The position numbers and the translations under genes were made by a program. From Akkermansiaceae bacterium (GTDB taxonomy: Bacteria; Verrucomicrobiota; Verrucomicrobiia; Verrucomicrobiales; Akkermansiaceae), in assembly GCA_905181965.1 (NCBI GenBank), contig CAJIZY010000013.1:186001-250000 (forward strand): a stretch of DNA of 64,000 nucleotides, in the 5' to 3' direction. Positions 1 through 64,000 of the stretch are shown in pieces; the first letter of the stretch is position 1; each line of letters starts with the position of its first letter. Below the pieces are notes generated by a model. That model saw nothing but the letters and a program-made list of their open reading frames with translations, was not told where the DNA came from and searched no databases.

Positions 1-2
1 AC

Positions 3-3000
3 AGCTTTATTGTGGTCGCCGAAGATCCAGCAACCCTAACATCAAAATTTGGGATAAGCGGGGTTGGCCCTTACTCGGGAAAGCTGACGAATGACGGCGA
101 GCGCCTTGAACTCAGAGATGCAAGCGGCGCAATAATCGATGAAGTCGATTACGGCATTGGCTTCCCTTGGCCAAGCGCCACGCGGGGCAAAGGACCATCA
201 ATGGAACTAATCAACGCCGATCTTGATAACGATCTTGGAAGCTCGTGGCGCGCTGCAACCTCTGGCTTTGCAGGCCCACAAGCCACCTACGTCACGGCAG
301 GTAGTGACTGGAATTATCGTAAAGGAACCAGCGAGGCATCCACCCCGACTGACGCCTGGCGCAAAGCGGGCTTTGCAGAAGACGCCACCTGGCTAGTGGG
401 CACTGCAGTCATCGGGTTTGGCGACGGAGACGATAACACCGAACTGCCCGATATGCAGAGAAACTACTCCTCGGTCTTTATGCGCAAAAAATTTAACGTT
501 TCTGGCCCTATTCCTAACCAATTGCTTGTGCGTGTCTACTACGATGATGGTGCAATCGTTTGGATTAATGGGGTCGAGGTTGCTCGACTCGATGTCGACC
601 CTGGGGATATTACCTTCGAGGGCATCCGCGCTTCGGATCCCGCAGGAAGAAACCCAGGAGCAGCGATCGGAAGCCACGAACGCGCCTGGGTTGACGTCAC
701 CGTCCCTGGTACCGCCGGATTCCTAGTTTCAGGCAGTAACACGATTGCGGTGCATGGATTTAATACGAGCCTGAACAGCAGTGATTTCTCGATCGATTGC
801 GAAATAAAAACTCCCGCCCCGAGTTCCAATTCGCTGGGTAATCCGACACCCGGCGCTTCAAACTCAGTATTCTCGCCAAATGCCGCACCGAACATCCGCC
901 AAGTCATTCACAGCCCGCAACAACCGATGGCTGGCGAGAACGTTTTGATTACCGCCAAAGTTACTGACCCAGACGGTGTCGATGCGGTAACACTCAGCTA
1001 CCAATTGGTCGATCCAGGTGCCTACATCAACTTGGAGGACGCAAGTTACGATTCCAACTGGACCGACTTATCAATGGTTGATAACGGCAGTAGTAGTGAT
1101 GCCATCGCTGGAGACTCAATTTTCAGTGTGACTTTGCCCGGCACGCTGCAGACCCATCGGCGGCTGATCCGCTATCGTATCACCGTCACGGACATTACTG
1201 GTGCATCAGTGCGCACGCCATACGCCGACGACGAGTCACCAAATTTCGCCTATTTTTGTTACAATGGAATTCCAGATTGGAATGCTTCAAAGAGACCCGG
1301 AGTTGCTCCAAACGTGACCTATCCTGCAGAAGCGCTTGATAGCATTGCAGTCTACCATCTCATCACCAAGCAATCCGACGTTGTTGCCTGCCAATGGACT
1401 GGACCCAACGATGGCGCTTATCGTTACCTCGGCACCTGGGTCTACGACGGAAAGGTCTACGACCACATGCGCTACCGAATCCGTGGAAATGCTTCAACTC
1501 GGCAGGTCGGACGTAATAAATGGAAGATCAACTTCCCTAACACTCATCCGCTCGAAGCACGCGATAACTACGGTAAAAAATACAAGGTCCCTTGGGATAA
1601 GATCAATGTTCTTCCCGGTTCCAATCCGTGGTGGCGTAATGACGCCTCAACCGACGGCACGATGTTCTGCGAATCACTAGGCTTCAGAGCCTACCAGATC
1701 TCCGGTGGCACAAGCTGCAACACACATTTCTTCCACTTCCGTGTGATCGACGACGACAATGAGGCCCCAGCTGGTGACCAGTATGGTGGCGACTTCTGGG
1801 GATTGTATAACGCGATCGAGCAGCCCGAAGCCGAGTTTCTCAACGAGCGTGGCCTACCCGATGGTAATATCTACAACGTGCATGGCGGAAGCGGTTCCAG
1901 CCTGCGAAACCAAGCCGCCACCCAAGTTTCTAACAAAAGCGACCTATTTGCCTTCCAGAGGTTGCACAATAGAGGCACCTCGCAGGCGCAGTGGGAAGCC
2001 AACCTCGATTTCGAAGACTACTTCGCCTTCAACGCGATGAACCTCGCGATCAACAACTCGGACATGCGCAATCATGAAAATGTGAACTACTATCACAACT
2101 CGGAAACAGACAAGTGGCATATCCTTCCATGGGATCTTGACCTGACCTTCGAAGACAGACCACACCTTGGACGTGGCGACACATCTCAGTGGGAACAAAT
2201 TTACCACTGCTTACAACACCCCGAAATAAACCAAGCCTACGAAAATCAAGTACGCGAAATCCTCGACCTATTCCTCGACAACGACCAAGCAGCCCAGCTG
2301 ACCAACGAATTTGCCGGCTTCATAACTCAAGGTGAAAAAAACAACCTAGTCGGAAGCCAGTCAAGCAATGTGGGATTATCATCCCCGTAAAAGAAAAAAG
2401 GGAATCTGGTATGCCAACTTCACCACATCCCTGCTGCCAAACCGCACTTTTAGGGACCTCACTCAATACACCAAAGACTTCCTCACCGTGGATGGCTACG
2501 GCCGCAACAAGCTCGCAGCAAAACAAACTGACAGCGCCATCCCAAACAAACCAACGATTAGCTACACTGGAAATGCCGGATTCCCGACAGACACGCTGAC
2601 CTTCAAATCATCCACTTTCTCAGATCCACAAGGTAGTGGAACTTTTGGAGCGATGGAATGGCGCATCAGCCAAGTGCATAACCCATCAACACCAAATTAT
2701 AGTCCCGGTGATCGCTATATCTACGAAGCAGAAACGTTTTATCAGACCGAACGTATGAGCTCGTTCAACGATACTTTCACTTTCCCCGGCAGCGCCAGCG
2801 GAGCCCGGGTAGGCAGCACCTACCGCGCGCGAGTTCGCCACCTCGATAACTCTGGGCGAGCAAGCCACTGGTCAGAACCCGTCGAGTTCACCGTGAGCGA
2901 GCCCGATGTGACGCCATGGCAAGAGAACCTCATGATCACTGAGATCATGTATCACCCACTAGATGCCAACCCGGATGAGATCGCAGCAGGATATTCCAAT

Positions 3001-3819
3001 ATTGTTTTCAGAAATATTGAGATGAAAAATATCAAACAGCCGTCTCACCCTCGACCTCACCGAATTACGCTTTACCAAAGGAGTCGATTTTAACTTTTCT
3101 GAAGGAGCAATCACTTCTCTCACGCCCGGGGCTTATCTCCTAATTGTGCGCAACCAAGCAGCCTTCGAATCACGCTACTCTGCTGGCTTGCCAATCGCGG
3201 GCGAATGGCAGAGTGGCGACAAAATTGATAATGGTGGTGAGAATATGAAACTTTCCTATGGGGCGGGGTCGACCATCCACGAGTTCACCTACGACGACTT
3301 TGGCCCTGACTCGCTGCTGGTGCACGACAGCCGCGGCTTCGATTTGGTCGCACGTCGCCTCCCGACCATGCCAATCCGCTGAACTGGCGCCCGAGCACCA
3401 CGATTGGTGGAACCCCAGGTGCAAGCGACGCAACCAAATTCTCCGGAAATCCGAACGCCGATAGAGATAACGACGGTTCAACTGCACTCTTGGAATACTT
3501 TTTAGGCACCAGCGACGCCGACCCCGCCTCAACTGGATTACCAGTGATTTCGACCGGGCGCTTTGACGACGAAACTGGAACTTTGCGTAGCTATCCTACC
3601 TTTAGTTTTCAGATGAACTTAGCAGCAGACGATATTATTTTTGAAGTCCAGCATTCTCCTGACCTGGAGACTGGAAAATGGGTGGCGGCCGAAGCAATGA
3701 CTCTCGTCTCATTAAATGACAACGGAGACGGCACCGCCCAAATAACACTGCGCAGCGCAACTCCTCTAGACAGCTTGGAGCGCGAATTTTTCCGGCTCCT
3801 CATCAAACCACGCCTCTAA
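3..3819 (+). CDS. Secreted CotH-kinase/lamin-tail protein, 5'-partial and frame-broken
   Basis: Large extracellular multidomain protein cut by the left edge; the frame is open to base 3. Order: lamin-tail-like beta domain (FIVVAEDPATLTSKFG onward), a galactose-binding-like beta domain, an Ig-like segment, a CotH-kinase-like region (DNYGKKYKVPWDKINV to WHILPWDLDLTFEDR), the motif EASQAMWDYHP common after CotH domains, a fibronectin-like segment, a second lamin-tail region (LMITEIMYHPLDANPDE), a DRDNDGSTALLEYFLG calcium-binding-like stretch and a C-terminal beta module (FEVQHSPDLETGKW...EFFRLL). The reading frame shifts near 2353 (one extra G), 3034-3036 (one extra A) and 3361 (one C missing). 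Correcting each base restores continuous similarity, so I treat it as one gene with indel errors rather than three genes. The substrate is unknown; CotH-family kinases phosphorylate proteins, but activity here is inference. Confidence 0.75.
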
Positions 3820-3955
3820 TCGATTGGACGGTCACGCAAACACGAACGATAAAAGCCATTAATCTAGGTCTTTAATTACTTCCCTTATCACCTGTTGTAG
3901 CTTCTTAAGAGCGATCGACCCAAGTTCTTACTGTTACCATCAAATCACCAAAACC

Positions 3956-5659
3956 ATGAGATTGATCCTTTTCCTTTTTACTTCTGGGTTTTGGGCTCTA
4001 AGCGCTACTCCGAAACGGCCCAATATCGTCCTCATCATGGCAGACGACATGGGCTACTCAGACATCGGTTGTTACGGGAGTGAAATAAAAACACCCGTGC
4101 TCGACGAGCTTGCCCGGAACGGTCTGCGCTACACCCAGTTCTACAACACCTCAAGATGCTGTCCCACCCGCGCCGCTCTAATTTCCGGACTCTACTCTCA
4201 CCAAACGGGTATGGGACTGATGGAAGGTGACCGGGGCTGGCCTGGCTATCGAGGATCCATTAACAACCGCTGTGTGACCCTTGCCGAAGCTCTCAAAGGA
4301 GCTGGCTACAAGAACTATATGTCTGGCAAATGGCATCTGACCCGACACAAGAACCCGAGTGGGGATAGATCAGCATGGCCGATGCAGCGGGGCTTTGACC
4401 GCTTTTACGGCACTATCACGGGAGCAGGTAGTTTCTATGATCCTGCCACCCTCTGCCGAGGCAATACCTATATCACTCCCGAAAATGACCCCGGCTATCA
4501 ACCCGAGTCCTTCTACTACACTGACGCCATCAGTGACAATGCGATCAGATTCATCGGCGATCACTGTGGCAACAACGAGACATCAGATAAGCCCTTTTTC
4601 CTCTACGTCTCCCACACCAGCGCCCACTGGCCCATGCACGCCCCGGAAACTGATATCGCAAAATACCGGGGAGCTTACGACGAAGGATACCCTTCAATTC
4701 GCCAAGCCCGATATAAGAAGGCCATTGAGATGGGTGTTATCGATAAGAAATGGGCAATGTCCAAAGGACTCGATTGGGAAGGCTTCGAGCACAAAGCCTG
4801 GGACATTCGTTGCATGGAAGTCTATGCCGCGATGACCGAAATTATGGACCGTGGCATCGGAAGGATTGTCAACGAGCTCAAGAAACAGAAACTCTTTGAT
4901 AATACTCTAGTGATTTACCTCCAAGACAATGGAGGCTGTGCAGAAGGCTACGGTCGGGCAAACAACTCGCAAAAGAAGGAACAATTTAAGTTCAAACCTC
5001 TGGGCAAGGACGGGCTACAAACTAAAATTTGGCCTCCCATGCAGACTCGCGACGGACGATTTGTCCGAACCGGACCCGAGACTATGCCTGGCGGAGATGA
5101 CACTTTTGTGGCGTACGGCCCAGGCTGGGCTAATACTTCCAATACCCCCTTTAGGGGTTATAAGCATGACCCCTATGAGGGAGGAATCGGCACTCCACTC
5201 ATTGTCAGCTGGCCTCGAGGGATTGCCTCTGATCAAAATGGAAAAATCGTCCATGAGGTCTCTCATCTCATCGACCTGATGCCCACCTTCGTAGAGGCGG
5301 CAGGAGCAACTTACCCGAAAAATTATAATGGTAATGTGATCCAGCCCATGGAAGGCGTGAGCCTAATTCCAACTCTTGCTGGAAACCCCCTTCCCCGAGA
5401 GAGCCCCATCGGCTTTGAGCACCATGGTAATCTCGGACTTCGGGACGGTAAGTGGAAAATTGTATCGATGTATCGCAGAAACCAAGCCCGCAAGTGGGAG
5501 CTCTATGATATGGACGCCGATCGAACCGAACTGAACGACCTTGCTAAGAAAATGCCCGATAAGCTCAATTCCATGGTGGCCGCCTGGCAATCTTGGGCGG
5601 ATCGAGTCGGGGTGCAGCCCTGGCCCATTCCAAGGTATGACCCGAGAAAAGTAAAATAG
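3956..5659 (+). CDS. Secreted arylsulfatase-type sulfatase (S1 family)
   Basis: A 567-residue sulfatase with an N-terminal signal peptide (RLILFLFTSGFWALSA) followed by the metal-binding start PNIVLIMADDMGYSD. The catalytic motif RCCPTRAALISG supplies the Cys of C-x-P-x-R, which formylglycine-generating enzyme must convert to formylglycine. SGKWHLT and YLQDNGGCAEGYG match the later conserved sulfatase regions carrying substrate- and calcium-binding residues. It should hydrolyse sulfate esters, probably on polysaccharides, outside the cytoplasm. The exact substrate cannot be read from sequence. It lies 23 bp upstream of a second, different sulfatase on the same strand, so the two are probably co-transcribed. 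The ATG follows a 136-bp gap after the preceding surface protein. Confidence 0.93.
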   Translation: MRLILFLFTSGFWALSATPKRPNIVLIMADDMGYSDIGCYGSEIKTPVLDELARNGLRYTQFYNTSRCCPTRAALISGLYSHQTGMGLMEGDRGWPGYRGSINNRCVTLAEALKGAGYKNYMSGKWHLTRHKNPSGDRSAWPMQRGFDRFYGTITGAGSFYDPATLCRGNTYITPENDPGYQPESFYYTDAISDNAIRFIGDHCGNNETSDKPFFLYVSHTSAHWPMHAPETDIAKYRGAYDEGYPSIRQARYKKAIEMGVIDKKWAMSKGLDWEGFEHKAWDIRCMEVYAAMTEIMDRGIGRIVNELKKQKLFDNTLVIYLQDNGGCAEGYGRANNSQKKEQFKFKPLGKDGLQTKIWPPMQTRDGRFVRTGPETMPGGDDTFVAYGPGWANTSNTPFRGYKHDPYEGGIGTPLIVSWPRGIASDQNGKIVHEVSHLIDLMPTFVEAAGATYPKNYNGNVIQPMEGVSLIPTLAGNPLPRESPIGFEHHGNLGLRDGKWKIVSMYRRNQARKWELYDMDADRTELNDLAKKMPDKLNSMVAAWQSWADRVGVQPWPIPRYDPRKVK

Positions 5660-5682
5660 CCGAGTCACTTCTTCCTTTCATC

Positions 5683-7173
5683 ATGTCCTGGCTCTTTCCA
5701 ATCATCACCCTCCTCTTGCTCGCCGGATTACCCTTAGCAGGAAAACCTCACGTCCTCTTCATCGCGATTGACGACCTGAACGACTACATTTCGCCGCTCG
5801 ATAACCATCCGGGAATTCAAACCCCTCACTTTGAGCGTCTGGCAAAGCGGTCGGTCACCTTCGCCAACGCCCATTGTGCCGCCCCTGTCTGTCATGCATC
5901 GAGAGTAGCAATCATGACTGGCGTTCACCCAACACGATCCGGCATCTATCGTAATATGTTCGGCGCAAGAGGACCCCGCTGGCGCCATGAATCTAAATTA
6001 CTTGAAGATGCGGTCGTACTCTCCCAGCACTTTCGTGATCACGGCTACCACGCAGCAGGAGGTGGTAAAATCTTCCATACCCTTCAGTGGACCCCGCATG
6101 ATTCTCAGAACGACCCAGAAGCCTGGGACGAATATCGTGGGGACCCGAATAATCCGATTGCTCCAGACTGGCCAAGACCAGATCTAATATCCGACAAACA
6201 AGCCGGCCTTACCAAAGGGCGCCCACTAGGTGGTAGCTCGCAGCTCTTCGGAGCCGCGCCCCTCGAACAAGCTGACGAACAAACCGGTGACCATATGGTT
6301 GTCGACTGGGCCATCGAACAAATGAAGCAAGAGCGTGAAAAACCTCTCTTCCTCGCCGTAGGGCTTTTCCGCCCCCATATCCCCTGGGAAGTTCCCCGCA
6401 AGTGGTTTGACAAATACCCACTCAAGGAAATCAAACTGCCTCCTTATCGCGAAGATGATCTCAGCGACGCTCATAACCACGGTCGCACCCACTGGCACAA
6501 ATGGGTGATCGAAAATCAGCAATGGAAAAAGCTGATGCAAGGATACCTTGCCAGCATTTCCTACGTGGACCATCAGCTGGGACGACTCCTCGACGCCCTC
6601 GATCGAACACCCGGCATGAAGAACAACACCATTATTGTTCTCTGGAGCGATCACGGCTTCCATATTGGTGAGAAGTCCAACTGGGAAAAGTTTGCCTTGT
6701 GGGATCAAACCTCGCGGGTTCCCCTCTTCATCCACGCTCCAGGTGTGAGCAAGGACGGAGAGAAAACAAGGCAGCCAGCAACCCTCACCGATGTTTACCC
6801 TACTCTTTGCGAGCTGGCAGGCCTGCCCATCCCCGGCCAGTGCGATGGACTATCCCTAGTCTCACAGCTAAAAAGTCCAGGTGCTAAACGTGACCGCCTC
6901 GCCCTCTGCTCCTTCCAATTCGGGAATGAGAGAAATCCCTCACACGGGGTCTCCGATGAGCGCTACCGATTCATCCGCTACGGTAATGGTTTCGAAGAAC
7001 TCTATGATCTCAAAAATGATCCGCATGAATTTGAAAATCTCATTGAAAATCCACAGTTCTCATCCGTGAAAACCCGGCTGGCGAAGGGGATTCCAACGAA
7101 CCCCGTGACCCTTGCCATTCTACCTAAGGACTCGCCTCACCATCGGGCGAACCAGAAAAAACGGAGGGAGTAA
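5683..7173 (+). CDS. Secreted iduronate-2-sulfatase-like sulfatase
   Basis: A 496-residue S1 sulfatase with a hydrophobic signal peptide (FPIITLLLLAGLPLAG). The opening HVLFIAIDDLNDYISPL is characteristic of the iduronate-2-sulfatase branch, as are NHPGIQTPHFERLAKR and APVCHASRVAIMTG, whose Cys is the formylglycine precursor (C-x-A-x-R variant). WSDHGFHIGEKSNWEKF is the conserved C-terminal block of that branch. Iduronate-2-sulfatase-like enzymes in marine Verrucomicrobiota usually act on sulfated algal or animal glycans; the actual substrate here is unknown. The 23-bp gap from the upstream sulfatase suggests one operon. The C-terminus ends in a basic tail (HHRANQKKRRE). Confidence 0.92.
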   Translation: MSWLFPIITLLLLAGLPLAGKPHVLFIAIDDLNDYISPLDNHPGIQTPHFERLAKRSVTFANAHCAAPVCHASRVAIMTGVHPTRSGIYRNMFGARGPRWRHESKLLEDAVVLSQHFRDHGYHAAGGGKIFHTLQWTPHDSQNDPEAWDEYRGDPNNPIAPDWPRPDLISDKQAGLTKGRPLGGSSQLFGAAPLEQADEQTGDHMVVDWAIEQMKQEREKPLFLAVGLFRPHIPWEVPRKWFDKYPLKEIKLPPYREDDLSDAHNHGRTHWHKWVIENQQWKKLMQGYLASISYVDHQLGRLLDALDRTPGMKNNTIIVLWSDHGFHIGEKSNWEKFALWDQTSRVPLFIHAPGVSKDGEKTRQPATLTDVYPTLCELAGLPIPGQCDGLSLVSQLKSPGAKRDRLALCSFQFGNERNPSHGVSDERYRFIRYGNGFEELYDLKNDPHEFENLIENPQFSSVKTRLAKGIPTNPVTLAILPKDSPHHRANQKKRRE

Positions 7174-7350
7174 TCTGCTAGACGTTCCTTTAGGGTGAAT
7201 CCTACTCGGGTTTATTTCTCTAAGAATCAATAAGTTACAAGTCAGAGTAATTCTGGGACTGTTTGAATCTTAAGGAAGTCTGATTCAACTTTGGATTTTC
7301 TGTATCTTTATTCCTGACAAGAGCACCTAGAGATGTAGGTTTCTGCTTCT

Positions 7351-8355
7351 ATGAAAGCCTGTTATCTTCTGATCTTCTTTGTTCTGATCCTAGAATCCAA
7401 GGGAGTGAAGCCCCCTAAAGATCGATTGGCTTTTGCTGAGGTCATCGTGCCGATCATGGAAGAAAAGTGCCATTCCTGTCACTCTGAAGCCAAAAACAAA
7501 GACAAAGGTGGGTTATGGATGGACACCTTCGAAAATATGTTGATTGGAGGCGACAGCCAAGATGGTGAAGAGTTTCGCACCCTAGTTCCGGGGAATTCCA
7601 AGAACAGTTACATGATAGAAGTCATTGCCTTGCCTAAAGATGATGACATGCACATGCCTCCACCAAAGAAAACCCAAATGGAGTCCCATGAAATCAAGTT
7701 GATGACATGGTGGGTGGACAAACTTCCCGAAGGCAAAATTTTAAAGGATCAAACTTTGGCTCAAATGGGCGCTTCGGAAGAAATCTTGGCGGCAGCGGCA
7801 ATGTTGGCGAGCCCCGAGGAAAGAAAAGAAATGGAGGCTGCTCAAAAAACGGCCCAGCTCCAAAAGCTGGCAAAACGTGACGCCCTCCAATCCACGCTTG
7901 CAACTCTAAAGCAAGAGATGACTTTCAAAACATCTTTGAATTTTGTGTCACAGGATTCATCCGATCTAGAATTCACAGCAGTAAGTCTCAGGGAAAAGCT
8001 GACTGATGAAATGTTTTTGAAAATTGCGCCGGTGAGTGGCGCCCTCTCCAGCTTAAAGCTTGGTGCCACCTCGGTTACTGATAATGCTCTCAAAACCGAA
8101 CTTCCAAAAATGACGAGGCTAAAGAAACTCGATCTTAGCCAAACCCAAATTGGGGATAAGACGCTTGAGACAATCGGTGATCTAGAGAGATTGGAATGGT
8201 TAAACTTATGGGGAACTCAAGTCACCGATTCAGGTTTGATGAAGCTTAAGGACTTATCAAAACTTAGGAAAATCTATCTATGGCAGTCTCAAGTCACCAA
8301 AAAAGGAGCTGCTGCCTTAAAGAAAGAACTTCCTGATCTTGAGGTGATTTTTTAA
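7351..8355 (+). CDS. PSCyt1 haem-domain protein with C-terminal leucine-rich repeats
   Basis: A 334-residue exported protein. The N-terminus is a signal peptide (YLLIFFVLILESKG). Residues about 25-125 form a planctomycete-type cytochrome c domain, PSCyt1, with the haem motif EEKCHSCHSEAKNKDKGG, the block LVPGNSKNSYM and a probable distal Met region (DDDMHMPPPKK). An Ala/Glu/Lys-rich helical linker follows (about 140-190). Residues about 230-330 are leucine-rich repeats of the type LKKLDLSQTQIGDKTLETIG. PSCyt1 domains are typical of the Planctomycetes-Verrucomicrobia group and their function is poorly known; c-type haem attachment is predicted from CxxCH. The gene stands alone between two sulfatase genes and a TIM-barrel gene. 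It probably acts in the periplasm. Confidence 0.85.
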   Translation: MKACYLLIFFVLILESKGVKPPKDRLAFAEVIVPIMEEKCHSCHSEAKNKDKGGLWMDTFENMLIGGDSQDGEEFRTLVPGNSKNSYMIEVIALPKDDDMHMPPPKKTQMESHEIKLMTWWVDKLPEGKILKDQTLAQMGASEEILAAAAMLASPEERKEMEAAQKTAQLQKLAKRDALQSTLATLKQEMTFKTSLNFVSQDSSDLEFTAVSLREKLTDEMFLKIAPVSGALSSLKLGATSVTDNALKTELPKMTRLKKLDLSQTQIGDKTLETIGDLERLEWLNLWGTQVTDSGLMKLKDLSKLRKIYLWQSQVTKKGAAALKKELPDLEVIF

Positions 8356-8451
8356 GCCGCGCGCGAAAACTTCTTCTCTTTTGTCTGCTCGTCTTTCCGG
8401 TCGGGTCATTTCAATGCGGTTGAACTTCCGGGCCACCTTGTGCTGCTCCAT
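8317..8451 (-). CDS. Possible small basic protein, unknown function
   Basis: A 44-codon ATG-to-TAA frame on the minus strand, convergent with and overlapping the last 39 bp of the PSCyt1-LRR gene. The product would be strongly basic and charged (it starts MEQHKVARKFNRIEMTRPER), unlike a random antisense frame. I recognise no family and see no convincing ribosome-binding site. It may be a spurious frame. Confidence 0.22.
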   Translation of the reverse strand: MEQHKVARKFNRIEMTRPERRADKREEVFARGLKNHLKIRKFFL

Positions 8452-8620
8452 GATTTATGCCCGCTTATTCAAAAGAGGGAAAAGAACCAAACTACAGACC
8501 ATTGTTTCCCATTTGGATATCGCTTACCCAGTTACTTTGAGTAATGGGCATTTGACCTTCCCAAAAAGAGGCTGTGCTGATTAACATTATCGAAGTTTCG
8601 ATCCCGTAATTTAATTCCAT

Positions 8621-9508
8621 ATGACTCCCTCCCACTCCCGCCGCCAATTTCTTACCACCACCAGTTTAGCAACTGCCACTGCTCTCACTGGATCACGTGC
8701 CACTGGCAAGGACACCGAAACCGCAACAGTGTCTCTCGAAGGCCGGATTTTTAAAGCAGTGAAAGGTGGAAAGAAAAGGAACGAATCTCCTCTCGAATTT
8801 TTCACTCGTCTCAAAAACCTGGGATTTGATGGAGTGGAAAGCGGGAACGCCAAACAGGCCGCCGAATATGCGAAAGCCTCAGAGGAAACTGGCGTGATGT
8901 TTCATGGAATGGTTTGCGGCTGGCACTGGGGCACTCGGCTAAGCAGCCCCAACCCGGACACCCGGGCCAAGGGCCTCGCCATGATGAAGCAGAACATTCA
9001 AGACACACACCGCCTCGGTGGGTCATCCGTCCTTCTCGTGCCCGGCAAGGTCAACGGAGCAAATGAAACCCACGATCATGTCTGGCACCGCTCTATCGCA
9101 GAAGTGCGTAAAGTTCTCCCCCTCGCAAGCCGTCTCGGGGTCCGCGTTCTGATCGAAACCGTATGGAATGGATTCTGCGAGTCACCCGACAAGTTTCGAG
9201 ACTACCTCGACGCCTTCGACAATCCGTGGGTGGGTGCCTACTTTGACATTGGCAACATGCAAAAATTCGCTCCCGCCGAAGAATGGATTCGCACCCTCGG
9301 TCACCGCACTGTGAAACTTGACATCAAGGATTGGGGCAAAAAGAACGGGTTCTGTCGCCTCGGCGAAGGGGATGTCGACTGGGATAAAGTCCGCACCGCC
9401 CTCAAGGAAGTCGGCTTCTCTGGGTGGGCCACTCGGGAGGGGAGTGACAAAAGCATTGAAGATACCTCCTCCTTGATTGATCAACTAATGATAGGAAAGA
9501 AAAGATAA
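8621..9508 (+). CDS. Tat-exported sugar phosphate isomerase/epimerase-like TIM-barrel protein
   Basis: A 295-residue protein with a twin-arginine signal (SRRQFLTTTSLATATALTG) and a TIM-barrel of the AP-endonuclease-2/xylose-isomerase-like superfamily. Barrel strands and likely metal ligands are visible: GFDGVESGN, VLIETVWNGF (Glu), GAYFDIGNMQKF (Asp), VKLDIKDWGKK (Asp) and LGEGDVDWDKV (Glu/Asp). Members of this superfamily isomerise or epimerise sugars and cyclitols; the extracytoplasmic form is common in Verrucomicrobiota and Planctomycetes. The substrate is not predictable. It converges on the minus-strand PEP-CTERM gene, with a minus-strand terminator between them. Confidence 0.85.
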   Translation: MTPSHSRRQFLTTTSLATATALTGSRATGKDTETATVSLEGRIFKAVKGGKKRNESPLEFFTRLKNLGFDGVESGNAKQAAEYAKASEETGVMFHGMVCGWHWGTRLSSPNPDTRAKGLAMMKQNIQDTHRLGGSSVLLVPGKVNGANETHDHVWHRSIAEVRKVLPLASRLGVRVLIETVWNGFCESPDKFRDYLDAFDNPWVGAYFDIGNMQKFAPAEEWIRTLGHRTVKLDIKDWGKKNGFCRLGEGDVDWDKVRTALKEVGFSGWATREGSDKSIEDTSSLIDQLMIGKKR

Positions 9509-9642
9509 GTAAAATTGCCGCGCTCCCACCACCCTTCCTGCACCTGTTTATACTTTTAGAATGGAGCGAAAATCACTTCCATTTTGTTACGATCGATAGC
9601 GTTTTGCTGAATGCGATCGCCCCTCTCACCTTAACGGCCACG

Positions 9643-9665
9643 AAAAATGCCGCAAAACTGCGGCA
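9643..9665 (-). terminator. Rho-independent terminator of the LamG/PEP-CTERM gene
   Basis: A perfect 7-bp stem (TGCCGCA/TGCGGCA) with a 4-nt loop. Read on the minus strand it is followed by TTTTTC. It lies 57 bp downstream of the stop codon of the minus-strand PEP-CTERM gene. Confidence 0.8.
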
Positions 9666-9721
9666 CTGAAACTAGTCAAGCTGTTGACCTGATCGATCTA
9701 CTTTGGGAGAAAACTCAGCCT

Positions 9722-10657
9722 TTACCGCCGACGGCGCAAAAGCAATGCTCCCCCGAGGAACCAGAGAGCCGTAGTTGAAGGCTCGGGAACATTCACGGCC
9801 ACGAGGAACTGATTTGGAGTCAGCACATTGTCGGAATATCGACCCTCATCAACATACATTTCGTATTCTCCGCCACCAGATTTACCGAATCGAATCCCCG
9901 CATCTGGATGGACATATCCACTACCGTCGGTGTCAACTAAAGTCCGGGTCGCAGCAAGTTCATAGTCTAGATACAAACTTACCTCCTGACTATCTTGGTT
10001 AAAAGTCATCGCAAGGTGACGCCAGGCCAAGTTGTCGTTAGTACCATCCCCCACAGCTGACCAATCAGCGGCATCACCATAGACAGGTGGACTTGCACCA
10101 TCGTAGGGTTCCGCACTATCAACCCAAATTCGCCGATCACTGGGAAGATTGTTCCAACCTGCCTGAGCAGTTGTATAGTTCGTGTTGTCTCCTTCTGGAG
10201 TATCCATGCGGACGCGGGGCCGCCCAAAGCTCCCCTTTGCGCCATGATCAAAGTCAATTTGCCACTTGTCAGCGTTAGCGCCAATCCGGTTGGCATAGTT
10301 GTGGTAGGCTTGTGGCTCCCCTTTGATCTGAATAAACATTTCAAAGGTGAATGAGGTATTTAGAGCATCACTATTAGCGGTATGAATTCTCGAATTTGGC
10401 GCTAACGAACTCATCGAAAGAGTATTTGCAACAGTGGAAGAGGTAACAGGATCGTAGATAAAGGCTCCAGGCACATTTGAAGAATAGGTTGGACTCCCAC
10501 CTTTACCGTTTTGGTTCAGTCCATTTACAGAACTATCTAGGGCGGCATCAATATCATTTCCCACCACACCTTCTTCAAGGCGCCAGTATGCGGTCGTTCC
10601 TGCCGGAAGAGAGGCACTTAAAGCGAGTGTCAAAGGAAGAAATATTATTTTGTTCAT
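9722..10657 (-). CDS. LamG-domain protein with PEP-CTERM sorting signal
   Basis: A 311-residue secreted protein with a signal peptide (IIFLPLTLALSASLPAG), then a single LamG/concanavalin A-like jelly-roll domain (TTAYWRLEEGVVGNDID onward; MFIQIKGEPQAYHNYANR; YLDYELAATRTLVDTDG; MYVDEGRYSDNVLTPNQFL). It ends in a classical PEP-CTERM tripartite signal: VPEPS, a hydrophobic helix, then RRRR. An exosortase elsewhere in the genome would process it. It is a close relative of each half of the neighbouring two-LamG protein, which lies only 20 bp upstream on the same strand, so the two are probably co-transcribed paralogues. The function is probably surface carbohydrate binding or extracellular matrix. 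Confidence 0.88.
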   Translation of the reverse strand: MNKIIFLPLTLALSASLPAGTTAYWRLEEGVVGNDIDAALDSSVNGLNQNGKGGSPTYSSNVPGAFIYDPVTSSTVANTLSMSSLAPNSRIHTANSDALNTSFTFEMFIQIKGEPQAYHNYANRIGANADKWQIDFDHGAKGSFGRPRVRMDTPEGDNTNYTTAQAGWNNLPSDRRIWVDSAEPYDGASPPVYGDAADWSAVGDGTNDNLAWRHLAMTFNQDSQEVSLYLDYELAATRTLVDTDGSGYVHPDAGIRFGKSGGGEYEMYVDEGRYSDNVLTPNQFLVAVNVPEPSTTALWFLGGALLLRRRR

Positions 10658-10677
10658 GAGCTTTGGGTATTCAGGAA

Positions 10678-12696
10678 TTATTTGTATTCGCGGACGCGAT
10701 AAAAGAGTCGACCGTGACCTCCATCAAGATCTGTGTCGGTGTATGAAAAAGTAATATCCTCGGCAATCTCTTCTTCGAGAATTTCGAGCCAGTTACTTAG
10801 ATCGGTGGAGTAATCAAGGCTATAGCGATAGCCGGGCTTAGAATTCCAAGTGACTGTCGCGCTGGGAGCTGAAGGCTCATACACAACGGAAGTAATAGCG
10901 AGTTCGGCAGCTGGAGCGACAGGAGAATCAACAACCTGCAGGAACTGAAGTGGAGAAAGAACCTCACCAGTAAAGCGAACCTCATCGAGGAAGAGACCGT
11001 AATCAGCATTGGTAAGTTTTCCAAAATCAATGGGGGCCGCCGGGTGGACATAACCGCTTGCGTCGCTATCTGTCAGAAGCTGTGACTGCGAAAGTTGATA
11101 ATCCAAGTAATAGCTAATCTCTTGGGTCTCTTCGTCAAAGGAAATAGCCACATGACGCCAGATTGGATTATCGTTGATCCCATCACCATCAAGAGACCAA
11201 TCCACTGCATCATCGTAACTCGCGGGCAAACCATCTCCGGAATCTGTATCAACCAATAATCTCCTATCGCCTGGCATGTTGGTCCAGCCTTGTTCACCTG
11301 TAACAAAGTTCACATTGTCTCCGTCTGGAGTGTCCCAACGCGCCCGCCCCCTTCCATAGCTTCCCATATTGCCATGATCAAAGTCGATTTGCCAGCGCTG
11401 TTCACCTGCTTCTTGACGGCGGGCAAACGCGTGCCAGTTGCCTGGTTCACCCTCAAGTTTCATGAAAAACTCTAGGGTAAAAGAAGAATTGAATGACACA
11501 TCATCGGTGACTCTCAGTTGAGAATTTGCGATACTCGCATCCATCGAAAAAGTGTTGGTCAACGACTGCCCAGAAAGAGGGTCATAGATAATCGCACCCG
11601 GGACATCGGTGGAATACCTGGGCTGTCCATTTTGAAATGTAGCTCCATGGAGATCTGAACTCGCATTCTCTGCTAAAAAGATATCCCCTCCCTCAACCGC
11701 ATCTTCTTCTTCCATTCTCCAGTAGCCGACTGAAGCTGCAACCTCAGGAAAGGGCACTCTAAGAAAATCAGACGGAGTTAAAATCGAGTTCGAAAGCCGA
11801 ACCTCGTCCATAAGGAGTCCATACTCGGCATTGGTAAGTTTCCCAAAAAGAAGGTCTGCAACTGGATGAGTATATCCATCACCCTCGGAATCACTGAGAA
11901 TTCTTGACTGGCTTAGGCTGTGGTCGAAATAAAAGCTTACTTCACCAGTATCTTCATCAAAAGTTAAAGCAACGTGATGCCAATCTTCGTCATCGTTAAC
12001 ACCATCTCCTTGAAGGGACACATCTAGCTCATTGGGGTTTAGGCTGGCCGTATCATAAATGTAGTCACTAACGTTACCCGTATTCTGTGGACCAACATCA
12101 GCCCCTAGCTCGTCTTTCGCTCCCGTATCTATAAAGACCTTGGGAGCATTTTGATTTCCCTGTGGCCCGACCACAAAATTAAAATTTTCATCTACATCGC
12201 GATCATCAACATCGTCTGGCTCCCCAGCAGGAGTATCCCAGCGACTCCGAATCCGCCCAAAGACATACCCTGGACCATGATCAAAATCAATCTGCCAACC
12301 AAGATCACGGGTTTCTCGACGAGTCATGATGCTCTGGTAACTAGGAGGAGCATCGATATACTTAACAAAAAACTCGACCGTGAAAGAGCTATCAAAAGAA
12401 GCATCTTGAATCACCGTGAACTGAGAACTGGCAGCCGTCGCGTCCAAAGAAAAATTATTGGGTAAAGTCGTATTAGTAATCGGATCAAAGATTTCCGAAG
12501 CTGGAATATCATCGGAGTAGAGAGGATTACCTCCAGCTACGATTGCATCGAAGGTGCCTTCATTAGCCGCGTTGATTGGTGATAAAACGCTTTCTCCCAT
12601 CGCCGCATCTGACTCGTCAAATCTCCAATGCCCAAGAGTGTCCCCGAGCAAAGATAGAGGTAATCCGAGAGCGGCTCTTACGATTAAAAGTCTCAT
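10678..12696 (-). CDS. Secreted protein with two LamG domains
   Basis: A 672-residue exported protein containing two tandem LamG jelly-roll domains, roughly residues 20-310 and 320-600. Each begins with a WRFDE/WRMEE block and ends with a LLMDEVRLSNSIL- or LFLDEVRFTGEVL-type motif, so it arose by internal duplication. There is no PEP-CTERM tail. The C-terminus is instead an approximately 75-residue beta module (YRYSLDYSTDLSNW to RLFYRVREYK) shared with three other secreted proteins in the window. It is transcribed divergently from the sulfatase at 12962; the 265-bp space between them should hold both promoters. Its single-LamG PEP-CTERM paralogue follows 20 bp downstream. Confidence 0.85.
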   Translation of the reverse strand: MRLLIVRAALGLPLSLLGDTLGHWRFDESDAAMGESVLSPINAANEGTFDAIVAGGNPLYSDDIPASEIFDPITNTTLPNNFSLDATAASSQFTVIQDASFDSSFTVEFFVKYIDAPPSYQSIMTRRETRDLGWQIDFDHGPGYVFGRIRSRWDTPAGEPDDVDDRDVDENFNFVVGPQGNQNAPKVFIDTGAKDELGADVGPQNTGNVSDYIYDTASLNPNELDVSLQGDGVNDDEDWHHVALTFDEDTGEVSFYFDHSLSQSRILSDSEGDGYTHPVADLLFGKLTNAEYGLLMDEVRLSNSILTPSDFLRVPFPEVAASVGYWRMEEEDAVEGGDIFLAENASSDLHGATFQNGQPRYSTDVPGAIIYDPLSGQSLTNTFSMDASIANSQLRVTDDVSFNSSFTLEFFMKLEGEPGNWHAFARRQEAGEQRWQIDFDHGNMGSYGRGRARWDTPDGDNVNFVTGEQGWTNMPGDRRLLVDTDSGDGLPASYDDAVDWSLDGDGINDNPIWRHVAISFDEETQEISYYLDYQLSQSQLLTDSDASGYVHPAAPIDFGKLTNADYGLFLDEVRFTGEVLSPLQFLQVVDSPVAPAAELAITSVVYEPSAPSATVTWNSKPGYRYSLDYSTDLSNWLEILEEEIAEDITFSYTDTDLDGGHGRLFYRVREYK

Positions 12697-12961
12697 GATC
12701 TGGTGAGTGAAATCGTCTCGTAGAAATAGACAAGTTCATTTTTCATTATCTGTTTTACCGGTTCCCATGGACCGTATCGACAACCTTCATCAAATCAAAA
12801 TCATTCAGATTCTAAGAGATTGACTATGAATCAGTTAGTGATTGTCCTGGGAAGAAATCACTAACAATACACCATAAAACTCACCTGTATTCCAACTGCG
12901 AGCCAGATAATGACAAAAAGCACCTAGTTTTACCGTATTTCTCTTTCTCCTCTCAGAACCC

Positions 12962-14494
12962 TTGATGCAACCACCATTCGCCCTAGCTCTTGCCTTAGCT
13001 CTATTGACTTCCTTTGCCTTCGCAAGAAAGAAGCCTAATATCGTATTAATCATGGTGGACGACATGGGCTGGTCCGACATCGGGCCCTATGGAGCCGAGA
13101 TCATTCAAACACCTAATCTTGATGAAATGGCCGCCAACGGCCTGCGTTTCCGGCAGTTCTACAATAATGCGAAATGCACCACCACCCGAGCCACCTTGCT
13201 CACCGGTCTCTACCCAAGACAAGGTGGGCGAGGGATTGAGCTCCTCAATGATCAAATGGTCACGCTGGGCGAGGCCATGAAACTCGCTGGCTACCAAACT
13301 GGCATCAGCGGGAAATGGCACAATGGAAGCCGCAAACCACATCGCCCCTTTGACCGCGGCTTCGACCTGTCGTATGGGCTTTGGGATGGAGCCTGCAATT
13401 TCTTCGACCCTACAATCCAAGATCCAAAATTCAAAGGCAGTCGCAAACGCGTCTTCGGAAAGAATGATGAGCTTATCACGAAATTTCCCGATGACTACTA
13501 TCTGACCGATGCCTTCACCGATCACGCCATCCAGATGATTAATAAATTTTCTACGAATGAAGCTCCATTTCTAGTCTACGTCCCCTACACCGCTCCTCAC
13601 TACCCACTGCATGCAAAGCCGAAAGATATTGCAAAATACAAAGGCCAATTTTCGAAAGGCTGGGACGAGCTGCAAAAACGCCGTCACCAAAAGACCCTTG
13701 AGCTCGGGCTCGTCAACCCCGACTGGAACCTCCCTCCCCGTGAACCGGAAGCTCAACCTTGGCACAAGGCCAAAAACAAAGACTGGCAAAATCTACGGAT
13801 GGAAGTTTACGCCGCAATGATCGACAACGTGGACCAAAATATCGGTCGGATCCTATCTGCCATAAAAAAGTCAGGCGAGGAAAACAACACACTAGTCCTC
13901 TTCTTATCCGACAATGGCAGCTGCGCGGAATCACCGGGCGGTGAAAATAATATCGCTCACGTTCCGGGTCCTAAGGAATACTACTCGCACGTTGGACCAA
14001 GCTGGGCCTACGCCCAAAACGCGCCCTTCCGCCGCTACAAAACTCGTATGCACGAAGGCGGAATCGCCACCCCTCTTATTGCCTATTGGCCTGGGATCAT
14101 CCCAAAAAACTCCCTCACAAATCAAGTCGGACACATCATCGATTTCTTGCCGACTTTTCTCGAAATAGGCAATGGCAGCTACCCTTCTAAATACCAAGGT
14201 CATTCGATCCTACCCACCGAAGGTATTAGTCTGCTCAGCGTCCTTAAATCGCCATCTAAAACCATCACCCGAAAAGAACCACTTTATTGGTTTTATTCAG
14301 GTAATCGTGCCATCAGAGCTGGTGATTGGAAGCTCGTCTGGGACCAGAAAGTAAAAAAATGGGAACTCTATAACCTCACTAATGACCGCACGGAAATGCA
14401 TGACCTCGCTGAAAAAAAACCTGTGCTTGTTAAGCGGCTACGGACCCAATGGGAGAAATGGGCCCAAAAAACGGACGTAAATTACAAAAAATAA
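12962..14494 (+). CDS. Secreted arylsulfatase-type sulfatase (S1 family)
   Basis: A 510-residue S1 sulfatase with a signal peptide (FALALALALLTSFAFA). Conserved blocks are PNIVLIMVDDMGWSDIGP, the catalytic NAKCTTTRATLLTGLYPRQ (C-x-T-x-R variant; the Cys is the formylglycine precursor), ISGKWHN and FLSDNGSCAESPGG. It resembles the sulfatase at 3956 in the middle and C-terminal parts (SWAYAQNAPFRRYKTRMHEGG), so the two are probably the same subfamily. The last codons and the 3' flank (14447-14512) recur in degraded form at 19115. A DUF1080 gene follows after 105 bp. Confidence 0.92.
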   Translation: MMQPPFALALALALLTSFAFARKKPNIVLIMVDDMGWSDIGPYGAEIIQTPNLDEMAANGLRFRQFYNNAKCTTTRATLLTGLYPRQGGRGIELLNDQMVTLGEAMKLAGYQTGISGKWHNGSRKPHRPFDRGFDLSYGLWDGACNFFDPTIQDPKFKGSRKRVFGKNDELITKFPDDYYLTDAFTDHAIQMINKFSTNEAPFLVYVPYTAPHYPLHAKPKDIAKYKGQFSKGWDELQKRRHQKTLELGLVNPDWNLPPREPEAQPWHKAKNKDWQNLRMEVYAAMIDNVDQNIGRILSAIKKSGEENNTLVLFLSDNGSCAESPGGENNIAHVPGPKEYYSHVGPSWAYAQNAPFRRYKTRMHEGGIATPLIAYWPGIIPKNSLTNQVGHIIDFLPTFLEIGNGSYPSKYQGHSILPTEGISLLSVLKSPSKTITRKEPLYWFYSGNRAIRAGDWKLVWDQKVKKWELYNLTNDRTEMHDLAEKKPVLVKRLRTQWEKWAQKTDVNYKK

Positions 14495-14599
14495 TCCTCC
14501 TCAATGATCTCGTTAACAGCACTCAAAAGCAGACCATCCAATGAAGTACAAGTGCAGATAATGAAATCTCTCACCCATAATTCAGCTTCCTCTTAAACT

Positions 14600-15262
14600 A
14601 TGAAATTCATGACTGCCATTCTCGCTTTCGCTCTTATCGCAAATTTATTGTCGGCCGAGAATACTATAAGTTTGCAGAAACCTGATGCGGAAGGCTGGAT
14701 CAATTTATTCAACGGCAAAGATCTGACAGGGTGGAATGGAGACCCGAAAGTTTGGAGAGTGAAAGACGGTTATATTTCAGGCGAGATCAATAAACTGGCC
14801 GGCGGGAACACCTTCCTCATTTTTAAAGAGCCTTTTTCTAATTTTGCCCTAGAACTTGAAGTTCTTCTCGTCGGGAGAAAGGGTAACAGTGGAATTCAAT
14901 ACCGATCCAAGCATTCAGAGCGTGGTGCCAACAAATGGGTAGTGAAAGGCTACCAAGCAGATTTCGCGAATGGCTGTTGGGGAAAGCTCTACGAAGAAGG
15001 AGGGCGCGGAGCGTTGGCCTGGAAATACAAAGACAAGGCTCCTGAAATAAAAGCGAATGATGGCTGGAACCACTATCGCATCACAGCCAATGGTTCGAGG
15101 CTAAAGCAGGAGCTCAACGGAACTGTAACAATTGAATTCGATGACAAAGATTTAACCCAAGCGGCGAAGCGAGGAGTCATCGCGTTACAATACCACTCCC
15201 CCGGGGGATTTGAAGTTCGCTTCCGGAATATTAAAATCAAACTACTTGGCAACTATCATTAG
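14600..15262 (+). CDS. Secreted DUF1080 (3-keto-disaccharide hydrolase-type) protein
   Basis: A 220-residue protein with a signal peptide (TAILAFALIANLLSA) and one DUF1080 beta-sandwich: EGWINLFNGKDLTGWNGDPKVW at the N-terminus, then VGRKGNSGIQYRS and the closing FEVRFRNIKIKLL. DUF1080 proteins are concanavalin-like and some have been assigned as 3-keto-glycoside hydrolases. They are highly abundant in Verrucomicrobiota and Planctomycetes. It follows a sulfatase on the same strand, fitting a role in extracellular glycan breakdown, but the substrate is unknown. Confidence 0.87.
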   Translation: MKFMTAILAFALIANLLSAENTISLQKPDAEGWINLFNGKDLTGWNGDPKVWRVKDGYISGEINKLAGGNTFLIFKEPFSNFALELEVLLVGRKGNSGIQYRSKHSERGANKWVVKGYQADFANGCWGKLYEEGGRGALAWKYKDKAPEIKANDGWNHYRITANGSRLKQELNGTVTIEFDDKDLTQAAKRGVIALQYHSPGGFEVRFRNIKIKLLGNYH

Positions 15263-15472
15263 TGTTAATGAAGAACTTAAAGATTTGAGAGGGATCTTGA
15301 TTTCATCCCTGATGGGTTTCTCAAAACAGGACTGGTTTTAATTCCCTCAATCTTGGCCTCTACTAGGTGAGCTTTTTCGGCGCCTCCGCCTCCTCATTTA
15401 TCCGTATCGATCATGCCAAATTTTGACGATCTTGGCCTTTTAAATAACAACCGCTAGACTTGGGAAATTGAA

Positions 15473-18400
15473 ATGACTGAACATATAAACGCTTTGACAT
15501 TATCACAGCGCAGCCGGAGCTGGGTTCTGAAAATATGGATCAGTGCCGTGATCATATCAGCAATCCCCACAACCAAAGCGACAAACTGGCAAGCAAATAT
15601 CAAACCCGGGTCGGACATTGTCATGAATGACCTACGCTGGCCCGTTTGGGACGCCGGCACCTATTATTGTTTTTGGTATATGAGCTTTTACCCAAAATTT
15701 TCATCCTTATATGGGGGAGTCGCAGTTCACGGGCCAAAACAATTGCCTGGGATGTTCACCTCCTACTGGTGTGTGACCGAGACGATCTACGAAGGGCCTG
15801 AGTTCTACGGCAAAGGCTTTGGAGCAGAAGGTAGCAAGGGGGGAGCAAACGGCGCCCCTGCCTTTCAGCGCCCAAACTCATGGTATCGAATGGTCATGCG
15901 TACTTTCCCCCCAACCAAAGAGGCCGATAAAAAAACCCTTGTTGGATGGTGGATAAAAGATGTTGAGAAGAATCGGTGGCACACTCATAGTATTTTGAGC
16001 ATTCCGGAGGCGGTCACAGGATTTCAAGCGAACAGCGGCTTTGTAGAAGCCTTAGCACCAGAATCAACTCCGAGGGCTTTTGAGCGTCGACTCGGCTACT
16101 GCCGTCTTAACGGCAAATGGTATGACTCCCCGCTTAGTGCCAACGATGAAAGGAAGTTCAAACTAATCAATGACAGTACAGTGGTCCGGTTCAATCGCAC
16201 AGGTCCCGATGGTGGTGCTAAAAAAGAACAAACTTTTTTTCCCACTAAGCAATCTCCGGCACCGGCCTTAGATAAACTATTGATCGATCAAGCAACGGCC
16301 TATCGCTTTGGAAACCAAGTCACAGTGGAGTGGAGAATCCCAAGAGGCGATTAATATCTGGTAAGCTTGAGGTTTTCGATAATCGCGCTCAGAGGGACGA
16401 GCGCTTGCCACTTGGGAAGATGCCGCTCCGCATATTCTCAAAAAGAGGCTAGATACCAAATCCCCCGCGAAATCTGTGAAATTAACGGTGACCGATATCT
16501 TCGATCAGCAAACCACAAAGATCATTCCAGTCAACGAAACCACGATTCCCTGGACGGCCAAAATTGAGACCAAGACTAGGGCTGGCCTCGAGTATCAATA
16601 CTACGAAAACCATACAAAAAACGATTGGAAGACGTTACCCGATTTCTCAATCCAGAAACCAGTTAAGGTAGGCCATCTTAAGACCCTCGACGATACCATT
16701 AAGGAGGACCGCGACACGGAATATGCAATTCGCTTTAAAGGGTATCTTCGTGTCCCATCTGATGGCTTATACACGCTTTCTATAGGCACGAGCGACGGTA
16801 ATCGCCTATTTCTAGATGGCACTCTCATCGCTGAAAATAATGGGATTCATAGCACCTCCCCAAAACTCCACTCCCTAAAATTACGACAAGGCCTTCGCCC
16901 TTTCGAATTAGAATATTTTAAGGGGCGGGACTCTGGTAATAGCAAACAATCGACCACCGCTAAAATTGCAGCTTCTTGGGAAGGCCCTGGATTTGAGATG
17001 CGCAAGCTGACAACACAAGATTTCAGGTGCGAAGAACGTCCAAATAGTCCCGCCGTATTTCTCAAGCTCCAGAATCCATCTTCACCCGAGAAAGTGAAAG
17101 ATAATCTCGTAAAATTACAGATAGAAATTGAGAGCCGGGGACAATCAGCCCAAAAACTCCAGCTCTTTGCGGGGAAAGTCTTGCTTAAAACCAAACTTGC
17201 CGCGGATTTCGATGAAGAAGGCCACTCCGAAATCAACATCTTGCTTCCCGAAGGCCAGAATCAGCTTTGGGCACGCCTTTGGTTTGACGAAGGGAATTCT
17301 ATCGATTCTCTTAATGAATTAAGTGTGAGCGCACGAAACCGGATTAGCGAACCTTGGGACTTCAATCGTATGCTTAAAGGTGACTTCCCTCTCGCAGTCC
17401 GAGGAGACGTGAACTCCGTTGCTTTCCGCGGAGAGGGCTACGGATTTGTGCATCAGACCATTACCGGCGACTTTACTCTGACGGGGCGTATTGCCTCAAT
17501 GCCCCTGACCTCCAAAGAAAATGGATTGTGGACATCCAACTGGCTAGGGCTCTCGGTCCTAGCCAAGCACCCCAACCCCAAAGTTCGGCTCACTGACAAA
17601 GGCCCCTACAATTCCGAGATTAGCCTTTTCTTGACCGCTGAAGGAAAAATGAAGGGGGGCAAAGACTTTCCCGATCTCGCTGGAACTAATAAGAGTATTG
17701 CCTCGTTTGAAGGAGAACATCGCTGGCTCAGACTGGTTCGGCGAGGTAGGAGATACCAATCCTTCACCTCTGCAGATGGCAATCATTGGCACCTCGCAGA
17801 TGAACGATTTTCCAGCAAGGCCTCCAAGGAAGTCTATGCGGGAGTCTGTTTCCGATCGGGCCCAAACAAGAGCCGCAGCCTCTTCGAAGGATACGTTGAT
17901 CATCTGAAAATTGAAGCTAATGCCTCTCCTGAGAAGCGTGAAAAAACCAATAAAGAAGACCTCAATCTTAAGAACCGCATCACCGCTCTTGTTCAGGCAA
18001 GCGATCGACCAGAAATACTGTATGCCCGAACCGTGGGTCAAGGGATCGTCAAATCTAGTGATCATGGCGAGACGTGGAATTCTGCCAATAGGAATCTGAC
18101 TCCAGTCGAGACCCTAACAGTCAGATCGGTAGCTGTGGATCCTGAGGACTCCGCTATCGTCTTGCGGGGCTGTGGCAAGGTCGTAAACGGCCAGCAACAG
18201 AGCGGTCTCTGGCGAAGCAATGATGGAGGTGATTCGTGGAAACTGGTGACAAGGAAAATTGACTTTAATGGACAAGGTCCGACCTCAATGTTTGGTGAAG
18301 TCATCCAATTTTTCCCGCTCGACCCTCAGCTAGTAGTGGCCGGCGGGGAAAGTAAGGGGCTCTTTATTAGCCAGAATGCTGGAAAGACTTGGTCCTATGT

Positions 18401-19067
18401 CGGTCTCGCGGGAGAACGCATTACCTGTATGGCCTTTTGTCCTTCTCCCGACAAAAATACAAAAGCCCCAATTTTAGTGGTCGGAACCTGCGCCGACAGC
18501 GAGTTCCAAACCCTCCAGCTAGGAACCCCCTTCACCCCACTTGAAAATCCGGGCAAAATCTATTCAATCAACCTCTCTCAAAGTGAAAAGCCCCACAAAA
18601 TAAATCAGATCTGTGAGCTGAAAAATTTTGGGTTCACTAACATGGTTTTTGATACCGAGAGAAACTTCATGAACTTTGCCACGACCCGAGGGGTCTTTTA
18701 CACTTGGGCTCATGGCGGTCGATATGCAAAACGAGAAGTAGGCAGCGCTCGTGATCGCCTCTTCATGGCACTCGGCACTCGGCCATTCGATTCGTGGAGT
18801 TTATTGACATGCAGCGCACCTTTTTCCGGAGGATCCGAAAGTCCAGTTTACTTTACGAGCACGCGAAGTCGTAACTGGAGCAAACTATCACAACACTCAC
18901 TCATCGAGAGCGGGGAATCGGCACTTGCATTAAATGCCGGTATTTCCTGCCTACTCCCTGACCGGAATAAAGAAGACACCCTTTATCTCTGTAATCGGCA
19001 CGGTGTTTTTAAGACTATCAACAAAGGCAAAACCTACAAACTCGTCTTAAAGACGAAGCCGAACTAA
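15473..19067 (+). CDS. Large secreted DUF3472-PA14-propeller protein, frame-broken
   Basis: Domains in order: an N-terminal membrane or signal segment (WVLKIWISAVIISAIPTT), a DUF3472-like domain (WPVWDAGTYYCFWYMSFYP; GPEFYGKGFGAEGSKGG), a PA14-like sugar-binding domain (LEYQYYENHTKNDW; FKGYLRVPSDGLYTLSIG; DGNRLFLDGTLIAENNG), a concanavalin-like domain (RIASMPLTSKENGLWTSNWLG) and a sialidase/VPS10-type beta-propeller with Asp-box-like repeats (GIVKSSDHGETW, GLWRSNDGGDSW, GLFISQNAGKTW, GVFKTINKGKTY). The frame changes near 16348 and near 16420, one base missing at each. Between them LEVFDNRAQRDERLPLGK links the two parts. I call it one gene. It may bind or inspect surface glycans; no catalytic residues are assigned. 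Confidence 0.72.
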
Positions 19068-19114
19068 AGCCATAATCTCACCCTCGACTGACACTGGAAA
19101 CTTCCAGCAGGCGC

Positions 19115-19180
19115 CAATGGGAGAAATGGGCGTAAAAAACAGACTGAAATCACGAAAACTAATCCTCCTCAATTATCTCT
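19115..19180 (+). pseudogene. Degraded duplicate of the 3' end of the 12962-14494 sulfatase
   Basis: An ungapped match to 14447-14512, about 84 percent identical by eye over 66 bp. It spans the last sulfatase codons (reading QWEKWA), the stop region and about 18 bp of 3' flank. In-frame stops interrupt it. It suggests an old tandem duplication whose second copy was lost, or a recombination scar; the two copies flank the DUF1080 and DUF3472 genes. Confidence 0.6.
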
Positions 19181-19410
19181 TACATGAGGAATTTTTGCCG
19201 ATGCCATCAGTCTTGAAGTATTCTTTGAATGCAGTTTCTGCAATTACTCTTAAGTGTCTCTTAAGATCTCCCATGTTTTCAGCGATATCGTTGGAAGTTT
19301 TTTATATTACGATAGCTGATCTTTTAGGTTCAGAAGTTTAAGGCTTCCGTTAGAGGAATCATAATGGAGTTTGGATTAAAAAGTACGCGTCGCGACGATA
19401 AGCGGATATA

Positions 19411-19443
19411 AAAAACCCACCCCAGAAAACCGGGATGGGTTTA
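19411..19443 (-). terminator. Rho-independent terminator of the outer-membrane-like protein gene
   Basis: Read on the minus strand, AACCCATCCC pairs with GGGGTGGGTT across an 8-nt loop and is followed by a T-rich tract. It lies about 30 bp downstream of the stop codon of the minus-strand gene at 19472. Confidence 0.8.
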
Positions 19444-19471
19444 GTTATATTAAATAAAGAAAAAAATTTCT

Positions 19472-20101
19472 TTAGAAGCGGATGCCAATACCAATCGAGG
19501 TCGTGTCGTCTTTTTCAACGAGAGTATCACCTGAAACTTGCCATTCATAAGCGGCCCACAAGTTCATCGAGTCGCTAAGTGGGTAAATTCCCACCAAGTG
19601 CATCGTTGCAAAGTCATCGTTGACCTCGCTATCAAGAACGAAGTTATGATCATAGGTAAGATTAATCCCAATTCCTGCGATTTCAGTACCGATCTGGATC
19701 TCACCGACGATGGCATTTGAAGCAACAGATCCACCAACGGACTGAGTGCCATAACCTATGCCTGCCTTAGTAGTAAATCCGTCGATAAGATCATATGATC
19801 TCCTAAGGATAGCAGTGGCTTCGTTAAAATCCCCGCTGTCATAATCCTGGTAGAGGAAGAAAATTTCGGTATCCTCTGCGATGTCTAACCTTAATCCTAA
19901 GGTGTAACCGTCAGCGTCAGCTTCAGACCCATCCGAAGCTGAGAATGTGCCCGAGGAATAACCGATGCCATAAAGGCCACTGAGGCCATCGCAGCAAGAT
20001 GCAGTCTCGGCAGGAGCCTCAACTTCATGATGTTTGGCTGCCACGGGCAGAATCAGAGCTCCAAGAGCCGCAATAATTGTTGTTTTTTTATTCAGTGCCA
20101 T
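19472..20101 (-). CDS. Outer-membrane-like beta-barrel protein
   Basis: About 209 residues from the preferred start MALNKKTTIIAALGALILP, which gives a good signal peptide; an in-frame upstream Met would add only ten polar residues. The mature part alternates polar and hydrophobic residues in amphipathic strands (GYTLGLRLDIAEDTEIFFLYQ; AGIGINLTYDHNF; NLWAAYEWQVSGDTL) and ends in IGIGIRF with a terminal Phe, typical of outer-membrane barrels recognised by BamA. A Cys pair (ASCCDG) follows the signal. I do not recognise a specific family; a small porin or OmpW/OmpA-barrel-like protein is the best guess. A strong terminator follows, and it is probably monocistronic. Confidence 0.75.
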   Translation of the reverse strand: MALNKKTTIIAALGALILPVAAKHHEVEAPAETASCCDGLSGLYGIGYSSGTFSASDGSEADADGYTLGLRLDIAEDTEIFFLYQDYDSGDFNEATAILRRSYDLIDGFTTKAGIGYGTQSVGGSVASNAIVGEIQIGTEIAGIGINLTYDHNFVLDSEVNDDFATMHLVGIYPLSDSMNLWAAYEWQVSGDTLVEKDDTTSIGIGIRF

Positions 20102-20403
20102 GTCGTTGTTTTTGTTTTTTGCAACTTCCAAAAGTTGCGTAGGCAGGAATTCAAGACTTCGCTTTTATAAAAATCAACTAAAATATTAGAAATATTTAAA
20201 TATCAATAATTCTCAATTAAGTAAGCTTGAAGCTAGCAGATAAAGGAGATTTTATAATATTACTTAACCCTCGAGCAGGTCAGCCCGACAGACAGGATGA
20301 ATCTTTATCCCGAGACTCTTTTTCTTTTACCCAGAGGAGCAACTTAGGTTGAGGGCACTGCTACCCGCCTTACTCAGACAACCATGTTCAATGAAGCGTT
20401 GAT

Positions 20404-21111
20404 CTAGCGTCGACGCCTCATCAAACAAAGTCCGGCTAAACCAATCAGAAAAGCGGAACTAGGTTCAGGAACTGCCGAAGTCACTTCAAGAGTGAGGTTG
20501 TCAAACCGAGCAAAGCCGTTGTTATCGCTTCCCTCTCCAGTTGCACCTTTGAAATACAGAAAGAGCCTTTTGCCCGCATCTCCACTTGTAGCGGTATAAA
20601 AGGCATCATGGTCAACTGTCTGATAGGTGTTATTAGCTGTGCTTAGTTCTGAAAAATCCGAAACTAATTCAGTCACAGCTCCTGTGAAGGTATCATCATC
20701 GGTAGTGAAGAGGGTGACTTCGACCCTATCCAGATTATCATTCCAGTTGAAAGCATCTCGCCACTCATATTGAACGTCGAAGGTATCTCCGGCTGAGATA
20801 ATATAACCATTTAAACCCAGCTCGGAGCCAAAGACACGGTCACCAGTGAGAGATAGGACAGCGTTTCGGGTTCCGTCGGGAGAAGCTAGATTCGTTCGAG
20901 TTGCTTGCATTGTCGGGGCTCCACCACTATTTAACCAATCTGGAGTAGATTCGAAATTGTCATCCGTGGTGTCACCGTCGGTACTTCCTGCATTAAAGTT
21001 TCCGTTGAGAATATCACCTCCAATGATAACCGACGCTTGCCCAGCGACAATTGAGAGCGTGAATGCAAGTGCGCAAATAGGCTTGCGGATCTCTGAAACC
21101 CGAATTTTCAT
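20404..21111 (-). CDS. PEP-CTERM secreted protein
   Basis: A 235-residue protein with a signal peptide (PICALAFTLSIVAGQASV) and one beta-sandwich-like domain (GGDILNGNFNAGSTDGD; RLFLYFKGATGEGSDNNGF; ARFDNLTLEV) resembling carbohydrate-binding-like modules. It ends in the PEP-CTERM signal VPEPSS, a hydrophobic helix and RRRR. It should be exported, anchored briefly and processed by an exosortase. No enzymatic motif is visible. It is the second PEP-CTERM substrate in the window. Confidence 0.85.
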   Translation of the reverse strand: MKIRVSEIRKPICALAFTLSIVAGQASVIIGGDILNGNFNAGSTDGDTTDDNFESTPDWLNSGGAPTMQATRTNLASPDGTRNAVLSLTGDRVFGSELGLNGYIISAGDTFDVQYEWRDAFNWNDNLDRVEVTLFTTDDDTFTGAVTELVSDFSELSTANNTYQTVDHDAFYTATSGDAGKRLFLYFKGATGEGSDNNGFARFDNLTLEVTSAVPEPSSAFLIGLAGLCLMRRRR

Positions 21112-21500
21112 GCCAGGGTGATACTAATTTTTTAGAATTTATCAATATCTAAAATAGATCCTGACCGTTTCCTTTGGTGTGCTTTATTTTTAGGCCTGAC
21201 TTGTCCGCGTGTATTCATGCCTGTGTATCAGGTGACTGCCAGCTTTTGATCCTCGTATCTATGCCTAGCTACCAGCGCGCTAAAATCTGGCACTCTGAAA
21301 GCGCACCATACTTCCCCAGATACTGTTCCTCTTAGGGAAAGATTCACCTTCTTCCTTTCACCCTCAAAGCACTCTGCTTAGCTCATCCGGCTGAGTTAAT
21401 TGCCACAACTCCCTCCCTCAAGGCCACGCAGTAGGCACTTTTGACAAATCACTCCCCCTCGACACGGATGCATCGAGAGGGGTGACACCAATCATTCTCC
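21112..21500. other. Intergenic region without a recognisable gene
   Basis: A 389-bp gap between the flotillin gene end and the start of the PEP-CTERM gene. The right flank of 21112 should hold the promoter of the PEP-CTERM gene, which reads leftward. A GC-rich imperfect inverted repeat near 21450-21482 could be the 3' stem-loop of the flotillin transcript but lacks a T tract. Nothing else is supported. Confidence 0.4.
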
Positions 21501-22959
21501 CTAATTCCCGTCAGCATCAGGTAAATCTGGCGGTGTTTGTTTCTTAGCAGGTGCTGCCTGTTCGGCAGGTGCTGCCTGTTCGGCAGGTGCTGCCTGTTCA
21601 GTCCTTAGGTGTTGAATTTTTAGCGTTGTCTGTAAGCTTACCAAGGAATTCGGGTAATTCTATTCCAACATTTTTTGTAAGGTGGTGCAGTGGTGGGAGC
21701 GCCCCGGCTAGTCCAGAAACAAAGCCGGCCGTATCATTCTTACCATCTTTGCCTTTTCCTGAATCCCACACGGTCACTGAATCGATCTTCAGATTCGCGA
21801 TGGCTTTAACCTGCTCTTCGACGAGGGCCGGAAGCTGTTCGGTCACTAACAAAAGGGTCGCATCATCTGCCGATCCCCCAGCGGCATTAACAATTCTTCC
21901 AAATCCTTCTGCCTTACTCTCTAACGTCGCTAAAATTCCTTTAGCCTCAGCCTCCATCACAGATCGGATACCATCAGCCTCACCCTTCTTGAGACGACGA
22001 GTTTTTTCAGCATCAGCCTCCGCCAAGGTTTCGATCTTTGCTTTTTCAATTTCCGCGGGAACCACAATATTTGCATACTGAGTCGCCTTCTCGCGAAGTG
22101 AACGAGCGGTTTCGGCTTTTTGCTCTGATGCATAAGCTTCCTCTAAGGCTTGCGCCGTCTTAACTTTTTCAGCAGCAATGGCAAGACGCTCGGCCTCGGC
22201 CTCACGCTCACGACGAGATGCATCAGACTCAGCGACCTTAATCTTAGCGAGGTTCTCACCCTCCACCGCAATCGCCTGTGCATCGGCAACCTGAACCCGC
22301 TGCTCTCTTTCGGCGTTGTTCTTTCCAATTTCACCATCTCTTTCTTGCTGAGCAACACTCACCTTCGCTTCATTGATTGCCCTTGCCGCAGCCTCTTTAC
22401 CCAAAGCTGCAATATATCCTGACTCATCAGTGATATCCTGAATATTCACGTTAATGAGCCTGAGCCCTACCTTGGTCAATTCCACCTCAACTCCCGCGGT
22501 GATCTTTTCGATTAAAAGATCACGGTCTGCATTAATTGACTCAATATCCATGGTGGCGATCACCACACGCAGCTGGCCAAAGATAATGTCCTGCGCAAGC
22601 AATCTGATCTGGTTGAGATCAAGACCTAACATACGTTCCGCGGCATTTTCCATTACGCCCTCTTCCGTGGCAACACCCACCGTAAATGTCGATGGCGTGT
22701 TAACCCGGATGTTTTGTTTAGAAAGAGCACCCTCCAACTTGATGTCAATAGGAATGGGGGTCAGGTCAAGATACTGATAATCCTGAAAAATGGGCCAAAC
22801 GAAGGCAGCTCCGCCATGGATACATTTCGACGATCTTCCATCACCTCCAGTCTTACCATAGATGACAAGAATCTTATCGGATGGACAACGCCGATAACGA
22901 GAGAAGAAAAAGACGAGAGTTCCAAGGGCGACGATGAGCAGTGAGCACACCAAGACCAA
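21501..22959 (-). CDS. Flotillin/SPFH-family membrane protein with EQAAPA tail (frame-broken near 3' end)
   Basis: A YqiK/flotillin-type protein: an N-terminal membrane segment (LLIVALGTLVFFFSRYRRC), an SPFH/band-7 domain (about 30-190; VGLRLINVNIQDITDESGY), a long Ala/Glu-rich coiled coil (about 190-340) and the flotillin C-terminal region (ATLESKAEGFGRIVNAAGG). It should scaffold membrane microdomains. The uninterrupted frame stops at 21598 after NSTPKD. A one-base shift there continues directly into three copies of EQAAPA and the end KKQTPPDLPDADGN, stopping at 21501, so I extend the gene with a probable indel near 21600. The start codon is TTG right after a stop; an indel at the start is also possible. 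An NfeD-like gene lies 74 bp upstream, the usual partner. Confidence 0.82.
21548..21600 (-). repeat. 18-bp tandem repeat, three copies
   Basis: Three near-identical 18-bp units in direct tandem. On the minus strand they encode EQAAPA three times at the C-terminus of the flotillin-like protein, in the frame reached after the apparent indel near 21600. Confidence 0.85.
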
Positions 22960-23033
22960 CTAATGATCGATTTCCACGTGTAGTTCTATCTTTAATACTT
23001 CCATCTTTTAATAATAATTTAATTTCTTTGATA

Positions 23034-23609
23034 TCATTTGAGTTTTTCGACGAGGAGTGTTCTATCGTCCACAAGCTCTGTCACGCGCACAGCCACGCGA
23101 TTTTCAAGCCTCTCCGAGTGATCCGAAACGGCTCGAACCGTAGAAACTCTGCTCTGGACCTTGACCTCAATTTGCCCAAGCCCTTCGCGGTTAGGAGGAA
23201 TGGGAACGTAGACACTACCAACCTGACCAATCGCATTTTTATAATTTATATTCCCTTCCTCGCGAAGGCTTTGCAACCAGCGCATCATGGAAACAAAGCC
23301 AAAGAGAACACACATACCTACAACAATCGCAGCCGCAATCGCAAGCCACAAAGAGCCGCCTGCATCCAACACAGAAGCACCAGTCCAACCAAATCCGGTA
23401 AAGAAGGAACCAATCCCACGGATGGAAAACATCCCAGTCGCACCTCCCTCACCCGCTTCAGCAATATCAAAATCCAAATCCGGCACATCCAGATAACCAC
23501 CAGCGAGGACGATCAGCATCTGGATAAAAAGGATCGCACTAGAAACCATACCGATTCCTACAAAGGTCTTCATTCCCTCGGGCTCAAGATTTGTCCACCA
23601 CTCAATCAT
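23034..23609 (-). CDS. NfeD/YqiJ-like membrane protein
   Basis: A 191-residue protein with two or three membrane helices (FVGIGMVSSAILFIQMLIVL; LWLAIAAAIVVGMCVLFGFV) and a C-terminal OB-fold-like domain (NYKNAIGQVGSVYVPIPPN...GQIEVKVQ...VRAVSDHSERLENRVAVRV). This is the architecture of NfeD- and YqiJ-type partners of flotillins. It lies directly upstream of the flotillin gene on the same strand, so the two should form an operon that modulates membrane organisation. Substrates are not known. Confidence 0.8.
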   Translation of the reverse strand: MIEWWTNLEPEGMKTFVGIGMVSSAILFIQMLIVLAGGYLDVPDLDFDIAEAGEGGATGMFSIRGIGSFFTGFGWTGASVLDAGGSLWLAIAAAIVVGMCVLFGFVSMMRWLQSLREEGNINYKNAIGQVGSVYVPIPPNREGLGQIEVKVQSRVSTVRAVSDHSERLENRVAVRVTELVDDRTLLVEKLK

Positions 23610-23983
23610 ATATCATTTATAGGCAAGGTTTATAGACTCTACCGAGAAAAAAATATTAGACACTATAATTTTGACTAAAAATTATACCGCAAGGAAAAGT
23701 GGAGAGTAACGGCTCTTTCTTGCTACCAACTACACGTTAGCACCCAATCGAGCTCGCATTTCCCGGGGTAGATATCTTGCGACTCTCGCTCCGGATTGAG
23801 CAAACACCGAGAAACGCCAGGCAAGTCAATATCTGACCCTATCGCCACCCCGTCTCCTCCACCCCGAACCAACCGGACTAAAACTAGGAGCCGTCGTCAA
23901 GAGAAGCAGCCCTAGCAAAGAAGATACCAGCAATGAAAAGAGAAGCGTGAGAAGCCCTTTTAGATCAGGTTCTTTGCTCTTAT
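23610..23983. other. Intergenic region without a recognisable gene
   Basis: This 374-bp gap lies between the 3' end of the secreted protein gene at 23984 and the 5' end of the NfeD-like gene, both on the minus strand. It should contain the promoter of the NfeD-flotillin operon close to 23620-23700, an AT-rich stretch. A short perfect hairpin (8-bp stem) straddles the stop codon at 23984-24003 but has no T tract. No gene or RNA is recognised. Confidence 0.4.
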
Positions 23984-24895
23984 CTACTCCGAAGCCGGAG
24001 TAGCATATCTCCTGACAACCCGGCTAAAGGACATCCGCCTAGAATCGGAATAACGAAGCCCATTTTCTCTCATTTTCGAATCTTCATCTTGAAAATCAGT
24101 GGAAAGGTCTCGGCTAGTTTGCAGCTGATAAGAAAACCCGGCTTCTGGCTCAAATAAGATTTCATTCACGATACCAGCCCTAGAGAAGCCCAAAACCTTA
24201 AATGGCTTTGTCGGAACCGCTCGGACAAACCAATCCGCGATTAGAAGATAATTATCACCATATCCCACAGTAACATTACTAGTGAGATCCCATTGCACTC
24301 CTGTGAAACCAAGATTAATCACCTTATTGCCAGCGTAAAAGACAACGTTACGGATGATATCAATCCCATCGAGTTGAACGGACCATCGATTGATGGCGAA
24401 GTCGATCTCGATCGTCAAAAGCTGTAGTTCACCCCGCACAAAATCCAAACCGCTATCCCTAATCGTCACCCCGTCTGAATACCAAAGCCCAAAAACATCA
24501 TCGTCATTTCGAAATTGAATTGAGGCCAAGAGATCCCCTGAGGTATTTAGGAAAACAATCGAAAAGGTATCTCGACGCCCATTTGTAGAGTCTTCAACCC
24601 CCAAAAGCGATTCAAGGATCACAGTAGGTGTTCCTGCCGCGACCGGATCAAAGTCATGAGCTTTAACGAGCGTGACGAGCGACCGGGCGGGACGTTCAAA
24701 TCCAAGGAAAGCAGAATTCTGGAGGCCGGAAACCAACTCATAATCAAGCCCGTAGGAACCTGTCCCGGGGCTATTCCCAATCCAATCATCCAAGTTCTCC
24801 GCGCCATCTTCATATTCTTCGAACTCCGTGGCATAAATCGTCTGCCCTAGGCAGAAGGGACAGCAAAGAAGAATCAAGAGAATGACGAATTTCAT
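23984..24895 (-). CDS. Secreted protein of unknown function, concanavalin-like
   Basis: Preferred start MKFVILLILLCCPFCLG gives a clean signal peptide; an upstream in-frame Met would put 13 extra residues before it. About 303 residues. The mature region starts QTIYATEFEEYEDGAENLDD and looks like a concanavalin/LamG-type beta-sandwich (FSIVFLNTSGDLLASIQFRN; NRWSVQLDGIDIIRNVVF; VNLGFTGVQWDL). The C-terminus is the beta module seen in three other proteins here (FSYQLQTSRDLSTDF...FSRVVRRYA). No catalytic residue is assigned. It is the last gene of the minus-strand ECF sigma/EF-hand group, 150 bp downstream of the EF-hand gene. Confidence 0.7.
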   Translation of the reverse strand: MKFVILLILLCCPFCLGQTIYATEFEEYEDGAENLDDWIGNSPGTGSYGLDYELVSGLQNSAFLGFERPARSLVTLVKAHDFDPVAAGTPTVILESLLGVEDSTNGRRDTFSIVFLNTSGDLLASIQFRNDDDVFGLWYSDGVTIRDSGLDFVRGELQLLTIEIDFAINRWSVQLDGIDIIRNVVFYAGNKVINLGFTGVQWDLTSNVTVGYGDNYLLIADWFVRAVPTKPFKVLGFSRAGIVNEILFEPEAGFSYQLQTSRDLSTDFQDEDSKMRENGLRYSDSRRMSFSRVVRRYATPASE

Positions 24896-25045
24896 TGGCG
24901 AAAAGGACCAGAAAGGAGGAGGTAGGGCCAACAAAAAAGACTGGCCGGAGCGATCACGATCCGGTCAGCCTGAATTAAAAATTGGGAAGCTACACCCTTA
25001 TCATGGTGTTCTGGCTTCGGCTCTGGCTTCGGCTCTGGCTTTGGC

Positions 25046-25660
25046 TCAGGGCGAGTGCCTGGCACCAGGCTTTGGACCAGGCTTTGGACCAGGCTTTGGA
25101 CCAGGCTTTGGACCAGGCTTTGGACCAGGCTTTGGACCAGGCTTACTGTGTCCACCACGATGGGAACGTCGAATACGATCCAAGAATTCATCTTGGTCAA
25201 CGGCTCCGCTCTCGTCTTGGTCCATTTTTGCAAAGATTTTTGCAGCTGATTCCGGCCTACGCTCTTCCATCGCGGCAATCGAAGGAATTGCGGAGAATTC
25301 TTCCGAAGAAATTCCTCCATCTCCGTCGGTATCTACTTCGTTGAAGCGCTCGACTCGTTTTTCTTCGATCTTAGCTTTAGCATCTGCGCGGGCCGCTTCT
25401 CTCTCTTCTTCGTTGAGCTTTCCGTCTCCGTCGGCATCAAAGGTTTCGAGAATTGAGGCACGCTTAGCCTCACGAGCTTCCTTTCGAGCAGCGCGAGCGG
25501 CCTGGCGCTCCTCGGCATCGAGCTTTCCGTCCTCGTTAACATCATAAGGAGCAAGGAATTCAGGGAGAGTTCCGTCTCCAAAGGTTTTCTTAGGCTTGTC
25601 AGCAGATGCGACAGCCAAGGAAGCCAAAATTAGGCCGCTTGTAATCAGTTTTAGTTTCAT
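25046..25660 (-). CDS. Exported EF-hand protein with KPGP repeat tail
   Basis: A 204-residue protein with a signal peptide (LITSGLILASLAVASA) and four EF-hand calcium loops: DVNEDGKLDAEE, DADGDGKLNEEE, DTDGDGGISSEE and DQDESGAVDQDE. Between the loops lie Ala/Arg/Glu-rich helices. The tail is a tandem KPGP repeat encoded by a 12-bp DNA repeat. After ARHSP the frame ends at 25046, but the proline-lysine repeat pattern (KPEP) continues in another frame to about 25010, so the true C-terminus may be altered by an indel. It lies in the minus-strand group downstream of an ECF sigma factor; EF-hand proteins are common in such Verrucomicrobiota clusters. Role: probable periplasmic or extracellular calcium binding. 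Confidence 0.82.
   Translation of the reverse strand: MKLKLITSGLILASLAVASADKPKKTFGDGTLPEFLAPYDVNEDGKLDAEERQAARAARKEAREAKRASILETFDADGDGKLNEEEREAARADAKAKIEEKRVERFNEVDTDGDGGISSEEFSAIPSIAAMEERRPESAAKIFAKMDQDESGAVDQDEFLDRIRRSHRGGHSKPGPKPGPKPGPKPGPKPGPKPGPKPGARHSP
25064..25143 (-). repeat. 12-bp tandem repeat encoding KPGP
   Basis: Six perfect 12-bp units (ACCAGGCTTTGG on the plus strand) plus a partial seventh. On the minus strand they encode the (KPGP)n tail of the EF-hand protein. A related 12-bp pattern (KPEP) continues degenerately to about 25017. Confidence 0.92.
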
Positions 25661-25753
25661 AGTCTTGTTTTTTGTTGTTGTGGGTCGGGGGGAACCCCCA
25701 TCTAACCTCTATGTTGCTCAAAAAGCAGTGGTGGTTACATTTTTCCCGAAATA

Positions 25754-26437
25754 TCACTCTTCGGCGTTATTGAACAGGTTAAAGGCTGATTGCTGCTCTT
25801 CATCCTGCGTCTCAGTAGGCTGCAAAGGAAGCCCCTCGGCCAAGGCCTGATCTTCTTCAAGTTCTGCCTCGAAATCCGCCACAAGCTCGCTCCACCACTC
25901 ACGCTCATCCACCAAATCCTCAATCATGTCGTTTTGTTGAACGGAATCGAGAGTATTCAGTAATTCTTCATTGACCATGTTGGCCGTAACTGGCGGAAAC
26001 GTCTGTCCATCGATGAGAATATTTGCGCCGAAGAAGGGTGACGATCTCAGCAAGAGAGGGTAAGCCTTTTGCTGTTGATCCGGGGTTAAGCTAAGTTGAT
26101 GCGATAACCGATTCAGGCGTTCGGTTGATTCGGCACGAAGCAAATTCAGTCTCTCACGAACTTCGTGTGAAGGAATATTGCTTCCCATTGACAACGGGAA
26201 ACGATCGGCAAGCAAGGTCTCGATCTCTGAGGATCCTACACGGTCATTAGTAGCCTGTTGCCGGGAAGATTCTGTTGACCTGGTCGCTGAAGATCGAGGT
26301 TTTTGCCCATACGCAGAACCCGATGAAAGGCCCCGTTCGCTGATAGAATTTTGTTCAGAGCCAAATTTCTGGAAAATAACTACGCCCGCCGCCGCAATGA
26401 GAGCGCCTGCTAGCGTTGCTGAATAAATGAATTTCAT
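25754..26437 (-). CDS. Membrane-anchored periplasmic protein of unknown function
   Basis: A 227-residue protein with a single N-terminal membrane helix (YSATLAGALIAAAGVVIFQ), a Ser/Arg-rich low-complexity linker (about 25-65) and a mainly helical domain (ERLNLLRAESTERLNRLSHQ; LSLTPDQQQKAYPLLLRS), whose helix with the phrase LTPDQQQK recalls Spy/CpxP-like LTxxQ motifs. It ends in an acidic tail (PTETQDEEQQSAFNLFNN). It follows the smaller Spy-like gene by 20 bp and belongs to the ECF sigma operon. It may sense or buffer envelope stress; this is inference from context and the LTxxQ-like motif. Confidence 0.7.
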   Translation of the reverse strand: MKFIYSATLAGALIAAAGVVIFQKFGSEQNSISERGLSSGSAYGQKPRSSATRSTESSRQQATNDRVGSSEIETLLADRFPLSMGSNIPSHEVRERLNLLRAESTERLNRLSHQLSLTPDQQQKAYPLLLRSSPFFGANILIDGQTFPPVTANMVNEELLNTLDSVQQNDMIEDLVDEREWWSELVADFEAELEEDQALAEGLPLQPTETQDEEQQSAFNLFNNAEE

Positions 26438-26457
26438 GGATTAAGGTGTAATATGTT

Positions 26458-26916
26458 TCAAGAGATCATAGCCATGATCCCCTTCTCTAACTCGTTCTGC
26501 TCTTTCAGCAGATCAGAAAACTTCTCTCTAATTTTTTTAGCCAACGCCTCGCTGCTTCTTCGCATAATTTGGCGTTGCTCGGCATCAAGATGGGGGGACA
26601 TTTTAGCGTGAGACTCCAAAAGTCGGAGATGAAATTCAAGAGAGGCTCTTTCTCCCGCCTCCTTGATCTCAACTTGGGTCTCAGCAAGAACCCTGCCGAT
26701 TTCATCCTCCTGTTCGGGGCGAATTTGAATTTGATCTCGCAAACTGCTCAGCGCCCGCTCTTCCCATTGATTGAGAGAGACCTTCTGGGGCTCAACCCGA
26801 GGGGTTTTGAGGATCTTCGATGCAGCAAACCCGGATCCAAAGATCACGGCAAACCCCAAAGCAATCAAAACCCAGTCACGGATCCGGCGGGTGGGAAATC
26901 GATTGATTTTTTTCAT
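26458..26916 (-). CDS. Spy/CpxP-like (periplasmic heavy-metal sensor-type) membrane protein
   Basis: A 152-residue protein with one membrane helix (DWVLIALGFAVIFGSGFAA), then a helical domain (WEERALSSLRDQIQIRPEQEDEIGRVL; LDAEQRQIMRRSSEALAKKIREKF) typical of heavy-metal-sensor/Spy-like regulators that accompany ECF sigma factors. Its ATG overlaps the stop of the preceding membrane protein by four bases (ATGA), indicating translational coupling. Likely role: partner or regulator of the sigma factor at the envelope. The specific signal is unknown. Confidence 0.72.
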   Translation of the reverse strand: MKKINRFPTRRIRDWVLIALGFAVIFGSGFAASKILKTPRVEPQKVSLNQWEERALSSLRDQIQIRPEQEDEIGRVLAETQVEIKEAGERASLEFHLRLLESHAKMSPHLDAEQRQIMRRSSEALAKKIREKFSDLLKEQNELEKGIMAMIS

Positions 26917-27212
26917 GATGCAAGTTCGGGAAGATTGAGTTCAGGGACAGGTAAAACGGTTGGCTCCCCATGCGAAAAGAAATAGATCAGAAGAGTGATG
27001 GCCAGCGAAATCAAGCCAAGAACAATAGAAATCTGCCGCCAACGAGCCAAACGGATCTCTCGGTCTTTTGAACGGAGATCAGCAAAGACCGCCGCCGCAA
27101 GACTGCGGGGCGGGGCAGATGGAGGTGGAGGCTCAGGATGAGACCGGGCTGTCTCCAACAACTCGTCCAGAACCAGGTCTAGTGGCTCTGTTTGCTGCTG
27201 ATTTTGATTCAT
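26913..27212 (-). CDS. Small single-pass membrane protein, probable anti-sigma factor
   Basis: 99 residues: a cytoplasmic acidic and Pro-rich N-terminus (LDLVLDELLETARSHPEPPP), a segment with Arg/Lys before the membrane (SKDREIRLARWRQ), one membrane helix (ISIVLGLISLAITLLIYFF) and a short outer tail. Small size, one helix and position directly after an ECF sigma gene suggest an anti-sigma-like regulator, although no zinc-binding ZAS motif is visible. It overlaps the sigma reading frame by 80 bp, unusually long, which may reflect an indel near the sigma 3' end. Confidence 0.62.
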   Translation of the reverse strand: MNQNQQQTEPLDLVLDELLETARSHPEPPPPSAPPRSLAAAVFADLRSKDREIRLARWRQISIVLGLISLAITLLIYFFSHGEPTVLPVPELNLPELAS

Positions 27213-27813
27213 GTCGGATTGATTGAGGGCTTTGTGATTCGAGATTCCGGAGAGCTTTTTTCATTTTCTCCCGAGCACGCATCGCAGTAACTTTAATTTT
27301 AGAGTGGCTCCATCCTGTTTCGGAGGCAATTTCCGCGACTGATTTCTCCTCAAGATGGAGAAGGCGGATGACCATTTGATCGCGAGGCTTGAGGGTCGCA
27401 AGCAATTTTTGCAGAAGTTTAAGAGAAGACTGGGCAGGCTGGACGTCGACCGCATTGGGATCAAAGGACTCTGAAGCATCTTGGGAATGGTCCATATCCA
27501 ATTCAGAAAACTCAAGTATCGGTCGAGACTTTTGGCGGCGGAGTGACTCGTAACAAGTGAGAGTCGCAATACGACTAACCCAGTGTTCAAACGGACTCTC
27601 CCCGCGAAACTTTTCAAGACTCGTGAACAGCTTAACAAAGATTTCCTGAGTGAGGTCCTCAGCCGCCTGATGGCGCGGAAGATTCCTCCGCACGATTCCA
27701 ATAACCAAGGGGTAAAGGGTTTCCACCATTTGTGAGCAGGCCCTCTCATCCCGGTCGACCGCCCGAGCGATAAGCTCTGGATTGACTGGTTGAGGTGAAC
27801 TGTCATGACTCAT
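27133..27813 (-). CDS. ECF-type RNA polymerase sigma factor
   Basis: A 226-residue sigma-70 family protein. Region 2 is visible as AAEDLTQEIFVKLFTSLEKF with the WVSRIATLTCYESLRRQK -10 recognition part, and region 4 as LKPRDQMVIRLLHLEEKSVA then EIASETGWSHSKIKVTAMRA with its helix-turn-helix. The spacer is acidic. The C-terminal 35 residues (SQSPQSIRHESKSAANRATR) look unlike a sigma tail and overlap the next gene by 80 bp; a one-base shift near 27240 would end the gene at an ATGA overlap with its neighbour. It heads an operon with three membrane or periplasmic proteins and probably answers envelope stress. Promoter expected just upstream at 27830-27900. Confidence 0.87.
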   Translation of the reverse strand: MSHDSSPQPVNPELIARAVDRDERACSQMVETLYPLVIGIVRRNLPRHQAAEDLTQEIFVKLFTSLEKFRGESPFEHWVSRIATLTCYESLRRQKSRPILEFSELDMDHSQDASESFDPNAVDVQPAQSSLKLLQKLLATLKPRDQMVIRLLHLEEKSVAEIASETGWSHSKIKVTAMRAREKMKKALRNLESQSPQSIRHESKSAANRATRPGSGRVVGDSPVSS

Positions 27814-28087
27814 TATTAAGGTAACGGGTGAATTAAGCCCCTATACAGGTAAGACGCCGATCGGGCGCTTTCGTTACATTTTCCTGCTCAGAAGGATTTC
27901 TCGAACAATAGAGGAGGAAACATGAATGCAACATGAAATTCCGAAGCAGATGCCATGATTACACTGTTAGATTGGCAACCCTAACCGCACCTCAAGCCCA
28001 GAGCTGTAAAGAAGCAGGTCAAGCAAGCCGCCTTATCCAATTTTCCTCAAATTACTTCAGCTTGCCGAAGGCCACCCTAGGCGTTTA

Positions 28088-30410
28088 GTGTCAGGCCATC
28101 ACCTTCATTCGGCCCTTTTACTTTCTTACCCACCTCCTTTCTCTTGGGCTTGCAGGTTCTTCCTCGCTGTTTGCTCAAGAGTTTGCCCTGCCTGCAAGCA
28201 CCCAGCAATTCTTTGATCATCATTGTATCGGCTGTCACGGACCCAAGAAGGCAAAGGGGAGCATTCGACTTGACCGCCTCGATGGACGAATCTCCCAAGG
28301 GCTAGACTTTGAAAATTGGAACGAAATCTATGACCAGCTTGCACAACGCGAAATGCCGCCAGAGGACGCCAAACACCAGCCCGATGAGGCACAGCGTGCA
28401 TCGATAATCTCTTGGCTTGGCAAGGAATTAGAGAAAGCACGATCCTCGCCACGTGGGCGGCACCTCTTAGGTCAGTTTTCCTTTGGAAATCAAGTTGACC
28501 ATGACGCTCTTTTTTCAGGGAAAATCAAAAAACTCCCTTTTTCGCCACCCCGCCTATGGCGGATGAATCCCAACATTTACGATCGAACCAAGAAAAGAAT
28601 CTTTAAAGATCACTGGATGGAATTGCGGAAAGCTCGTCAGCCTTTTTCTTTAGAACAACGACCCGGAATTAATGATTACTCGGAGGGCCTTTTTGCCGAC
28701 TCAGCAACGCTCGAAACGCTCTTGCTGAATGCCCGCGGCATTGTCGAACACCAGCTGAACCGCGATATCCCCTTAATTTTTCGGACAATTCTCGAATCCG
28801 ACGGACCTCCCACCCCGGAGCAAGCTGAAGCCGCGGTGCGATTTCAGTTTAAAACACTAGTTCTCCGCCCTCCCAGCGCGAAGGAATTAGCCCGCTACCG
28901 GGACTACTTTTTACAATCGATTAAAGAATCCGGCGGCGACGTTCGGGCAGGCCTTGAAGTTTGTCTTAAGGCCATCGCCCTGAACCCGGAAGCAGTTTAT
29001 CGTATGGAGCTCGGTCTCGGGTTGCAGGATGATCATGGCAGGACGATCTTGTCAGACAATGAACTGGCCTTCGCGATTGCATTCTCGCTTACCGATGATC
29101 CACCAAACCAAACCCTTTGGTCGGCTGCACGAAGCGGAAATTTGGGTAATCCTGAACAAATTCAGACCCAACTGGAGCGTATCCTGAAAAATCCAAAAAT
29201 TGCCAAGCCAAAACTCCTACGTTTTTTCCGCGAATTTTTCGGTTACCACCGCGCTCCGCGAGTCTTCAAAGATGCCAAACGTTTTAAGAACTACGACTGG
29301 GGAATCGTCGCTAATCAATTGGTCCACGAAGCCGACCTCTTGGTCTTACACACCCTGAAACAGGATCGGGATGTTCTGCGGCAGTTAATCACCACCGAAA
29401 AGTATTTTGTCGGTCACATCGGGCTTGAGGCAGATCCAAAAAATCTCGAGCAGCGCCTAATTGCCCTCAGGCGACTCTACGATTATTGGAAAGAAAAGCC
29501 GTGGAAAAAGCTAGAATACGAGCTCGAGGCCAAGGTCCGCACGGAAATTGAACGACTTCATCCCTACTTTGAAGTCCAACCCATGAAGCATCGGATGAGT
29601 GGAGGCCTGATCAAGGATTACATGCCTTATCTTACCATTTGTTATGAAAACGGGCTCCGCCCCATGCTCGCTCAGTTCATCCTTATGGAAGGCGAGCGTG
29701 AGCGCAATCTCACCTCCGCCCACGATCAGCGATTCTTTCTGAGCGCCTACAATCTTTCTGTCGATCAATTCGATTGCCCGATCGAACAGCCTTTCGAATT
29801 AAACAAAGAACAACGGGTCGGGCTTCTGACCCACCCTTCTTGGCTAATTGCACACTCTAAAAATACCGATACTAACCCAATCACACGGGGTAAATGGATC
29901 CGGGAACGCCTTCTCGCAGGTCACGTCCCAGATGTCCCCATCACAGTTGATGCGGTCGTCCCAGAAGATCCACACAAGACCTTAAGAGAACGCTTCCGGG
30001 CAACCCGTCAGCAAGAATGCTGGCGCTGCCACAAAAAGATGAACCCACTTGGAATGACCTTTGAAGCCTATGATGATTTTGGCCGATTCAGGACTATCGA
30101 TAAGGCAAGCGGCAAACCAATTGATTCCAGGGGCCTACTCGATTCAACCGGTGTCGCATCGCTCGACGGCAAGGTTGAAAACGCCGTTGAACTGATGAAG
30201 CGGCTCGGGCAGTCCGATCGCGTCAGACAATCCTTCATCCGCCATGCTTTCCGGTATTGGATGGGAAGGAATGAAATGTTAAGTGATTCCGCAACTCTGA
30301 TCGCAGCCGATGAAGCGTATGTGAAAAGTGGAGGTAGTTTCCAGGCCATGCTCGTATCCCTTCTTTCATCCGATTCATTTATTTTTCGAAAGGGAAGGGC
30401 AAAACAATGA
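28088..30410 (+). CDS. Haem-domain DUF1592-DUF1588-DUF1585 protein (start unresolved)
   Basis: The clear frame runs from about 28100: a leader-like stretch (LSLGLAGSSSLFAQEFALPA), a PSCyt1-type haem site (FFDHHCIGCHGPKKAKGSIR), QREMPPEDAKHQPDEAQ, then the DUF1592 region, the DUF1588 block (GKWIRERLLAGHVPDVP; QQECWRCHKKMNPLGMTFEA with a second CxxCH haem motif) and DUF1585 (RHAFRYWMGRNEMLSDSATL). The ATG at 28353 would cut off the haem site, so the true start is upstream. No ATG exists in frame there; a GTG at 28088 reached by one indel gives a leader (start coordinate uncertain). The paired DUF1552 gene overlaps by 4 bp. Such pairs are universal in Planctomycetes and Verrucomicrobia; their exact reaction is undetermined. 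Confidence 0.8.
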
Positions 30411-31822
30411 ACTCTCAATCCACCTCAAGACGCGCCTTCCTAAAACACTTTTCTTTCGGAAGCGGAGGAGCCCTCTTGTCACCATTGCTCGGACAGCTCG
30501 CATCCGCTGCGGACGGGACCGCTAGCGCTTTCCCTCAACGCTTTGTCTTCTTGGTCAAATCTAGCGGCCTCACACCAAAGGCAATTACGCCGGAATTACT
30601 ACGTGGCAAAAAAGCCACTGGAAGCGCCCCTTTACGCGTATCTTTAAAAGGAGTCACTCTTCCCGACTCCCTCCGTGCCTTGGAATCATTCAAAGACCAA
30701 CTCGCTATCGTTCAAGGATTCTCTGGTAAGATGTGCTTGGCCGGCCACACTTCATACTTTGGAGCGATGGGCGTTCATGCTTCCCCAAGTGAAACCTCCA
30801 GCGGTCGTCCACTCCGAGCAACTATCGACACTCGCCTTTCATCACAGTACTCAAGCCCATTCGGACATGTCGGACTTGCACTAAGGGGACGGGCGGTAGG
30901 CGGGGCCGGCGATCCCATCCCGCAGGGCACTCTCTATCCCGGTCTCTCAGCACTAGCTCCAGGGCGTGAGCTTCCCTATCAAGCAAGCCCAGACCAAGCC
31001 TTTGACCAACTCTTTGGCTCGGCCATTGGGTCAAAAAAAGGTCGTAAGCGCTACGATCTTGAGACCGGAATGCTCGATTTTCTTTCAGACGATATCAAAC
31101 AACTGCGAAACAAAGTTCCTAGTGCCGAACAGGATAAACTCAGCCACTACCTCCTTGCTTTTGAAGAGCTCCAAGAACGACGCAAGAAGCTGCTCACTAT
31201 GAGTGAGGCTATCCGTAATGGCGCCCCAAAATTGACAGAGAAATTTTCTTCCCAGCTCGGGATTGACCGGATTGGAATCTCACTTCACGCTTGCGGCTTC
31301 ATGTCTCATCACCGGGTTGAGCAACGGCGTGACGATCCGCATGGACAACCTTGAACACGTCTACCGCGGACTCGGTTTGACGGAGCAAAACGTGCACGCA
31401 ATTGGCCACGGGACAGGGTCGAATGGAAAGAGTTCCGAGGAGTGCCGCGACGTAATTCGTAGCTGCATTTGAAACACATCGCGGATATGGCTGATAAACT
31501 CGATCGCATCCCTGAAGGAAACGGCACGATGCTCGACAACACCATGATCGTCTATCTGAGTGATGCTGGCGAAGCCCACCACGGAGCCTTGCACGAGTGG
31601 CCCTTTCTCGTGCTCGGAGGCTGTGGCGGACGCTTGAATATTCCCGGGAACTATATCCGCATGCCTGACTACGGGAACCCGGGACATGGAACCATCGGAA
31701 ATTTCTACACCTCTTTTCTTAATGCCCATGGGGATCCTATCAAACATTTCGGCGATCCCGATTTCTCTCTCGAACGCGAGGGCCTTCCGCAACGCGGCTC
31801 CATTTCATCTTTGATCGCCTGA
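30407..31822 (+). CDS. DUF1552 protein with Tat signal, frame-broken
   Basis: Its ATG overlaps the stop of the DUF1592-family gene (ATGA), so the two are translationally coupled. The Tat signal SRRAFLKHFSFGSGGALLSP begins it. The DUF1552 body includes FVFLVKSSGLTPKAITPELL, GHTSYFGAMGVHASPSETSS, LSHYLLAFEELQERRKKLL, then GLSNGVTIRMDNLEHVYRGL and MIVYLSDAGEAHHGALHEWP. The frame breaks near 31260 (one extra G) and near 31462 (one base missing). Restoring them rejoins conserved DUF1552 blocks, so I annotate one gene. Relatives sit in the alkaline-phosphatase-like superfamily with DUF1501. It is probably periplasmic, with unknown substrate. Confidence 0.82.
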
Positions 31823-31855
31823 TTCCTTGAGACGATCCAGTTGACATTCCAATCG

Positions 31856-32020
31856 ATGAATGACCAATTACCCGCTGATCAATTTCTCTTCCGCTGGGAT
31901 GGAAACTTCATCGCTAAGCCAAAGATCAAGACCACTTGGAAGATCATCGCCGAAGTCGGAGTATTCAGCAACCGCGGTAAAACGGACTGGAAAACCAAGT
32001 GGTATGTCCTTTCACAGTAA
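31856..32020 (+). CDS. Possible small protein in the DUF1552 operon
   Basis: A 54-codon ATG-to-TAA frame between the DUF1552 gene (gap 33 bp) and the cytochrome-propeller gene. The product (starts MNDQLPADQFLFRWDGNFIA) has a protein-like composition but matches no family I know. An overlapping frame at 31860-32141 ends in an ATGA overlap with the next gene; a single indel could join the two frames into one product. Either may be spurious. Confidence 0.3.
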   Translation: MNDQLPADQFLFRWDGNFIAKPKIKTTWKIIAEVGVFSNRGKTDWKTKWYVLSQ

Positions 32021-32137
32021 CACCCTCTCTTTTCAGCAGGCGATCGCGCAAAATAGAGCACCCATCGTTGCCTTTATTGGCATCCAAGTGGCCTCTTCTG
32101 CTTTGACATCGGCCGCTAATCTGCAACCGTTTCAGCA

Positions 32138-35100
32138 ATGAAAAACGGTCTTTTCACGGCTCTTGCCCTTCTCACCCTTCCTTCGCTTACCGCACAGGTC
32201 CTCCCCCCAACTTCCGTGCCGGTCAACAAGACTAAAACATCTCTCCTAACAAAGCAGGCCGATCAACTAGCCCAACACGATTTGCAGGCCAATTTTCGCC
32301 TCTTTCTAAATTATTCCGCAAAGTCCGACTTCATCGTCAAATTTGGCGACCACCCTATCGAAGTAACGGCTGGCGAAAAAGTCACCGCCGACTTCACTTT
32401 TGAGCACCTGCCCAATTCATCTGCCCTCATCCACTGTCCAGCTTCCGGCGATCCAACCACCAAGCGCATCGAAGTCCCCGGAACGACCTCGCCAGCGATG
32501 GAAATATGCCTTTTAAACCACTCCCGGAAAAGACTTCCCGATGGACGAAGCCTTCACCTTGATGGCTCGTTTCAGCACAACAACCACCAAAGGAACTCTC
32601 GTATCCCTTGCTCCCGCCAAGGGAAAGTGGGAACGCGGCGGAAAAACTCTCTTCATTCAGGATGGCCAGTTGAGCTACGATGTCGGCTGGGAGGGCATGC
32701 TTAGAGGAGGAGATCGCATTGATGATGGAAAGGAACACCTAGCCGTCCTTGTCGGCGATCATGAAGGCAATATCACCCTCTATCTCGATGGCAAAAAAGT
32801 TGCCATCGCTGATGGTCTCACCTCCAAAGATAAGGAGGGACACACATTCAAAGTCGGATCGACAACCGAAGACTTTGGAGGGGACTTTAAAGACGGTTCT
32901 ATCGATCAAGTTCTTTTCTGGAAACGCTCACTCTCCAAGAAAGAAATAGGCACGGCGGCTAAAAAGAAAATCGATGAACTCAATACTCCCGACTTCCACT
33001 GGAAAAAGCCGGGGAAAAGTGCAGGAAAACAACTCAACCTCGTCAAGACTGGCACCCATCCTGGCTACGGCACTATTGTCTCACTCGAGAAAAACGAAGG
33101 CATTACAATTCACGAAGCCTGGATGCAGCCTCTCGAAACCTCAGACCATCGGGAAATCGTGAGGGCGTGGGACAAAAACTCTCTTAAGCGCGGCCAAGAA
33201 ATTTATAACCAACTCTGCATCACTTGTCACGGCAGCGATCAAAAGGAAGGATCCATTCCCATCGCCCTCAAATTCCACGAAGGAAAATTTAAGAACGGGC
33301 ACGACCCCTTCCGCATGTATCAAACCCTCACCAAGGGATACGGCATGATGATGCCCATGCCTCAGTTCTCAACCCGTCAAAAATACGACGTCATTCACTA
33401 CATCCGACAAGAATATCTTAAAAAGCATAACTCCTCCCAGCTCAGTAAGATCGACGACCGCTACCTCGGCAATCTTCCGCGTGGCATGTCTCAGCTTGAA
33501 GAAAAAGAATCCAAAAAAACTCCACCACCCTACAAAATGATGGACTTCGGAAACCATCTCTTCTGGACCTACCAAATCGAGCCCGGCCCTCTCGATACGA
33601 AGGTCAACATTGCCCAAAAAGGGCTCGCCATTCGCCTCGACTCCGGACTCGGCGGTATTTCGAAAGGAAACTCGTGGGCAGTTTACGATCACGATACGAT
33701 GCGCCTTGCCGCCATCTATACGGGAGACCAATTTGTCGACTGGAGAGGCATCGCTTTTGACGGCTCCCATGGAACCCACACCTCCATCGTTGGAGAGCGT
33801 ATCCTCACCAACCCCGACCGCCCCGGCTGGGCCCATCCTGAAACCGGCTCCTGGGAACCCATTCGAGTGAAGGGAAAAGACGGCCGTCTCTTCGGACCAC
33901 TCCCGAAAGACTGGGTAACATTCAAGGGGATTTTTCTTGGTAAGGCTGGAACAGCCATCCGATACCTAGTTGGAGAAACAGCGATCACCGAAACCTTCCT
34001 CGACACTGCAAAAAAAGGAGGTTTTCAGCGCCTGATCCAAGTCGGTGCAGGAAACTCAAAACTCAAGATGAGAGTCGGAAAAGCCACAGAAAAACTTCCT
34101 AATGAGAATTACGTCATTGAAGACGGGTCACTCTGCCGAATTTTCGAACCATCATCCCAAGCTCTCCTCCTGCACACGATTGACGGAAGAGTCATCGAAG
34201 AAAGGTCAATCTCGGCCCACCTAGACAGGGACCCTCGACTCATTCCTCCGACCACCGTCACGACCCAAATCCAACGCGGCGATGAGTCCGGCCCCTTCGC
34301 GGTCGACACTCTCACCGTGCCTATCGCCAATCTAAATCCGCACCAATCCTGGATGCGCACCAGCGGCTTCGACTTCTACCCCGATGGCAAACGCGCTGCC
34401 GTTTGCACCTGGATGGGTGACGTCTGGATCGTCGAAGGCATCGATCAACTCGAAGGAAAACTCACCTGGAAGCGCATTTGCTCCGGCCTCTTTCAACCGC
34501 TCGGCCTTAAGATCATAGATGACAAAATCCACGTCACCTGCCGTGATCAGCTTGCCAAACTTTACGACACCAATGGAGACGAAACTATCGACTACATCGA
34601 GTGCCTCAACAACGACCATCAGGTCACCGAGCACTTCCACGAATTTGCGATGGGCCTCCAAACCGATGACAAGGGTAATTTCTACTACGCCAAGTCTGCC
34701 CGCCACGCCAAAGATTCGCTCGTCCCTCATCATGGCACCCTCCTCCGCGTAAGCGCCGACGGCTCTAGGACCGATATTCTTGCCACCGGCTTCCGTGCTG
34801 CAAACGGCGTCTGTCTCAATCCGGACGGCTCCTTTATCGTCACCGATCAGGAAGGTCACTGGAATCCTAAAAATCGCATCAACTGGGTCAACGGCGACGG
34901 ACCGAAAGAATTTTTTGGTAACATCTACGGTTATTCCCCCGTCACCGACACCGCCGATTCCGCGATGAAAAATCCTCTTTGCTGGATCACCAATCGATTT
35001 GATCGATCGCCCTCCGAACTGCTTTGGGTTCCCAAGGATGCCAAGTGGGGATCATTGAACGGCCAGCTCCTCAACCTCAGTTACGGCTACGGGAAAATCT

Positions 35101-35624
35101 ACGTCGTTCCACACGAAACAATTGGAGATCAACGTCAAGGCGGACTTTGTGAACTCCCACTAAACCAGTTCCCGACCGGTATTATGCGGGGGCGTTTCCA
35201 CACTAGCGACGGCCAACTTTACGGTTGCGGTATGTTTGCCTGGGCCGGCACCCAGCGAAAAGCCGGAGGCTTCTATCGCATCCGAAAATTAGATAAGGCA
35301 GCCAATCTTCCCACCCAGATCGAGGCCTCCAAAAACACCGTCACCTTGACCCTCTCTGATGAAGTTGACGAGAAATCGGTGAAGCCAAACAATTTTTGTA
35401 TCAAAGCTTGGGATCTCAAAAGAACCAAGAACTATGGATCCAAGCACTTCAACGAACAGGAGTGGGAAATTACCAGCGCCACCCTCAATGGAAAAAAGAT
35501 CACCCTCACCGTTCCCGACCTTGAACCCACCTGGGGCATGTCTATCGACCTCAAGCTTACCGATAAGAGCGGCCAGGCCTTCCAACGGCTCATCCACAAC
35601 TCTATCTTTGAGCTCTCGGAATAA
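32138..35624 (+). CDS. Secreted LamG-cytochrome c-DUF6797-like propeller protein, frame-broken
   Basis: Domains in order: signal peptide (LFTALALLTLPSLTAQ), a beta domain, a LamG domain (PMDEAFTLMARFSTTTTKGT to IDQVLFWKRSLSKKE), a cytochrome c domain (KRGQEIYNQLCITCHGSDQK with distal MMMPMPQF), a DUF6797-like domain (MMDFGNHLFWTYQIEPGPLD; WAVYDHDTMRLAAIYTG; VDWRGIAFDGSHGTH) and a six-bladed propeller related to glucose/sorbosone dehydrogenases (MRTSGFDFYPDGKRAAVCTW; FHEFAMGLQTDDKGNFYYAK; FRAANGVCLNPDGSFIVTDQ). The frame changes near 32516; adding one A to the AAA run joins LamG to the signal-bearing part. It is probably a periplasmic or extracellular quinoprotein-like oxidoreductase with attached haem; the substrate is unknown. 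Confidence 0.82.
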
Positions 35625-35761
35625 AAGAATCACGGTGTTCCTCCCCACTATTCTCCCGAGCTCCAGCAGACAACGCGGCGAGATCCCACGGTCCCTCTCC
35701 ACCAGAAACAAAAAGCACGAAGCTTTCCAAAAGAGGTGAAATCGACCATTCTTTTCTCTCC

Positions 35762-36694
35762 ATGAAAACACTGGCCATCTTCCTCTCTGTCATCGTCACC
35801 CTCGCCGCTGATGAGCGACCGCTCCCCAAGGTGAAGCACATGATCGACACTCATATTCATCTTTACGACCCCACCCGAGAGGAAGGAATTCCATGGCCAC
35901 CAAAAGGCGATAAAGTTCTCTACAAACCACATCTTCCAGACGAATTTCACAAAGTAGCAGAGCCTGCTGGCACCACCGGAGTGATCGTGGTCGAAGCCAG
36001 TGATCTCATTGAAGACAATCGTTGGGTTCTCGATCTTGTAAAAGATGACGACTATTTCGTGGGACTCGTCGGGAATATTGACCCCTATTCAGACGACTTT
36101 AAATTTGCGATTCAGAAGCTCAAAAGGGATAAGCGTTTCGTCGGGATCCGATTACGAAACGGCAAGAGTAAAAAAACGATCAACTACTCCGACCCACAGC
36201 TCATCAGTAATTTGCGCGGACTAGCCAAACACAAGCTTACTGTCGATATCCTCGTCAATGGAGGCGGAATAGAGGCCGTGAAACAAGTCGACCAACTTGC
36301 CCGCGCCGTCCCAAATCTCAACCTCGTAGTCGACCACGTCATCGGTTATGACTTTGATGGTAAGGCCGCGCCGCAGGAATGGATCACTGCAGTCGAGAGA
36401 TTAGCCGAGAATAAAAATGTGTGGTGCAAAATTTCGGGCCTCTACCAGCGAAGTATTCCCCAACCTGCTCCCCACAAAATCGATCACTACCGGAGCGTGC
36501 TTGATGTCCTCTGGGAAAACCTTGGCTCCAAGCGACTCATTTTTGGCAGCAACTGGCCGTGCACCAAAAACAGTGGTGACTACACAAGCTTCGTAAAGCT
36601 CGTGAACGAATACTTCTCGGCTAAAGGACAGGAAGCCTGCGAGCGCTACTTTTGGAAAAACGCCGCCGAAGCATACCGACTTCCTTTAAAATAG
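35762..36694 (+). CDS. Exported amidohydrolase-family metal-dependent hydrolase
   Basis: A 310-residue amidohydrolase of the 2-pyrone-4,6-dicarboxylate-lactonase-like type, with a short signal peptide (LAIFLSVIVTLAADE). Visible motifs: MIDTHIHLYDP (HxH on strand 1), VVDHVIGYDFDG (metal/active-site His), WCKISGLYQRS and RLIFGSNWP (final Asp position substituted by Asn). In this family the last strand usually carries Asp (FGSDWP, as in the paralogue at 43807), so Asn here may lower or alter activity. It lies convergent to the DUF1501 gene. The reaction is probably hydrolysis of a lactone or ester; the substrate is unknown. Confidence 0.85.
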   Translation: MKTLAIFLSVIVTLAADERPLPKVKHMIDTHIHLYDPTREEGIPWPPKGDKVLYKPHLPDEFHKVAEPAGTTGVIVVEASDLIEDNRWVLDLVKDDDYFVGLVGNIDPYSDDFKFAIQKLKRDKRFVGIRLRNGKSKKTINYSDPQLISNLRGLAKHKLTVDILVNGGGIEAVKQVDQLARAVPNLNLVVDHVIGYDFDGKAAPQEWITAVERLAENKNVWCKISGLYQRSIPQPAPHKIDHYRSVLDVLWENLGSKRLIFGSNWPCTKNSGDYTSFVKLVNEYFSAKGQEACERYFWKNAAEAYRLPLK

Positions 36695-36709
36695 CATTCA
36701 GGTCAAAGG

Positions 36710-38107
36710 CTAAGCGATAATCTCAGAAATTGGATCAGCTCCTTCAACTCCCACCAGTTTTTCGTTTAAGCCAGCGTGGTGGAAGTGGAGCCCGTTGGGA
36801 TCAAATCCCAATTGACGCAGAACAGTGGCGTGAAGGTGCTTCACTTCGAGAGGCTTCTCCACCGCCGCCGATCCAAGTTCATCAGTCTGCCCCACACTTA
36901 CACCGCCTTTGATTCCGCCGCCGGCCATCCACATTGTAAAGCCGGCCGAGTTATGATCCCGGCCCGTGCCTTTGGCATACTCGGCAGTGGGCTGGCGACC
37001 AAATTCGCCGCCCCACACGACGAGAGTTTCATCAAGGAGACCTCGTTGTTTGAGATCCTTAAGAAGCCCTGCAATAGGTTTATCAGTGTTCCCAGCATGC
37101 TTATTATGGTTGTTCTCAAGATTACCGTGCGCATCCCAATTATCATCGTTATGAGCACCACCTGAATAAATCTGGATGAAGGGCGTGCCTCGCTCGACTA
37201 ATCGGCGTGCCAAAAGGCACTTCTTACCAAAGTCCTCGGTGCGACCTTCATCGATGCCGTAAAGCTGCTTGGTCGCTTCGCTCTCTTGGTCGAAATCGAT
37301 CGCTTCCGGCGCAGTTGATTGCATCTTAAACGCGAGTTCGTAGCTATCGATGCGAGCCTGTAGATTCGTGTTCCCGTGACGTTGTGAAAGATGACCAGCA
37401 TTGAGCTGATTGAGCGATTCGATGATGCGATATTGCTCATCACGTCCCATGCCACGAGAGTTTTTGAGATCCAGAATAGGATCCCCTTTCGAACGGAGCA
37501 CCGTGCCTTGGTAGTTCGCGGGCATAAACCCAGACGACCAATTCTTGGCCCCAGAAATAGGACCACCAGTTTTATCGAGCATCACAACATAGCCCGGAAG
37601 ATTCTCATTAATATTACCCAAGCCATAGTTCACCCAACTTCCAAGGGAAGGCTTTCCACTGATGAGCGATCCAGAATTCATTTTCAACATCGCCGAGCCA
37701 TGGATGGGCGATTCAGCGGTAAGCGAATGAAGAAAAGCGATGTCATCGACGCAGGTCGCGAGATGTGGGAAGAGATCAGAAACCCACTTACCACACTGGC
37801 CATACTGCTTAAAATTCCACTTTGGCTCAACGATACGGCCTTCGTTTTTTTTCCCACCACGGCCAAAAGTTTTCACCTTCACCGTCTTTCCATCCATCCC
37901 CTTCATTCCAGGTTTGTAATCGAAGGTATCGATGTGCGATGGCCCACCATACATAAAAAGAAAAATAACGCTCTTTGCCTTAGGTGCAAAATCAGTTTCC
38001 TTCTTCTTTCCTTGGGCCATCATCCCCGTCAGAGCGAGCGAGGTAAAGCCTCCTCCAACAGTAGATATAAATTCCCGCCGGTTAGTTTGTCCGCAAAAGT
38101 CAGTCAT
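36710..38107 (-). CDS. DUF1501 protein with Tat signal
   Basis: The preferred start is MTDFCGQTNRREFISTV, placing the twin-arginine signal (NRREFISTVGGGFTSLALTG) at the N-terminus; an upstream in-frame start would overlap the DUF1549-DUF1553 gene. DUF1501 blocks: SVIFLFMYGGPSHIDTFDYK, SWVNYGLGNINENLPGYVVM, PFIQIYSGGAHNDDNWDAHG and ETLVVWGGEFGRQPTAEYAK, with the metal-like pattern GRDHNSAGFTMWMAGGG. It belongs to the alkaline-phosphatase-like superfamily and always pairs with a DUF1549-DUF1553 protein, here 2 bp upstream. The pair is a hallmark of Planctomycetes and Verrucomicrobia; biochemical function is not established. Confidence 0.9.
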   Translation of the reverse strand: MTDFCGQTNRREFISTVGGGFTSLALTGMMAQGKKKETDFAPKAKSVIFLFMYGGPSHIDTFDYKPGMKGMDGKTVKVKTFGRGGKKNEGRIVEPKWNFKQYGQCGKWVSDLFPHLATCVDDIAFLHSLTAESPIHGSAMLKMNSGSLISGKPSLGSWVNYGLGNINENLPGYVVMLDKTGGPISGAKNWSSGFMPANYQGTVLRSKGDPILDLKNSRGMGRDEQYRIIESLNQLNAGHLSQRHGNTNLQARIDSYELAFKMQSTAPEAIDFDQESEATKQLYGIDEGRTEDFGKKCLLARRLVERGTPFIQIYSGGAHNDDNWDAHGNLENNHNKHAGNTDKPIAGLLKDLKQRGLLDETLVVWGGEFGRQPTAEYAKGTGRDHNSAGFTMWMAGGGIKGGVSVGQTDELGSAAVEKPLEVKHLHATVLRQLGFDPNGLHFHHAGLNEKLVGVEGADPISEIIA

Positions 38108-38109
38108 GA

Positions 38110-40506
38110 TTAGTCGAGGTAGAGAGTTTCGTTGAGATTGAGAATAAGAAGGCAAATTCGCGACATAAGCTGATCATCCGAAACACCATGTTTGGCTTTG
38201 AGATCAGCCGCTAGCCCTTTGATTTCGTGAAATTCTCCATCAGTAATCTCACGACTAGTCCCGAGGTGAAATGCTTCTCGGATTTTTTCGTCAACCGAGC
38301 CGTTTAACCGCGCAGCAAACTTCTCCGACAACTCATTCATACGCTCGCTGTTGAGCATGGTCAGAGCCTGTGTGGGGACAGTAGTAGCAAAACGTGAGGG
38401 GCAGGAAAAATCACGCTCAGGCGAGTCAAAATTCGCCAATAAAGGAAGCTTAATAGAGCGCTTCACATGAATATAAACTGCACGGCGATTTGCTGAGTCT
38501 CCTGGTGAAGGTGGCCAAACATTTCTGGGGCGCGATGAAGTCTGAAGGACCGCGTCCGGCATTTTTGGCCGGACCGGGGGACCACCAATTTCAAATTTCA
38601 TCTGGTTGGTGAGCACAAGATAACTATCCCAAATCTCCTCAGCAGTGAGACGACGAGAAGAATACTTCCAGTGTAAGCGATTGGTGGGATCTTTGTCGCT
38701 TATTCCTTTCGACGAAAGCTGATAAGTCGAACTATTCAAGATGAGCCTGAGAATGTGCTTTGTATCCCACCCTGATTTCACAAGCTCCCCTGCAAGCCAA
38801 TCGAGAAGTTTTTGATTGGAAACTCCAGTTCCGAGCTTGCCGAATTCGTTTGAACTTTCGACCAACCCGGCTCCAAAACAATACTGCCACAGACGGTTCA
38901 CCCATACGCGGGCGGTCGTTGGATGTTCTGGTGAGGTAATCCACTTAGCGAACTCCAGACGGTTACGTTTAGGTTTTAGCTTAGCGGAATCTAGCATTGC
39001 GGGAAAAGCAATAGGAACTTCGTCGCCCTGTGCGTGCACGCTGCCTCGAGTATGAATCCTTGGCGCGGCAACTTGCCCTTCTTCGTGAACACCATGATAG
39101 CGAACCCCTTGGATCGGTCGCTCAAGATCACGCCGCCTCTGCTGTAACGGCTTCATTTTAGAACCAAAATCATCTCCGAAAATACGCGCGATCATTCCGG
39201 AGTGGATAGAAGCGAATTGATCGCCATTGAGGTCGTGCACGGGCTCCCGAGTAATTTTAATCTCAGGACGATTCCGATTAAACTTAGTGATGATTCCAAT
39301 GACATTTTTACCGGTCGTCAGCTCTTCGATCGGAAGTGGCACGAAGATCTCACCATGAACTTTCTCAATCACTCCCTCGTGAACCGGTGCACCATTGATG
39401 AAAATCTGGAGATGTTGCAACTCACCCTTGAGGTAAACTAGGAATTGCTTGGGGATTCCCTGAAGCCCAAACTCCGAACGGAGTGTCACCATCTTGTTGC
39501 GGGGCACTTTATCAAGCTTCTTGAAACCTGCGCCATTTGCATCGAATGATGGGAGCGACCACCCCGGAGCTTTAGGCACCTTCGGCAAAAACACCCAACT
39601 GGTTTTGATATCGCGGGGATTCTTTGAGCGCTTCAAGTAGGGCTCCAATAACTGACGATCAACTCCCCCCCAAAGCTCCTCGATCTGCCCCCGATTGGCT
39701 TGTTTTTCTTCTTCGCGCTTTCGAATCACTTCGGGGTCATTCCAAGTATGGTTTGCCGATTTAAACAGATCCTGCCTGATGCCATCAAAAAACGACATCA
39801 TCGAAAAATAGTCAGCTTGGGAGATTGGATCAACCTTGTGATCGTGGCATTTGGCACACCCCATCGTCGTGCCCATGAAGGCCTCAGAAGCGACATCAAC
39901 GATATCACTAATTCGATCAGCGTGAGCTTGGGGGCGATCCGCCGGCTCATCATCTCGCTGCATAAGCGCCATAAATCCAGTGGCGACGCAGCTATCAAGG
40001 GTCTTATCGGGAAGTTGGTCGCCCGCTAACTGCTCCAAAATGAAACGGTCATAGCGTTTATTCTCGTTAAAAGATTTAATGACATAGTCGCGGTAACGCC
40101 AGATATCAGGTTTTGCGCTATCACGCTCAAAGCCATTGGTCTCAGAATAGCGGACGAGGTCGAGCCAATGGGAAGCCATCTTTTCACCAAAACGAGGTGA
40201 GTCTAATGTGTGATCCACCAACTCTTGCCAGGACATTTCCTTTTTCTCGGGGGGCAGCCCAGTCAGGTCATACGAGAGCCTTCGACGTAACCGGACTTTG
40301 TCCGCCCGTTCATTTGGCTTTATCCCGTTTTCACGAAGCCCGGCAAAAATGAAGGCATCAATCGGGTTGCGGGTTGACGAATCTTTGACGGGGGGAACAG
40401 AGACTTTCTGCACAGGCTGATAGGCCCAATAATTGTCGTCAGTACTTTGCGCAACCAGAGTGGGGCTCAGCAGCAAAGAGATAAAGATAGTGTTGAGGTG
40501 TTTCAC
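38110..40506 (-). CDS. DUF1549-DUF1553 (PSD1) protein without an N-terminal cytochrome domain
   Basis: A 798-residue exported protein. After the signal peptide (TIFISLLLSPTLVAQ) comes the DUF1549 domain (RNPIDAFIFAGLRENGIKPN; RLRRRLSYDLTGLPPE; HWLDLVRYSETNGFERD; TMGCAKCHDHKVDPISQADY with one CxxCH haem motif). A central beta module follows (about residues 300-420), then DUF1553 (HPTTARVWVNRLWQYCFGAG; WDTKHILRLILNSSTYQLSS; RRLTAEEIWDSYLVLTNQMK; FATTVPTQALTMLNSERMNE). Many relatives also have an N-terminal PSCyt1 domain, absent here. It forms an operon with the DUF1501 gene. The function is unproven; the haem motif suggests redox chemistry. Confidence 0.9.
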   Translation of the reverse strand: MKHLNTIFISLLLSPTLVAQSTDDNYWAYQPVQKVSVPPVKDSSTRNPIDAFIFAGLRENGIKPNERADKVRLRRRLSYDLTGLPPEKKEMSWQELVDHTLDSPRFGEKMASHWLDLVRYSETNGFERDSAKPDIWRYRDYVIKSFNENKRYDRFILEQLAGDQLPDKTLDSCVATGFMALMQRDDEPADRPQAHADRISDIVDVASEAFMGTTMGCAKCHDHKVDPISQADYFSMMSFFDGIRQDLFKSANHTWNDPEVIRKREEEKQANRGQIEELWGGVDRQLLEPYLKRSKNPRDIKTSWVFLPKVPKAPGWSLPSFDANGAGFKKLDKVPRNKMVTLRSEFGLQGIPKQFLVYLKGELQHLQIFINGAPVHEGVIEKVHGEIFVPLPIEELTTGKNVIGIITKFNRNRPEIKITREPVHDLNGDQFASIHSGMIARIFGDDFGSKMKPLQQRRRDLERPIQGVRYHGVHEEGQVAAPRIHTRGSVHAQGDEVPIAFPAMLDSAKLKPKRNRLEFAKWITSPEHPTTARVWVNRLWQYCFGAGLVESSNEFGKLGTGVSNQKLLDWLAGELVKSGWDTKHILRLILNSSTYQLSSKGISDKDPTNRLHWKYSSRRLTAEEIWDSYLVLTNQMKFEIGGPPVRPKMPDAVLQTSSRPRNVWPPSPGDSANRRAVYIHVKRSIKLPLLANFDSPERDFSCPSRFATTVPTQALTMLNSERMNELSEKFAARLNGSVDEKIREAFHLGTSREITDGEFHEIKGLAADLKAKHGVSDDQLMSRICLLILNLNETLYLD

Positions 40507-41063
40507 AAGTGTAGATTATGCTTTTGTAAACTTGGTTTATTCTTCTAATCTTTCAAGTTTGGCTAGCGAGCCCGCCGGAATAATTTCGGTTGATGAGGGC
40601 ACCAAGCGTGGCGAGAGATACAGCTCCCGAAATGAGTCTCATGCAGATTGCCATTCTGTTCATTTTCTAAATCCTCTGATTGAGGCCTTATGTTCAAGAC
40701 TAACCCTGACAGCAACGCAGCAAACTAGTGAAAGGGCGTCAAAATCGTGGATTTATGCGGCGCTATTTCATTATTCTTCGCTCGAGATCCTAAACAACTA
40801 CGTTATTTTGCAAATTGATGGTTAGGGCTAATTCGCGACAGAATGAAAGTTTTCACGTAAAAGACCCGCTCCGAGATGGAGGCGGGTCTCGGAAATTAAA
40901 TGTGATGCTTCCTCCAAGCCCATAAGCGATGCAAGCCAAAACCTAGCCACAAATTAACTGTTGAAAAAGCGGAGTTTTCATCGAAATAAGTGGGGACTTG
41001 TTCGCTCAATCTGCTAATCTCCGGAACTGAATCGCTCCGGCGGGGCGATTCAGGTTTGATGCT
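40507..41063. other. Intergenic region with an orphan terminator hairpin
   Basis: A 557-bp gap between the divergent DUF1549-DUF1553 gene (minus) and the metallophosphoesterase fusion (plus), so both promoters lie here. It contains a GC-rich hairpin at 40858-40891 (listed separately) pointing to the minus strand although no recognised minus-strand gene precedes it. Short frames exist but none resembles a known protein. Confidence 0.45.
40858..40891 (-). terminator. Terminator-like hairpin without an assigned gene
   Basis: The 7-bp arms GACCCGC/GCGGGTC extend further through TCC/GGA with a one-base bulge. On the minus strand the hairpin is followed by TTTTAC. The nearest upstream minus-strand sequence (40892-41063) has no recognised gene, so it may end a small RNA or a small undetected gene. 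Confidence 0.55.
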
Positions 41064-43799
41064 ATGCGATACGCCATTGTCTCAGACATCCACGCCAATA
41101 TCCGAGCGTGGGAAGCAGTGCTTGCGGATATCCGCTCGCAGAGAGTCGACGTAATCGTATGTCTCGGCGACGTTGTAGGGTATGGACCCAAGCCAGCCGA
41201 AGTGCTCGAGGCAGTTAGATCCGTCACCGATCACTTTGTGCTCGGAAACCACGATGCTGCAGCCGTCGGCATGATGGATTATTCCATTTTTAACGATCAC
41301 GCCCGACAAGCAATCGAGTGGACTATTACGGAACTCTCACCTGACGCGAAGCAATTCCTCTCTTCGGTTCCGCTCGCCATCGAAGCGGGAGAATTACTAT
41401 TCGTGCACGCAGAAATCGCAGAACCAGGGCGTTTCGACTACATTGACAATGTCGAAATAGCGAAAGAGAACTTTGCTGCGAATAAACACTTCGCGACCTT
41501 TGTTGGGCATACTCACTTGCCCAAAATGTTCGAGCTATCCGCAGACGGGTCGGTCCAAGAAATTTTGGATACGACTTGCGGACTTGATGCGGAAAAACGA
41601 TATATCATCAACGTAGGATCGGTCGGAGAGCCCCGAAATCCAGATGACTTGAGCTCGCGTTACGCTGTTTATGATGTCGAAAAACGCGAAATCGATTTTC
41701 GGCATGTGGAATTTGATATTGTGGCCTACCGGCGGGATCTTGACGCAACTACTCTTGCCCTCCGCCCTTACTTCCTACGAGTTTACGAACAAGTTTTTGA
41801 GGGCCGTAAAGCTGTAGTTCCAAGCGGTGGTAGCCTAGTTGACATGCAGGTCTCGCACGACTCGGCTGCGCTGGTTGATCTCAGACAAGTCTCTACAATC
41901 GTTCAGTTAAGCAACAGCGGCACGATGCTCGCCAGCGCGCAACCGTCTCGCACTCCACTTTACGCGCTGGGCACAGCTGCGATCTTAACCATCGCCTCAT
42001 TAATCTTTTGGGTGACGAAAGAAAACCATCCCTCACCATCGCAAAGCGATAAAACGTTTGTCATCAAAAAGAATGAATCGCCCACAAAGAAGGAGCCTAG
42101 AAAAGGGCCTAAAAAGAAGGAACTACGAGAGGTAATTGATCCGCGGATCGCAATTTCTAAACTCCCCGAGAAACAGGACCCACCCAAGAAAAATCCCAAT
42201 CCTCAAGATCCTGAACCAATTCCAACGAAACCCGAGAAAGAGGTAATGCAGACCGATTTGGAACCCGTGGTCGAAGTTAACGAGAAGAAAGTAAAATCTA
42301 CCTGGTGGCGAATGAACAGAGAAGCCGCCGAAAGTTCTCTAGTGGATAATTCAGGGCAAATTAAATTACGCCTAGTGCGACCAGGCAAAGGAACGCGCGC
42401 CATAGCCCCAGACCCAGTTCCACTTAATCAGGCAGCAAATGATTCAGCCTTAATTTTAGGAATCTGGGAGGAAGAGAAAATTAATGGGATCTTTGCCTTA
42501 GACACCGAGAGCTCCTACACTTTTGAAGGTTGGTTCATCGCTGACAAACTTCGGCGCCCCATCTTCCTTCTTGGCACTCGGACAGGTGAAGGGGAAGATA
42601 ACAGAGGATGGCACATCGACTTACGCCCGCCCGCTCGCGGCAAAAAGGAGGAACAAATGGCTTTCTTTTACGATTCTGGAACCCAGCGAGTCCAAGCTCT
42701 CGCCGAAGCAGTGAAAGTTGCCGATAAAAAACCGCACCACTTCGCGATCACTTGGAATCATGAATTCAGCAACGGCGAGGGTGAAATGGCGCTTTTCCTT
42801 GATGGGACCAAAGTTGCGGCAGCCTCAGTTGCGCACTCCAATATCCCCGGCGAGCAAACTAATCCCCTCCGCATTGGAAGTCTGGGCAATAAGACACCGA
42901 TCGCGCTGGATGAAATCCGATTCACCCGCAAGGCACTTCAGCCCCATGAATTCCTCCTCAAGACTGCAATCCTCGGAGCAACTATGATTAAAGGCAATTC
43001 CTCAAATAGGGATAGCTGGAGTATTCCCACGAACTGGGAGAGGGGCCAAGTTCCTAGTCCGAATGAAAACGTGATCATCAGCGAAGGCCTGACTGCGCAA
43101 GTGGAAAACAGTCCGCCCGCACCCTATTCTGGCTCCTTAATTTTAAGAAAAAATTCCCAGCTGATTTTGTGGGGATCAAGTAATCTAAATACGCTCCCAA
43201 AAGCTCCTGGCGGCATCATGATGCATGAGAACTCATGCCTCATCTTAAGCACAGCCGAAGAGGTGAACTTCGGCCCTATCGAACTGATTGAGGATGCCAG
43301 CATTTATGGAGGAGCTTCGACAAACGGCCACGATGGTATCCGAAAATTTAACGGTGCAATAAAGGGCAGCGGAAAACTCATTTTTAATGGAGTCAATCGA
43401 AACCAATTCCGCCTTGAAACTGCCAACACTTTCTCAGGCGGGCTCATGGCTCACTCAACTCAGAACGAACCCTTCTACATCGTTGCAGCCGCAGACGCTT
43501 CCTTCGGAACTGGTGATGTCCACCTTAAGGAAAACAGTTCATTGATCATCGAAGCCAACCTAAATGATACTATCGCTAACACTGCTGCGCTGTCTCTTGA
43601 AGGAGTTGGTAGCCTTAGGGTCAACGGAGGAGGTGCAGACCCCAATAAACTCTACAAACTCCTCTTGCAATCGGACGAGACTGTCGCGGGATTCTTCATT
43701 GATGGCGTCGATCAGGGCGAGGGGCTCTTTTCTGGCGAAACACATCCAGCGATTACCGGCCCGGGAAAGCTCACTGTGAAACGCCCCGATGATAACTAA
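41064..43799 (+). CDS. Metallophosphoesterase-TM-LamG fusion protein
   Basis: 911 residues. The N-terminal 1-260 is an intact calcineurin-like metallophosphoesterase: SDIHANIRAW (DxH), GDVVGYGPKP (GDxxGYG), LGNHDAAAVG (GNHD), FVHAEI and FVGHTHLP. A single membrane helix follows at about 300-318 (LYALGTAAILTIASLIFWV), then a Lys/Pro-rich linker (to about 410), a LamG jelly-roll domain (about 450-635; YTFEGWFIADKLRRPIFLLG; IALDEIRFTRKALQPHEF) and a beta-helix/autotransporter-like segment (640-911; DSWSIPTNWERGQVPSPNEN; SGGLMAHSTQNEP). There is no N-terminal signal peptide, so the phosphoesterase is predicted to be cytoplasmic and the LamG part outside, like FecR-TM-LamG proteins of this phylum with the FecR part replaced. 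The phosphate substrate is unknown. Confidence 0.88.
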   Translation: MRYAIVSDIHANIRAWEAVLADIRSQRVDVIVCLGDVVGYGPKPAEVLEAVRSVTDHFVLGNHDAAAVGMMDYSIFNDHARQAIEWTITELSPDAKQFLSSVPLAIEAGELLFVHAEIAEPGRFDYIDNVEIAKENFAANKHFATFVGHTHLPKMFELSADGSVQEILDTTCGLDAEKRYIINVGSVGEPRNPDDLSSRYAVYDVEKREIDFRHVEFDIVAYRRDLDATTLALRPYFLRVYEQVFEGRKAVVPSGGSLVDMQVSHDSAALVDLRQVSTIVQLSNSGTMLASAQPSRTPLYALGTAAILTIASLIFWVTKENHPSPSQSDKTFVIKKNESPTKKEPRKGPKKKELREVIDPRIAISKLPEKQDPPKKNPNPQDPEPIPTKPEKEVMQTDLEPVVEVNEKKVKSTWWRMNREAAESSLVDNSGQIKLRLVRPGKGTRAIAPDPVPLNQAANDSALILGIWEEEKINGIFALDTESSYTFEGWFIADKLRRPIFLLGTRTGEGEDNRGWHIDLRPPARGKKEEQMAFFYDSGTQRVQALAEAVKVADKKPHHFAITWNHEFSNGEGEMALFLDGTKVAAASVAHSNIPGEQTNPLRIGSLGNKTPIALDEIRFTRKALQPHEFLLKTAILGATMIKGNSSNRDSWSIPTNWERGQVPSPNENVIISEGLTAQVENSPPAPYSGSLILRKNSQLILWGSSNLNTLPKAPGGIMMHENSCLILSTAEEVNFGPIELIEDASIYGGASTNGHDGIRKFNGAIKGSGKLIFNGVNRNQFRLETANTFSGGLMAHSTQNEPFYIVAAADASFGTGDVHLKENSSLIIEANLNDTIANTAALSLEGVGSLRVNGGGADPNKLYKLLLQSDETVAGFFIDGVDQGEGLFSGETHPAITGPGKLTVKRPDDN

Positions 43800-43806
43800 G
43801 AATCTC

Positions 43807-45453
43807 ATGAAACCACTCGTCCGACTCCTAACGATTTTCGCCGCTGGAACTCCCTTCATCCAGGCATATGAGCCGGCTTTAATCGACACCCATGTTCACC
43901 TCTGGCACCTTGATCGGCCCGAAGGAATTTATTGGATCCCGAAAGATAGCCGAGCCCTCTATCGATCTTTCATGCCAAAGGATCACGAGGCGATCGCTCA
44001 AAAAAACGGGGTGAATGGCGTTGTTGTAGTGCAAGCTGGACAGCACCTACCCGACAATCAATGGAACCTAGATGTAACGGCCCACAACAAAGCGCTTTAT
44101 CGTGGCGTCGTCGGAAACCTCTCCCAAGTGATCGGGACCGACAGATTCCAACCCCTCTTTGACAAACTTTGTCAGAACGATCGCTATCTGGGCTATCGGA
44201 TTTCGGGACGGACTCAAAAAACACTAACCGGAGAATTCTATCGAGACCTCAAAAAGACGGCCAGACAGGGGAAGACCGTCGACATACTTATCGGTAAGTA
44301 CACCCTTGCAGACGCTGCCAACATCGCAGACCGCATTCCCAACCTGAAAATCATCATTAATCACTTCGGCGGAGTGAGCCTTGATGGCAATCCACTCGAT
44401 CCTGCCTGGATTGAAAAATTTCGCGTAGTGGCGAAACACCCCAACGTTTTTTGTAAAGTCTCCGCCCTATTTGGGCGGGTGAAATCTCAACCAGCTCCAC
44501 TCAATCTAACCTTTTACAAACCCATTCTCGATCTCGCTTTAGAATGCTTTGGCGAGGATCGGATTATCTTTGGCAGCGATTGGCCGGTCACACGAACGAC
44601 CGCCGACTACGCTTCAGTCCTGAAAATTACCCGTGACTACTTCGAAAAGAGAGGCCCGACCGTTTCTCTTAAACTTTTCGCTAGTAACGCAAAAAAGTTT
44701 TATGACCTAGAAGACATTCAGATCGAACCAGGCACCAAGAAACTCCCCCTCTCAGGAGAATCTTTCCGCATCAATAGTCGTAATGCCTTCGTCATCCTTC
44801 CTAAAAAGGTGGAGGATAAGACGCCATGGGTTTGGTACGCACCCACCCTGCCTGGTCTCCCCGCCAAATCCGAAATCTGGATGTTTCAACGATTTTTGGC
44901 CAAGGGAATCGCAATTGCTGGAATTGATGTTGGCGAGTCTTATGGCAGCCGGGACGGCCGCAAGGGTTTCAGCGAACTCTACGAATATCTCACAAGACAG
45001 CGAAACTTCGCGAAAAAACCCTGTCTCTTGGCACGAAGTCGAGGAGGCCTGATGCTCTACAATTGGGCTGTCGAAAATCCCGAAAAAGTGGGTGGCGTCG
45101 CCGGGATTTATCCGGTTTGCAATCTTGAAAGCTATCCCGGTATTGCGCGCGCAGCGGGCGCTTACCACATGACAAAAGATGAACTGAAAGCAGCGCTTCA
45201 CGAAAACAACCCCACCGAACGACTCCAACCTTTGGCTGCCGTAAAGGTCCCTATTTTCCATATTCACGGCGATAACGACAAGCTTGTTCCTTATCATCTT
45301 AATACTCAAATCCTGGTCGAAAAATATCTTAAGTTTGGCGGGCCAGCGGAAGTCGAACTTATTAAAGATCAGGGCCACAACATGTGGAGCGGATGGTTTG
45401 AATCCGAAACCCTGACTCGGTTTGTCATCAATCGAGCCCTTGGGAAGCCCTAG
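43807..45453 (+). CDS. Amidohydrolase-alpha/beta-hydrolase fusion protein, exported
   Basis: The preferred start is the ATG at 43807, giving a signal peptide (PLVRLLTIFAAGTPFIQAYE); the in-frame ATG at 43789 overlaps the previous gene. Residues about 25-300 form an amidohydrolase (LIDTHVHLWHLDRPEGIYWI; IINHFGGVSLDG; FCKVSALFGRV; IIFGSDWPVTRTTADY), paralogous to the protein at 35762 but with the final Asp kept. Residues about 315-549 form an alpha/beta hydrolase: nucleophile elbow LARSRGGLMLYNW (Ser), ILVEKYLKFGG and a late His in IKDQGHNMWSGW; the acid is probably in IFHIHGDNDKLVPYHL. Two hydrolases in one chain could act in sequence on one compound; substrates are unknown. Confidence 0.88.
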   Translation: MKPLVRLLTIFAAGTPFIQAYEPALIDTHVHLWHLDRPEGIYWIPKDSRALYRSFMPKDHEAIAQKNGVNGVVVVQAGQHLPDNQWNLDVTAHNKALYRGVVGNLSQVIGTDRFQPLFDKLCQNDRYLGYRISGRTQKTLTGEFYRDLKKTARQGKTVDILIGKYTLADAANIADRIPNLKIIINHFGGVSLDGNPLDPAWIEKFRVVAKHPNVFCKVSALFGRVKSQPAPLNLTFYKPILDLALECFGEDRIIFGSDWPVTRTTADYASVLKITRDYFEKRGPTVSLKLFASNAKKFYDLEDIQIEPGTKKLPLSGESFRINSRNAFVILPKKVEDKTPWVWYAPTLPGLPAKSEIWMFQRFLAKGIAIAGIDVGESYGSRDGRKGFSELYEYLTRQRNFAKKPCLLARSRGGLMLYNWAVENPEKVGGVAGIYPVCNLESYPGIARAAGAYHMTKDELKAALHENNPTERLQPLAAVKVPIFHIHGDNDKLVPYHLNTQILVEKYLKFGGPAEVELIKDQGHNMWSGWFESETLTRFVINRALGKP

Positions 45454-45610
45454 CGAAAGAGCTCGAGCAAGTAGCTGCCGAAAAAGCCTGCTATTCTCAG
45501 GCAAGACCCTCAAACCTCCCCTTGAACGGGTAGGCCCCTCTTCAGATTTATATCAGGGCCGTAGATTTTTGTTGTTTAAACACGTGGCGAAAATATTGGT
45601 AATTTAAGCT

Positions 45611-46741
45611 ATGAAATTGATTCCGAAACACTTTCTCACCCTTACGTCATTGCTCATTCCGTTCACTCAAGCGGAACTGATACTACTCGAGCATTTTGAT
45701 TACGAAGGAACCGATGCACCTCTCAATGAATTAGATGGTGGCGAAGGCTTCGATGGACCATGGGCTGTGACCGGTTGGAGCCGTAATTTTGATATCGGAC
45801 GCACTGCCTTCGCCCAAGGATCTCCCGGCACGACCATCAATCTTCGTGGAGGGTTAGAATTTCCAGATCACCCTTCTGCTGGGACCGCCGTGAGTCGATT
45901 TGGCACAGCCGGGCAAAGGGAAGCAAGCCGCACTCTTTCGGCTGAATCACAAGCAGTCCTAACTGCCGATAACACCACAATCTGGTTTAGCATGCTCACC
46001 AGTGCGCCCGATAACAACCGATATGGGACTATGGTATTCGGCACTGACATTCTTAAAGCAGCTCAAGGCGAATCGGGGAATGGAAACCTGACTTCCGATA
46101 CCGGGCAGGCCTTTGGATTCGGGTATCGTTCAGCGGGAGGAGTTAACGGGAACTTAAACGCGGTTGCATTTGTCGACTCTGCCACTGCCACGGTAGAAGA
46201 CAGCCTCTTTCTTCCACCTCTCGATCCAGAGGGCACACACCATGATACCGCTCTCACTGTGGGTAAAATCAATTGGAAACCTGATGGAACACCTGATCAG
46301 TTTTTTCTCTTTAACATCACCGCTGATTCGATGGGCGAACCCCTCGAAGCAGATGCCATCGCGTCAATCGAAGCTGATTTCAAACAAAGTGATTTTAGCC
46401 TCATCTCAATACAGGATACTGGTGCAACCATCTTTGACGAAATTCGATTCGGAACCGCTTTTGTCGATGTTGTTCCAGGGGGCACCCCTAACACGCCACT
46501 CTCGATCACCGAAATTGCCTATAGCAAAGATACCAAAAATGTGATCCTCGGATGGAATTCAATTCCCGGAGCAGCTTACATTATCAAGTATTCCACTGAT
46601 CTCGTGAACTGGGATAACGATCTCGACGACGGCATCACCTCAGATGGAGACACGACTTCAAGAACATTCACACTTTCTGACTTCGGTCTCGATAGTCTAC
46701 CCATGGTCTTCTTCCGTGTTGAACGAGATGACACCAACTAA
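45611..46741 (+). CDS. Secreted protein of unknown function with concanavalin-like fold
   Basis: 376 residues with a signal peptide (FLTLTSLLIPFTQAELIL). The mature part (LLEHFDYEGTDAPLNELDGG; FGFGYRSAGGVNGNLNAVAF; FDEIRFGTAFVDVVPG) looks like a lectin-type beta-sandwich of a kind common in this phylum. The C-terminal approximately 75 residues are the shared module (AAYIIKYSTDLVNWDNDL to MVFFRVERDD). There is no PEP-CTERM signal. It ends with a strong terminator shared with the convergent TPR-redoxin gene. No enzymatic motif is seen. Confidence 0.72.
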   Translation: MKLIPKHFLTLTSLLIPFTQAELILLEHFDYEGTDAPLNELDGGEGFDGPWAVTGWSRNFDIGRTAFAQGSPGTTINLRGGLEFPDHPSAGTAVSRFGTAGQREASRTLSAESQAVLTADNTTIWFSMLTSAPDNNRYGTMVFGTDILKAAQGESGNGNLTSDTGQAFGFGYRSAGGVNGNLNAVAFVDSATATVEDSLFLPPLDPEGTHHDTALTVGKINWKPDGTPDQFFLFNITADSMGEPLEADAIASIEADFKQSDFSLISIQDTGATIFDEIRFGTAFVDVVPGGTPNTPLSITEIAYSKDTKNVILGWNSIPGAAYIIKYSTDLVNWDNDLDDGITSDGDTTSRTFTLSDFGLDSLPMVFFRVERDDTN

Positions 46742-46768
46742 AAAATTTCCTAGGCAATCCAATAAGAA

Positions 46769-46800
46769 GAGGCGGTTCGAAAGAATCGCCTCTTTTTTTA
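46769..46800 (+). terminator. Strong rho-independent terminator between convergent genes
   Basis: An 8-bp stem AAGAGGCG/CGCCTCTT, extended by further pairs, followed by a run of seven T on the plus strand. The opposite strand has an A-rich flank, so it may also serve the minus-strand gene ending at 46814. Confidence 0.9.
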
Positions 46801-46813
46801 ATCCCCGCTAATC

Positions 46814-49066
46814 CTACTTATGAAGCGATAATAGACGCTTAGATTCCTTGATGAGGAAATCAATATCCATGAAAGGATCGGCGGAGATGTCAGACCAAAG
46901 CATATGCCCCTTGCCATTTAGAACAAAGGTTCCGTGAAGCGGCTGATCCTCGAAGTCGTCGTGGGCGGTGTATTGTTTGAAAATGTTCTTAGCCGCATCA
47001 GAGACAATTGGAAAGGGCATGTCTCCCTTGCTATAATTATCTTGGGAATCTTTCAGATTAGCAATGTCGTCCGTTGAGATCGCCAAAATCGAAAGCCCTG
47101 CTTTTTTAAAATCAGAATAACGATCCGCCATCGCGGTCATTTGTTCGGTACAGTGAAGGCATCCTGCCCCCAAATAAAAGACAAGAATTACCGGCTTACC
47201 CCGATACTCCGAAAGAGAAACCTTTTTCTGATGTTGGTCCGGAAGACTGAACTGAGGAGCCGGTGGCGGAGTCCAGTGAAGTGGTCCAAGCTCGTCCAGA
47301 TTCGGACGCGTCAAAAGATCACCAGCAAGCTTATGAGCGACCCGCCAATCGGCTGGATAACCGAGTTCCTTTGCGATCGGAGCGAGGCGGGCAAAAACAG
47401 GCGATTCAAGGTCCACTTCGGAACCAAAATTGCGCAAGTCCTCAAAACCGGCCTTCCATGCCGCGTCATCTTTCTTTGCGTGATAAAGCGCATGAATTGC
47501 CTTGGCCAAAAGAATGGTCTGCTTGTCCTTTTTTTCGATCTGTATTTTTGAAAGCTCAGCCGCTTTTTCGTGATCACCATAAGCCAGATGCCGGAGAACC
47601 GGGGACTGCTGTGAAGGCCTCTTTGAGAGTCCCTCTTTTGCAGTTTTAAAATCTCCATTCATCGCCGCTAGATAACCCTTTAGCTCAATAACGACATTTT
47701 CAAACTTCTTGATATTTTTTTGAAATTGATCGTGGGCCTTTTTTTCAGCGGCTTTAACTTCTTTTTCTTTCTTCTTCTCCTTTTCAGCTTTTTCCTTAGC
47801 GGCTTTTTTTGCCTGTTCTTGATCCGCCTTGAATTTCGTCAAGTAAGTCTCGATTCCCTCGATCGCTTTTCTCAATCCAACCTGTTGACCAAGATTTGCC
47901 TGAGCGACTCCGATTAAACGAAGTCGAGAAAGGTCGTCCTCGGGCTTTGACAAGACTTCGAGCCAGGGTGAATTTGCGGCCTCAAGTGCTTCCTGCCAAA
48001 GCTCGGCTTTCTCCAGATAATCAATTAAAGCACGCCTTCCGTAACGAGCAGATCCACGCCCCGGATTATTTAGTTTGGGATGCCTTGGATTCCCCAAGAG
48101 AGATTTCGCCATATCGATACTAGCTCTCACCATTCCTAGGTGAGAAAAGTTCCGAGAAAGCCATTCGTTATTATGCGCATAGTTATGGATTTGATCCGGT
48201 AAAAGGAACCACTTCATCATGTGCTTGTGATCAACCCGCGCCGAGGCCTGCTGTTGCCAAACGGCATCCTGATAGCGCTTGGCTTTAGAATAAATATGAC
48301 CCGGCATATGCCACATGTGCGCGATGCCTGGAGCGGTCTGCCCTAGCCGCGCCGCTGAATCAAGAGCCTGCTCATGATTCCGACTATCCCAAAGATGAAT
48401 CGCATAATGGTGAGCCGGATGGTTCTGATTCTTTGCAAAAATTTGCTCGAGGATCGCATCCATTCCGACGTGACTGGTGATCGGAATCCCTTTCCGATTG
48501 AACTGCCAACGCCGACAAACTAACAATGCTTTAGCCTCCAAGTCCTTGGGGTGTTTTAGAATGATGTCTTCGTAAGCCCTTATGAAATTCTTGCGTCGCT
48601 TTGTCGCATCCTTTTCCTTCTTATCATCATGGTAGGAGACCTCCGCATTGAGGTAGGCTCGTTCATGCTCGCTAATCTTAAAATCCTCTTTTTTGAGAAG
48701 CTCGCCCGCCTTAGCAATAAATTCCTTAGCCCGCTTTTCATTTTCGTAGTTGGCTTGCGAAAGCCCCCAGTAAGCCATCGCGCAATTTGGATCATGCGCC
48801 AAAATCGCCCGGAACGATCTCTCTGCCTCGTAGTAATAAAATCCATGAAGTTGGCCCAGTCCCTGATTAAAGTAAGCTTGCCCTTTATCCCAGCTTGAGG
48901 TGATGGCCAGATGAACATTACCGGTGGATCCCATCAAAGGCCCTTCTTGCCGCGGACCTTCGTTAAAAGCATGGCCATTGTGGGAATGACCTTCTTTGAT
49001 GTCTTTGTTAGGCTCTTGGGCCAACAAACAGGTTGCTAGAAAAGGGAGGGTAAAAAGTATCTTCAT
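46814..49066 (-). CDS. Exported TPR-repeat protein with C-terminal redoxin domain
   Basis: A 750-residue protein with a signal peptide (ILFTLPFLATCLLAQ). TPR-like helical repeats fill residues about 50-400 (GFYYYEAERSFRAILAHDPN; AMAYWGLSQANYENEKRAKE; HIYSKAKRYQDAVWQQQASA). A Lys/Glu-rich coiled-coil stretch follows (about 415-455), then more helices, and residues about 605-745 form an AhpC/redoxin domain (PQFSLPDQHQKKVSLSEYRG; VILVFYLGAGCLHCTEQMTA; ISTDDIANLKDSQDNYSKGD). The redoxin has C-x-x-C rather than selenocysteine. It should be periplasmic; a role in thiol-redox or peroxide defence coupled to TPR-mediated binding is inference. Confidence 0.85.
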   Translation of the reverse strand: MKILFTLPFLATCLLAQEPNKDIKEGHSHNGHAFNEGPRQEGPLMGSTGNVHLAITSSWDKGQAYFNQGLGQLHGFYYYEAERSFRAILAHDPNCAMAYWGLSQANYENEKRAKEFIAKAGELLKKEDFKISEHERAYLNAEVSYHDDKKEKDATKRRKNFIRAYEDIILKHPKDLEAKALLVCRRWQFNRKGIPITSHVGMDAILEQIFAKNQNHPAHHYAIHLWDSRNHEQALDSAARLGQTAPGIAHMWHMPGHIYSKAKRYQDAVWQQQASARVDHKHMMKWFLLPDQIHNYAHNNEWLSRNFSHLGMVRASIDMAKSLLGNPRHPKLNNPGRGSARYGRRALIDYLEKAELWQEALEAANSPWLEVLSKPEDDLSRLRLIGVAQANLGQQVGLRKAIEGIETYLTKFKADQEQAKKAAKEKAEKEKKKEKEVKAAEKKAHDQFQKNIKKFENVVIELKGYLAAMNGDFKTAKEGLSKRPSQQSPVLRHLAYGDHEKAAELSKIQIEKKDKQTILLAKAIHALYHAKKDDAAWKAGFEDLRNFGSEVDLESPVFARLAPIAKELGYPADWRVAHKLAGDLLTRPNLDELGPLHWTPPPAPQFSLPDQHQKKVSLSEYRGKPVILVFYLGAGCLHCTEQMTAMADRYSDFKKAGLSILAISTDDIANLKDSQDNYSKGDMPFPIVSDAAKNIFKQYTAHDDFEDQPLHGTFVLNGKGHMLWSDISADPFMDIDFLIKESKRLLSLHK

Positions 49067-49117
49067 GATGGATGCTTGTGGGTTGAGATTACGTTAGAGA
49101 TATGCTGAGCTTTCCAG

Positions 49118-50545
49118 ATGATTCGCTTCATTTCACTTTGGTTCCTTCTTTTCAGCCTCTCTCAAGCAGCGCAAAGGCCTAATATTGTCGTTATTTTCTG
49201 TGATGACATGGGCTACGGCGACCTCGGTTGCTTCGGGGCGAAAGGTTGGCAAACACCCCACATCGATTCAATCGCTAAAAAAGGAGTTAAATTTACCGAC
49301 TTCTATGTCGCTCAGCCCGTCTGTTCGGCTTCTCGCACCGCTCTTCTCACCGGCTGCTACCCGAATCGTATCGGTATCTCCGGCGCCCTCTCCCAACGCA
49401 GCACGACCGGCATTCACTCCGATGAAACTACCCTCGCCGAAATCTGTAAATCTGCCGGCTATCGGACTGCAATGTATGGCAAATGGCATCTTGGCTATCA
49501 AAAAAACTTCCTCCCCGTAAATCACGGCTTTGACGACTACTTCGGCTATCCTTATTCAAATGACATGTGGCCCAGTGGCCCCGTTCGCTTTATGCCGGAT
49601 TACCCTCTGCTTCCGCTCATTGAAGACGACGAAATCATTGCACGTGTTCGCGACCAGTCATGGATGACCGCCTGGATCACCGAGCGCTCTGTGCGCTTTA
49701 TCAACGAGAAAAAGGATAAGCCCTTCTTCCTCTACCTTGCTCACCCCCAACCACATGTCCCGCTCTTCACCTCGCCAAAATACAGCGGTTCCTCGGAGCA
49801 AGGAAAGTATGGCGATGTGATCCAGGAAATCGATTGGTCCACCGGACAAGTTCTCGCCGCACTTGAAACGGCAGGAATCACCGAAAACACACTCGTCGTC
49901 TTCACCAGCGACAACGGGCCTTGGATGGTTTATGGCAATCATGCTGGAGGAGTTGGCCCGCTCCGTGGCTGCAAAGGCAACTGCTGGGAGGGCGGAGTGC
50001 GCGTTCCTTGTGTCATGCAGTGGCCCGCCAAATTAAAAGCTAGTTCGGTTGTTAAAACACCTCTCATGACGATCGATCTTCTGCCAACCATCGCAAAGAT
50101 ACTTAATGTCCCGCTCCCCAAAAAACCGATTGATGGGAAAGACGCCTGGCCCGTCATCTCCGGCCAGCAAACCGAGCCAGTGCAGGAAGCCTATTACTTT
50201 TGGTATAAGCGCAACGACCTTGAAGCAATGCGAATGGGTAAATGGAAACTGCAATTTCCACACACCTTCCGAAATTCCAAAATCACACCTGCCAACGATG
50301 GCCATGCCGGAAAGTATGTAATGCAAAAATGCGGACTCGAGCTTTACGACCTTGAAGCTGACATCGGGGAATCCAAAAACATCGCAGCCCAGCACCCCGA
50401 AATCGTCTCTAAAATGCAAGCACTCGCAATCGAGAAGCGAAGCGAGCTCGGCGATCGCCTTCAAAAAATCAAAGGCACCAAGAACCGCGAACCCGGCATC
50501 GCAAAAATTGCGAATTGGGCGAAACCAAAACCAACAAAAGAATAA
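49118..50545 (+). CDS. Secreted sulfatase (arylsulfatase A/GalNAc-6-sulfatase-like)
   Basis: A 475-residue S1 sulfatase with a signal peptide (FISLWFLLFSLSQAA). PNIVVIFCDDMGYGDLGCFG binds the metal; the catalytic motif is QPVCSASRTALLTGCYPNRI (Cys to formylglycine, C-x-A-x-R). GKWHLGYQK and FTSDNGPWMVYGNHAGGVGP match the N-acetylgalactosamine-6-sulfatase/arylsulfatase A branch. The C-terminus is basic (NWAKPKPTKE). It is transcribed divergently from the TPR-redoxin gene, with only 51 bp between their starts, so they share a compact promoter region. It converges on another sulfatase. Confidence 0.92.
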   Translation: MIRFISLWFLLFSLSQAAQRPNIVVIFCDDMGYGDLGCFGAKGWQTPHIDSIAKKGVKFTDFYVAQPVCSASRTALLTGCYPNRIGISGALSQRSTTGIHSDETTLAEICKSAGYRTAMYGKWHLGYQKNFLPVNHGFDDYFGYPYSNDMWPSGPVRFMPDYPLLPLIEDDEIIARVRDQSWMTAWITERSVRFINEKKDKPFFLYLAHPQPHVPLFTSPKYSGSSEQGKYGDVIQEIDWSTGQVLAALETAGITENTLVVFTSDNGPWMVYGNHAGGVGPLRGCKGNCWEGGVRVPCVMQWPAKLKASSVVKTPLMTIDLLPTIAKILNVPLPKKPIDGKDAWPVISGQQTEPVQEAYYFWYKRNDLEAMRMGKWKLQFPHTFRNSKITPANDGHAGKYVMQKCGLELYDLEADIGESKNIAAQHPEIVSKMQALAIEKRSELGDRLQKIKGTKNREPGIAKIANWAKPKPTKE

Positions 50546-50665
50546 AAACGGCCGTGTAAAAAACGGTTATGGGAAAAAGAACAAAGGCAAGTCCCAAGGG
50601 GTTTCATCGGCAACTTTAAACCCTGGGAAGAATTCCATTTTAATAATCAGTGCTCCAAAAGTGGT

Positions 50666-52032
50666 TCACTTACGATACGCAGGGTTTTTTTCTGCAGGAA
50701 TTGGAGCTTTCGTCGACTTCTGCCAGTCTTGCAATTCTCTTAGCAACTCCTGCTTTTTTTCTTCATTTATTAGAACAAGATTCGTCTTCTCTGAAGCATC
50801 CATCTTCAAATTATAAAGTTCGATCGCTCCATCTTCGAAATATTGAATCAACTTCCAATCTCCCTTCCGAATGACACTGCATGGCGTCGTTCGGAAGAAC
50901 TTCGAAGCGGAATCTGGATCCGCTTTATAGCTCTGTAAATACCCAGGGAAGTGCCAGAAGAGTGAACGTGGTTTTAAATCCTTTTTCTTAAAAGTCGGCA
51001 GGAGGCTGACCCCATCAAGCCCGGTCTGCCCGGTCTGCCCGGCCAAATCTAGAAAGGTCGGATAAAGATCGATCTGAGAAATCGGAGTTTTATTTTTGGA
51101 ACCGGCTTCGATCACCTCGGGAAAGCGCACCAGAAACGGTTCCCGGATCCCACCTTCATAATACATCCCTTTCACTCCGCGCAGAGGCTCGGCACGCGAG
51201 ATGCTCCCGTGCGGCCCATTGTCCGAAGTGAAAATCACAAGCGTATTCTTTGCCAAATTTTGCTCATCGAGAGTTTTTAAAATATGGCCTACTGCTTGAT
51301 CCATCGCGTCAATCATCGCAGCATATTTTGGGTTTTTATGGGAACCATCGGGTGACTTCTTTTCATATTTTGCGGTCAGATTCTTGGGAGCCTGAATCGG
51401 CGTATGGACCGAGTAAAAAGGGAGATACACAAAAAAGGGGGACTTTGAGTTCTCCGTAATCCAGTTTGCGACATCTCTACTCAAACGCTCGGGTAGATGT
51501 TCCCCTATGGGCCCGTCTTTAAGATATGGATTTTTATAGGGGGAAAAATATGACTTAGGATGCCCCCAAGTAGTCCCCCCAAAATTTGCATCAAACCCAT
51601 CCTTGGTGGGATCTTTGCTCAAATGCCACTTCCCAGCCACACAGGTCCGATAGCCCCTCGATTTTAAGGCCTCGCCACAGTCACAAATTCCCCATCGAGA
51701 ATTTGCTTATTTTTGATCGGAATGAGCTTACGATTTTTGGCTTTTCCACGGTCTGAATTAGCCACCGTAAACACGCCATGACGAGGAGTGTATTTCCCCG
51801 TCATCATACAAGCACGCGAAGGTGCACAATTTGCGGCTCCAGCATAAGCATTGCTGAAAGTCATCCCCTCCCTTCCGATTCGATCAATGTTTGGAGTCTC
51901 ATAATATTTAGAACCCTGACAGGAGAGGTCGGTATAACCTAAATCATCGGCATAAATCAGGACGATATTGGGATTTTTACCAAAACCTAAAACGGCGCCC
52001 AAAATGTGAATAAGTGCAAATTTCTTAATCAT
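50666..52032 (-). CDS. Secreted sulfatase, frame-broken (fifth S1 sulfatase)
   Basis: Start chosen at MIKKFALIHILGAVLGFG, which gives the signal peptide; a longer in-frame start would overlap the OmpA gene. The blocks PNIVLIYADDLGYTDLSCQG and NCAPSRACMMTGKYTPRHGV carry the metal site and the catalytic Cys (canonical C-x-P-S-R). The frame stops after EFVTVARP at 51664, and CVAGKWHLSKDPTKDGFDAN resumes in another frame. Restoring one base at about 51673 gives VAEALKSRGYRTCVAGKWH, the expected sulfatase sequence. VIFTSDNGPHGSISRAEPLR and LIQYFEDGAIELYNLKMDAS complete the fold. I treat it as one functional gene with a sequence indel. Confidence 0.85.
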
Positions 52033-52134
52033 TCTTAACTGTAACGATTCCCTCGCTTCCAAGGTGAAAAGGAAGGAGGTTGGAATACCCTTGTCCCGAT
52101 TCGGCTTGGAGAGGAAACTTTTTTCTAAAATTTT

Positions 52135-54007
52135 ATGAACAAGATCCTTACACTTTTGGCTGCACTCATGCTCCAAATCCTCACCCCTGTCTCAGCACAG
52201 GAGTCAGGAACCGAGCTTACCGGAGCCCAAAAAGACCGTGAACGGCTCATCGATTTAGCGCTTAGCCTGGAAGCAGACTTCGGCCGAACTCTTCAAGATT
52301 TCACCCAGCTTCAGAAAGACTATGCCAAACTCCTTAAAGAGAAGGCGGTTCCTGATCAATCGGGAAAAGTTCAAGACCTCCAAGAAAAGCTTAAGCAAGC
52401 ACTTGCTAAAATCGCGGAGAAAAGACCTACCGGACCCGATCCACACAACCAAGAGCTTCTGAAGCAAGATATGGTAAATCTCCGCAACGAGCTCCATCGC
52501 GAGCGGCAGGATCTCATGGTCGCCCGAGCACGCCTCATTCGCGTAAACGAACTAGAGAGCCAGCTAGACAAAGAAACGCTAGGAAAAATACAGGCAACGA
52601 AAGAGCTCAAGCAAATCAAAACCGAACATGCAAAACTCCTCAGTGAGTTGAAATCAACAATGGTAAGGCTCGAAAAAGCAGAGCAAGGCCACGAGATCGC
52701 AATCGCAAGAATTGACTCACTGCAAAAAGAAAACCTCACTTTAAAAGAAAAAGTCAAAACTCAGGATGCCGAGATCGCACGCCTCCTCCCGATCGAACAA
52801 CAATATAAAAAAGCGACGATTGCAGCGACTGAACTCAAAAAAGAACAAAGCCGCCTCTCTAAAACCCTCACCGAGCGTGAGAAGCAATTGGCCAACCTCA
52901 AGTCTCATCTCGCTGCCGAGGTTAAGAGGAGCCTTGAGATTCCGATCTTAGTTCAGGCTAATTTTTACTGGAAGCATAGAAAACATATTCAGCAATAAAG
53001 AATTCAAAAACAACAACGACGTTCTCACCGCCAAACGTCTTGAACTTGAGGAAAAGATCAATGAGGCACAACAGACCATTCTAGCGATGCGCGCCCAACT
53101 CGAAAAAAATGAGACAGCGATCGCTTCAGTCACGGAACTCACTACAACGAATGACCGTCTCGTCGCCGAGAAAGCCCTACTTGAAAATACCGTTAATATG
53201 GCCAAGGCCGAGCTCGTAAAAGCGATGGGATTACGAACCCGCCTCGAGGCTGAATTAGCAGAAACTAAAAAGGTCGCAATAGCTGTCGAAACACTCAAAA
53301 ATAAGAACGCTGTTCTAGTTGAGGGGAAAGCTATGATCCAAGATCGACTGAGTGCGAACGAAAAAAGCTTTAGTCTACTCAAGGCAGACCGCGATAGATT
53401 GGAGATGGCTTATGAGAACCTCGAAAAAGCAAAAACTGACCTTTCGACGGAAATCACCCAACGTAATGATGAACTGAACAAGCTTCGTGCTGAACTTGTT
53501 GAGAAGTCCGAGGATTCCGAAGGTATCGGTGCTCTCAAAGAAGAAAAAGCTACTCTTAAGGCACAGCTCCTGAAGCGCGACGAGGATTTAAAGAAGGCCC
53601 GCAAGGAACTCGGCAAACTTCAAATTAACGCTACCGTCCTAGAAAAACAGCTCGTATCTCTCAAGCGGACCACTGCCTCCATCAATCCCATTCGCTACGC
53701 CAAAGGAGACGCTAATATCACCAATCAACAAACTCGTGTCTTAAATGAAGTTCAACAAGTCCTGAAAATCTTCCCAAACGCCAGATTCGAAATCGTGGGC
53801 CATACCTGTGATCTTGGGATAGCCGACCAAAACATCGATCTTAGCCGGCGGCGCGCGCAATCGCTTCATGACTTCCTACTCTCGAAGGGAATAAAAAAGG
53901 ATCGCCTTAAACATCGTGGAATGGGCCAAAGCGAACCAGCTGTCCCCAACACTAACGAAGCCAACCGCCGTCAAAACCGGCGTGTTGAAGTTGAAATCCT
54001 CGACTAA
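52135..54007 (+). CDS. Long coiled-coil protein with C-terminal OmpA domain, frame-broken
   Basis: Signal peptide (ILTLLAALMLQILTPVSAQ), then about 480 residues of almost continuous coiled coil (for example LRNELHRERQDLMVARARLI; LKKEQSRLSKTLTEREKQLA; ALKEEKATLKAQLLKRDEDL), then an OmpA-type peptidoglycan-binding domain (FEIVGHTCDLGIADQNIDLS; RRRAQSLHDFLLSKGIKKDR; NEANRRQNRRVEVEILD). The frame breaks at a T5 run (52962-52966); removing one T gives VQANFTGSIENIFSNKEF and joins the parts. It should span the periplasm and bind the cell wall. A galactose mutarotase gene follows 9 bp downstream and may be co-transcribed. It is divergent from the sulfatase at 52032. Confidence 0.85.
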
Positions 54008-54016
54008 CCCTCCGCT

Positions 54017-55081
54017 TTGGAAACTTCTCCTTACGGGACCACCACAGACGGTCAAGCCGTCCGGCTTTTCACCCTAATCAACTCGTCCGGAATCGAGGTC
54101 CGGCTTTGTGAATATGGTGCCATCGTTACCTCTGTAAAAACGCCTGACTGCAGCGGAAAGTTCGCTAACATCACCCTCGCCAAAGACTCTTTAGAGGGCT
54201 GGCTAGAAAACCCGGAGTATCTCGGTGCGACTGTGGGGCGCTACGGGAACCGAATTTCGAAAGGAAAATTTTCAATAGACGGCACCGACTACGAATTAGC
54301 CAAAAACAACGATCCAGGGGGCATCCCATGCCACCTTCATGGTGGTGAAAAAGGGTTCAGCCACGTTCTCTGGAACGGACAACCTGTCATTCGCCCACAG
54401 GCCAGCGGCGTTTGCTTTACCTACTACTCGGATGCAGGTGAGGAAGGCTACCCCGGCAATCTTACCGCTAAAGTCACCTACTGGCTCACCGAAGACAATG
54501 AACTCATTTTTGAGGCGACCGCCAAGACTGATGCCCCTACTCCGATTAACCTGATCAATCATACTTATTGGAACCTTTCCGGGAAACCCACCAAAACGAT
54601 CTTAGATCACGTGCTAAAACTAAACGCGAATCAATTCCTGCCCACCTCGGCTGGATTGATCCCGACCGGGAAAAAGGAGGCAGTTAAAGGAACCCCCATG
54701 GACTTTACCGAGCCCATCCGGATTGGAGAACGGATTAAGCACAACTTTGAGCCTCTGAAAATTGGAAATGGCTATGACCACTGCTGGGTCCTTCAGGAAA
54801 AGGGCTCCGGGGACTTAATAACGACTGCAATTGTCCACGATCCAAAGAGTGGCCGGATTCTTGAAATAAAGACAGACCAGCCTGGAGTGCAATTTTACAG
54901 CGGGAACTTCCTCTCACGCAAACACACTGGCTTCTGCCTTGAGACCCAAGCATTTCCCGATTCGCCAAATCAACCCGATTTCCCGAATACTATTTTGAGA
55001 CCTGGTGAGACCTACTCCCACACCTGTGTCTTTAAATTTTCGACAAGTTCCCATTATCTACCTGGCCTTGAAGGATCCTGA
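54017..55081 (+). CDS. galM: Aldose 1-epimerase (galactose mutarotase)
   Basis: 354 residues from a TTG start (METSPYGTTTDGQAVRLFTL) nine bases after the OmpA gene. Mutarotase blocks: NRISKGKFSIDGTDYELAKN, CHLHGGEKGFSHVLWNGQ (catalytic His region), TPINLINHTYWNLSGKPTKT (second catalytic His), DHCWVL, PGVQFYSGNFL and GFCLETQAFPDSPNQPDFPN with the catalytic Glu. It interconverts alpha and beta anomers of aldoses in the cytoplasm; there is no signal peptide. Its last 24 bp overlap the convergent DUF3472 lipoprotein gene. It fits the carbohydrate-breakdown theme. Confidence 0.9.
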   Translation: METSPYGTTTDGQAVRLFTLINSSGIEVRLCEYGAIVTSVKTPDCSGKFANITLAKDSLEGWLENPEYLGATVGRYGNRISKGKFSIDGTDYELAKNNDPGGIPCHLHGGEKGFSHVLWNGQPVIRPQASGVCFTYYSDAGEEGYPGNLTAKVTYWLTEDNELIFEATAKTDAPTPINLINHTYWNLSGKPTKTILDHVLKLNANQFLPTSAGLIPTGKKEAVKGTPMDFTEPIRIGERIKHNFEPLKIGNGYDHCWVLQEKGSGDLITTAIVHDPKSGRILEIKTDQPGVQFYSGNFLSRKHTGFCLETQAFPDSPNQPDFPNTILRPGETYSHTCVFKFSTSSHYLPGLEGS

Positions 55082-56749
55082 TTGTGCGGCCCAGCACTTT
55101 CCTTCCTGATTCTCGACGAGAATGCGATAGAAATACTTCGTATCAGGCTTCAAATTCTTGAGCCTAAAACGATTGTCACCCATCGCAAGATCTCGGGCAT
55201 CAGTCGAAGCGTCCCACACTCTGCCCTTCCCAAACAGTTTCTCACTCGCTCTTCCACGCTCGGTGCCATGGAACTTTCGCGGAGCAAAGGTAATGGCATC
55301 TACTTCACCATACCACACCACTCCTTTAGCCGCCCGCCCTGGTGATTTAAGCTGATAAGAAATGGTAGCAGAACCAGACTCAATCTCGGTCACATGACTG
55401 CCTCCTATTTCTGCAGGCAATTGATAGAGCCCCTCTAAAACATCCGGCTTGAGATATATCAGCCCCTTGTGCTGGTAACCTGACTTCACCTCAGCCGAGA
55501 CCTCACGAAAATCCACGCCACCGGTTGTCATTCGAAACCAATGATCCTTGCTTATAGCGATTCCATGATTCTGAAATCGGGCTTTAGTTGTCATCCGGTC
55601 CACCGGAAAAATCTGTCCCGTAGCATCAACGAACCATCCCCTCCGATCAAGAACACGTTCCACGTCTCCCGTGCGCTCTACTTGGGGCGGACCCGGGACT
55701 TCACAAAAAGATGAGGCCCTAAGGATAGCCTTAGTATTCCTGCGAGGCACCTTGTTCCCCGCCGCATAAAGAACCCACTGATTTTTCGCCTCATCAAAAA
55801 GGTAGCCGTAATAAGTATGATAAATTCCGTTCTTCTCGACGCGCAGAGCTTGGATCACCGACTCTGGTTGATGCGCATAGGGCGTCCAATTACGAATTTT
55901 CACACCTGAACCCTCATGACCAAAGCCGCTGAACTCGGCATCAGGATTCCCGGTCGCCAATAGATGAGGCATCTGCTCGAGTGCCGGCAACTTTCCTTTC
56001 GCCCCCTTTTGGGAAAGCGCCCACATCGAGAAATTCACCCCTCCTGCGGCTCGTTGATTAGCCCCAAAACTAGCCCCAAAGTAACCAAAATTTGTCGTCA
56101 TCGGACTGTAGCTTGAACCACTTGATGTAGTCCGACTTTCAAAAATCCACATCACCGGCTCCGGACATCCCTCCGACCAGTAGCGGGTATGAATCGCAGC
56201 CGGCCGCCAGCGCACCCGAAGCAGGGACAACTTCATCATTTCAGCTCCTTTCAATCTGACCGACTTCACTATCCCCATGCCATTCCCAGATTTCATCAGA
56301 GAGATTTGCTGTTTTCCTTTTCGAAATGAGATCGGAAAAGTCCTCAGCTTTTCTTTTTTACCGACCAAGAATTCTCTCCGGTTCTCACCCACTTCTAGAC
56401 TCCAGCTTCCTTCACCTTCCCCTTGGGCAAATTCAATAGTGACTGTCCCCTCAGTTTTTGCCTCCGCAAAAAGATACCATCGTGCTGTAGCCGCGTCCTT
56501 TCCGGAGATAAACTCAAGCGCCTGAAACGACGCACTGATCAACGCCTTCTCCTCTCCTTCCACCATACCTTTCCCGATCGCCCGAACCTTACCCTTATCA
56601 AAAAAGCCATTGTTGGCGGTCAGAACGAGCATTCCATTTTGGGATCGCTCAGCCTGATGAAACACCCCTTTTTTCTCTCCTGCTATCTTTTCCAAGGCAA
56701 CGCAAGCTGAAATCGCTACTAAACTCACTAATAAAACCAAGGACCTCAT
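55058..56749 (-). CDS. DUF3472-family lipoprotein with C-terminal fibronectin-like domain
   Basis: Start chosen at MRSLVLLVSLVAISAC, where ISAC is a lipobox for lipid attachment; the longer upstream frame has no leader character. 563 residues. After a Lys/Glu-rich beta region (about 30-170) comes the DUF3472-like domain (SSYSPMTTNFGYFGASFGAN; GNPDAEFSGFGHEGSGVKIR; YHTYYGYLFDEAKNQWVLYA). The C-terminus is a beta domain with the fibronectin-like pattern FRLKNLKPDTKYFYRILVEN. It is related in its DUF3472 region to the large protein at 15473. It is probably attached to the outer membrane, with unknown ligand. Confidence 0.82.
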   Translation of the reverse strand: MRSLVLLVSLVAISACVALEKIAGEKKGVFHQAERSQNGMLVLTANNGFFDKGKVRAIGKGMVEGEEKALISASFQALEFISGKDAATARWYLFAEAKTEGTVTIEFAQGEGEGSWSLEVGENRREFLVGKKEKLRTFPISFRKGKQQISLMKSGNGMGIVKSVRLKGAEMMKLSLLRVRWRPAAIHTRYWSEGCPEPVMWIFESRTTSSGSSYSPMTTNFGYFGASFGANQRAAGGVNFSMWALSQKGAKGKLPALEQMPHLLATGNPDAEFSGFGHEGSGVKIRNWTPYAHQPESVIQALRVEKNGIYHTYYGYLFDEAKNQWVLYAAGNKVPRRNTKAILRASSFCEVPGPPQVERTGDVERVLDRRGWFVDATGQIFPVDRMTTKARFQNHGIAISKDHWFRMTTGGVDFREVSAEVKSGYQHKGLIYLKPDVLEGLYQLPAEIGGSHVTEIESGSATISYQLKSPGRAAKGVVWYGEVDAITFAPRKFHGTERGRASEKLFGKGRVWDASTDARDLAMGDNRFRLKNLKPDTKYFYRILVENQEGKCWAAQSGSFKAR

Positions 56750-57013
56750 ATTCACTCTACGTTTGCCATCAGTGAATTCTACCGAATCAGGAGCGCTTGG
56801 CCTGCTCCCCCAGCGTGAAAACCCGCAATTTCTGAAACGAGGACCCTTTTCAAGGCTTAACTCTTGTCCGGGGAGCGATCCCAAGTGTTCGTCCGGACCG
56901 AGGAAACCAGAAGACCACCTGAGCTGAAACGGGTCTCAGAAATCCATGATCCTAAAGTCTAAGGGTGTGGCTGTTGCCTTCTTAGCTTAATCTACTAATC
57001 TGTCTAAGAACTC

Positions 57014-57373
57014 ATGCCTAAAGTTACTATCTATCACTTCAATCATTGAGGATCTTCCACAAATGCCTTGGCGGTCGCCGAGGACCTAGGGGTTGATCAT
57101 GAAGTTATTCTCTACATTAAAACACCACCCGACGAAGCCACCCTCACAAAAATCGTGGACGTCCTTGAAGATCCGGTACAGGACCTCGTTCGTAAGGATT
57201 CCAAATTTAAGAAACTTGAGCTTAATCCGGACGATTTCGTAGGTAATCCAAAGGCAGTTATCGATATCCTCGTAAAGCACAAGCAACTCCTTCAAAGACC
57301 TATTTTAGTCACGAGGAAGCAGGCCATTATTGGGCGCCCTAAACAAAGAATTATCGACTTTCTAAGTGCATAA
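57014..57373 (+). CDS. Selenocysteine-containing ArsC-like protein (TGA read as Sec at codon 12)
   Basis: Read through one in-frame TGA at 57047-57049, ATG 57014 to TAA gives a 119-residue ArsC/Spx/YffB-family protein. The N-terminus MPKVTIYHFNH-Sec-GSSTNALAV aligns with the ArsC catalytic region (TIYHNPxCGTSRNTL), placing Sec exactly at the catalytic Cys, residue 12. The conserved ArsC C-terminal features remain (LNPDDFVGNPKAVIDILVKH; QRPILVTRKQAIIGRP). Without readthrough no ordinary start gives the first strand and active site. A SECIS-like hairpin follows the TGA. Arsenate reductase activity is possible but the HFNH context differs from classical ArsC, so a thiol-redox role is equally likely. 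An HMA-domain gene follows downstream. Confidence 0.88.
57050..57083 (+). promoter_or_regulatory. Predicted bacterial SECIS element (ArsC-like gene)
   Basis: Directly after the TGA, CCTTGGC (57066-57072) pairs with GCCGAGG (57077-57083) in a 7-bp stem with one G-T wobble and a GGTC loop (57073-57076). The loop starts 23 nt after the TGA, within the known bacterial SECIS range, and the GGUC loop matches the SelB-binding loop of E. coli fdhF in sequence. Confidence 0.8.
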
Positions 57374-57562
57374 AATGGGAAGTAAGAATCTCACCTCACC
57401 ACTAATTCTCCGATTGAAAACCCCGCTCTTGTTTCTAGGGAGATAGCTCGCAACCCCTTAAAATCGACCTCCCGTGAACTTCCATCGATTCCTTCATGGA
57501 GAAATCTAGAAAAAACAAAAAATCAGGCCCAGATGTGCCGCTTCCCTTATGATCATCCTCTT

Positions 57563-58159
57563 ATGAGAGACATTATTGCCCTCCTATCATTCCTCGCTCT
57601 CGGGTCGCTCGCGAATGCTCAAGATGCTCCCACTGCCAAAAATTGCCCTAGCAGATGTGCCGCCAGTAAGTGCGACGCCGGAGCCTGCGCCGCCGATTGC
57701 TGTGGCCCCACGGTCAAGCTCGCCGTCAATGGACTCGAGAAGGAAGGCGTTGCTGAGACCACCGAACTTACCCTCAGCGCCATGGCTGGCATCAACCATT
57801 GCTCGACCAGTGTCAAATCCGGCACCGTCATGGTCAAGTATGATACCGAGAAGATGAAAGTCGCCGATATTGAAAAAGCGGTCGCTAAAAACGGCCTCAA
57901 AATTGTGGGTTACAAAGCTGACTTTAAGATCAGGGGCCTCGCCTGTCAGTCCTGTAGCAACCACCTCACCGCTGTTCTTGGTAAGACCGAGGGTGTTGTG
58001 AACGTCAATAAGGTCTGCCACATGAGCGGAACTGTGGGGATTACGTTTGATGCCAAAAAGACCGACAAGAGAAAACTCAAGGCCGCCATTCACACCACCA
58101 AATACAAGGTGGTTGAATCCAAGAAGGAGGCACCTGCTGCTGCCACTTCTCAAAGCTAG
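57563..58159 (+). CDS. Exported protein with two HMA-like domains
   Basis: The preferred start MRDIIALLSFLALGSLANA gives a signal peptide; an in-frame Met ten residues upstream is less likely. A Cys-rich segment follows (NCPSRCAASKCDAGACAADC). Two heavy-metal-associated ferredoxin-like folds come next: a first with one Cys (AMAGINHCSTSVKSGTVMVK) and a second with the CxxC site (KIRGLACQSCSNHLTAVLGK). The first domain lacks the usual CxxC pair. It probably binds a soft metal ion (copper or similar) in the periplasm. It lies 189 bp downstream of the ArsC-like selenoprotein gene, same strand. Confidence 0.82.
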   Translation: MRDIIALLSFLALGSLANAQDAPTAKNCPSRCAASKCDAGACAADCCGPTVKLAVNGLEKEGVAETTELTLSAMAGINHCSTSVKSGTVMVKYDTEKMKVADIEKAVAKNGLKIVGYKADFKIRGLACQSCSNHLTAVLGKTEGVVNVNKVCHMSGTVGITFDAKKTDKRKLKAAIHTTKYKVVESKKEAPAAATSQS

Positions 58160-58194
58160 GTCTTAATTCTAACTATTGTTTCCGTTCGCCGTCC

Positions 58195-58212
58195 ACTCCC
58201 TTCGCAGGGAGT
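58195..58212 (+). terminator. Possible terminator after the HMA gene
   Basis: A perfect 7-bp stem ACTCCCT/AGGGAGT with a TCGC loop, 35 bp after the HMA gene stop. It is followed by AATTGTTTCC, a weak T-rich tail. Confidence 0.45.
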
Positions 58213-58231
58213 AATTGTTTCCCCCTCGCCC

Positions 58232-58284
58232 CTCCGCTCCAAAGCCGGCCTCAAAGCCCTTCCGCCAAAAGTAAATTCCTAGCA
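58232..58284 (+). repeat. Dispersed intergenic repeat, copy 1
   Basis: A 53-bp segment matching 61402-61454 without gaps, about 70-75 percent identical by eye. It lies between the HMA gene and the monooxygenase gene. It shares CTCCGCTCCAAA-like and CCGCCAA-like cores and AAATTCC. No hairpin or coding function is apparent. Confidence 0.5.
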
Positions 58285-58319
58285 GCAAAATTGCTACAAG
58301 AGGTGATGGCAACCATTCA

Positions 58320-58607
58320 CTACAGATGCGTCATTTTATAGAGTGCGAAACGCTCGACCGACCCCTCGGTCGCGGCCGCGTAGTCCTTTAGATGCTGCTG
58401 ACCCATGTGCGCGAGCCATAGGTCCCGTGAGGCCCAATTTTCGTAAAACATGAAGTGTTCCGGCTCTTCATTGTCCTGATGCAGGTCATACTGGAGACAG
58501 CCTTCTTCCGCGAGGGTCGGAGCAATGATCTTCTGAAGTTCTGCTTTGACGAGGTCAATCTGGTCCGGCTTCGCAAAGATGTGTGCAACGATAGTGAGTT
58601 TTGACAT
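58320..58607 (-). CDS. ABM-family (YgiN-like quinol monooxygenase) protein
   Basis: A 95-residue antibiotic-biosynthesis-monooxygenase-type dimeric alpha/beta barrel protein. Visible: KLTIVAHIFAKPDQIDLVKA, LQKIIAPTLAEEGCLQYDLH, EEPEHFMFYENWASRDLWLA and HMGQQHLKDYAAATEG. These match the conserved E-xx-C-xx-Y and FxFYExW patterns of YgiN/ABM proteins. It is predicted cytoplasmic, acting on a quinol or small aromatic; the substrate is unknown. It is transcribed divergently from the RhlE helicase gene. Confidence 0.85.
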   Translation of the reverse strand: MSKLTIVAHIFAKPDQIDLVKAELQKIIAPTLAEEGCLQYDLHQDNEEPEHFMFYENWASRDLWLAHMGQQHLKDYAAATEGSVERFALYKMTHL

Positions 58608-58784
58608 ACTCGCGAAGGGTAAACAGGGTTGGTTCGTGGAGGCAAGGGTGACTCACAGGATCTCGTGCCTCTTTTTACTCGCCCGGTTCGCACAAATCAC
58701 TTCCACCGCCTTTAGCGGGAGGAGGAGGAGTAAGATTCTTGGAGTGATACTCGCCCGATCACCCATTCCACACTATTCTCCCAT

Positions 58785-60025
58785 ATGCCCTTTTCTTCCT
58801 TTGCGCTCACCGAACCGCTTCTTCGCGCAGTCAGCCACTATCCCGAGCCAACTCGCGTGCAGTTAGAATCGATACCAGTGATTCTCGCAGGGGGTGACCT
58901 TCTCGCGACAGCACAGACTGGATCGGGAAAGACAATGGCCTTTATTCTGCCGCTTCTACAGCGCTGGACCTCGGCCTCTGAAAAACTGAAACGGAACCGG
59001 CCGCTTAATATCCTCATCCTCGTTCCGACACGTGAACTCGCGGCGCAAGTCAGGACCGTGGTTCAGGAATGCGCGGCGCATCTTGACGAGCGACCAAAGG
59101 TCGTAAGCGCGGTCGGTGGAGTCTCGATCAATCCTCAAATGATGGCGCTGCGTGGAGGCGCTGATTTTGTCGTCGCGACACCGGGCCGGCTTCTCGATCT
59201 CGTCAAGCGTAATGCCTCGCGCATTGCACCCTGCTCGTCCTCGACGAGGCCGACCGACTCCTTGATCTCGGTTTCTCCGAAGAGCTGAACTGCATTTTTG
59301 ATCTACTCCCGGCACGCCGACAGAATCTGCTTTTCTCCGCGACCTTTCCAAAGAAGGTCGAAGCGCTCGCGCTGAAATCGTTATACGAACCAAACCGCGT
59401 CCGCATCGACGAGGAACCGAAAGGCGCACCTGACATCAAGCAACAAGCGATCCGGGTCGATACAGAGAGACGCACACCGCTGCTCCAGCATCTCATTGAA
59501 AAGGAAAACTGGAAACGGGTGCTTGTCTTTGTGGCATCACAATACACCGCCGAGCACGTCGTGATGAAACTACGCCGCAATGGAATTCGCGCCGGGGCCT
59601 TTCACGGCGATCTCAGTCAGGGTGCCCGGAGCGAAGCGCTCGAAGACTTCAAGAACTCACATTTCAAGGTCATGGTCGCAACCGACCTCGCCGCACGCGG
59701 TCTCGACATCGTGGAGCTACCCGTCGTTGTAAACTATGACCTGCCCCGCTCCGCAGATGACTATACCCACCGCATCGGTCGCACCGGACGGGCAGGGGAG
59801 CACGGTGTTGCCGTCAGTTTTGTCACCGCAGAAAACGAATCGCACTTTCGTCTCATCGAAAAGCGGAATGCCTGCCGTCTCACTCGAAAAGAGATCGAAG
59901 GTTTCGAGCCAACCGAAACCCCGCGCGCGCGGCTCGCATCAGCAGGAACAGGCGGCATCAAAGGACGCCGCAAGAGCAAGAAGGACAAGCTACGCGAAGC
60001 GGCAGCACGGAAGCTCAAAGAATAA
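58785..60025 (+). CDS. rhlE: RhlE-type DEAD-box RNA helicase, frame-broken
   Basis: Motif Q at [20 protein letters not shown], motif [14 protein letters not shown], Ia PTRELAAQV, Ib TPGRLLDLV, then, after a frame shift, motif [16 protein letters not shown], motif [27 protein letters not shown], motif [14 protein letters not shown] and motif [15 protein letters not shown]. The first frame ends at 59288 because a C is missing near 59229; adding it gives [18 protein letters not shown], the expected motif II context. The C-terminus is basic ([20 protein letters not shown]). It probably unwinds structured RNA, as in cold response or ribosome assembly. I annotate it as one gene. Confidence 0.88.
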
Positions 60026-60130
60026 AAATCCTAGCAGCCAGCCGGTGAGCGTTGAAGTCCTACCTGCATAAACCAATATGGCCCGCCTTCTTAAAACGCT
60101 GGCTGTCGCATAAAAGAATTCCGGGTGATC

Positions 60131-60136
60131 TATAAT
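60131..60136 (+). promoter_or_regulatory. Possible -10 promoter element of the desaturase gene
   Basis: A perfect TATAAT 65 bp upstream of the desaturase start, followed by an AT-rich stretch. The expected -35 position has only a weak match, so this is tentative. Confidence 0.3.
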
Positions 60137-60201
60137 AAATTACACTTGGCGAACGATTTTGATCGCCCTCGGAGGGCTTCTTACTTACTTCTTTTTCGTC
60201 T

Positions 60202-61215
60202 ATGATTTTAGATCAAGCCTCAGTAGCTGCTGCCTCAGAAGTGAAAGATGCTAAGCCAAATTGGCGCCAGATTGTACGTAAGTATCAAACTCCGTCCTTA
60301 GGTAAAAGCCTGTGGCAGGTTACGAATACAGGGGTGCCGTATATGGCTTTGTGGGTGGCGATGTATTTCACTATGTCGATCTCCTGGCCGCTGACGCTGG
60401 CTTTGGGCGTGCTTGCCGGGCTCTTTTTGGTCAGGATTTTTATCATTTTTCATGATTGCGGGCATGGTTCATACTTTACCTCAAAGCGGGCCAACAACGT
60501 CGTCGGATTTATTTCGGGTCTCTTAACGCTCACGCCGTATCACCATTGGAAGTGGCAGCACGCAGTGCACCACGGCACGTCGGGGAATTTAGATCAACGC
60601 GGAATCGGCGATGTTTGGACGATGACGGTAAAGGAATATCAAGCCTCTTCGATCTGGGTACGTTTACATTATCGATTTACCCGTAACCCGATTGTGCTCT
60701 TTGTTTTGATTCCGCTGGCGCTGTTTTTTGTCTACCAACGTTTCAGCTACAAGAGGGCCAGTAAGCGTGATCGCCGTGATGTATACTTGATGAATCTCAG
60801 TATTTTGATTTACGCGATCGCGATGAGTGCGATTTTTGGTTTTTGGACTTTTTTGCTACTCCAGTCTGTCGTGACGGGTGTTTCCGGAGCCCTAGGAGTG
60901 TGGCTCTTCTACGTGCAGCACCAGTTTGAAGATACCTACTGGCGTTCCGGCGAGGATTGGAATTACACTGATTGCGCCATGCAGGGCAGTTCCTTTTACA
61001 AGCTGCCAGCTGTAATGAACTGGTTTTCGGGGAATATCGGCTACCACCATATTCACCACCTCAGTTCGCGTATTCCAAATTACCATCTCCAGGCCTGCCA
61101 CGAAGCGGAGAGCTTCTTTCAGCAAGTGCCAGAACTCACTTTACGCAAGAGCCTCAAATCTCTGAGTCTGCGCCTTTGGGATGAAGAGCGACAGAAATTA
61201 ATCGGTTATCCCTAG
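60202..61215 (+). CDS. Membrane fatty acid desaturase
   Basis: A 337-residue integral membrane desaturase with the three His boxes: FHDCGHGSYF (HxxxH-type), HHWKWQHAVHH and GYHHIHHLSSRIP. Membrane helices flank the boxes (WPLTLALGVLAGLFLVRIF; IVLFVLIPLALFFVY; IAMSAIFGFWTFLLLQSVV). QHQFEDTYWRSGEDW is typical of the bacterial and cyanobacterial delta-12/omega-type group. It inserts double bonds into acyl lipids using iron and oxygen. It is in a monocistronic position with a possible TATAAT promoter. Base composition seems slightly less C-rich in third positions than the neighbouring sulfatases. Confidence 0.92.
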   Translation: MILDQASVAAASEVKDAKPNWRQIVRKYQTPSLGKSLWQVTNTGVPYMALWVAMYFTMSISWPLTLALGVLAGLFLVRIFIIFHDCGHGSYFTSKRANNVVGFISGLLTLTPYHHWKWQHAVHHGTSGNLDQRGIGDVWTMTVKEYQASSIWVRLHYRFTRNPIVLFVLIPLALFFVYQRFSYKRASKRDRRDVYLMNLSILIYAIAMSAIFGFWTFLLLQSVVTGVSGALGVWLFYVQHQFEDTYWRSGEDWNYTDCAMQGSSFYKLPAVMNWFSGNIGYHHIHHLSSRIPNYHLQACHEAESFFQQVPELTLRKSLKSLSLRLWDEERQKLIGYP

Positions 61216-61551
61216 GCGGCGAAATGCTTCAGCTTGGTTTTCATGGAGTTCATCTGAATCGTTTGAGAGGGTAAAGTTAGGATTCGTTCGACTTCATTTT
61301 CCCTCCAAAATCTCTGCATCTAATATTTCTGTTTTAACCGCAAATGAACGCGGATGGGGACACTATATCTGCGCCTATCCACCCCCCTTTCACCCCCTCC
61401 GTTCCGTTCCAAAACTGGCTACAAGACTCTCCCGCCAACAACAAATTCCCAGCAATACTCGGCGGGCATTTTTTCCCAAAAAGAAGCCGTTTTTTTCGAA
61501 TCGCGTTTGTAGTGGCATTGTCACCCTTCCTGCCTACTGTCTTGCAAAACT
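61216..61551. other. Intergenic region with a second copy of the dispersed repeat
   Basis: This 336-bp gap before the fxsA gene contains the repeat copy listed separately. A 93-codon frame at 61344-61625 runs through the repeat into the fxsA start and matches no family. No other gene is supported. Confidence 0.5.
61402..61454 (+). repeat. Dispersed intergenic repeat, copy 2
   Basis: The 53-bp partner of 58232-58284, same orientation, in the space upstream of fxsA. See that entry for the match. Confidence 0.5.
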
Positions 61552-62001
61552 GTGTTTGGAAAACTTCTTCTTCTCTTCATTCTCGTCCCTATTGCCGAGC
61601 TCTACCTCTTCATAAACATCGGTAGCCAGCTAGGTTTAGGTCTAACCCTTGCCATTATTATTGTCACCGCTATTCTTGGAGCATCGCTCACCAAATCACA
61701 GGGTCGACGTGCAATGGAAAAATTCCAAGCTGCGACCGCCGCAGGCCGCATGCCCGCCAAGGAGGCAATCGAGGGGCTTATGATTCTCCTTGCTGGTGCA
61801 GTGTTAATTACCCCTGGCTTCCTTACTGATACCATTGGCTTCTTGCTCCTTGTTCCACCCTTCCGAGCGATCGTGGCGGGCTATGCTGGAAAACGACTCA
61901 AAGGGAAAATTCAAGTTGTCACTCCTAGGATGCCAAATCAGAACGCTCAGGAAAAAAGGCCTGAGTCTAAGCTTGATGATGGAAACGTGATAGACGTATA
62001 A
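61552..62001 (+). CDS. fxsA: FxsA-family membrane protein
   Basis: A 149-residue FxsA protein from a GTG start (MFGKLLLLFILVPIAELYLF). Typical features: the first helix with PIAELYLF, a second helix (LGLTLAIIIVTAILGASLTK), the motif SQGRRAMEKFQAATAAGRMP, and the third helix and its turn LLAGAVLITPGFLTDTIGFL followed by LLVPPFRAIV. The tail is polar (PRMPNQNAQEKRPESKLDDG). FxsA is a small inner-membrane protein that in E. coli affects phage exclusion by F plasmids; its normal role is unknown. It stands alone here. Confidence 0.9.
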   Translation: MFGKLLLLFILVPIAELYLFINIGSQLGLGLTLAIIIVTAILGASLTKSQGRRAMEKFQAATAAGRMPAKEAIEGLMILLAGAVLITPGFLTDTIGFLLLVPPFRAIVAGYAGKRLKGKIQVVTPRMPNQNAQEKRPESKLDDGNVIDV

Positions 62002-62205
62002 AAATCCGCCAGCGGTTATGACAGACTGGGAAAAATTGTGTGTTTCCAACCCCACATTAGATACAAAGGCATGGCTAATCTAACACAGGGTGGCTTCCCT
62101 CATGCCTGCTCGCAAAAAAGAGCACGCCGGCTCACGAAGGAGCCACAAACGAGCGGAATCAACCAAGAAAATGCGTTTGCCCCTCCCTGCCATCAACTCT
62201 AACTC

Positions 62206-62679
62206 ATGGCCGCTCCAAAAAAAATTACCGAACCTCACAAGGAACTCCGCTTTACCCGAGCCGGGCAAGCCCAAGGATTTATAGTCATGGCAGCGGTTTC
62301 TTTTGCCTTCTTTCTCCTGATTGGCCTCACTTGGTTCATGGGACACCCAACCTTTACCTGGTGGATGGCTCTCCCCTTTCTCATTCTCTCTGCCTTACTG
62401 ACCAGACTCTCTGCCTATTGCGCCCGGCACGCCTACCTCATTCTCACCCCCCTCGGCATGGAAATTTTCCCCCTCATCAAACCACACAAGAACCTCAACC
62501 TTGTTTATTGGGCGCAAATCATTGATGCCGATTTCAACGAGGAGCTTACCGCTCTAAAACTTCATTTTAACGAAGACCAAACCGCCGGCATCATTCTCTC
62601 CCTCAAGGCTATTTCGGCGAAAAAGCGCCTCCTCCTAAAGAGAGCGCTTGAAAGCCGTCTAGCAGAAAAAAAGGGGTGA
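62206..62679 (+). CDS. Small membrane protein of unknown function
   Basis: 157 residues with two adjacent membrane helices (about 27-46, FIVMAAVSFAFFLLIGLTWF, and 50-68, WWMALPFLILSALLTRL) and a cytoplasmic C-terminal domain (YLILTPLGMEIFPLIKPHKN; LVYWAQIIDADFNEELTALK) resembling a PH-like beta fold of membrane-associated proteins. The C-terminus is basic and charged. No family assigned with confidence. It converges on the peroxiredoxin gene with a 29-bp gap and no evident terminator between them. Confidence 0.7.
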   Translation: MAAPKKITEPHKELRFTRAGQAQGFIVMAAVSFAFFLLIGLTWFMGHPTFTWWMALPFLILSALLTRLSAYCARHAYLILTPLGMEIFPLIKPHKNLNLVYWAQIIDADFNEELTALKLHFNEDQTAGIILSLKAISAKKRLLLKRALESRLAEKKG

Positions 62680-62708
62680 AAGGCCGCCTCCTAAGGCGAA
62701 ACACAGTC

Positions 62709-63218
62709 TTACTCACCTTCAACAGCGGCAATTGCCTTCAGTAGCTCTGCTCCCTGCGTTGAAGTCGCGCCCCTATCACCCCGCCACACCAGCTTGCCGC
62801 CTTTGAAGAGCAAAGCACGCCGTGCCGTGAACATCCCACCTCTCACCGAGATCCCCAACGCCTTGGCGATCTCACCGCCCGAATCTGAAATCAAATCATA
62901 GGGAAGCTTGTTCTTGTCCTTAAATTTTTTCTGGGTTTCAGGCTTATCCGTAGACATCCCAAACACGGTTACTTTTTTACCTGCCAATTTCTCGAATGCG
63001 TCCCGCACCGAACATACTTGGCTTGTTCATCCCCCGGTCAAAGCCTTGGGATAAGTGAAAATCACCATCCACTGGTCGCCATCGGCCGCTTTGAGGGCAA
63101 TTTCCTTACCGTCTTGATTCTTCCCTTTGAGTTCCGGAAGCTTAGCGCCCACTTTCAGCGGTTCCGCGTTGAGCGAAAGCATCGAGATAAGCGACACGAA
63201 CATCATTTTTAGTCTCAT
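62709..63218 (-). CDS. Selenocysteine-containing peroxiredoxin (BCP/AhpC-like, exported)
   Basis: Read through one in-frame TGA at 63027-63029 (minus strand), it is a 169-residue peroxiredoxin. After a signal peptide (MMFVSLISMLSLNAEP) come LKVGAKLPELKGKNQDGKEI and MVIFTYPKALTGG-Sec-TSQVC, then SVRDAFEKLAGKKVTVFGMS and DLISDSGGEIAKALGISVRG. In BCP/PrxQ proteins the motif is YPKxxTPGCTxxxC, so TGA (codon 64) replaces the peroxidatic Cys and the resolving Cys remains five residues later. The two halves are in the same frame and no ATG restarts the second half. A SECIS-like hairpin follows. It should reduce peroxides in the periplasm with a selenol active site. It is divergent from the polyprenyl synthase gene. 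Confidence 0.88.
62991..63012 (-). promoter_or_regulatory. Predicted bacterial SECIS element (peroxiredoxin gene)
   Basis: On the minus strand, TTCGGTGC (63012-63005) pairs with GCATTCGAG (62999-62991) with one bulged T and two wobble pairs. The loop is GGGAC (63004-63000). The loop starts 23 nt after the TGA, almost the same geometry as the element in the ArsC-like gene. Confidence 0.68.
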
Positions 63219-63295
63219 ACCGAAAAGGATACCTCCTTTTCCCTTCTCCGCAATAACCGGTTTCCCTGTCCGAATTTCCTGTTAGGCTCCGCCCC

Positions 63296-64000
63296 GTGTC
63301 CGATCTTAAAGCTTATCTCAAAGGCCAACAAGTCCTCGTGGACGACGCCCTCAACCGGTTTCTGCCGCGCGTTACTGTTCGCCCTAAAACCGTGCACCAA
63401 GGAATGCGCTACTCTGTCTTCGCCGGCGGCAAGCGCCTCCGGCCTATTCTCACTCTCGCTGCCGCCGAAGCCTGCGGAGGTGAGATGCAAAACGGCCTCC
63501 CGCCCGCCTGCTCAGTCGAAATTATGCACACCTATTCGCTCGTTCACGACGATCTCCCAAGCATGGACGACGATGACCTCCGCCGCGGCCGGCCCACCTC
63601 TCACAAGGTGTATGGAGAAGGTATGGCCGTCCTAATCGGCGATGCCCTCCTCACCGAAGCCTTCACCATTCTCGCAGAAACTCCTCCGACCAAACGCTAC
63701 GATCTCAAAGATATCTTTCTAGAATTCTCAATCTGTGGTGGCTCACGTAAACTCATCGGAGGACAAGTCCTAGATCTCGAAGGCGAAGGCAAAGAACTCT
63801 CAAAAGCCCAACTCGTTCGCATTCACGAAAATAAAACTGCCGCTCTTCTCACGACCTCGCTTCGTCTCGGCGGAATGACTGCGAACGCTACACCACGGCA
63901 GCTCGATGCTTTAACCGATTTCGGTTACAACCTCGGCCTAGCCTTTCAAGTCATCGACGACATCCTCGATGTGACTCAATCGACCGCGCAGCTCGGAAAA
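63296..64000 (+). CDS. ispA: Polyprenyl (farnesyl/geranylgeranyl) diphosphate synthase, 3'-partial
   Basis: It begins at GTG 63296 (MSDLKAYLKGQQVLVDDALN) and runs off the right edge after 235 codons. Class I trans-prenyltransferase blocks: MRYSVFAGGKRLRPILTLAA, first Asp-rich motif SLVHDDLPSMDDDDLRRGRP, AVLIGDALLTEAFTIL, KLIGGQVLDLEGEGKEL, HENKTAALLTTSLRLGG and second Asp-rich motif AFQVIDDILDVTQSTAQL. The length and DDLPSMDDDDLRRG spacing fit the IspA/farnesyl diphosphate synthase type, which supplies precursors for quinones and cell-wall lipids. Most bacteria follow it with dxs, which would lie beyond this window. Confidence 0.93.
   Translation, partial: MSDLKAYLKGQQVLVDDALNRFLPRVTVRPKTVHQGMRYSVFAGGKRLRPILTLAAAEACGGEMQNGLPPACSVEIMHTYSLVHDDLPSMDDDDLRRGRPTSHKVYGEGMAVLIGDALLTEAFTILAETPPTKRYDLKDIFLEFSICGGSRKLIGGQVLDLEGEGKELSKAQLVRIHENKTAALLTTSLRLGGMTANATPRQLDALTDFGYNLGLAFQVIDDILDVTQSTAQLGK

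Follow-up and report, generated by a model that had tools for sequence, protein, structure and literature searches.

ArsC-like selenoproteins are known, as predictions, from metagenomic surveys of the ocean. Sequences carrying selenocysteine (Sec, U) in a UxxS motif were predicted in 2005 and 2008 (PMC1088965, PMC2398784), and the Sargasso Sea study contributed 14 arsenate reductase selenoproteins of this form (PMC1088965). In the GOS study, the family ArsC 1 (pfam03960) holds 77 UxxS sequences and has 784 Cys homologues in the GOS samples, and Arsenate reductase 2 holds 42 UxxC sequences (PMC2398784). A 2026 review also lists arsenate reductase (TIGR00014) with UxxS, and states that nearly all selenoproteins of the group that includes it came from bioinformatics and are functionally largely uncharacterised (PMC13188914). 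The consulted sections of the Sargasso Sea and GOS reports name no host, and the literature searched, a body that leaves most subscription journals outside, held neither an assignment of the family to Verrucomicrobiota or Acidimicrobiia nor any assay of it. The kind of selenoprotein described here is already known, as the earlier note on this DNA had rightly said of metagenomic surveys. What is new is firmer evidence for the Sec signal and for the hosts: a selenoprotein kind from ocean reads is now tied to groups labelled Verrucomicrobiota and Acidimicrobiia.

The gene studied here resembles ArsC 1 in its Pfam family, in having Sec at the catalytic Cys position, in its UxxS motif and in a predicted bSECIS element downstream, a likeness drawn from the published descriptions rather than from comparison of the sequences (PMC1088965, PMC2398784). 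The review also describes a UxxC arsenate reductase-like selenoprotein, NF041106 (PMC13188914), which is probably the Arsenate reductase 2 of GOS. It is likewise an ArsC-related selenoprotein but has a UxxC redox pair in place of UxxS, and its model was not among the seven NCBIfam models matched by our protein. The Spx and MgsR regulators share the ArsC fold but scored more weakly (42.8 bits versus 86.4 for arsC), and the protein studied here has no CxxC-type pair.

The gene lies at 57014-57373 on the + strand of the window, the whole 64-kb stretch of DNA analysed, and appears to read a TGA stop codon as selenocysteine at the active site of an ArsC-like protein. Its frame of 119 codons plus stop, recognised by sequence matches and an AlphaFold2 model, begins MPKVTIYHFNH-U-GSSTNALAV, ends in TAA and contains a single in-frame TGA, codon 12 (57047-57049, + strand). 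In the alignment to PDB relatives this codon falls on Cys12 of E. coli-type ArsC, which places the predicted Sec at the catalytic Cys position, within a UxxS motif formed by U12-G13-S14-S15. Both the position of this TGA and the ArsC-like character of the sequence on either side of it, in one frame, had been claimed from the letters alone, and both stand: the protein matches PF03960 (Pfam ArsC) at 1.1e-11 (45.2 bits; cut-off 24). A program-made list of open reading frames gives 57068-57373, which would make the protein 101 residues long from a TTG start at 57068 and would leave the upstream part to chance. Such a start would cost the protein its strand 1 and its active-site loop, both conserved in 80 relatives and present in the AlphaFold2 model, and we consider it very improbable.

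A single query gave 109 matches in GTDB genomes; the 80 best of them were taken as relatives, the other 29 being weaker. Their labels were mostly Verrucomicrobiota or Acidimicrobiia, with one Pirellulaceae, and some labels of binned genomes may be wrong. TGA occupied the same codon in 80/80 of these best matches, and exactly one stop was present within the first 110 codons in 81/81 sequences when the window's own gene was added. Because these relatives were picked by similarity to a single query, a profile search of 260 genomes of the same family is the fairer test. The profile, built from 24 clade members written with Cys, matched 47 of the 260 genomes. Among the matches that scored at least 198 bits, one of which is in the window's own genome, 39/39 had one TGA; a 118-bit match in genome G505 was a fragment beginning at profile position 54, beyond the TGA region, and the remaining seven matches, at 71 bits or less, had no internal stop. 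Among 288 genomes drawn from across the phylum, the TGA form occurred in the window's own genome only, and 12 others had stop-free forms at 88 bits or less, one of the matches being partial.

These counts bear directly on whether a sense codon was turned into TGA by sequencing error or by decay into a pseudogene. The assembly may contain errors, since frameshifts seem to affect two other genes in the window. An error or pseudogene would nevertheless have to recur at one codon in 80/80 relatives, which come from other assemblies and are labelled as belonging to two or more phyla, and in all 39 same-family matches of 198 bits or more, leave no further stop in the first 110 codons of any of the 81 sequences, and coincide with the covarying hairpin described below. 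We therefore rejected this explanation as exceedingly improbable.

No close Cys form was found among the best 80 of 109 relatives, the 260 same-family genomes or the 288 phylum-wide genomes, whereas GOS counts its 784 Cys homologues for ArsC 1 (PMC2398784). Because of that count, and because the 29 weaker relatives lie outside the set, the description "Sec-only" applies to the scope searched. Alignment with Cys-containing homologues, a check proposed in the earlier note, showed that all 12 distant homologues fetched had Cys, not Trp, at the place aligned with the TGA. In a gene tree of 39 of the 81 Sec rows and 10 of the 12 Cys rows, with two near-duplicates of relative L110 excluded, the Sec rows fell on one side of a branch with 96/96 support that recurred in 94% of 200 bootstrap trees; the Cys branches are long and the midpoint root is arbitrary. 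A scan of viral contigs by protein alignment and a TGA-hairpin pattern returned no relative. Plasmid records gave 2691 matches, all under 60% identity, and the eight matches listed were all annotated as arsC.

A predicted bSECIS hairpin of 7 bp (57066-57072 pairing with 57077-57083; whole element 57066-57083, + strand) follows the TGA and encloses a GGTC apical loop (57073-57076, + strand). The earlier note had placed a stem-loop 23 nt after the TGA; that distance is correct for the loop, and the stem begins at 16 nt. Counting from the T of TGA, GGTC was at nt 27-30 in 81/81 sequences. We compared each hairpin with a null in which synonymous codons were sampled at the frequencies that these same genes show from codon 29 on. 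The hairpin was more stable than this null in 81/81 cases (mean -10.9 versus -5.0 kcal/mol), with z of -3.8 for the window and a mean z of -2.7. Valine codon 21, moreover, was GTC in 81/81 sequences, compared with 337 of 763 valine codons from codon 29 on.

Pairing was scored over 78 distinct rows against 500 shuffles, which do not keep kinship. Paired cells made up 97.3% compared with 93.9 in shuffled alignments, double-change cells numbered 21 compared with 5.2, and the covariation score was 0.199 compared with 0.134; 0/500 shuffles reached the observed value for either of the latter two measures. Three pairs changed on both sides versus 1.9 when shuffled, a number reached by 14/500 shuffles. 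The clearest covariation joined the third bases of Leu codon 19 and Ala codon 22, which were G-C in 61, A-T in 12 and G-T in 8 of the 81 sequences. The register given above beat slid versions on all pairing measures; pair 22-35 was unpaired in 9/78 rows, and RNAalifold alone returned only the outer five of the seven pairs. No GGTC was present in the loop region after the Cys codon of the 12 distant Cys homologues, where the most stable local fold reached -5.9 kcal/mol. Within the window, 95 TGA codons were preceded by a start codon at a distance of 5 codons or more and followed by 60 or more open codons, and codon 12 had the most stable downstream hairpin among them, which takes it beyond chance. 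Eight of the other 94, chosen among those with stable hairpins, were translated, and none looked redox-like by eye. Covariation and codon constraint together show that the predicted Sec signal is under selection.

The machinery for Sec insertion was largely present in the window's own genome. Matches over curated cut-offs were found for selA (C9:39365-40711, 486 bits), selB (C11:49838-51745, 310 bits) and selD (L096, C22:7204-8130, 385 bits). The selD gene is itself interrupted by an in-frame TGA, within CGG-TGA-ASK (CGG-U-ASK), which brings the predicted selenoprotein genes of this genome to at least two. UxxK is the motif given for Sec-type SelD in the review (PMC13188914). The earlier note had named the absence of all sel genes as evidence against Sec and had pointed to selA, selB, selD and tRNA-Sec as the genes to find; the first three are there, and tRNA-Sec was not found in the assembly, which is 61.6% complete, where no Rfam match exceeded the cut-off. 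The best match turned out to be a Ser tRNA, which scored 39.8 bits where the cut-off is 47. Nine sub-cut-off matches were rejected as candidates, the eight with loci being Ser, Gly, Asp, Ser, Cys, Glu, Leu and Pro tRNAs. ARAGORN found no tRNA within the selA, selB and selD loci, and nothing within the 64-kb window reached an Rfam gathering score.

Across genomes, selB accompanied the TGA form. It was found in 36/39 genomes with the TGA form versus 32/220 without (p 9e-22, uncorrected for kinship, G505 excluded), and the three TGA-form genomes that had no match were 65-88% complete. Among the genomes of fetched loci that were searched (41 of 80 loci, partly the same genomes as the family set), 36/41 had selB. 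The gene lay within about 4 kb of the Sec gene in two genomes (G018:C12, G002:C87), and on a different contig from it in the window's genome. tRNA-Sec exceeded the Rfam cut-off in 20/26 other genomes of the genus and in 40/58 genomes searched, the window's own among the 58. The TGA could in principle be read as some other residue, by general recoding or Trp read-through, and the missing tRNA-Sec would fit that account. It sits poorly, however, with selA, selB and a selD that has the U-A-S-K context, with a bSECIS-like hairpin, with Cys rather than Trp in 12/12 homologues fetched, and with tRNA-Sec in most of the genomes searched; we judge such a reading highly unlikely. Sec insertion at UGA-12, which we infer from sequence features and established bacterial Sec biology, has strong sequence evidence.

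With Cys written for Sec, the best NCBIfam model was TIGR00014, arsC (glutaredoxin), at 86.4 bits, under its cut-off of 106.05. The best relatives of solved structure were arsenate reductases, namely 3rdw and the E. coli entries 1jzw and 1i9d (3e-15 to 5e-15). We take the latter two to be the plasmid R773 enzyme. This glutaredoxin-dependent ArsC shares with our protein its fold, its numbering at residues 12 and 60, and three arginines, at 32-33% identity, but has Cys12 where the window's protein has the predicted Sec12. Arg60 (codon at 57191-57193), Arg95 (57296-57298) and Arg108 (57335-57337), all on the + strand, align with Arg60, Arg94 and Arg107 of E. coli ArsC, and we assume that residue 12 and the three arginines have the catalytic roles they have in that enzyme. 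His8, Sec/Cys12, Ser15, Arg60, Arg95 and Arg108 were invariant in 24/24 clade rows (24 of the 81 members aligned). The residue-12 nucleophile and the three arginines were also kept in 23/23 rows of a second alignment, six of them Cys homologues. A block around Arg60, DLVRKDSKFKK, was conserved in the Sec clade and missing from those six.

An AlphaFold2 model, built with Cys for Sec from the 23-row alignment, had a mean pLDDT of 92.5. Its 11 best PDB matches were arsenate reductases, with TM scores normalised by query of 0.77-0.82, and PDB titles among the matches name C12S and R60 mutants. The sequence context of the TGA had previously been called unlike classical arsenate reductase. That description does not hold, since the protein retains all three arginines of ArsC, which do not vary among the 24 members aligned out of 81; the best PDB relatives are arsenate reductases, and IYHNPH-U-GSS was read in 28/80 relatives, counted by eye.

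From these features a mechanism can be proposed. SelB would bind the hairpin with the GGUC loop immediately past codon 12 and deliver Sec-tRNA to the UGA, making Sec12 the catalytic residue in place of Cys12. The chemistry of ArsC is drawn from the E. coli enzyme. By analogy, the selenolate, flanked by three conserved arginines, would attack an oxyanion, most likely arsenate; with a selenolate at the Cys12 place and the three arginines kept, we infer that ArsC-type oxyanion attack is the likeliest chemistry. The window's protein contains no Cys, the TGA-encoded residue aside, so external thiols, glutathione and glutaredoxin for example, would presumably resolve the adduct. We favour this account with some reserve: a selenoprotein of the glutaredoxin-dependent ArsC family whose Sec12 acts on an oxyanion, arsenate being the likeliest, with thiols from outside the protein resolving the adduct.

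Arsenate reduction by the Sec protein is plausible and is unsupported by gene content. The own genome carries an Acr3 (C20:27356-28252), and its assembly contained no second ArsC-family gene. Acr3 was not enriched (15/39 genomes with the Sec gene versus 66/220 without, p 0.35), ArsB was found in 0/39 genomes with the Sec gene, and 24 of these 39 had neither exporter at the thresholds used. E. coli-type ArsC is usually encoded in ars operons. At the Sec loci, in contrast, no ars neighbour was recognised by eye among the 45 widest clusters of neighbouring genes, each judged on the N-terminal 70 residues of a single member. The clusters were built from ORFs of at least 90 aa within 7 kb of the 81 loci, some of which are cut by contig ends. 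The widest spanned 16/81 loci, no cluster was common to most, and Pfam was run on six window neighbours only. One Cys homologue (G443:C235) adjoins acr3.

These absences lend some weight to a different role, in which an ArsC-fold selenoprotein keeps the ArsC active site but serves thiol-disulfide or glutathione-linked redox chemistry, or reduces another oxyanion, rather than detoxifying arsenate. The score below the TIGR00014 cut-off and the DLVRKDSKFKK block, absent from the six aligned Cys homologues, point the same way. Against it, the clade keeps the three arginines, His8 and Ser15, the own genome has its Acr3, many of the genomes are incomplete, and the counts cover Acr3 and ArsB among the exits for arsenite, which also include ArsP, ArsJ and ArsM. 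We regard this alternative as possible but the less probable of the two, and the caution about substrate expressed in the earlier note was fair. More doubtful still is a broader proposal, suggested by the many hosts that have neither Acr3 nor ArsB: that the family is a cross-phylum ArsC-fold clade, Sec-only within our searches, whose role lies outside arsenic resistance and for which selenium would be indispensable. If the protein does reduce arsenate, it would be the Sec counterpart of a thoroughly studied Cys enzyme, and the two would allow a clean comparison of what selenium contributes. Otherwise, this widespread selenoprotein would have another substrate, one yet to be identified.

Several other features were observed near the gene and its relatives. 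A protein with heavy-metal-associated (HMA) domains and a Cys-rich start is encoded at 57533-58159, about 160 bases past the Sec gene, and its cluster lies near the Sec gene in 8/81 loci. In another genome (G510:C1:2361081-2361602), a partial Acr3-like match contains one in-frame TGA and may be a fragment or an error. Upstream of the gene (56964-57013), and at the same place in several of the relatives L013-L033, several Verrucomicrobial copies showed by eye no Shine-Dalgarno-like motif. In the same regions, TTGAC or TTGCC lay some 30-38 nt ahead of the start and a TA-rich stretch roughly 10 nt ahead of it, a pattern that perhaps reflects a very short leader. Two scans lent this idea no support: one detected no promoter-like site upstream of the gene in the window, and in the other 0/72 starts scored 9 of 12 and four scored 8.

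Sulfatase-like genes, recognised by eye, occupy 49118-52176, and one appears broken into two minus-strand ORFs (50666-51640 and 51664-52176). A DEAD-box-like helicase, also recognised by eye, spans 58785-60025 and is split in a frameshift-like manner over ORFs 58785-59288 and 59519-60025. The two + strand ORFs at 52135-54007 encode a start that resembles a coiled coil and the C-terminal part of an OmpA protein. A single ORF of 650 residues stands at the corresponding place in relative L011, and the split in the window is a probable frameshift in this assembly.
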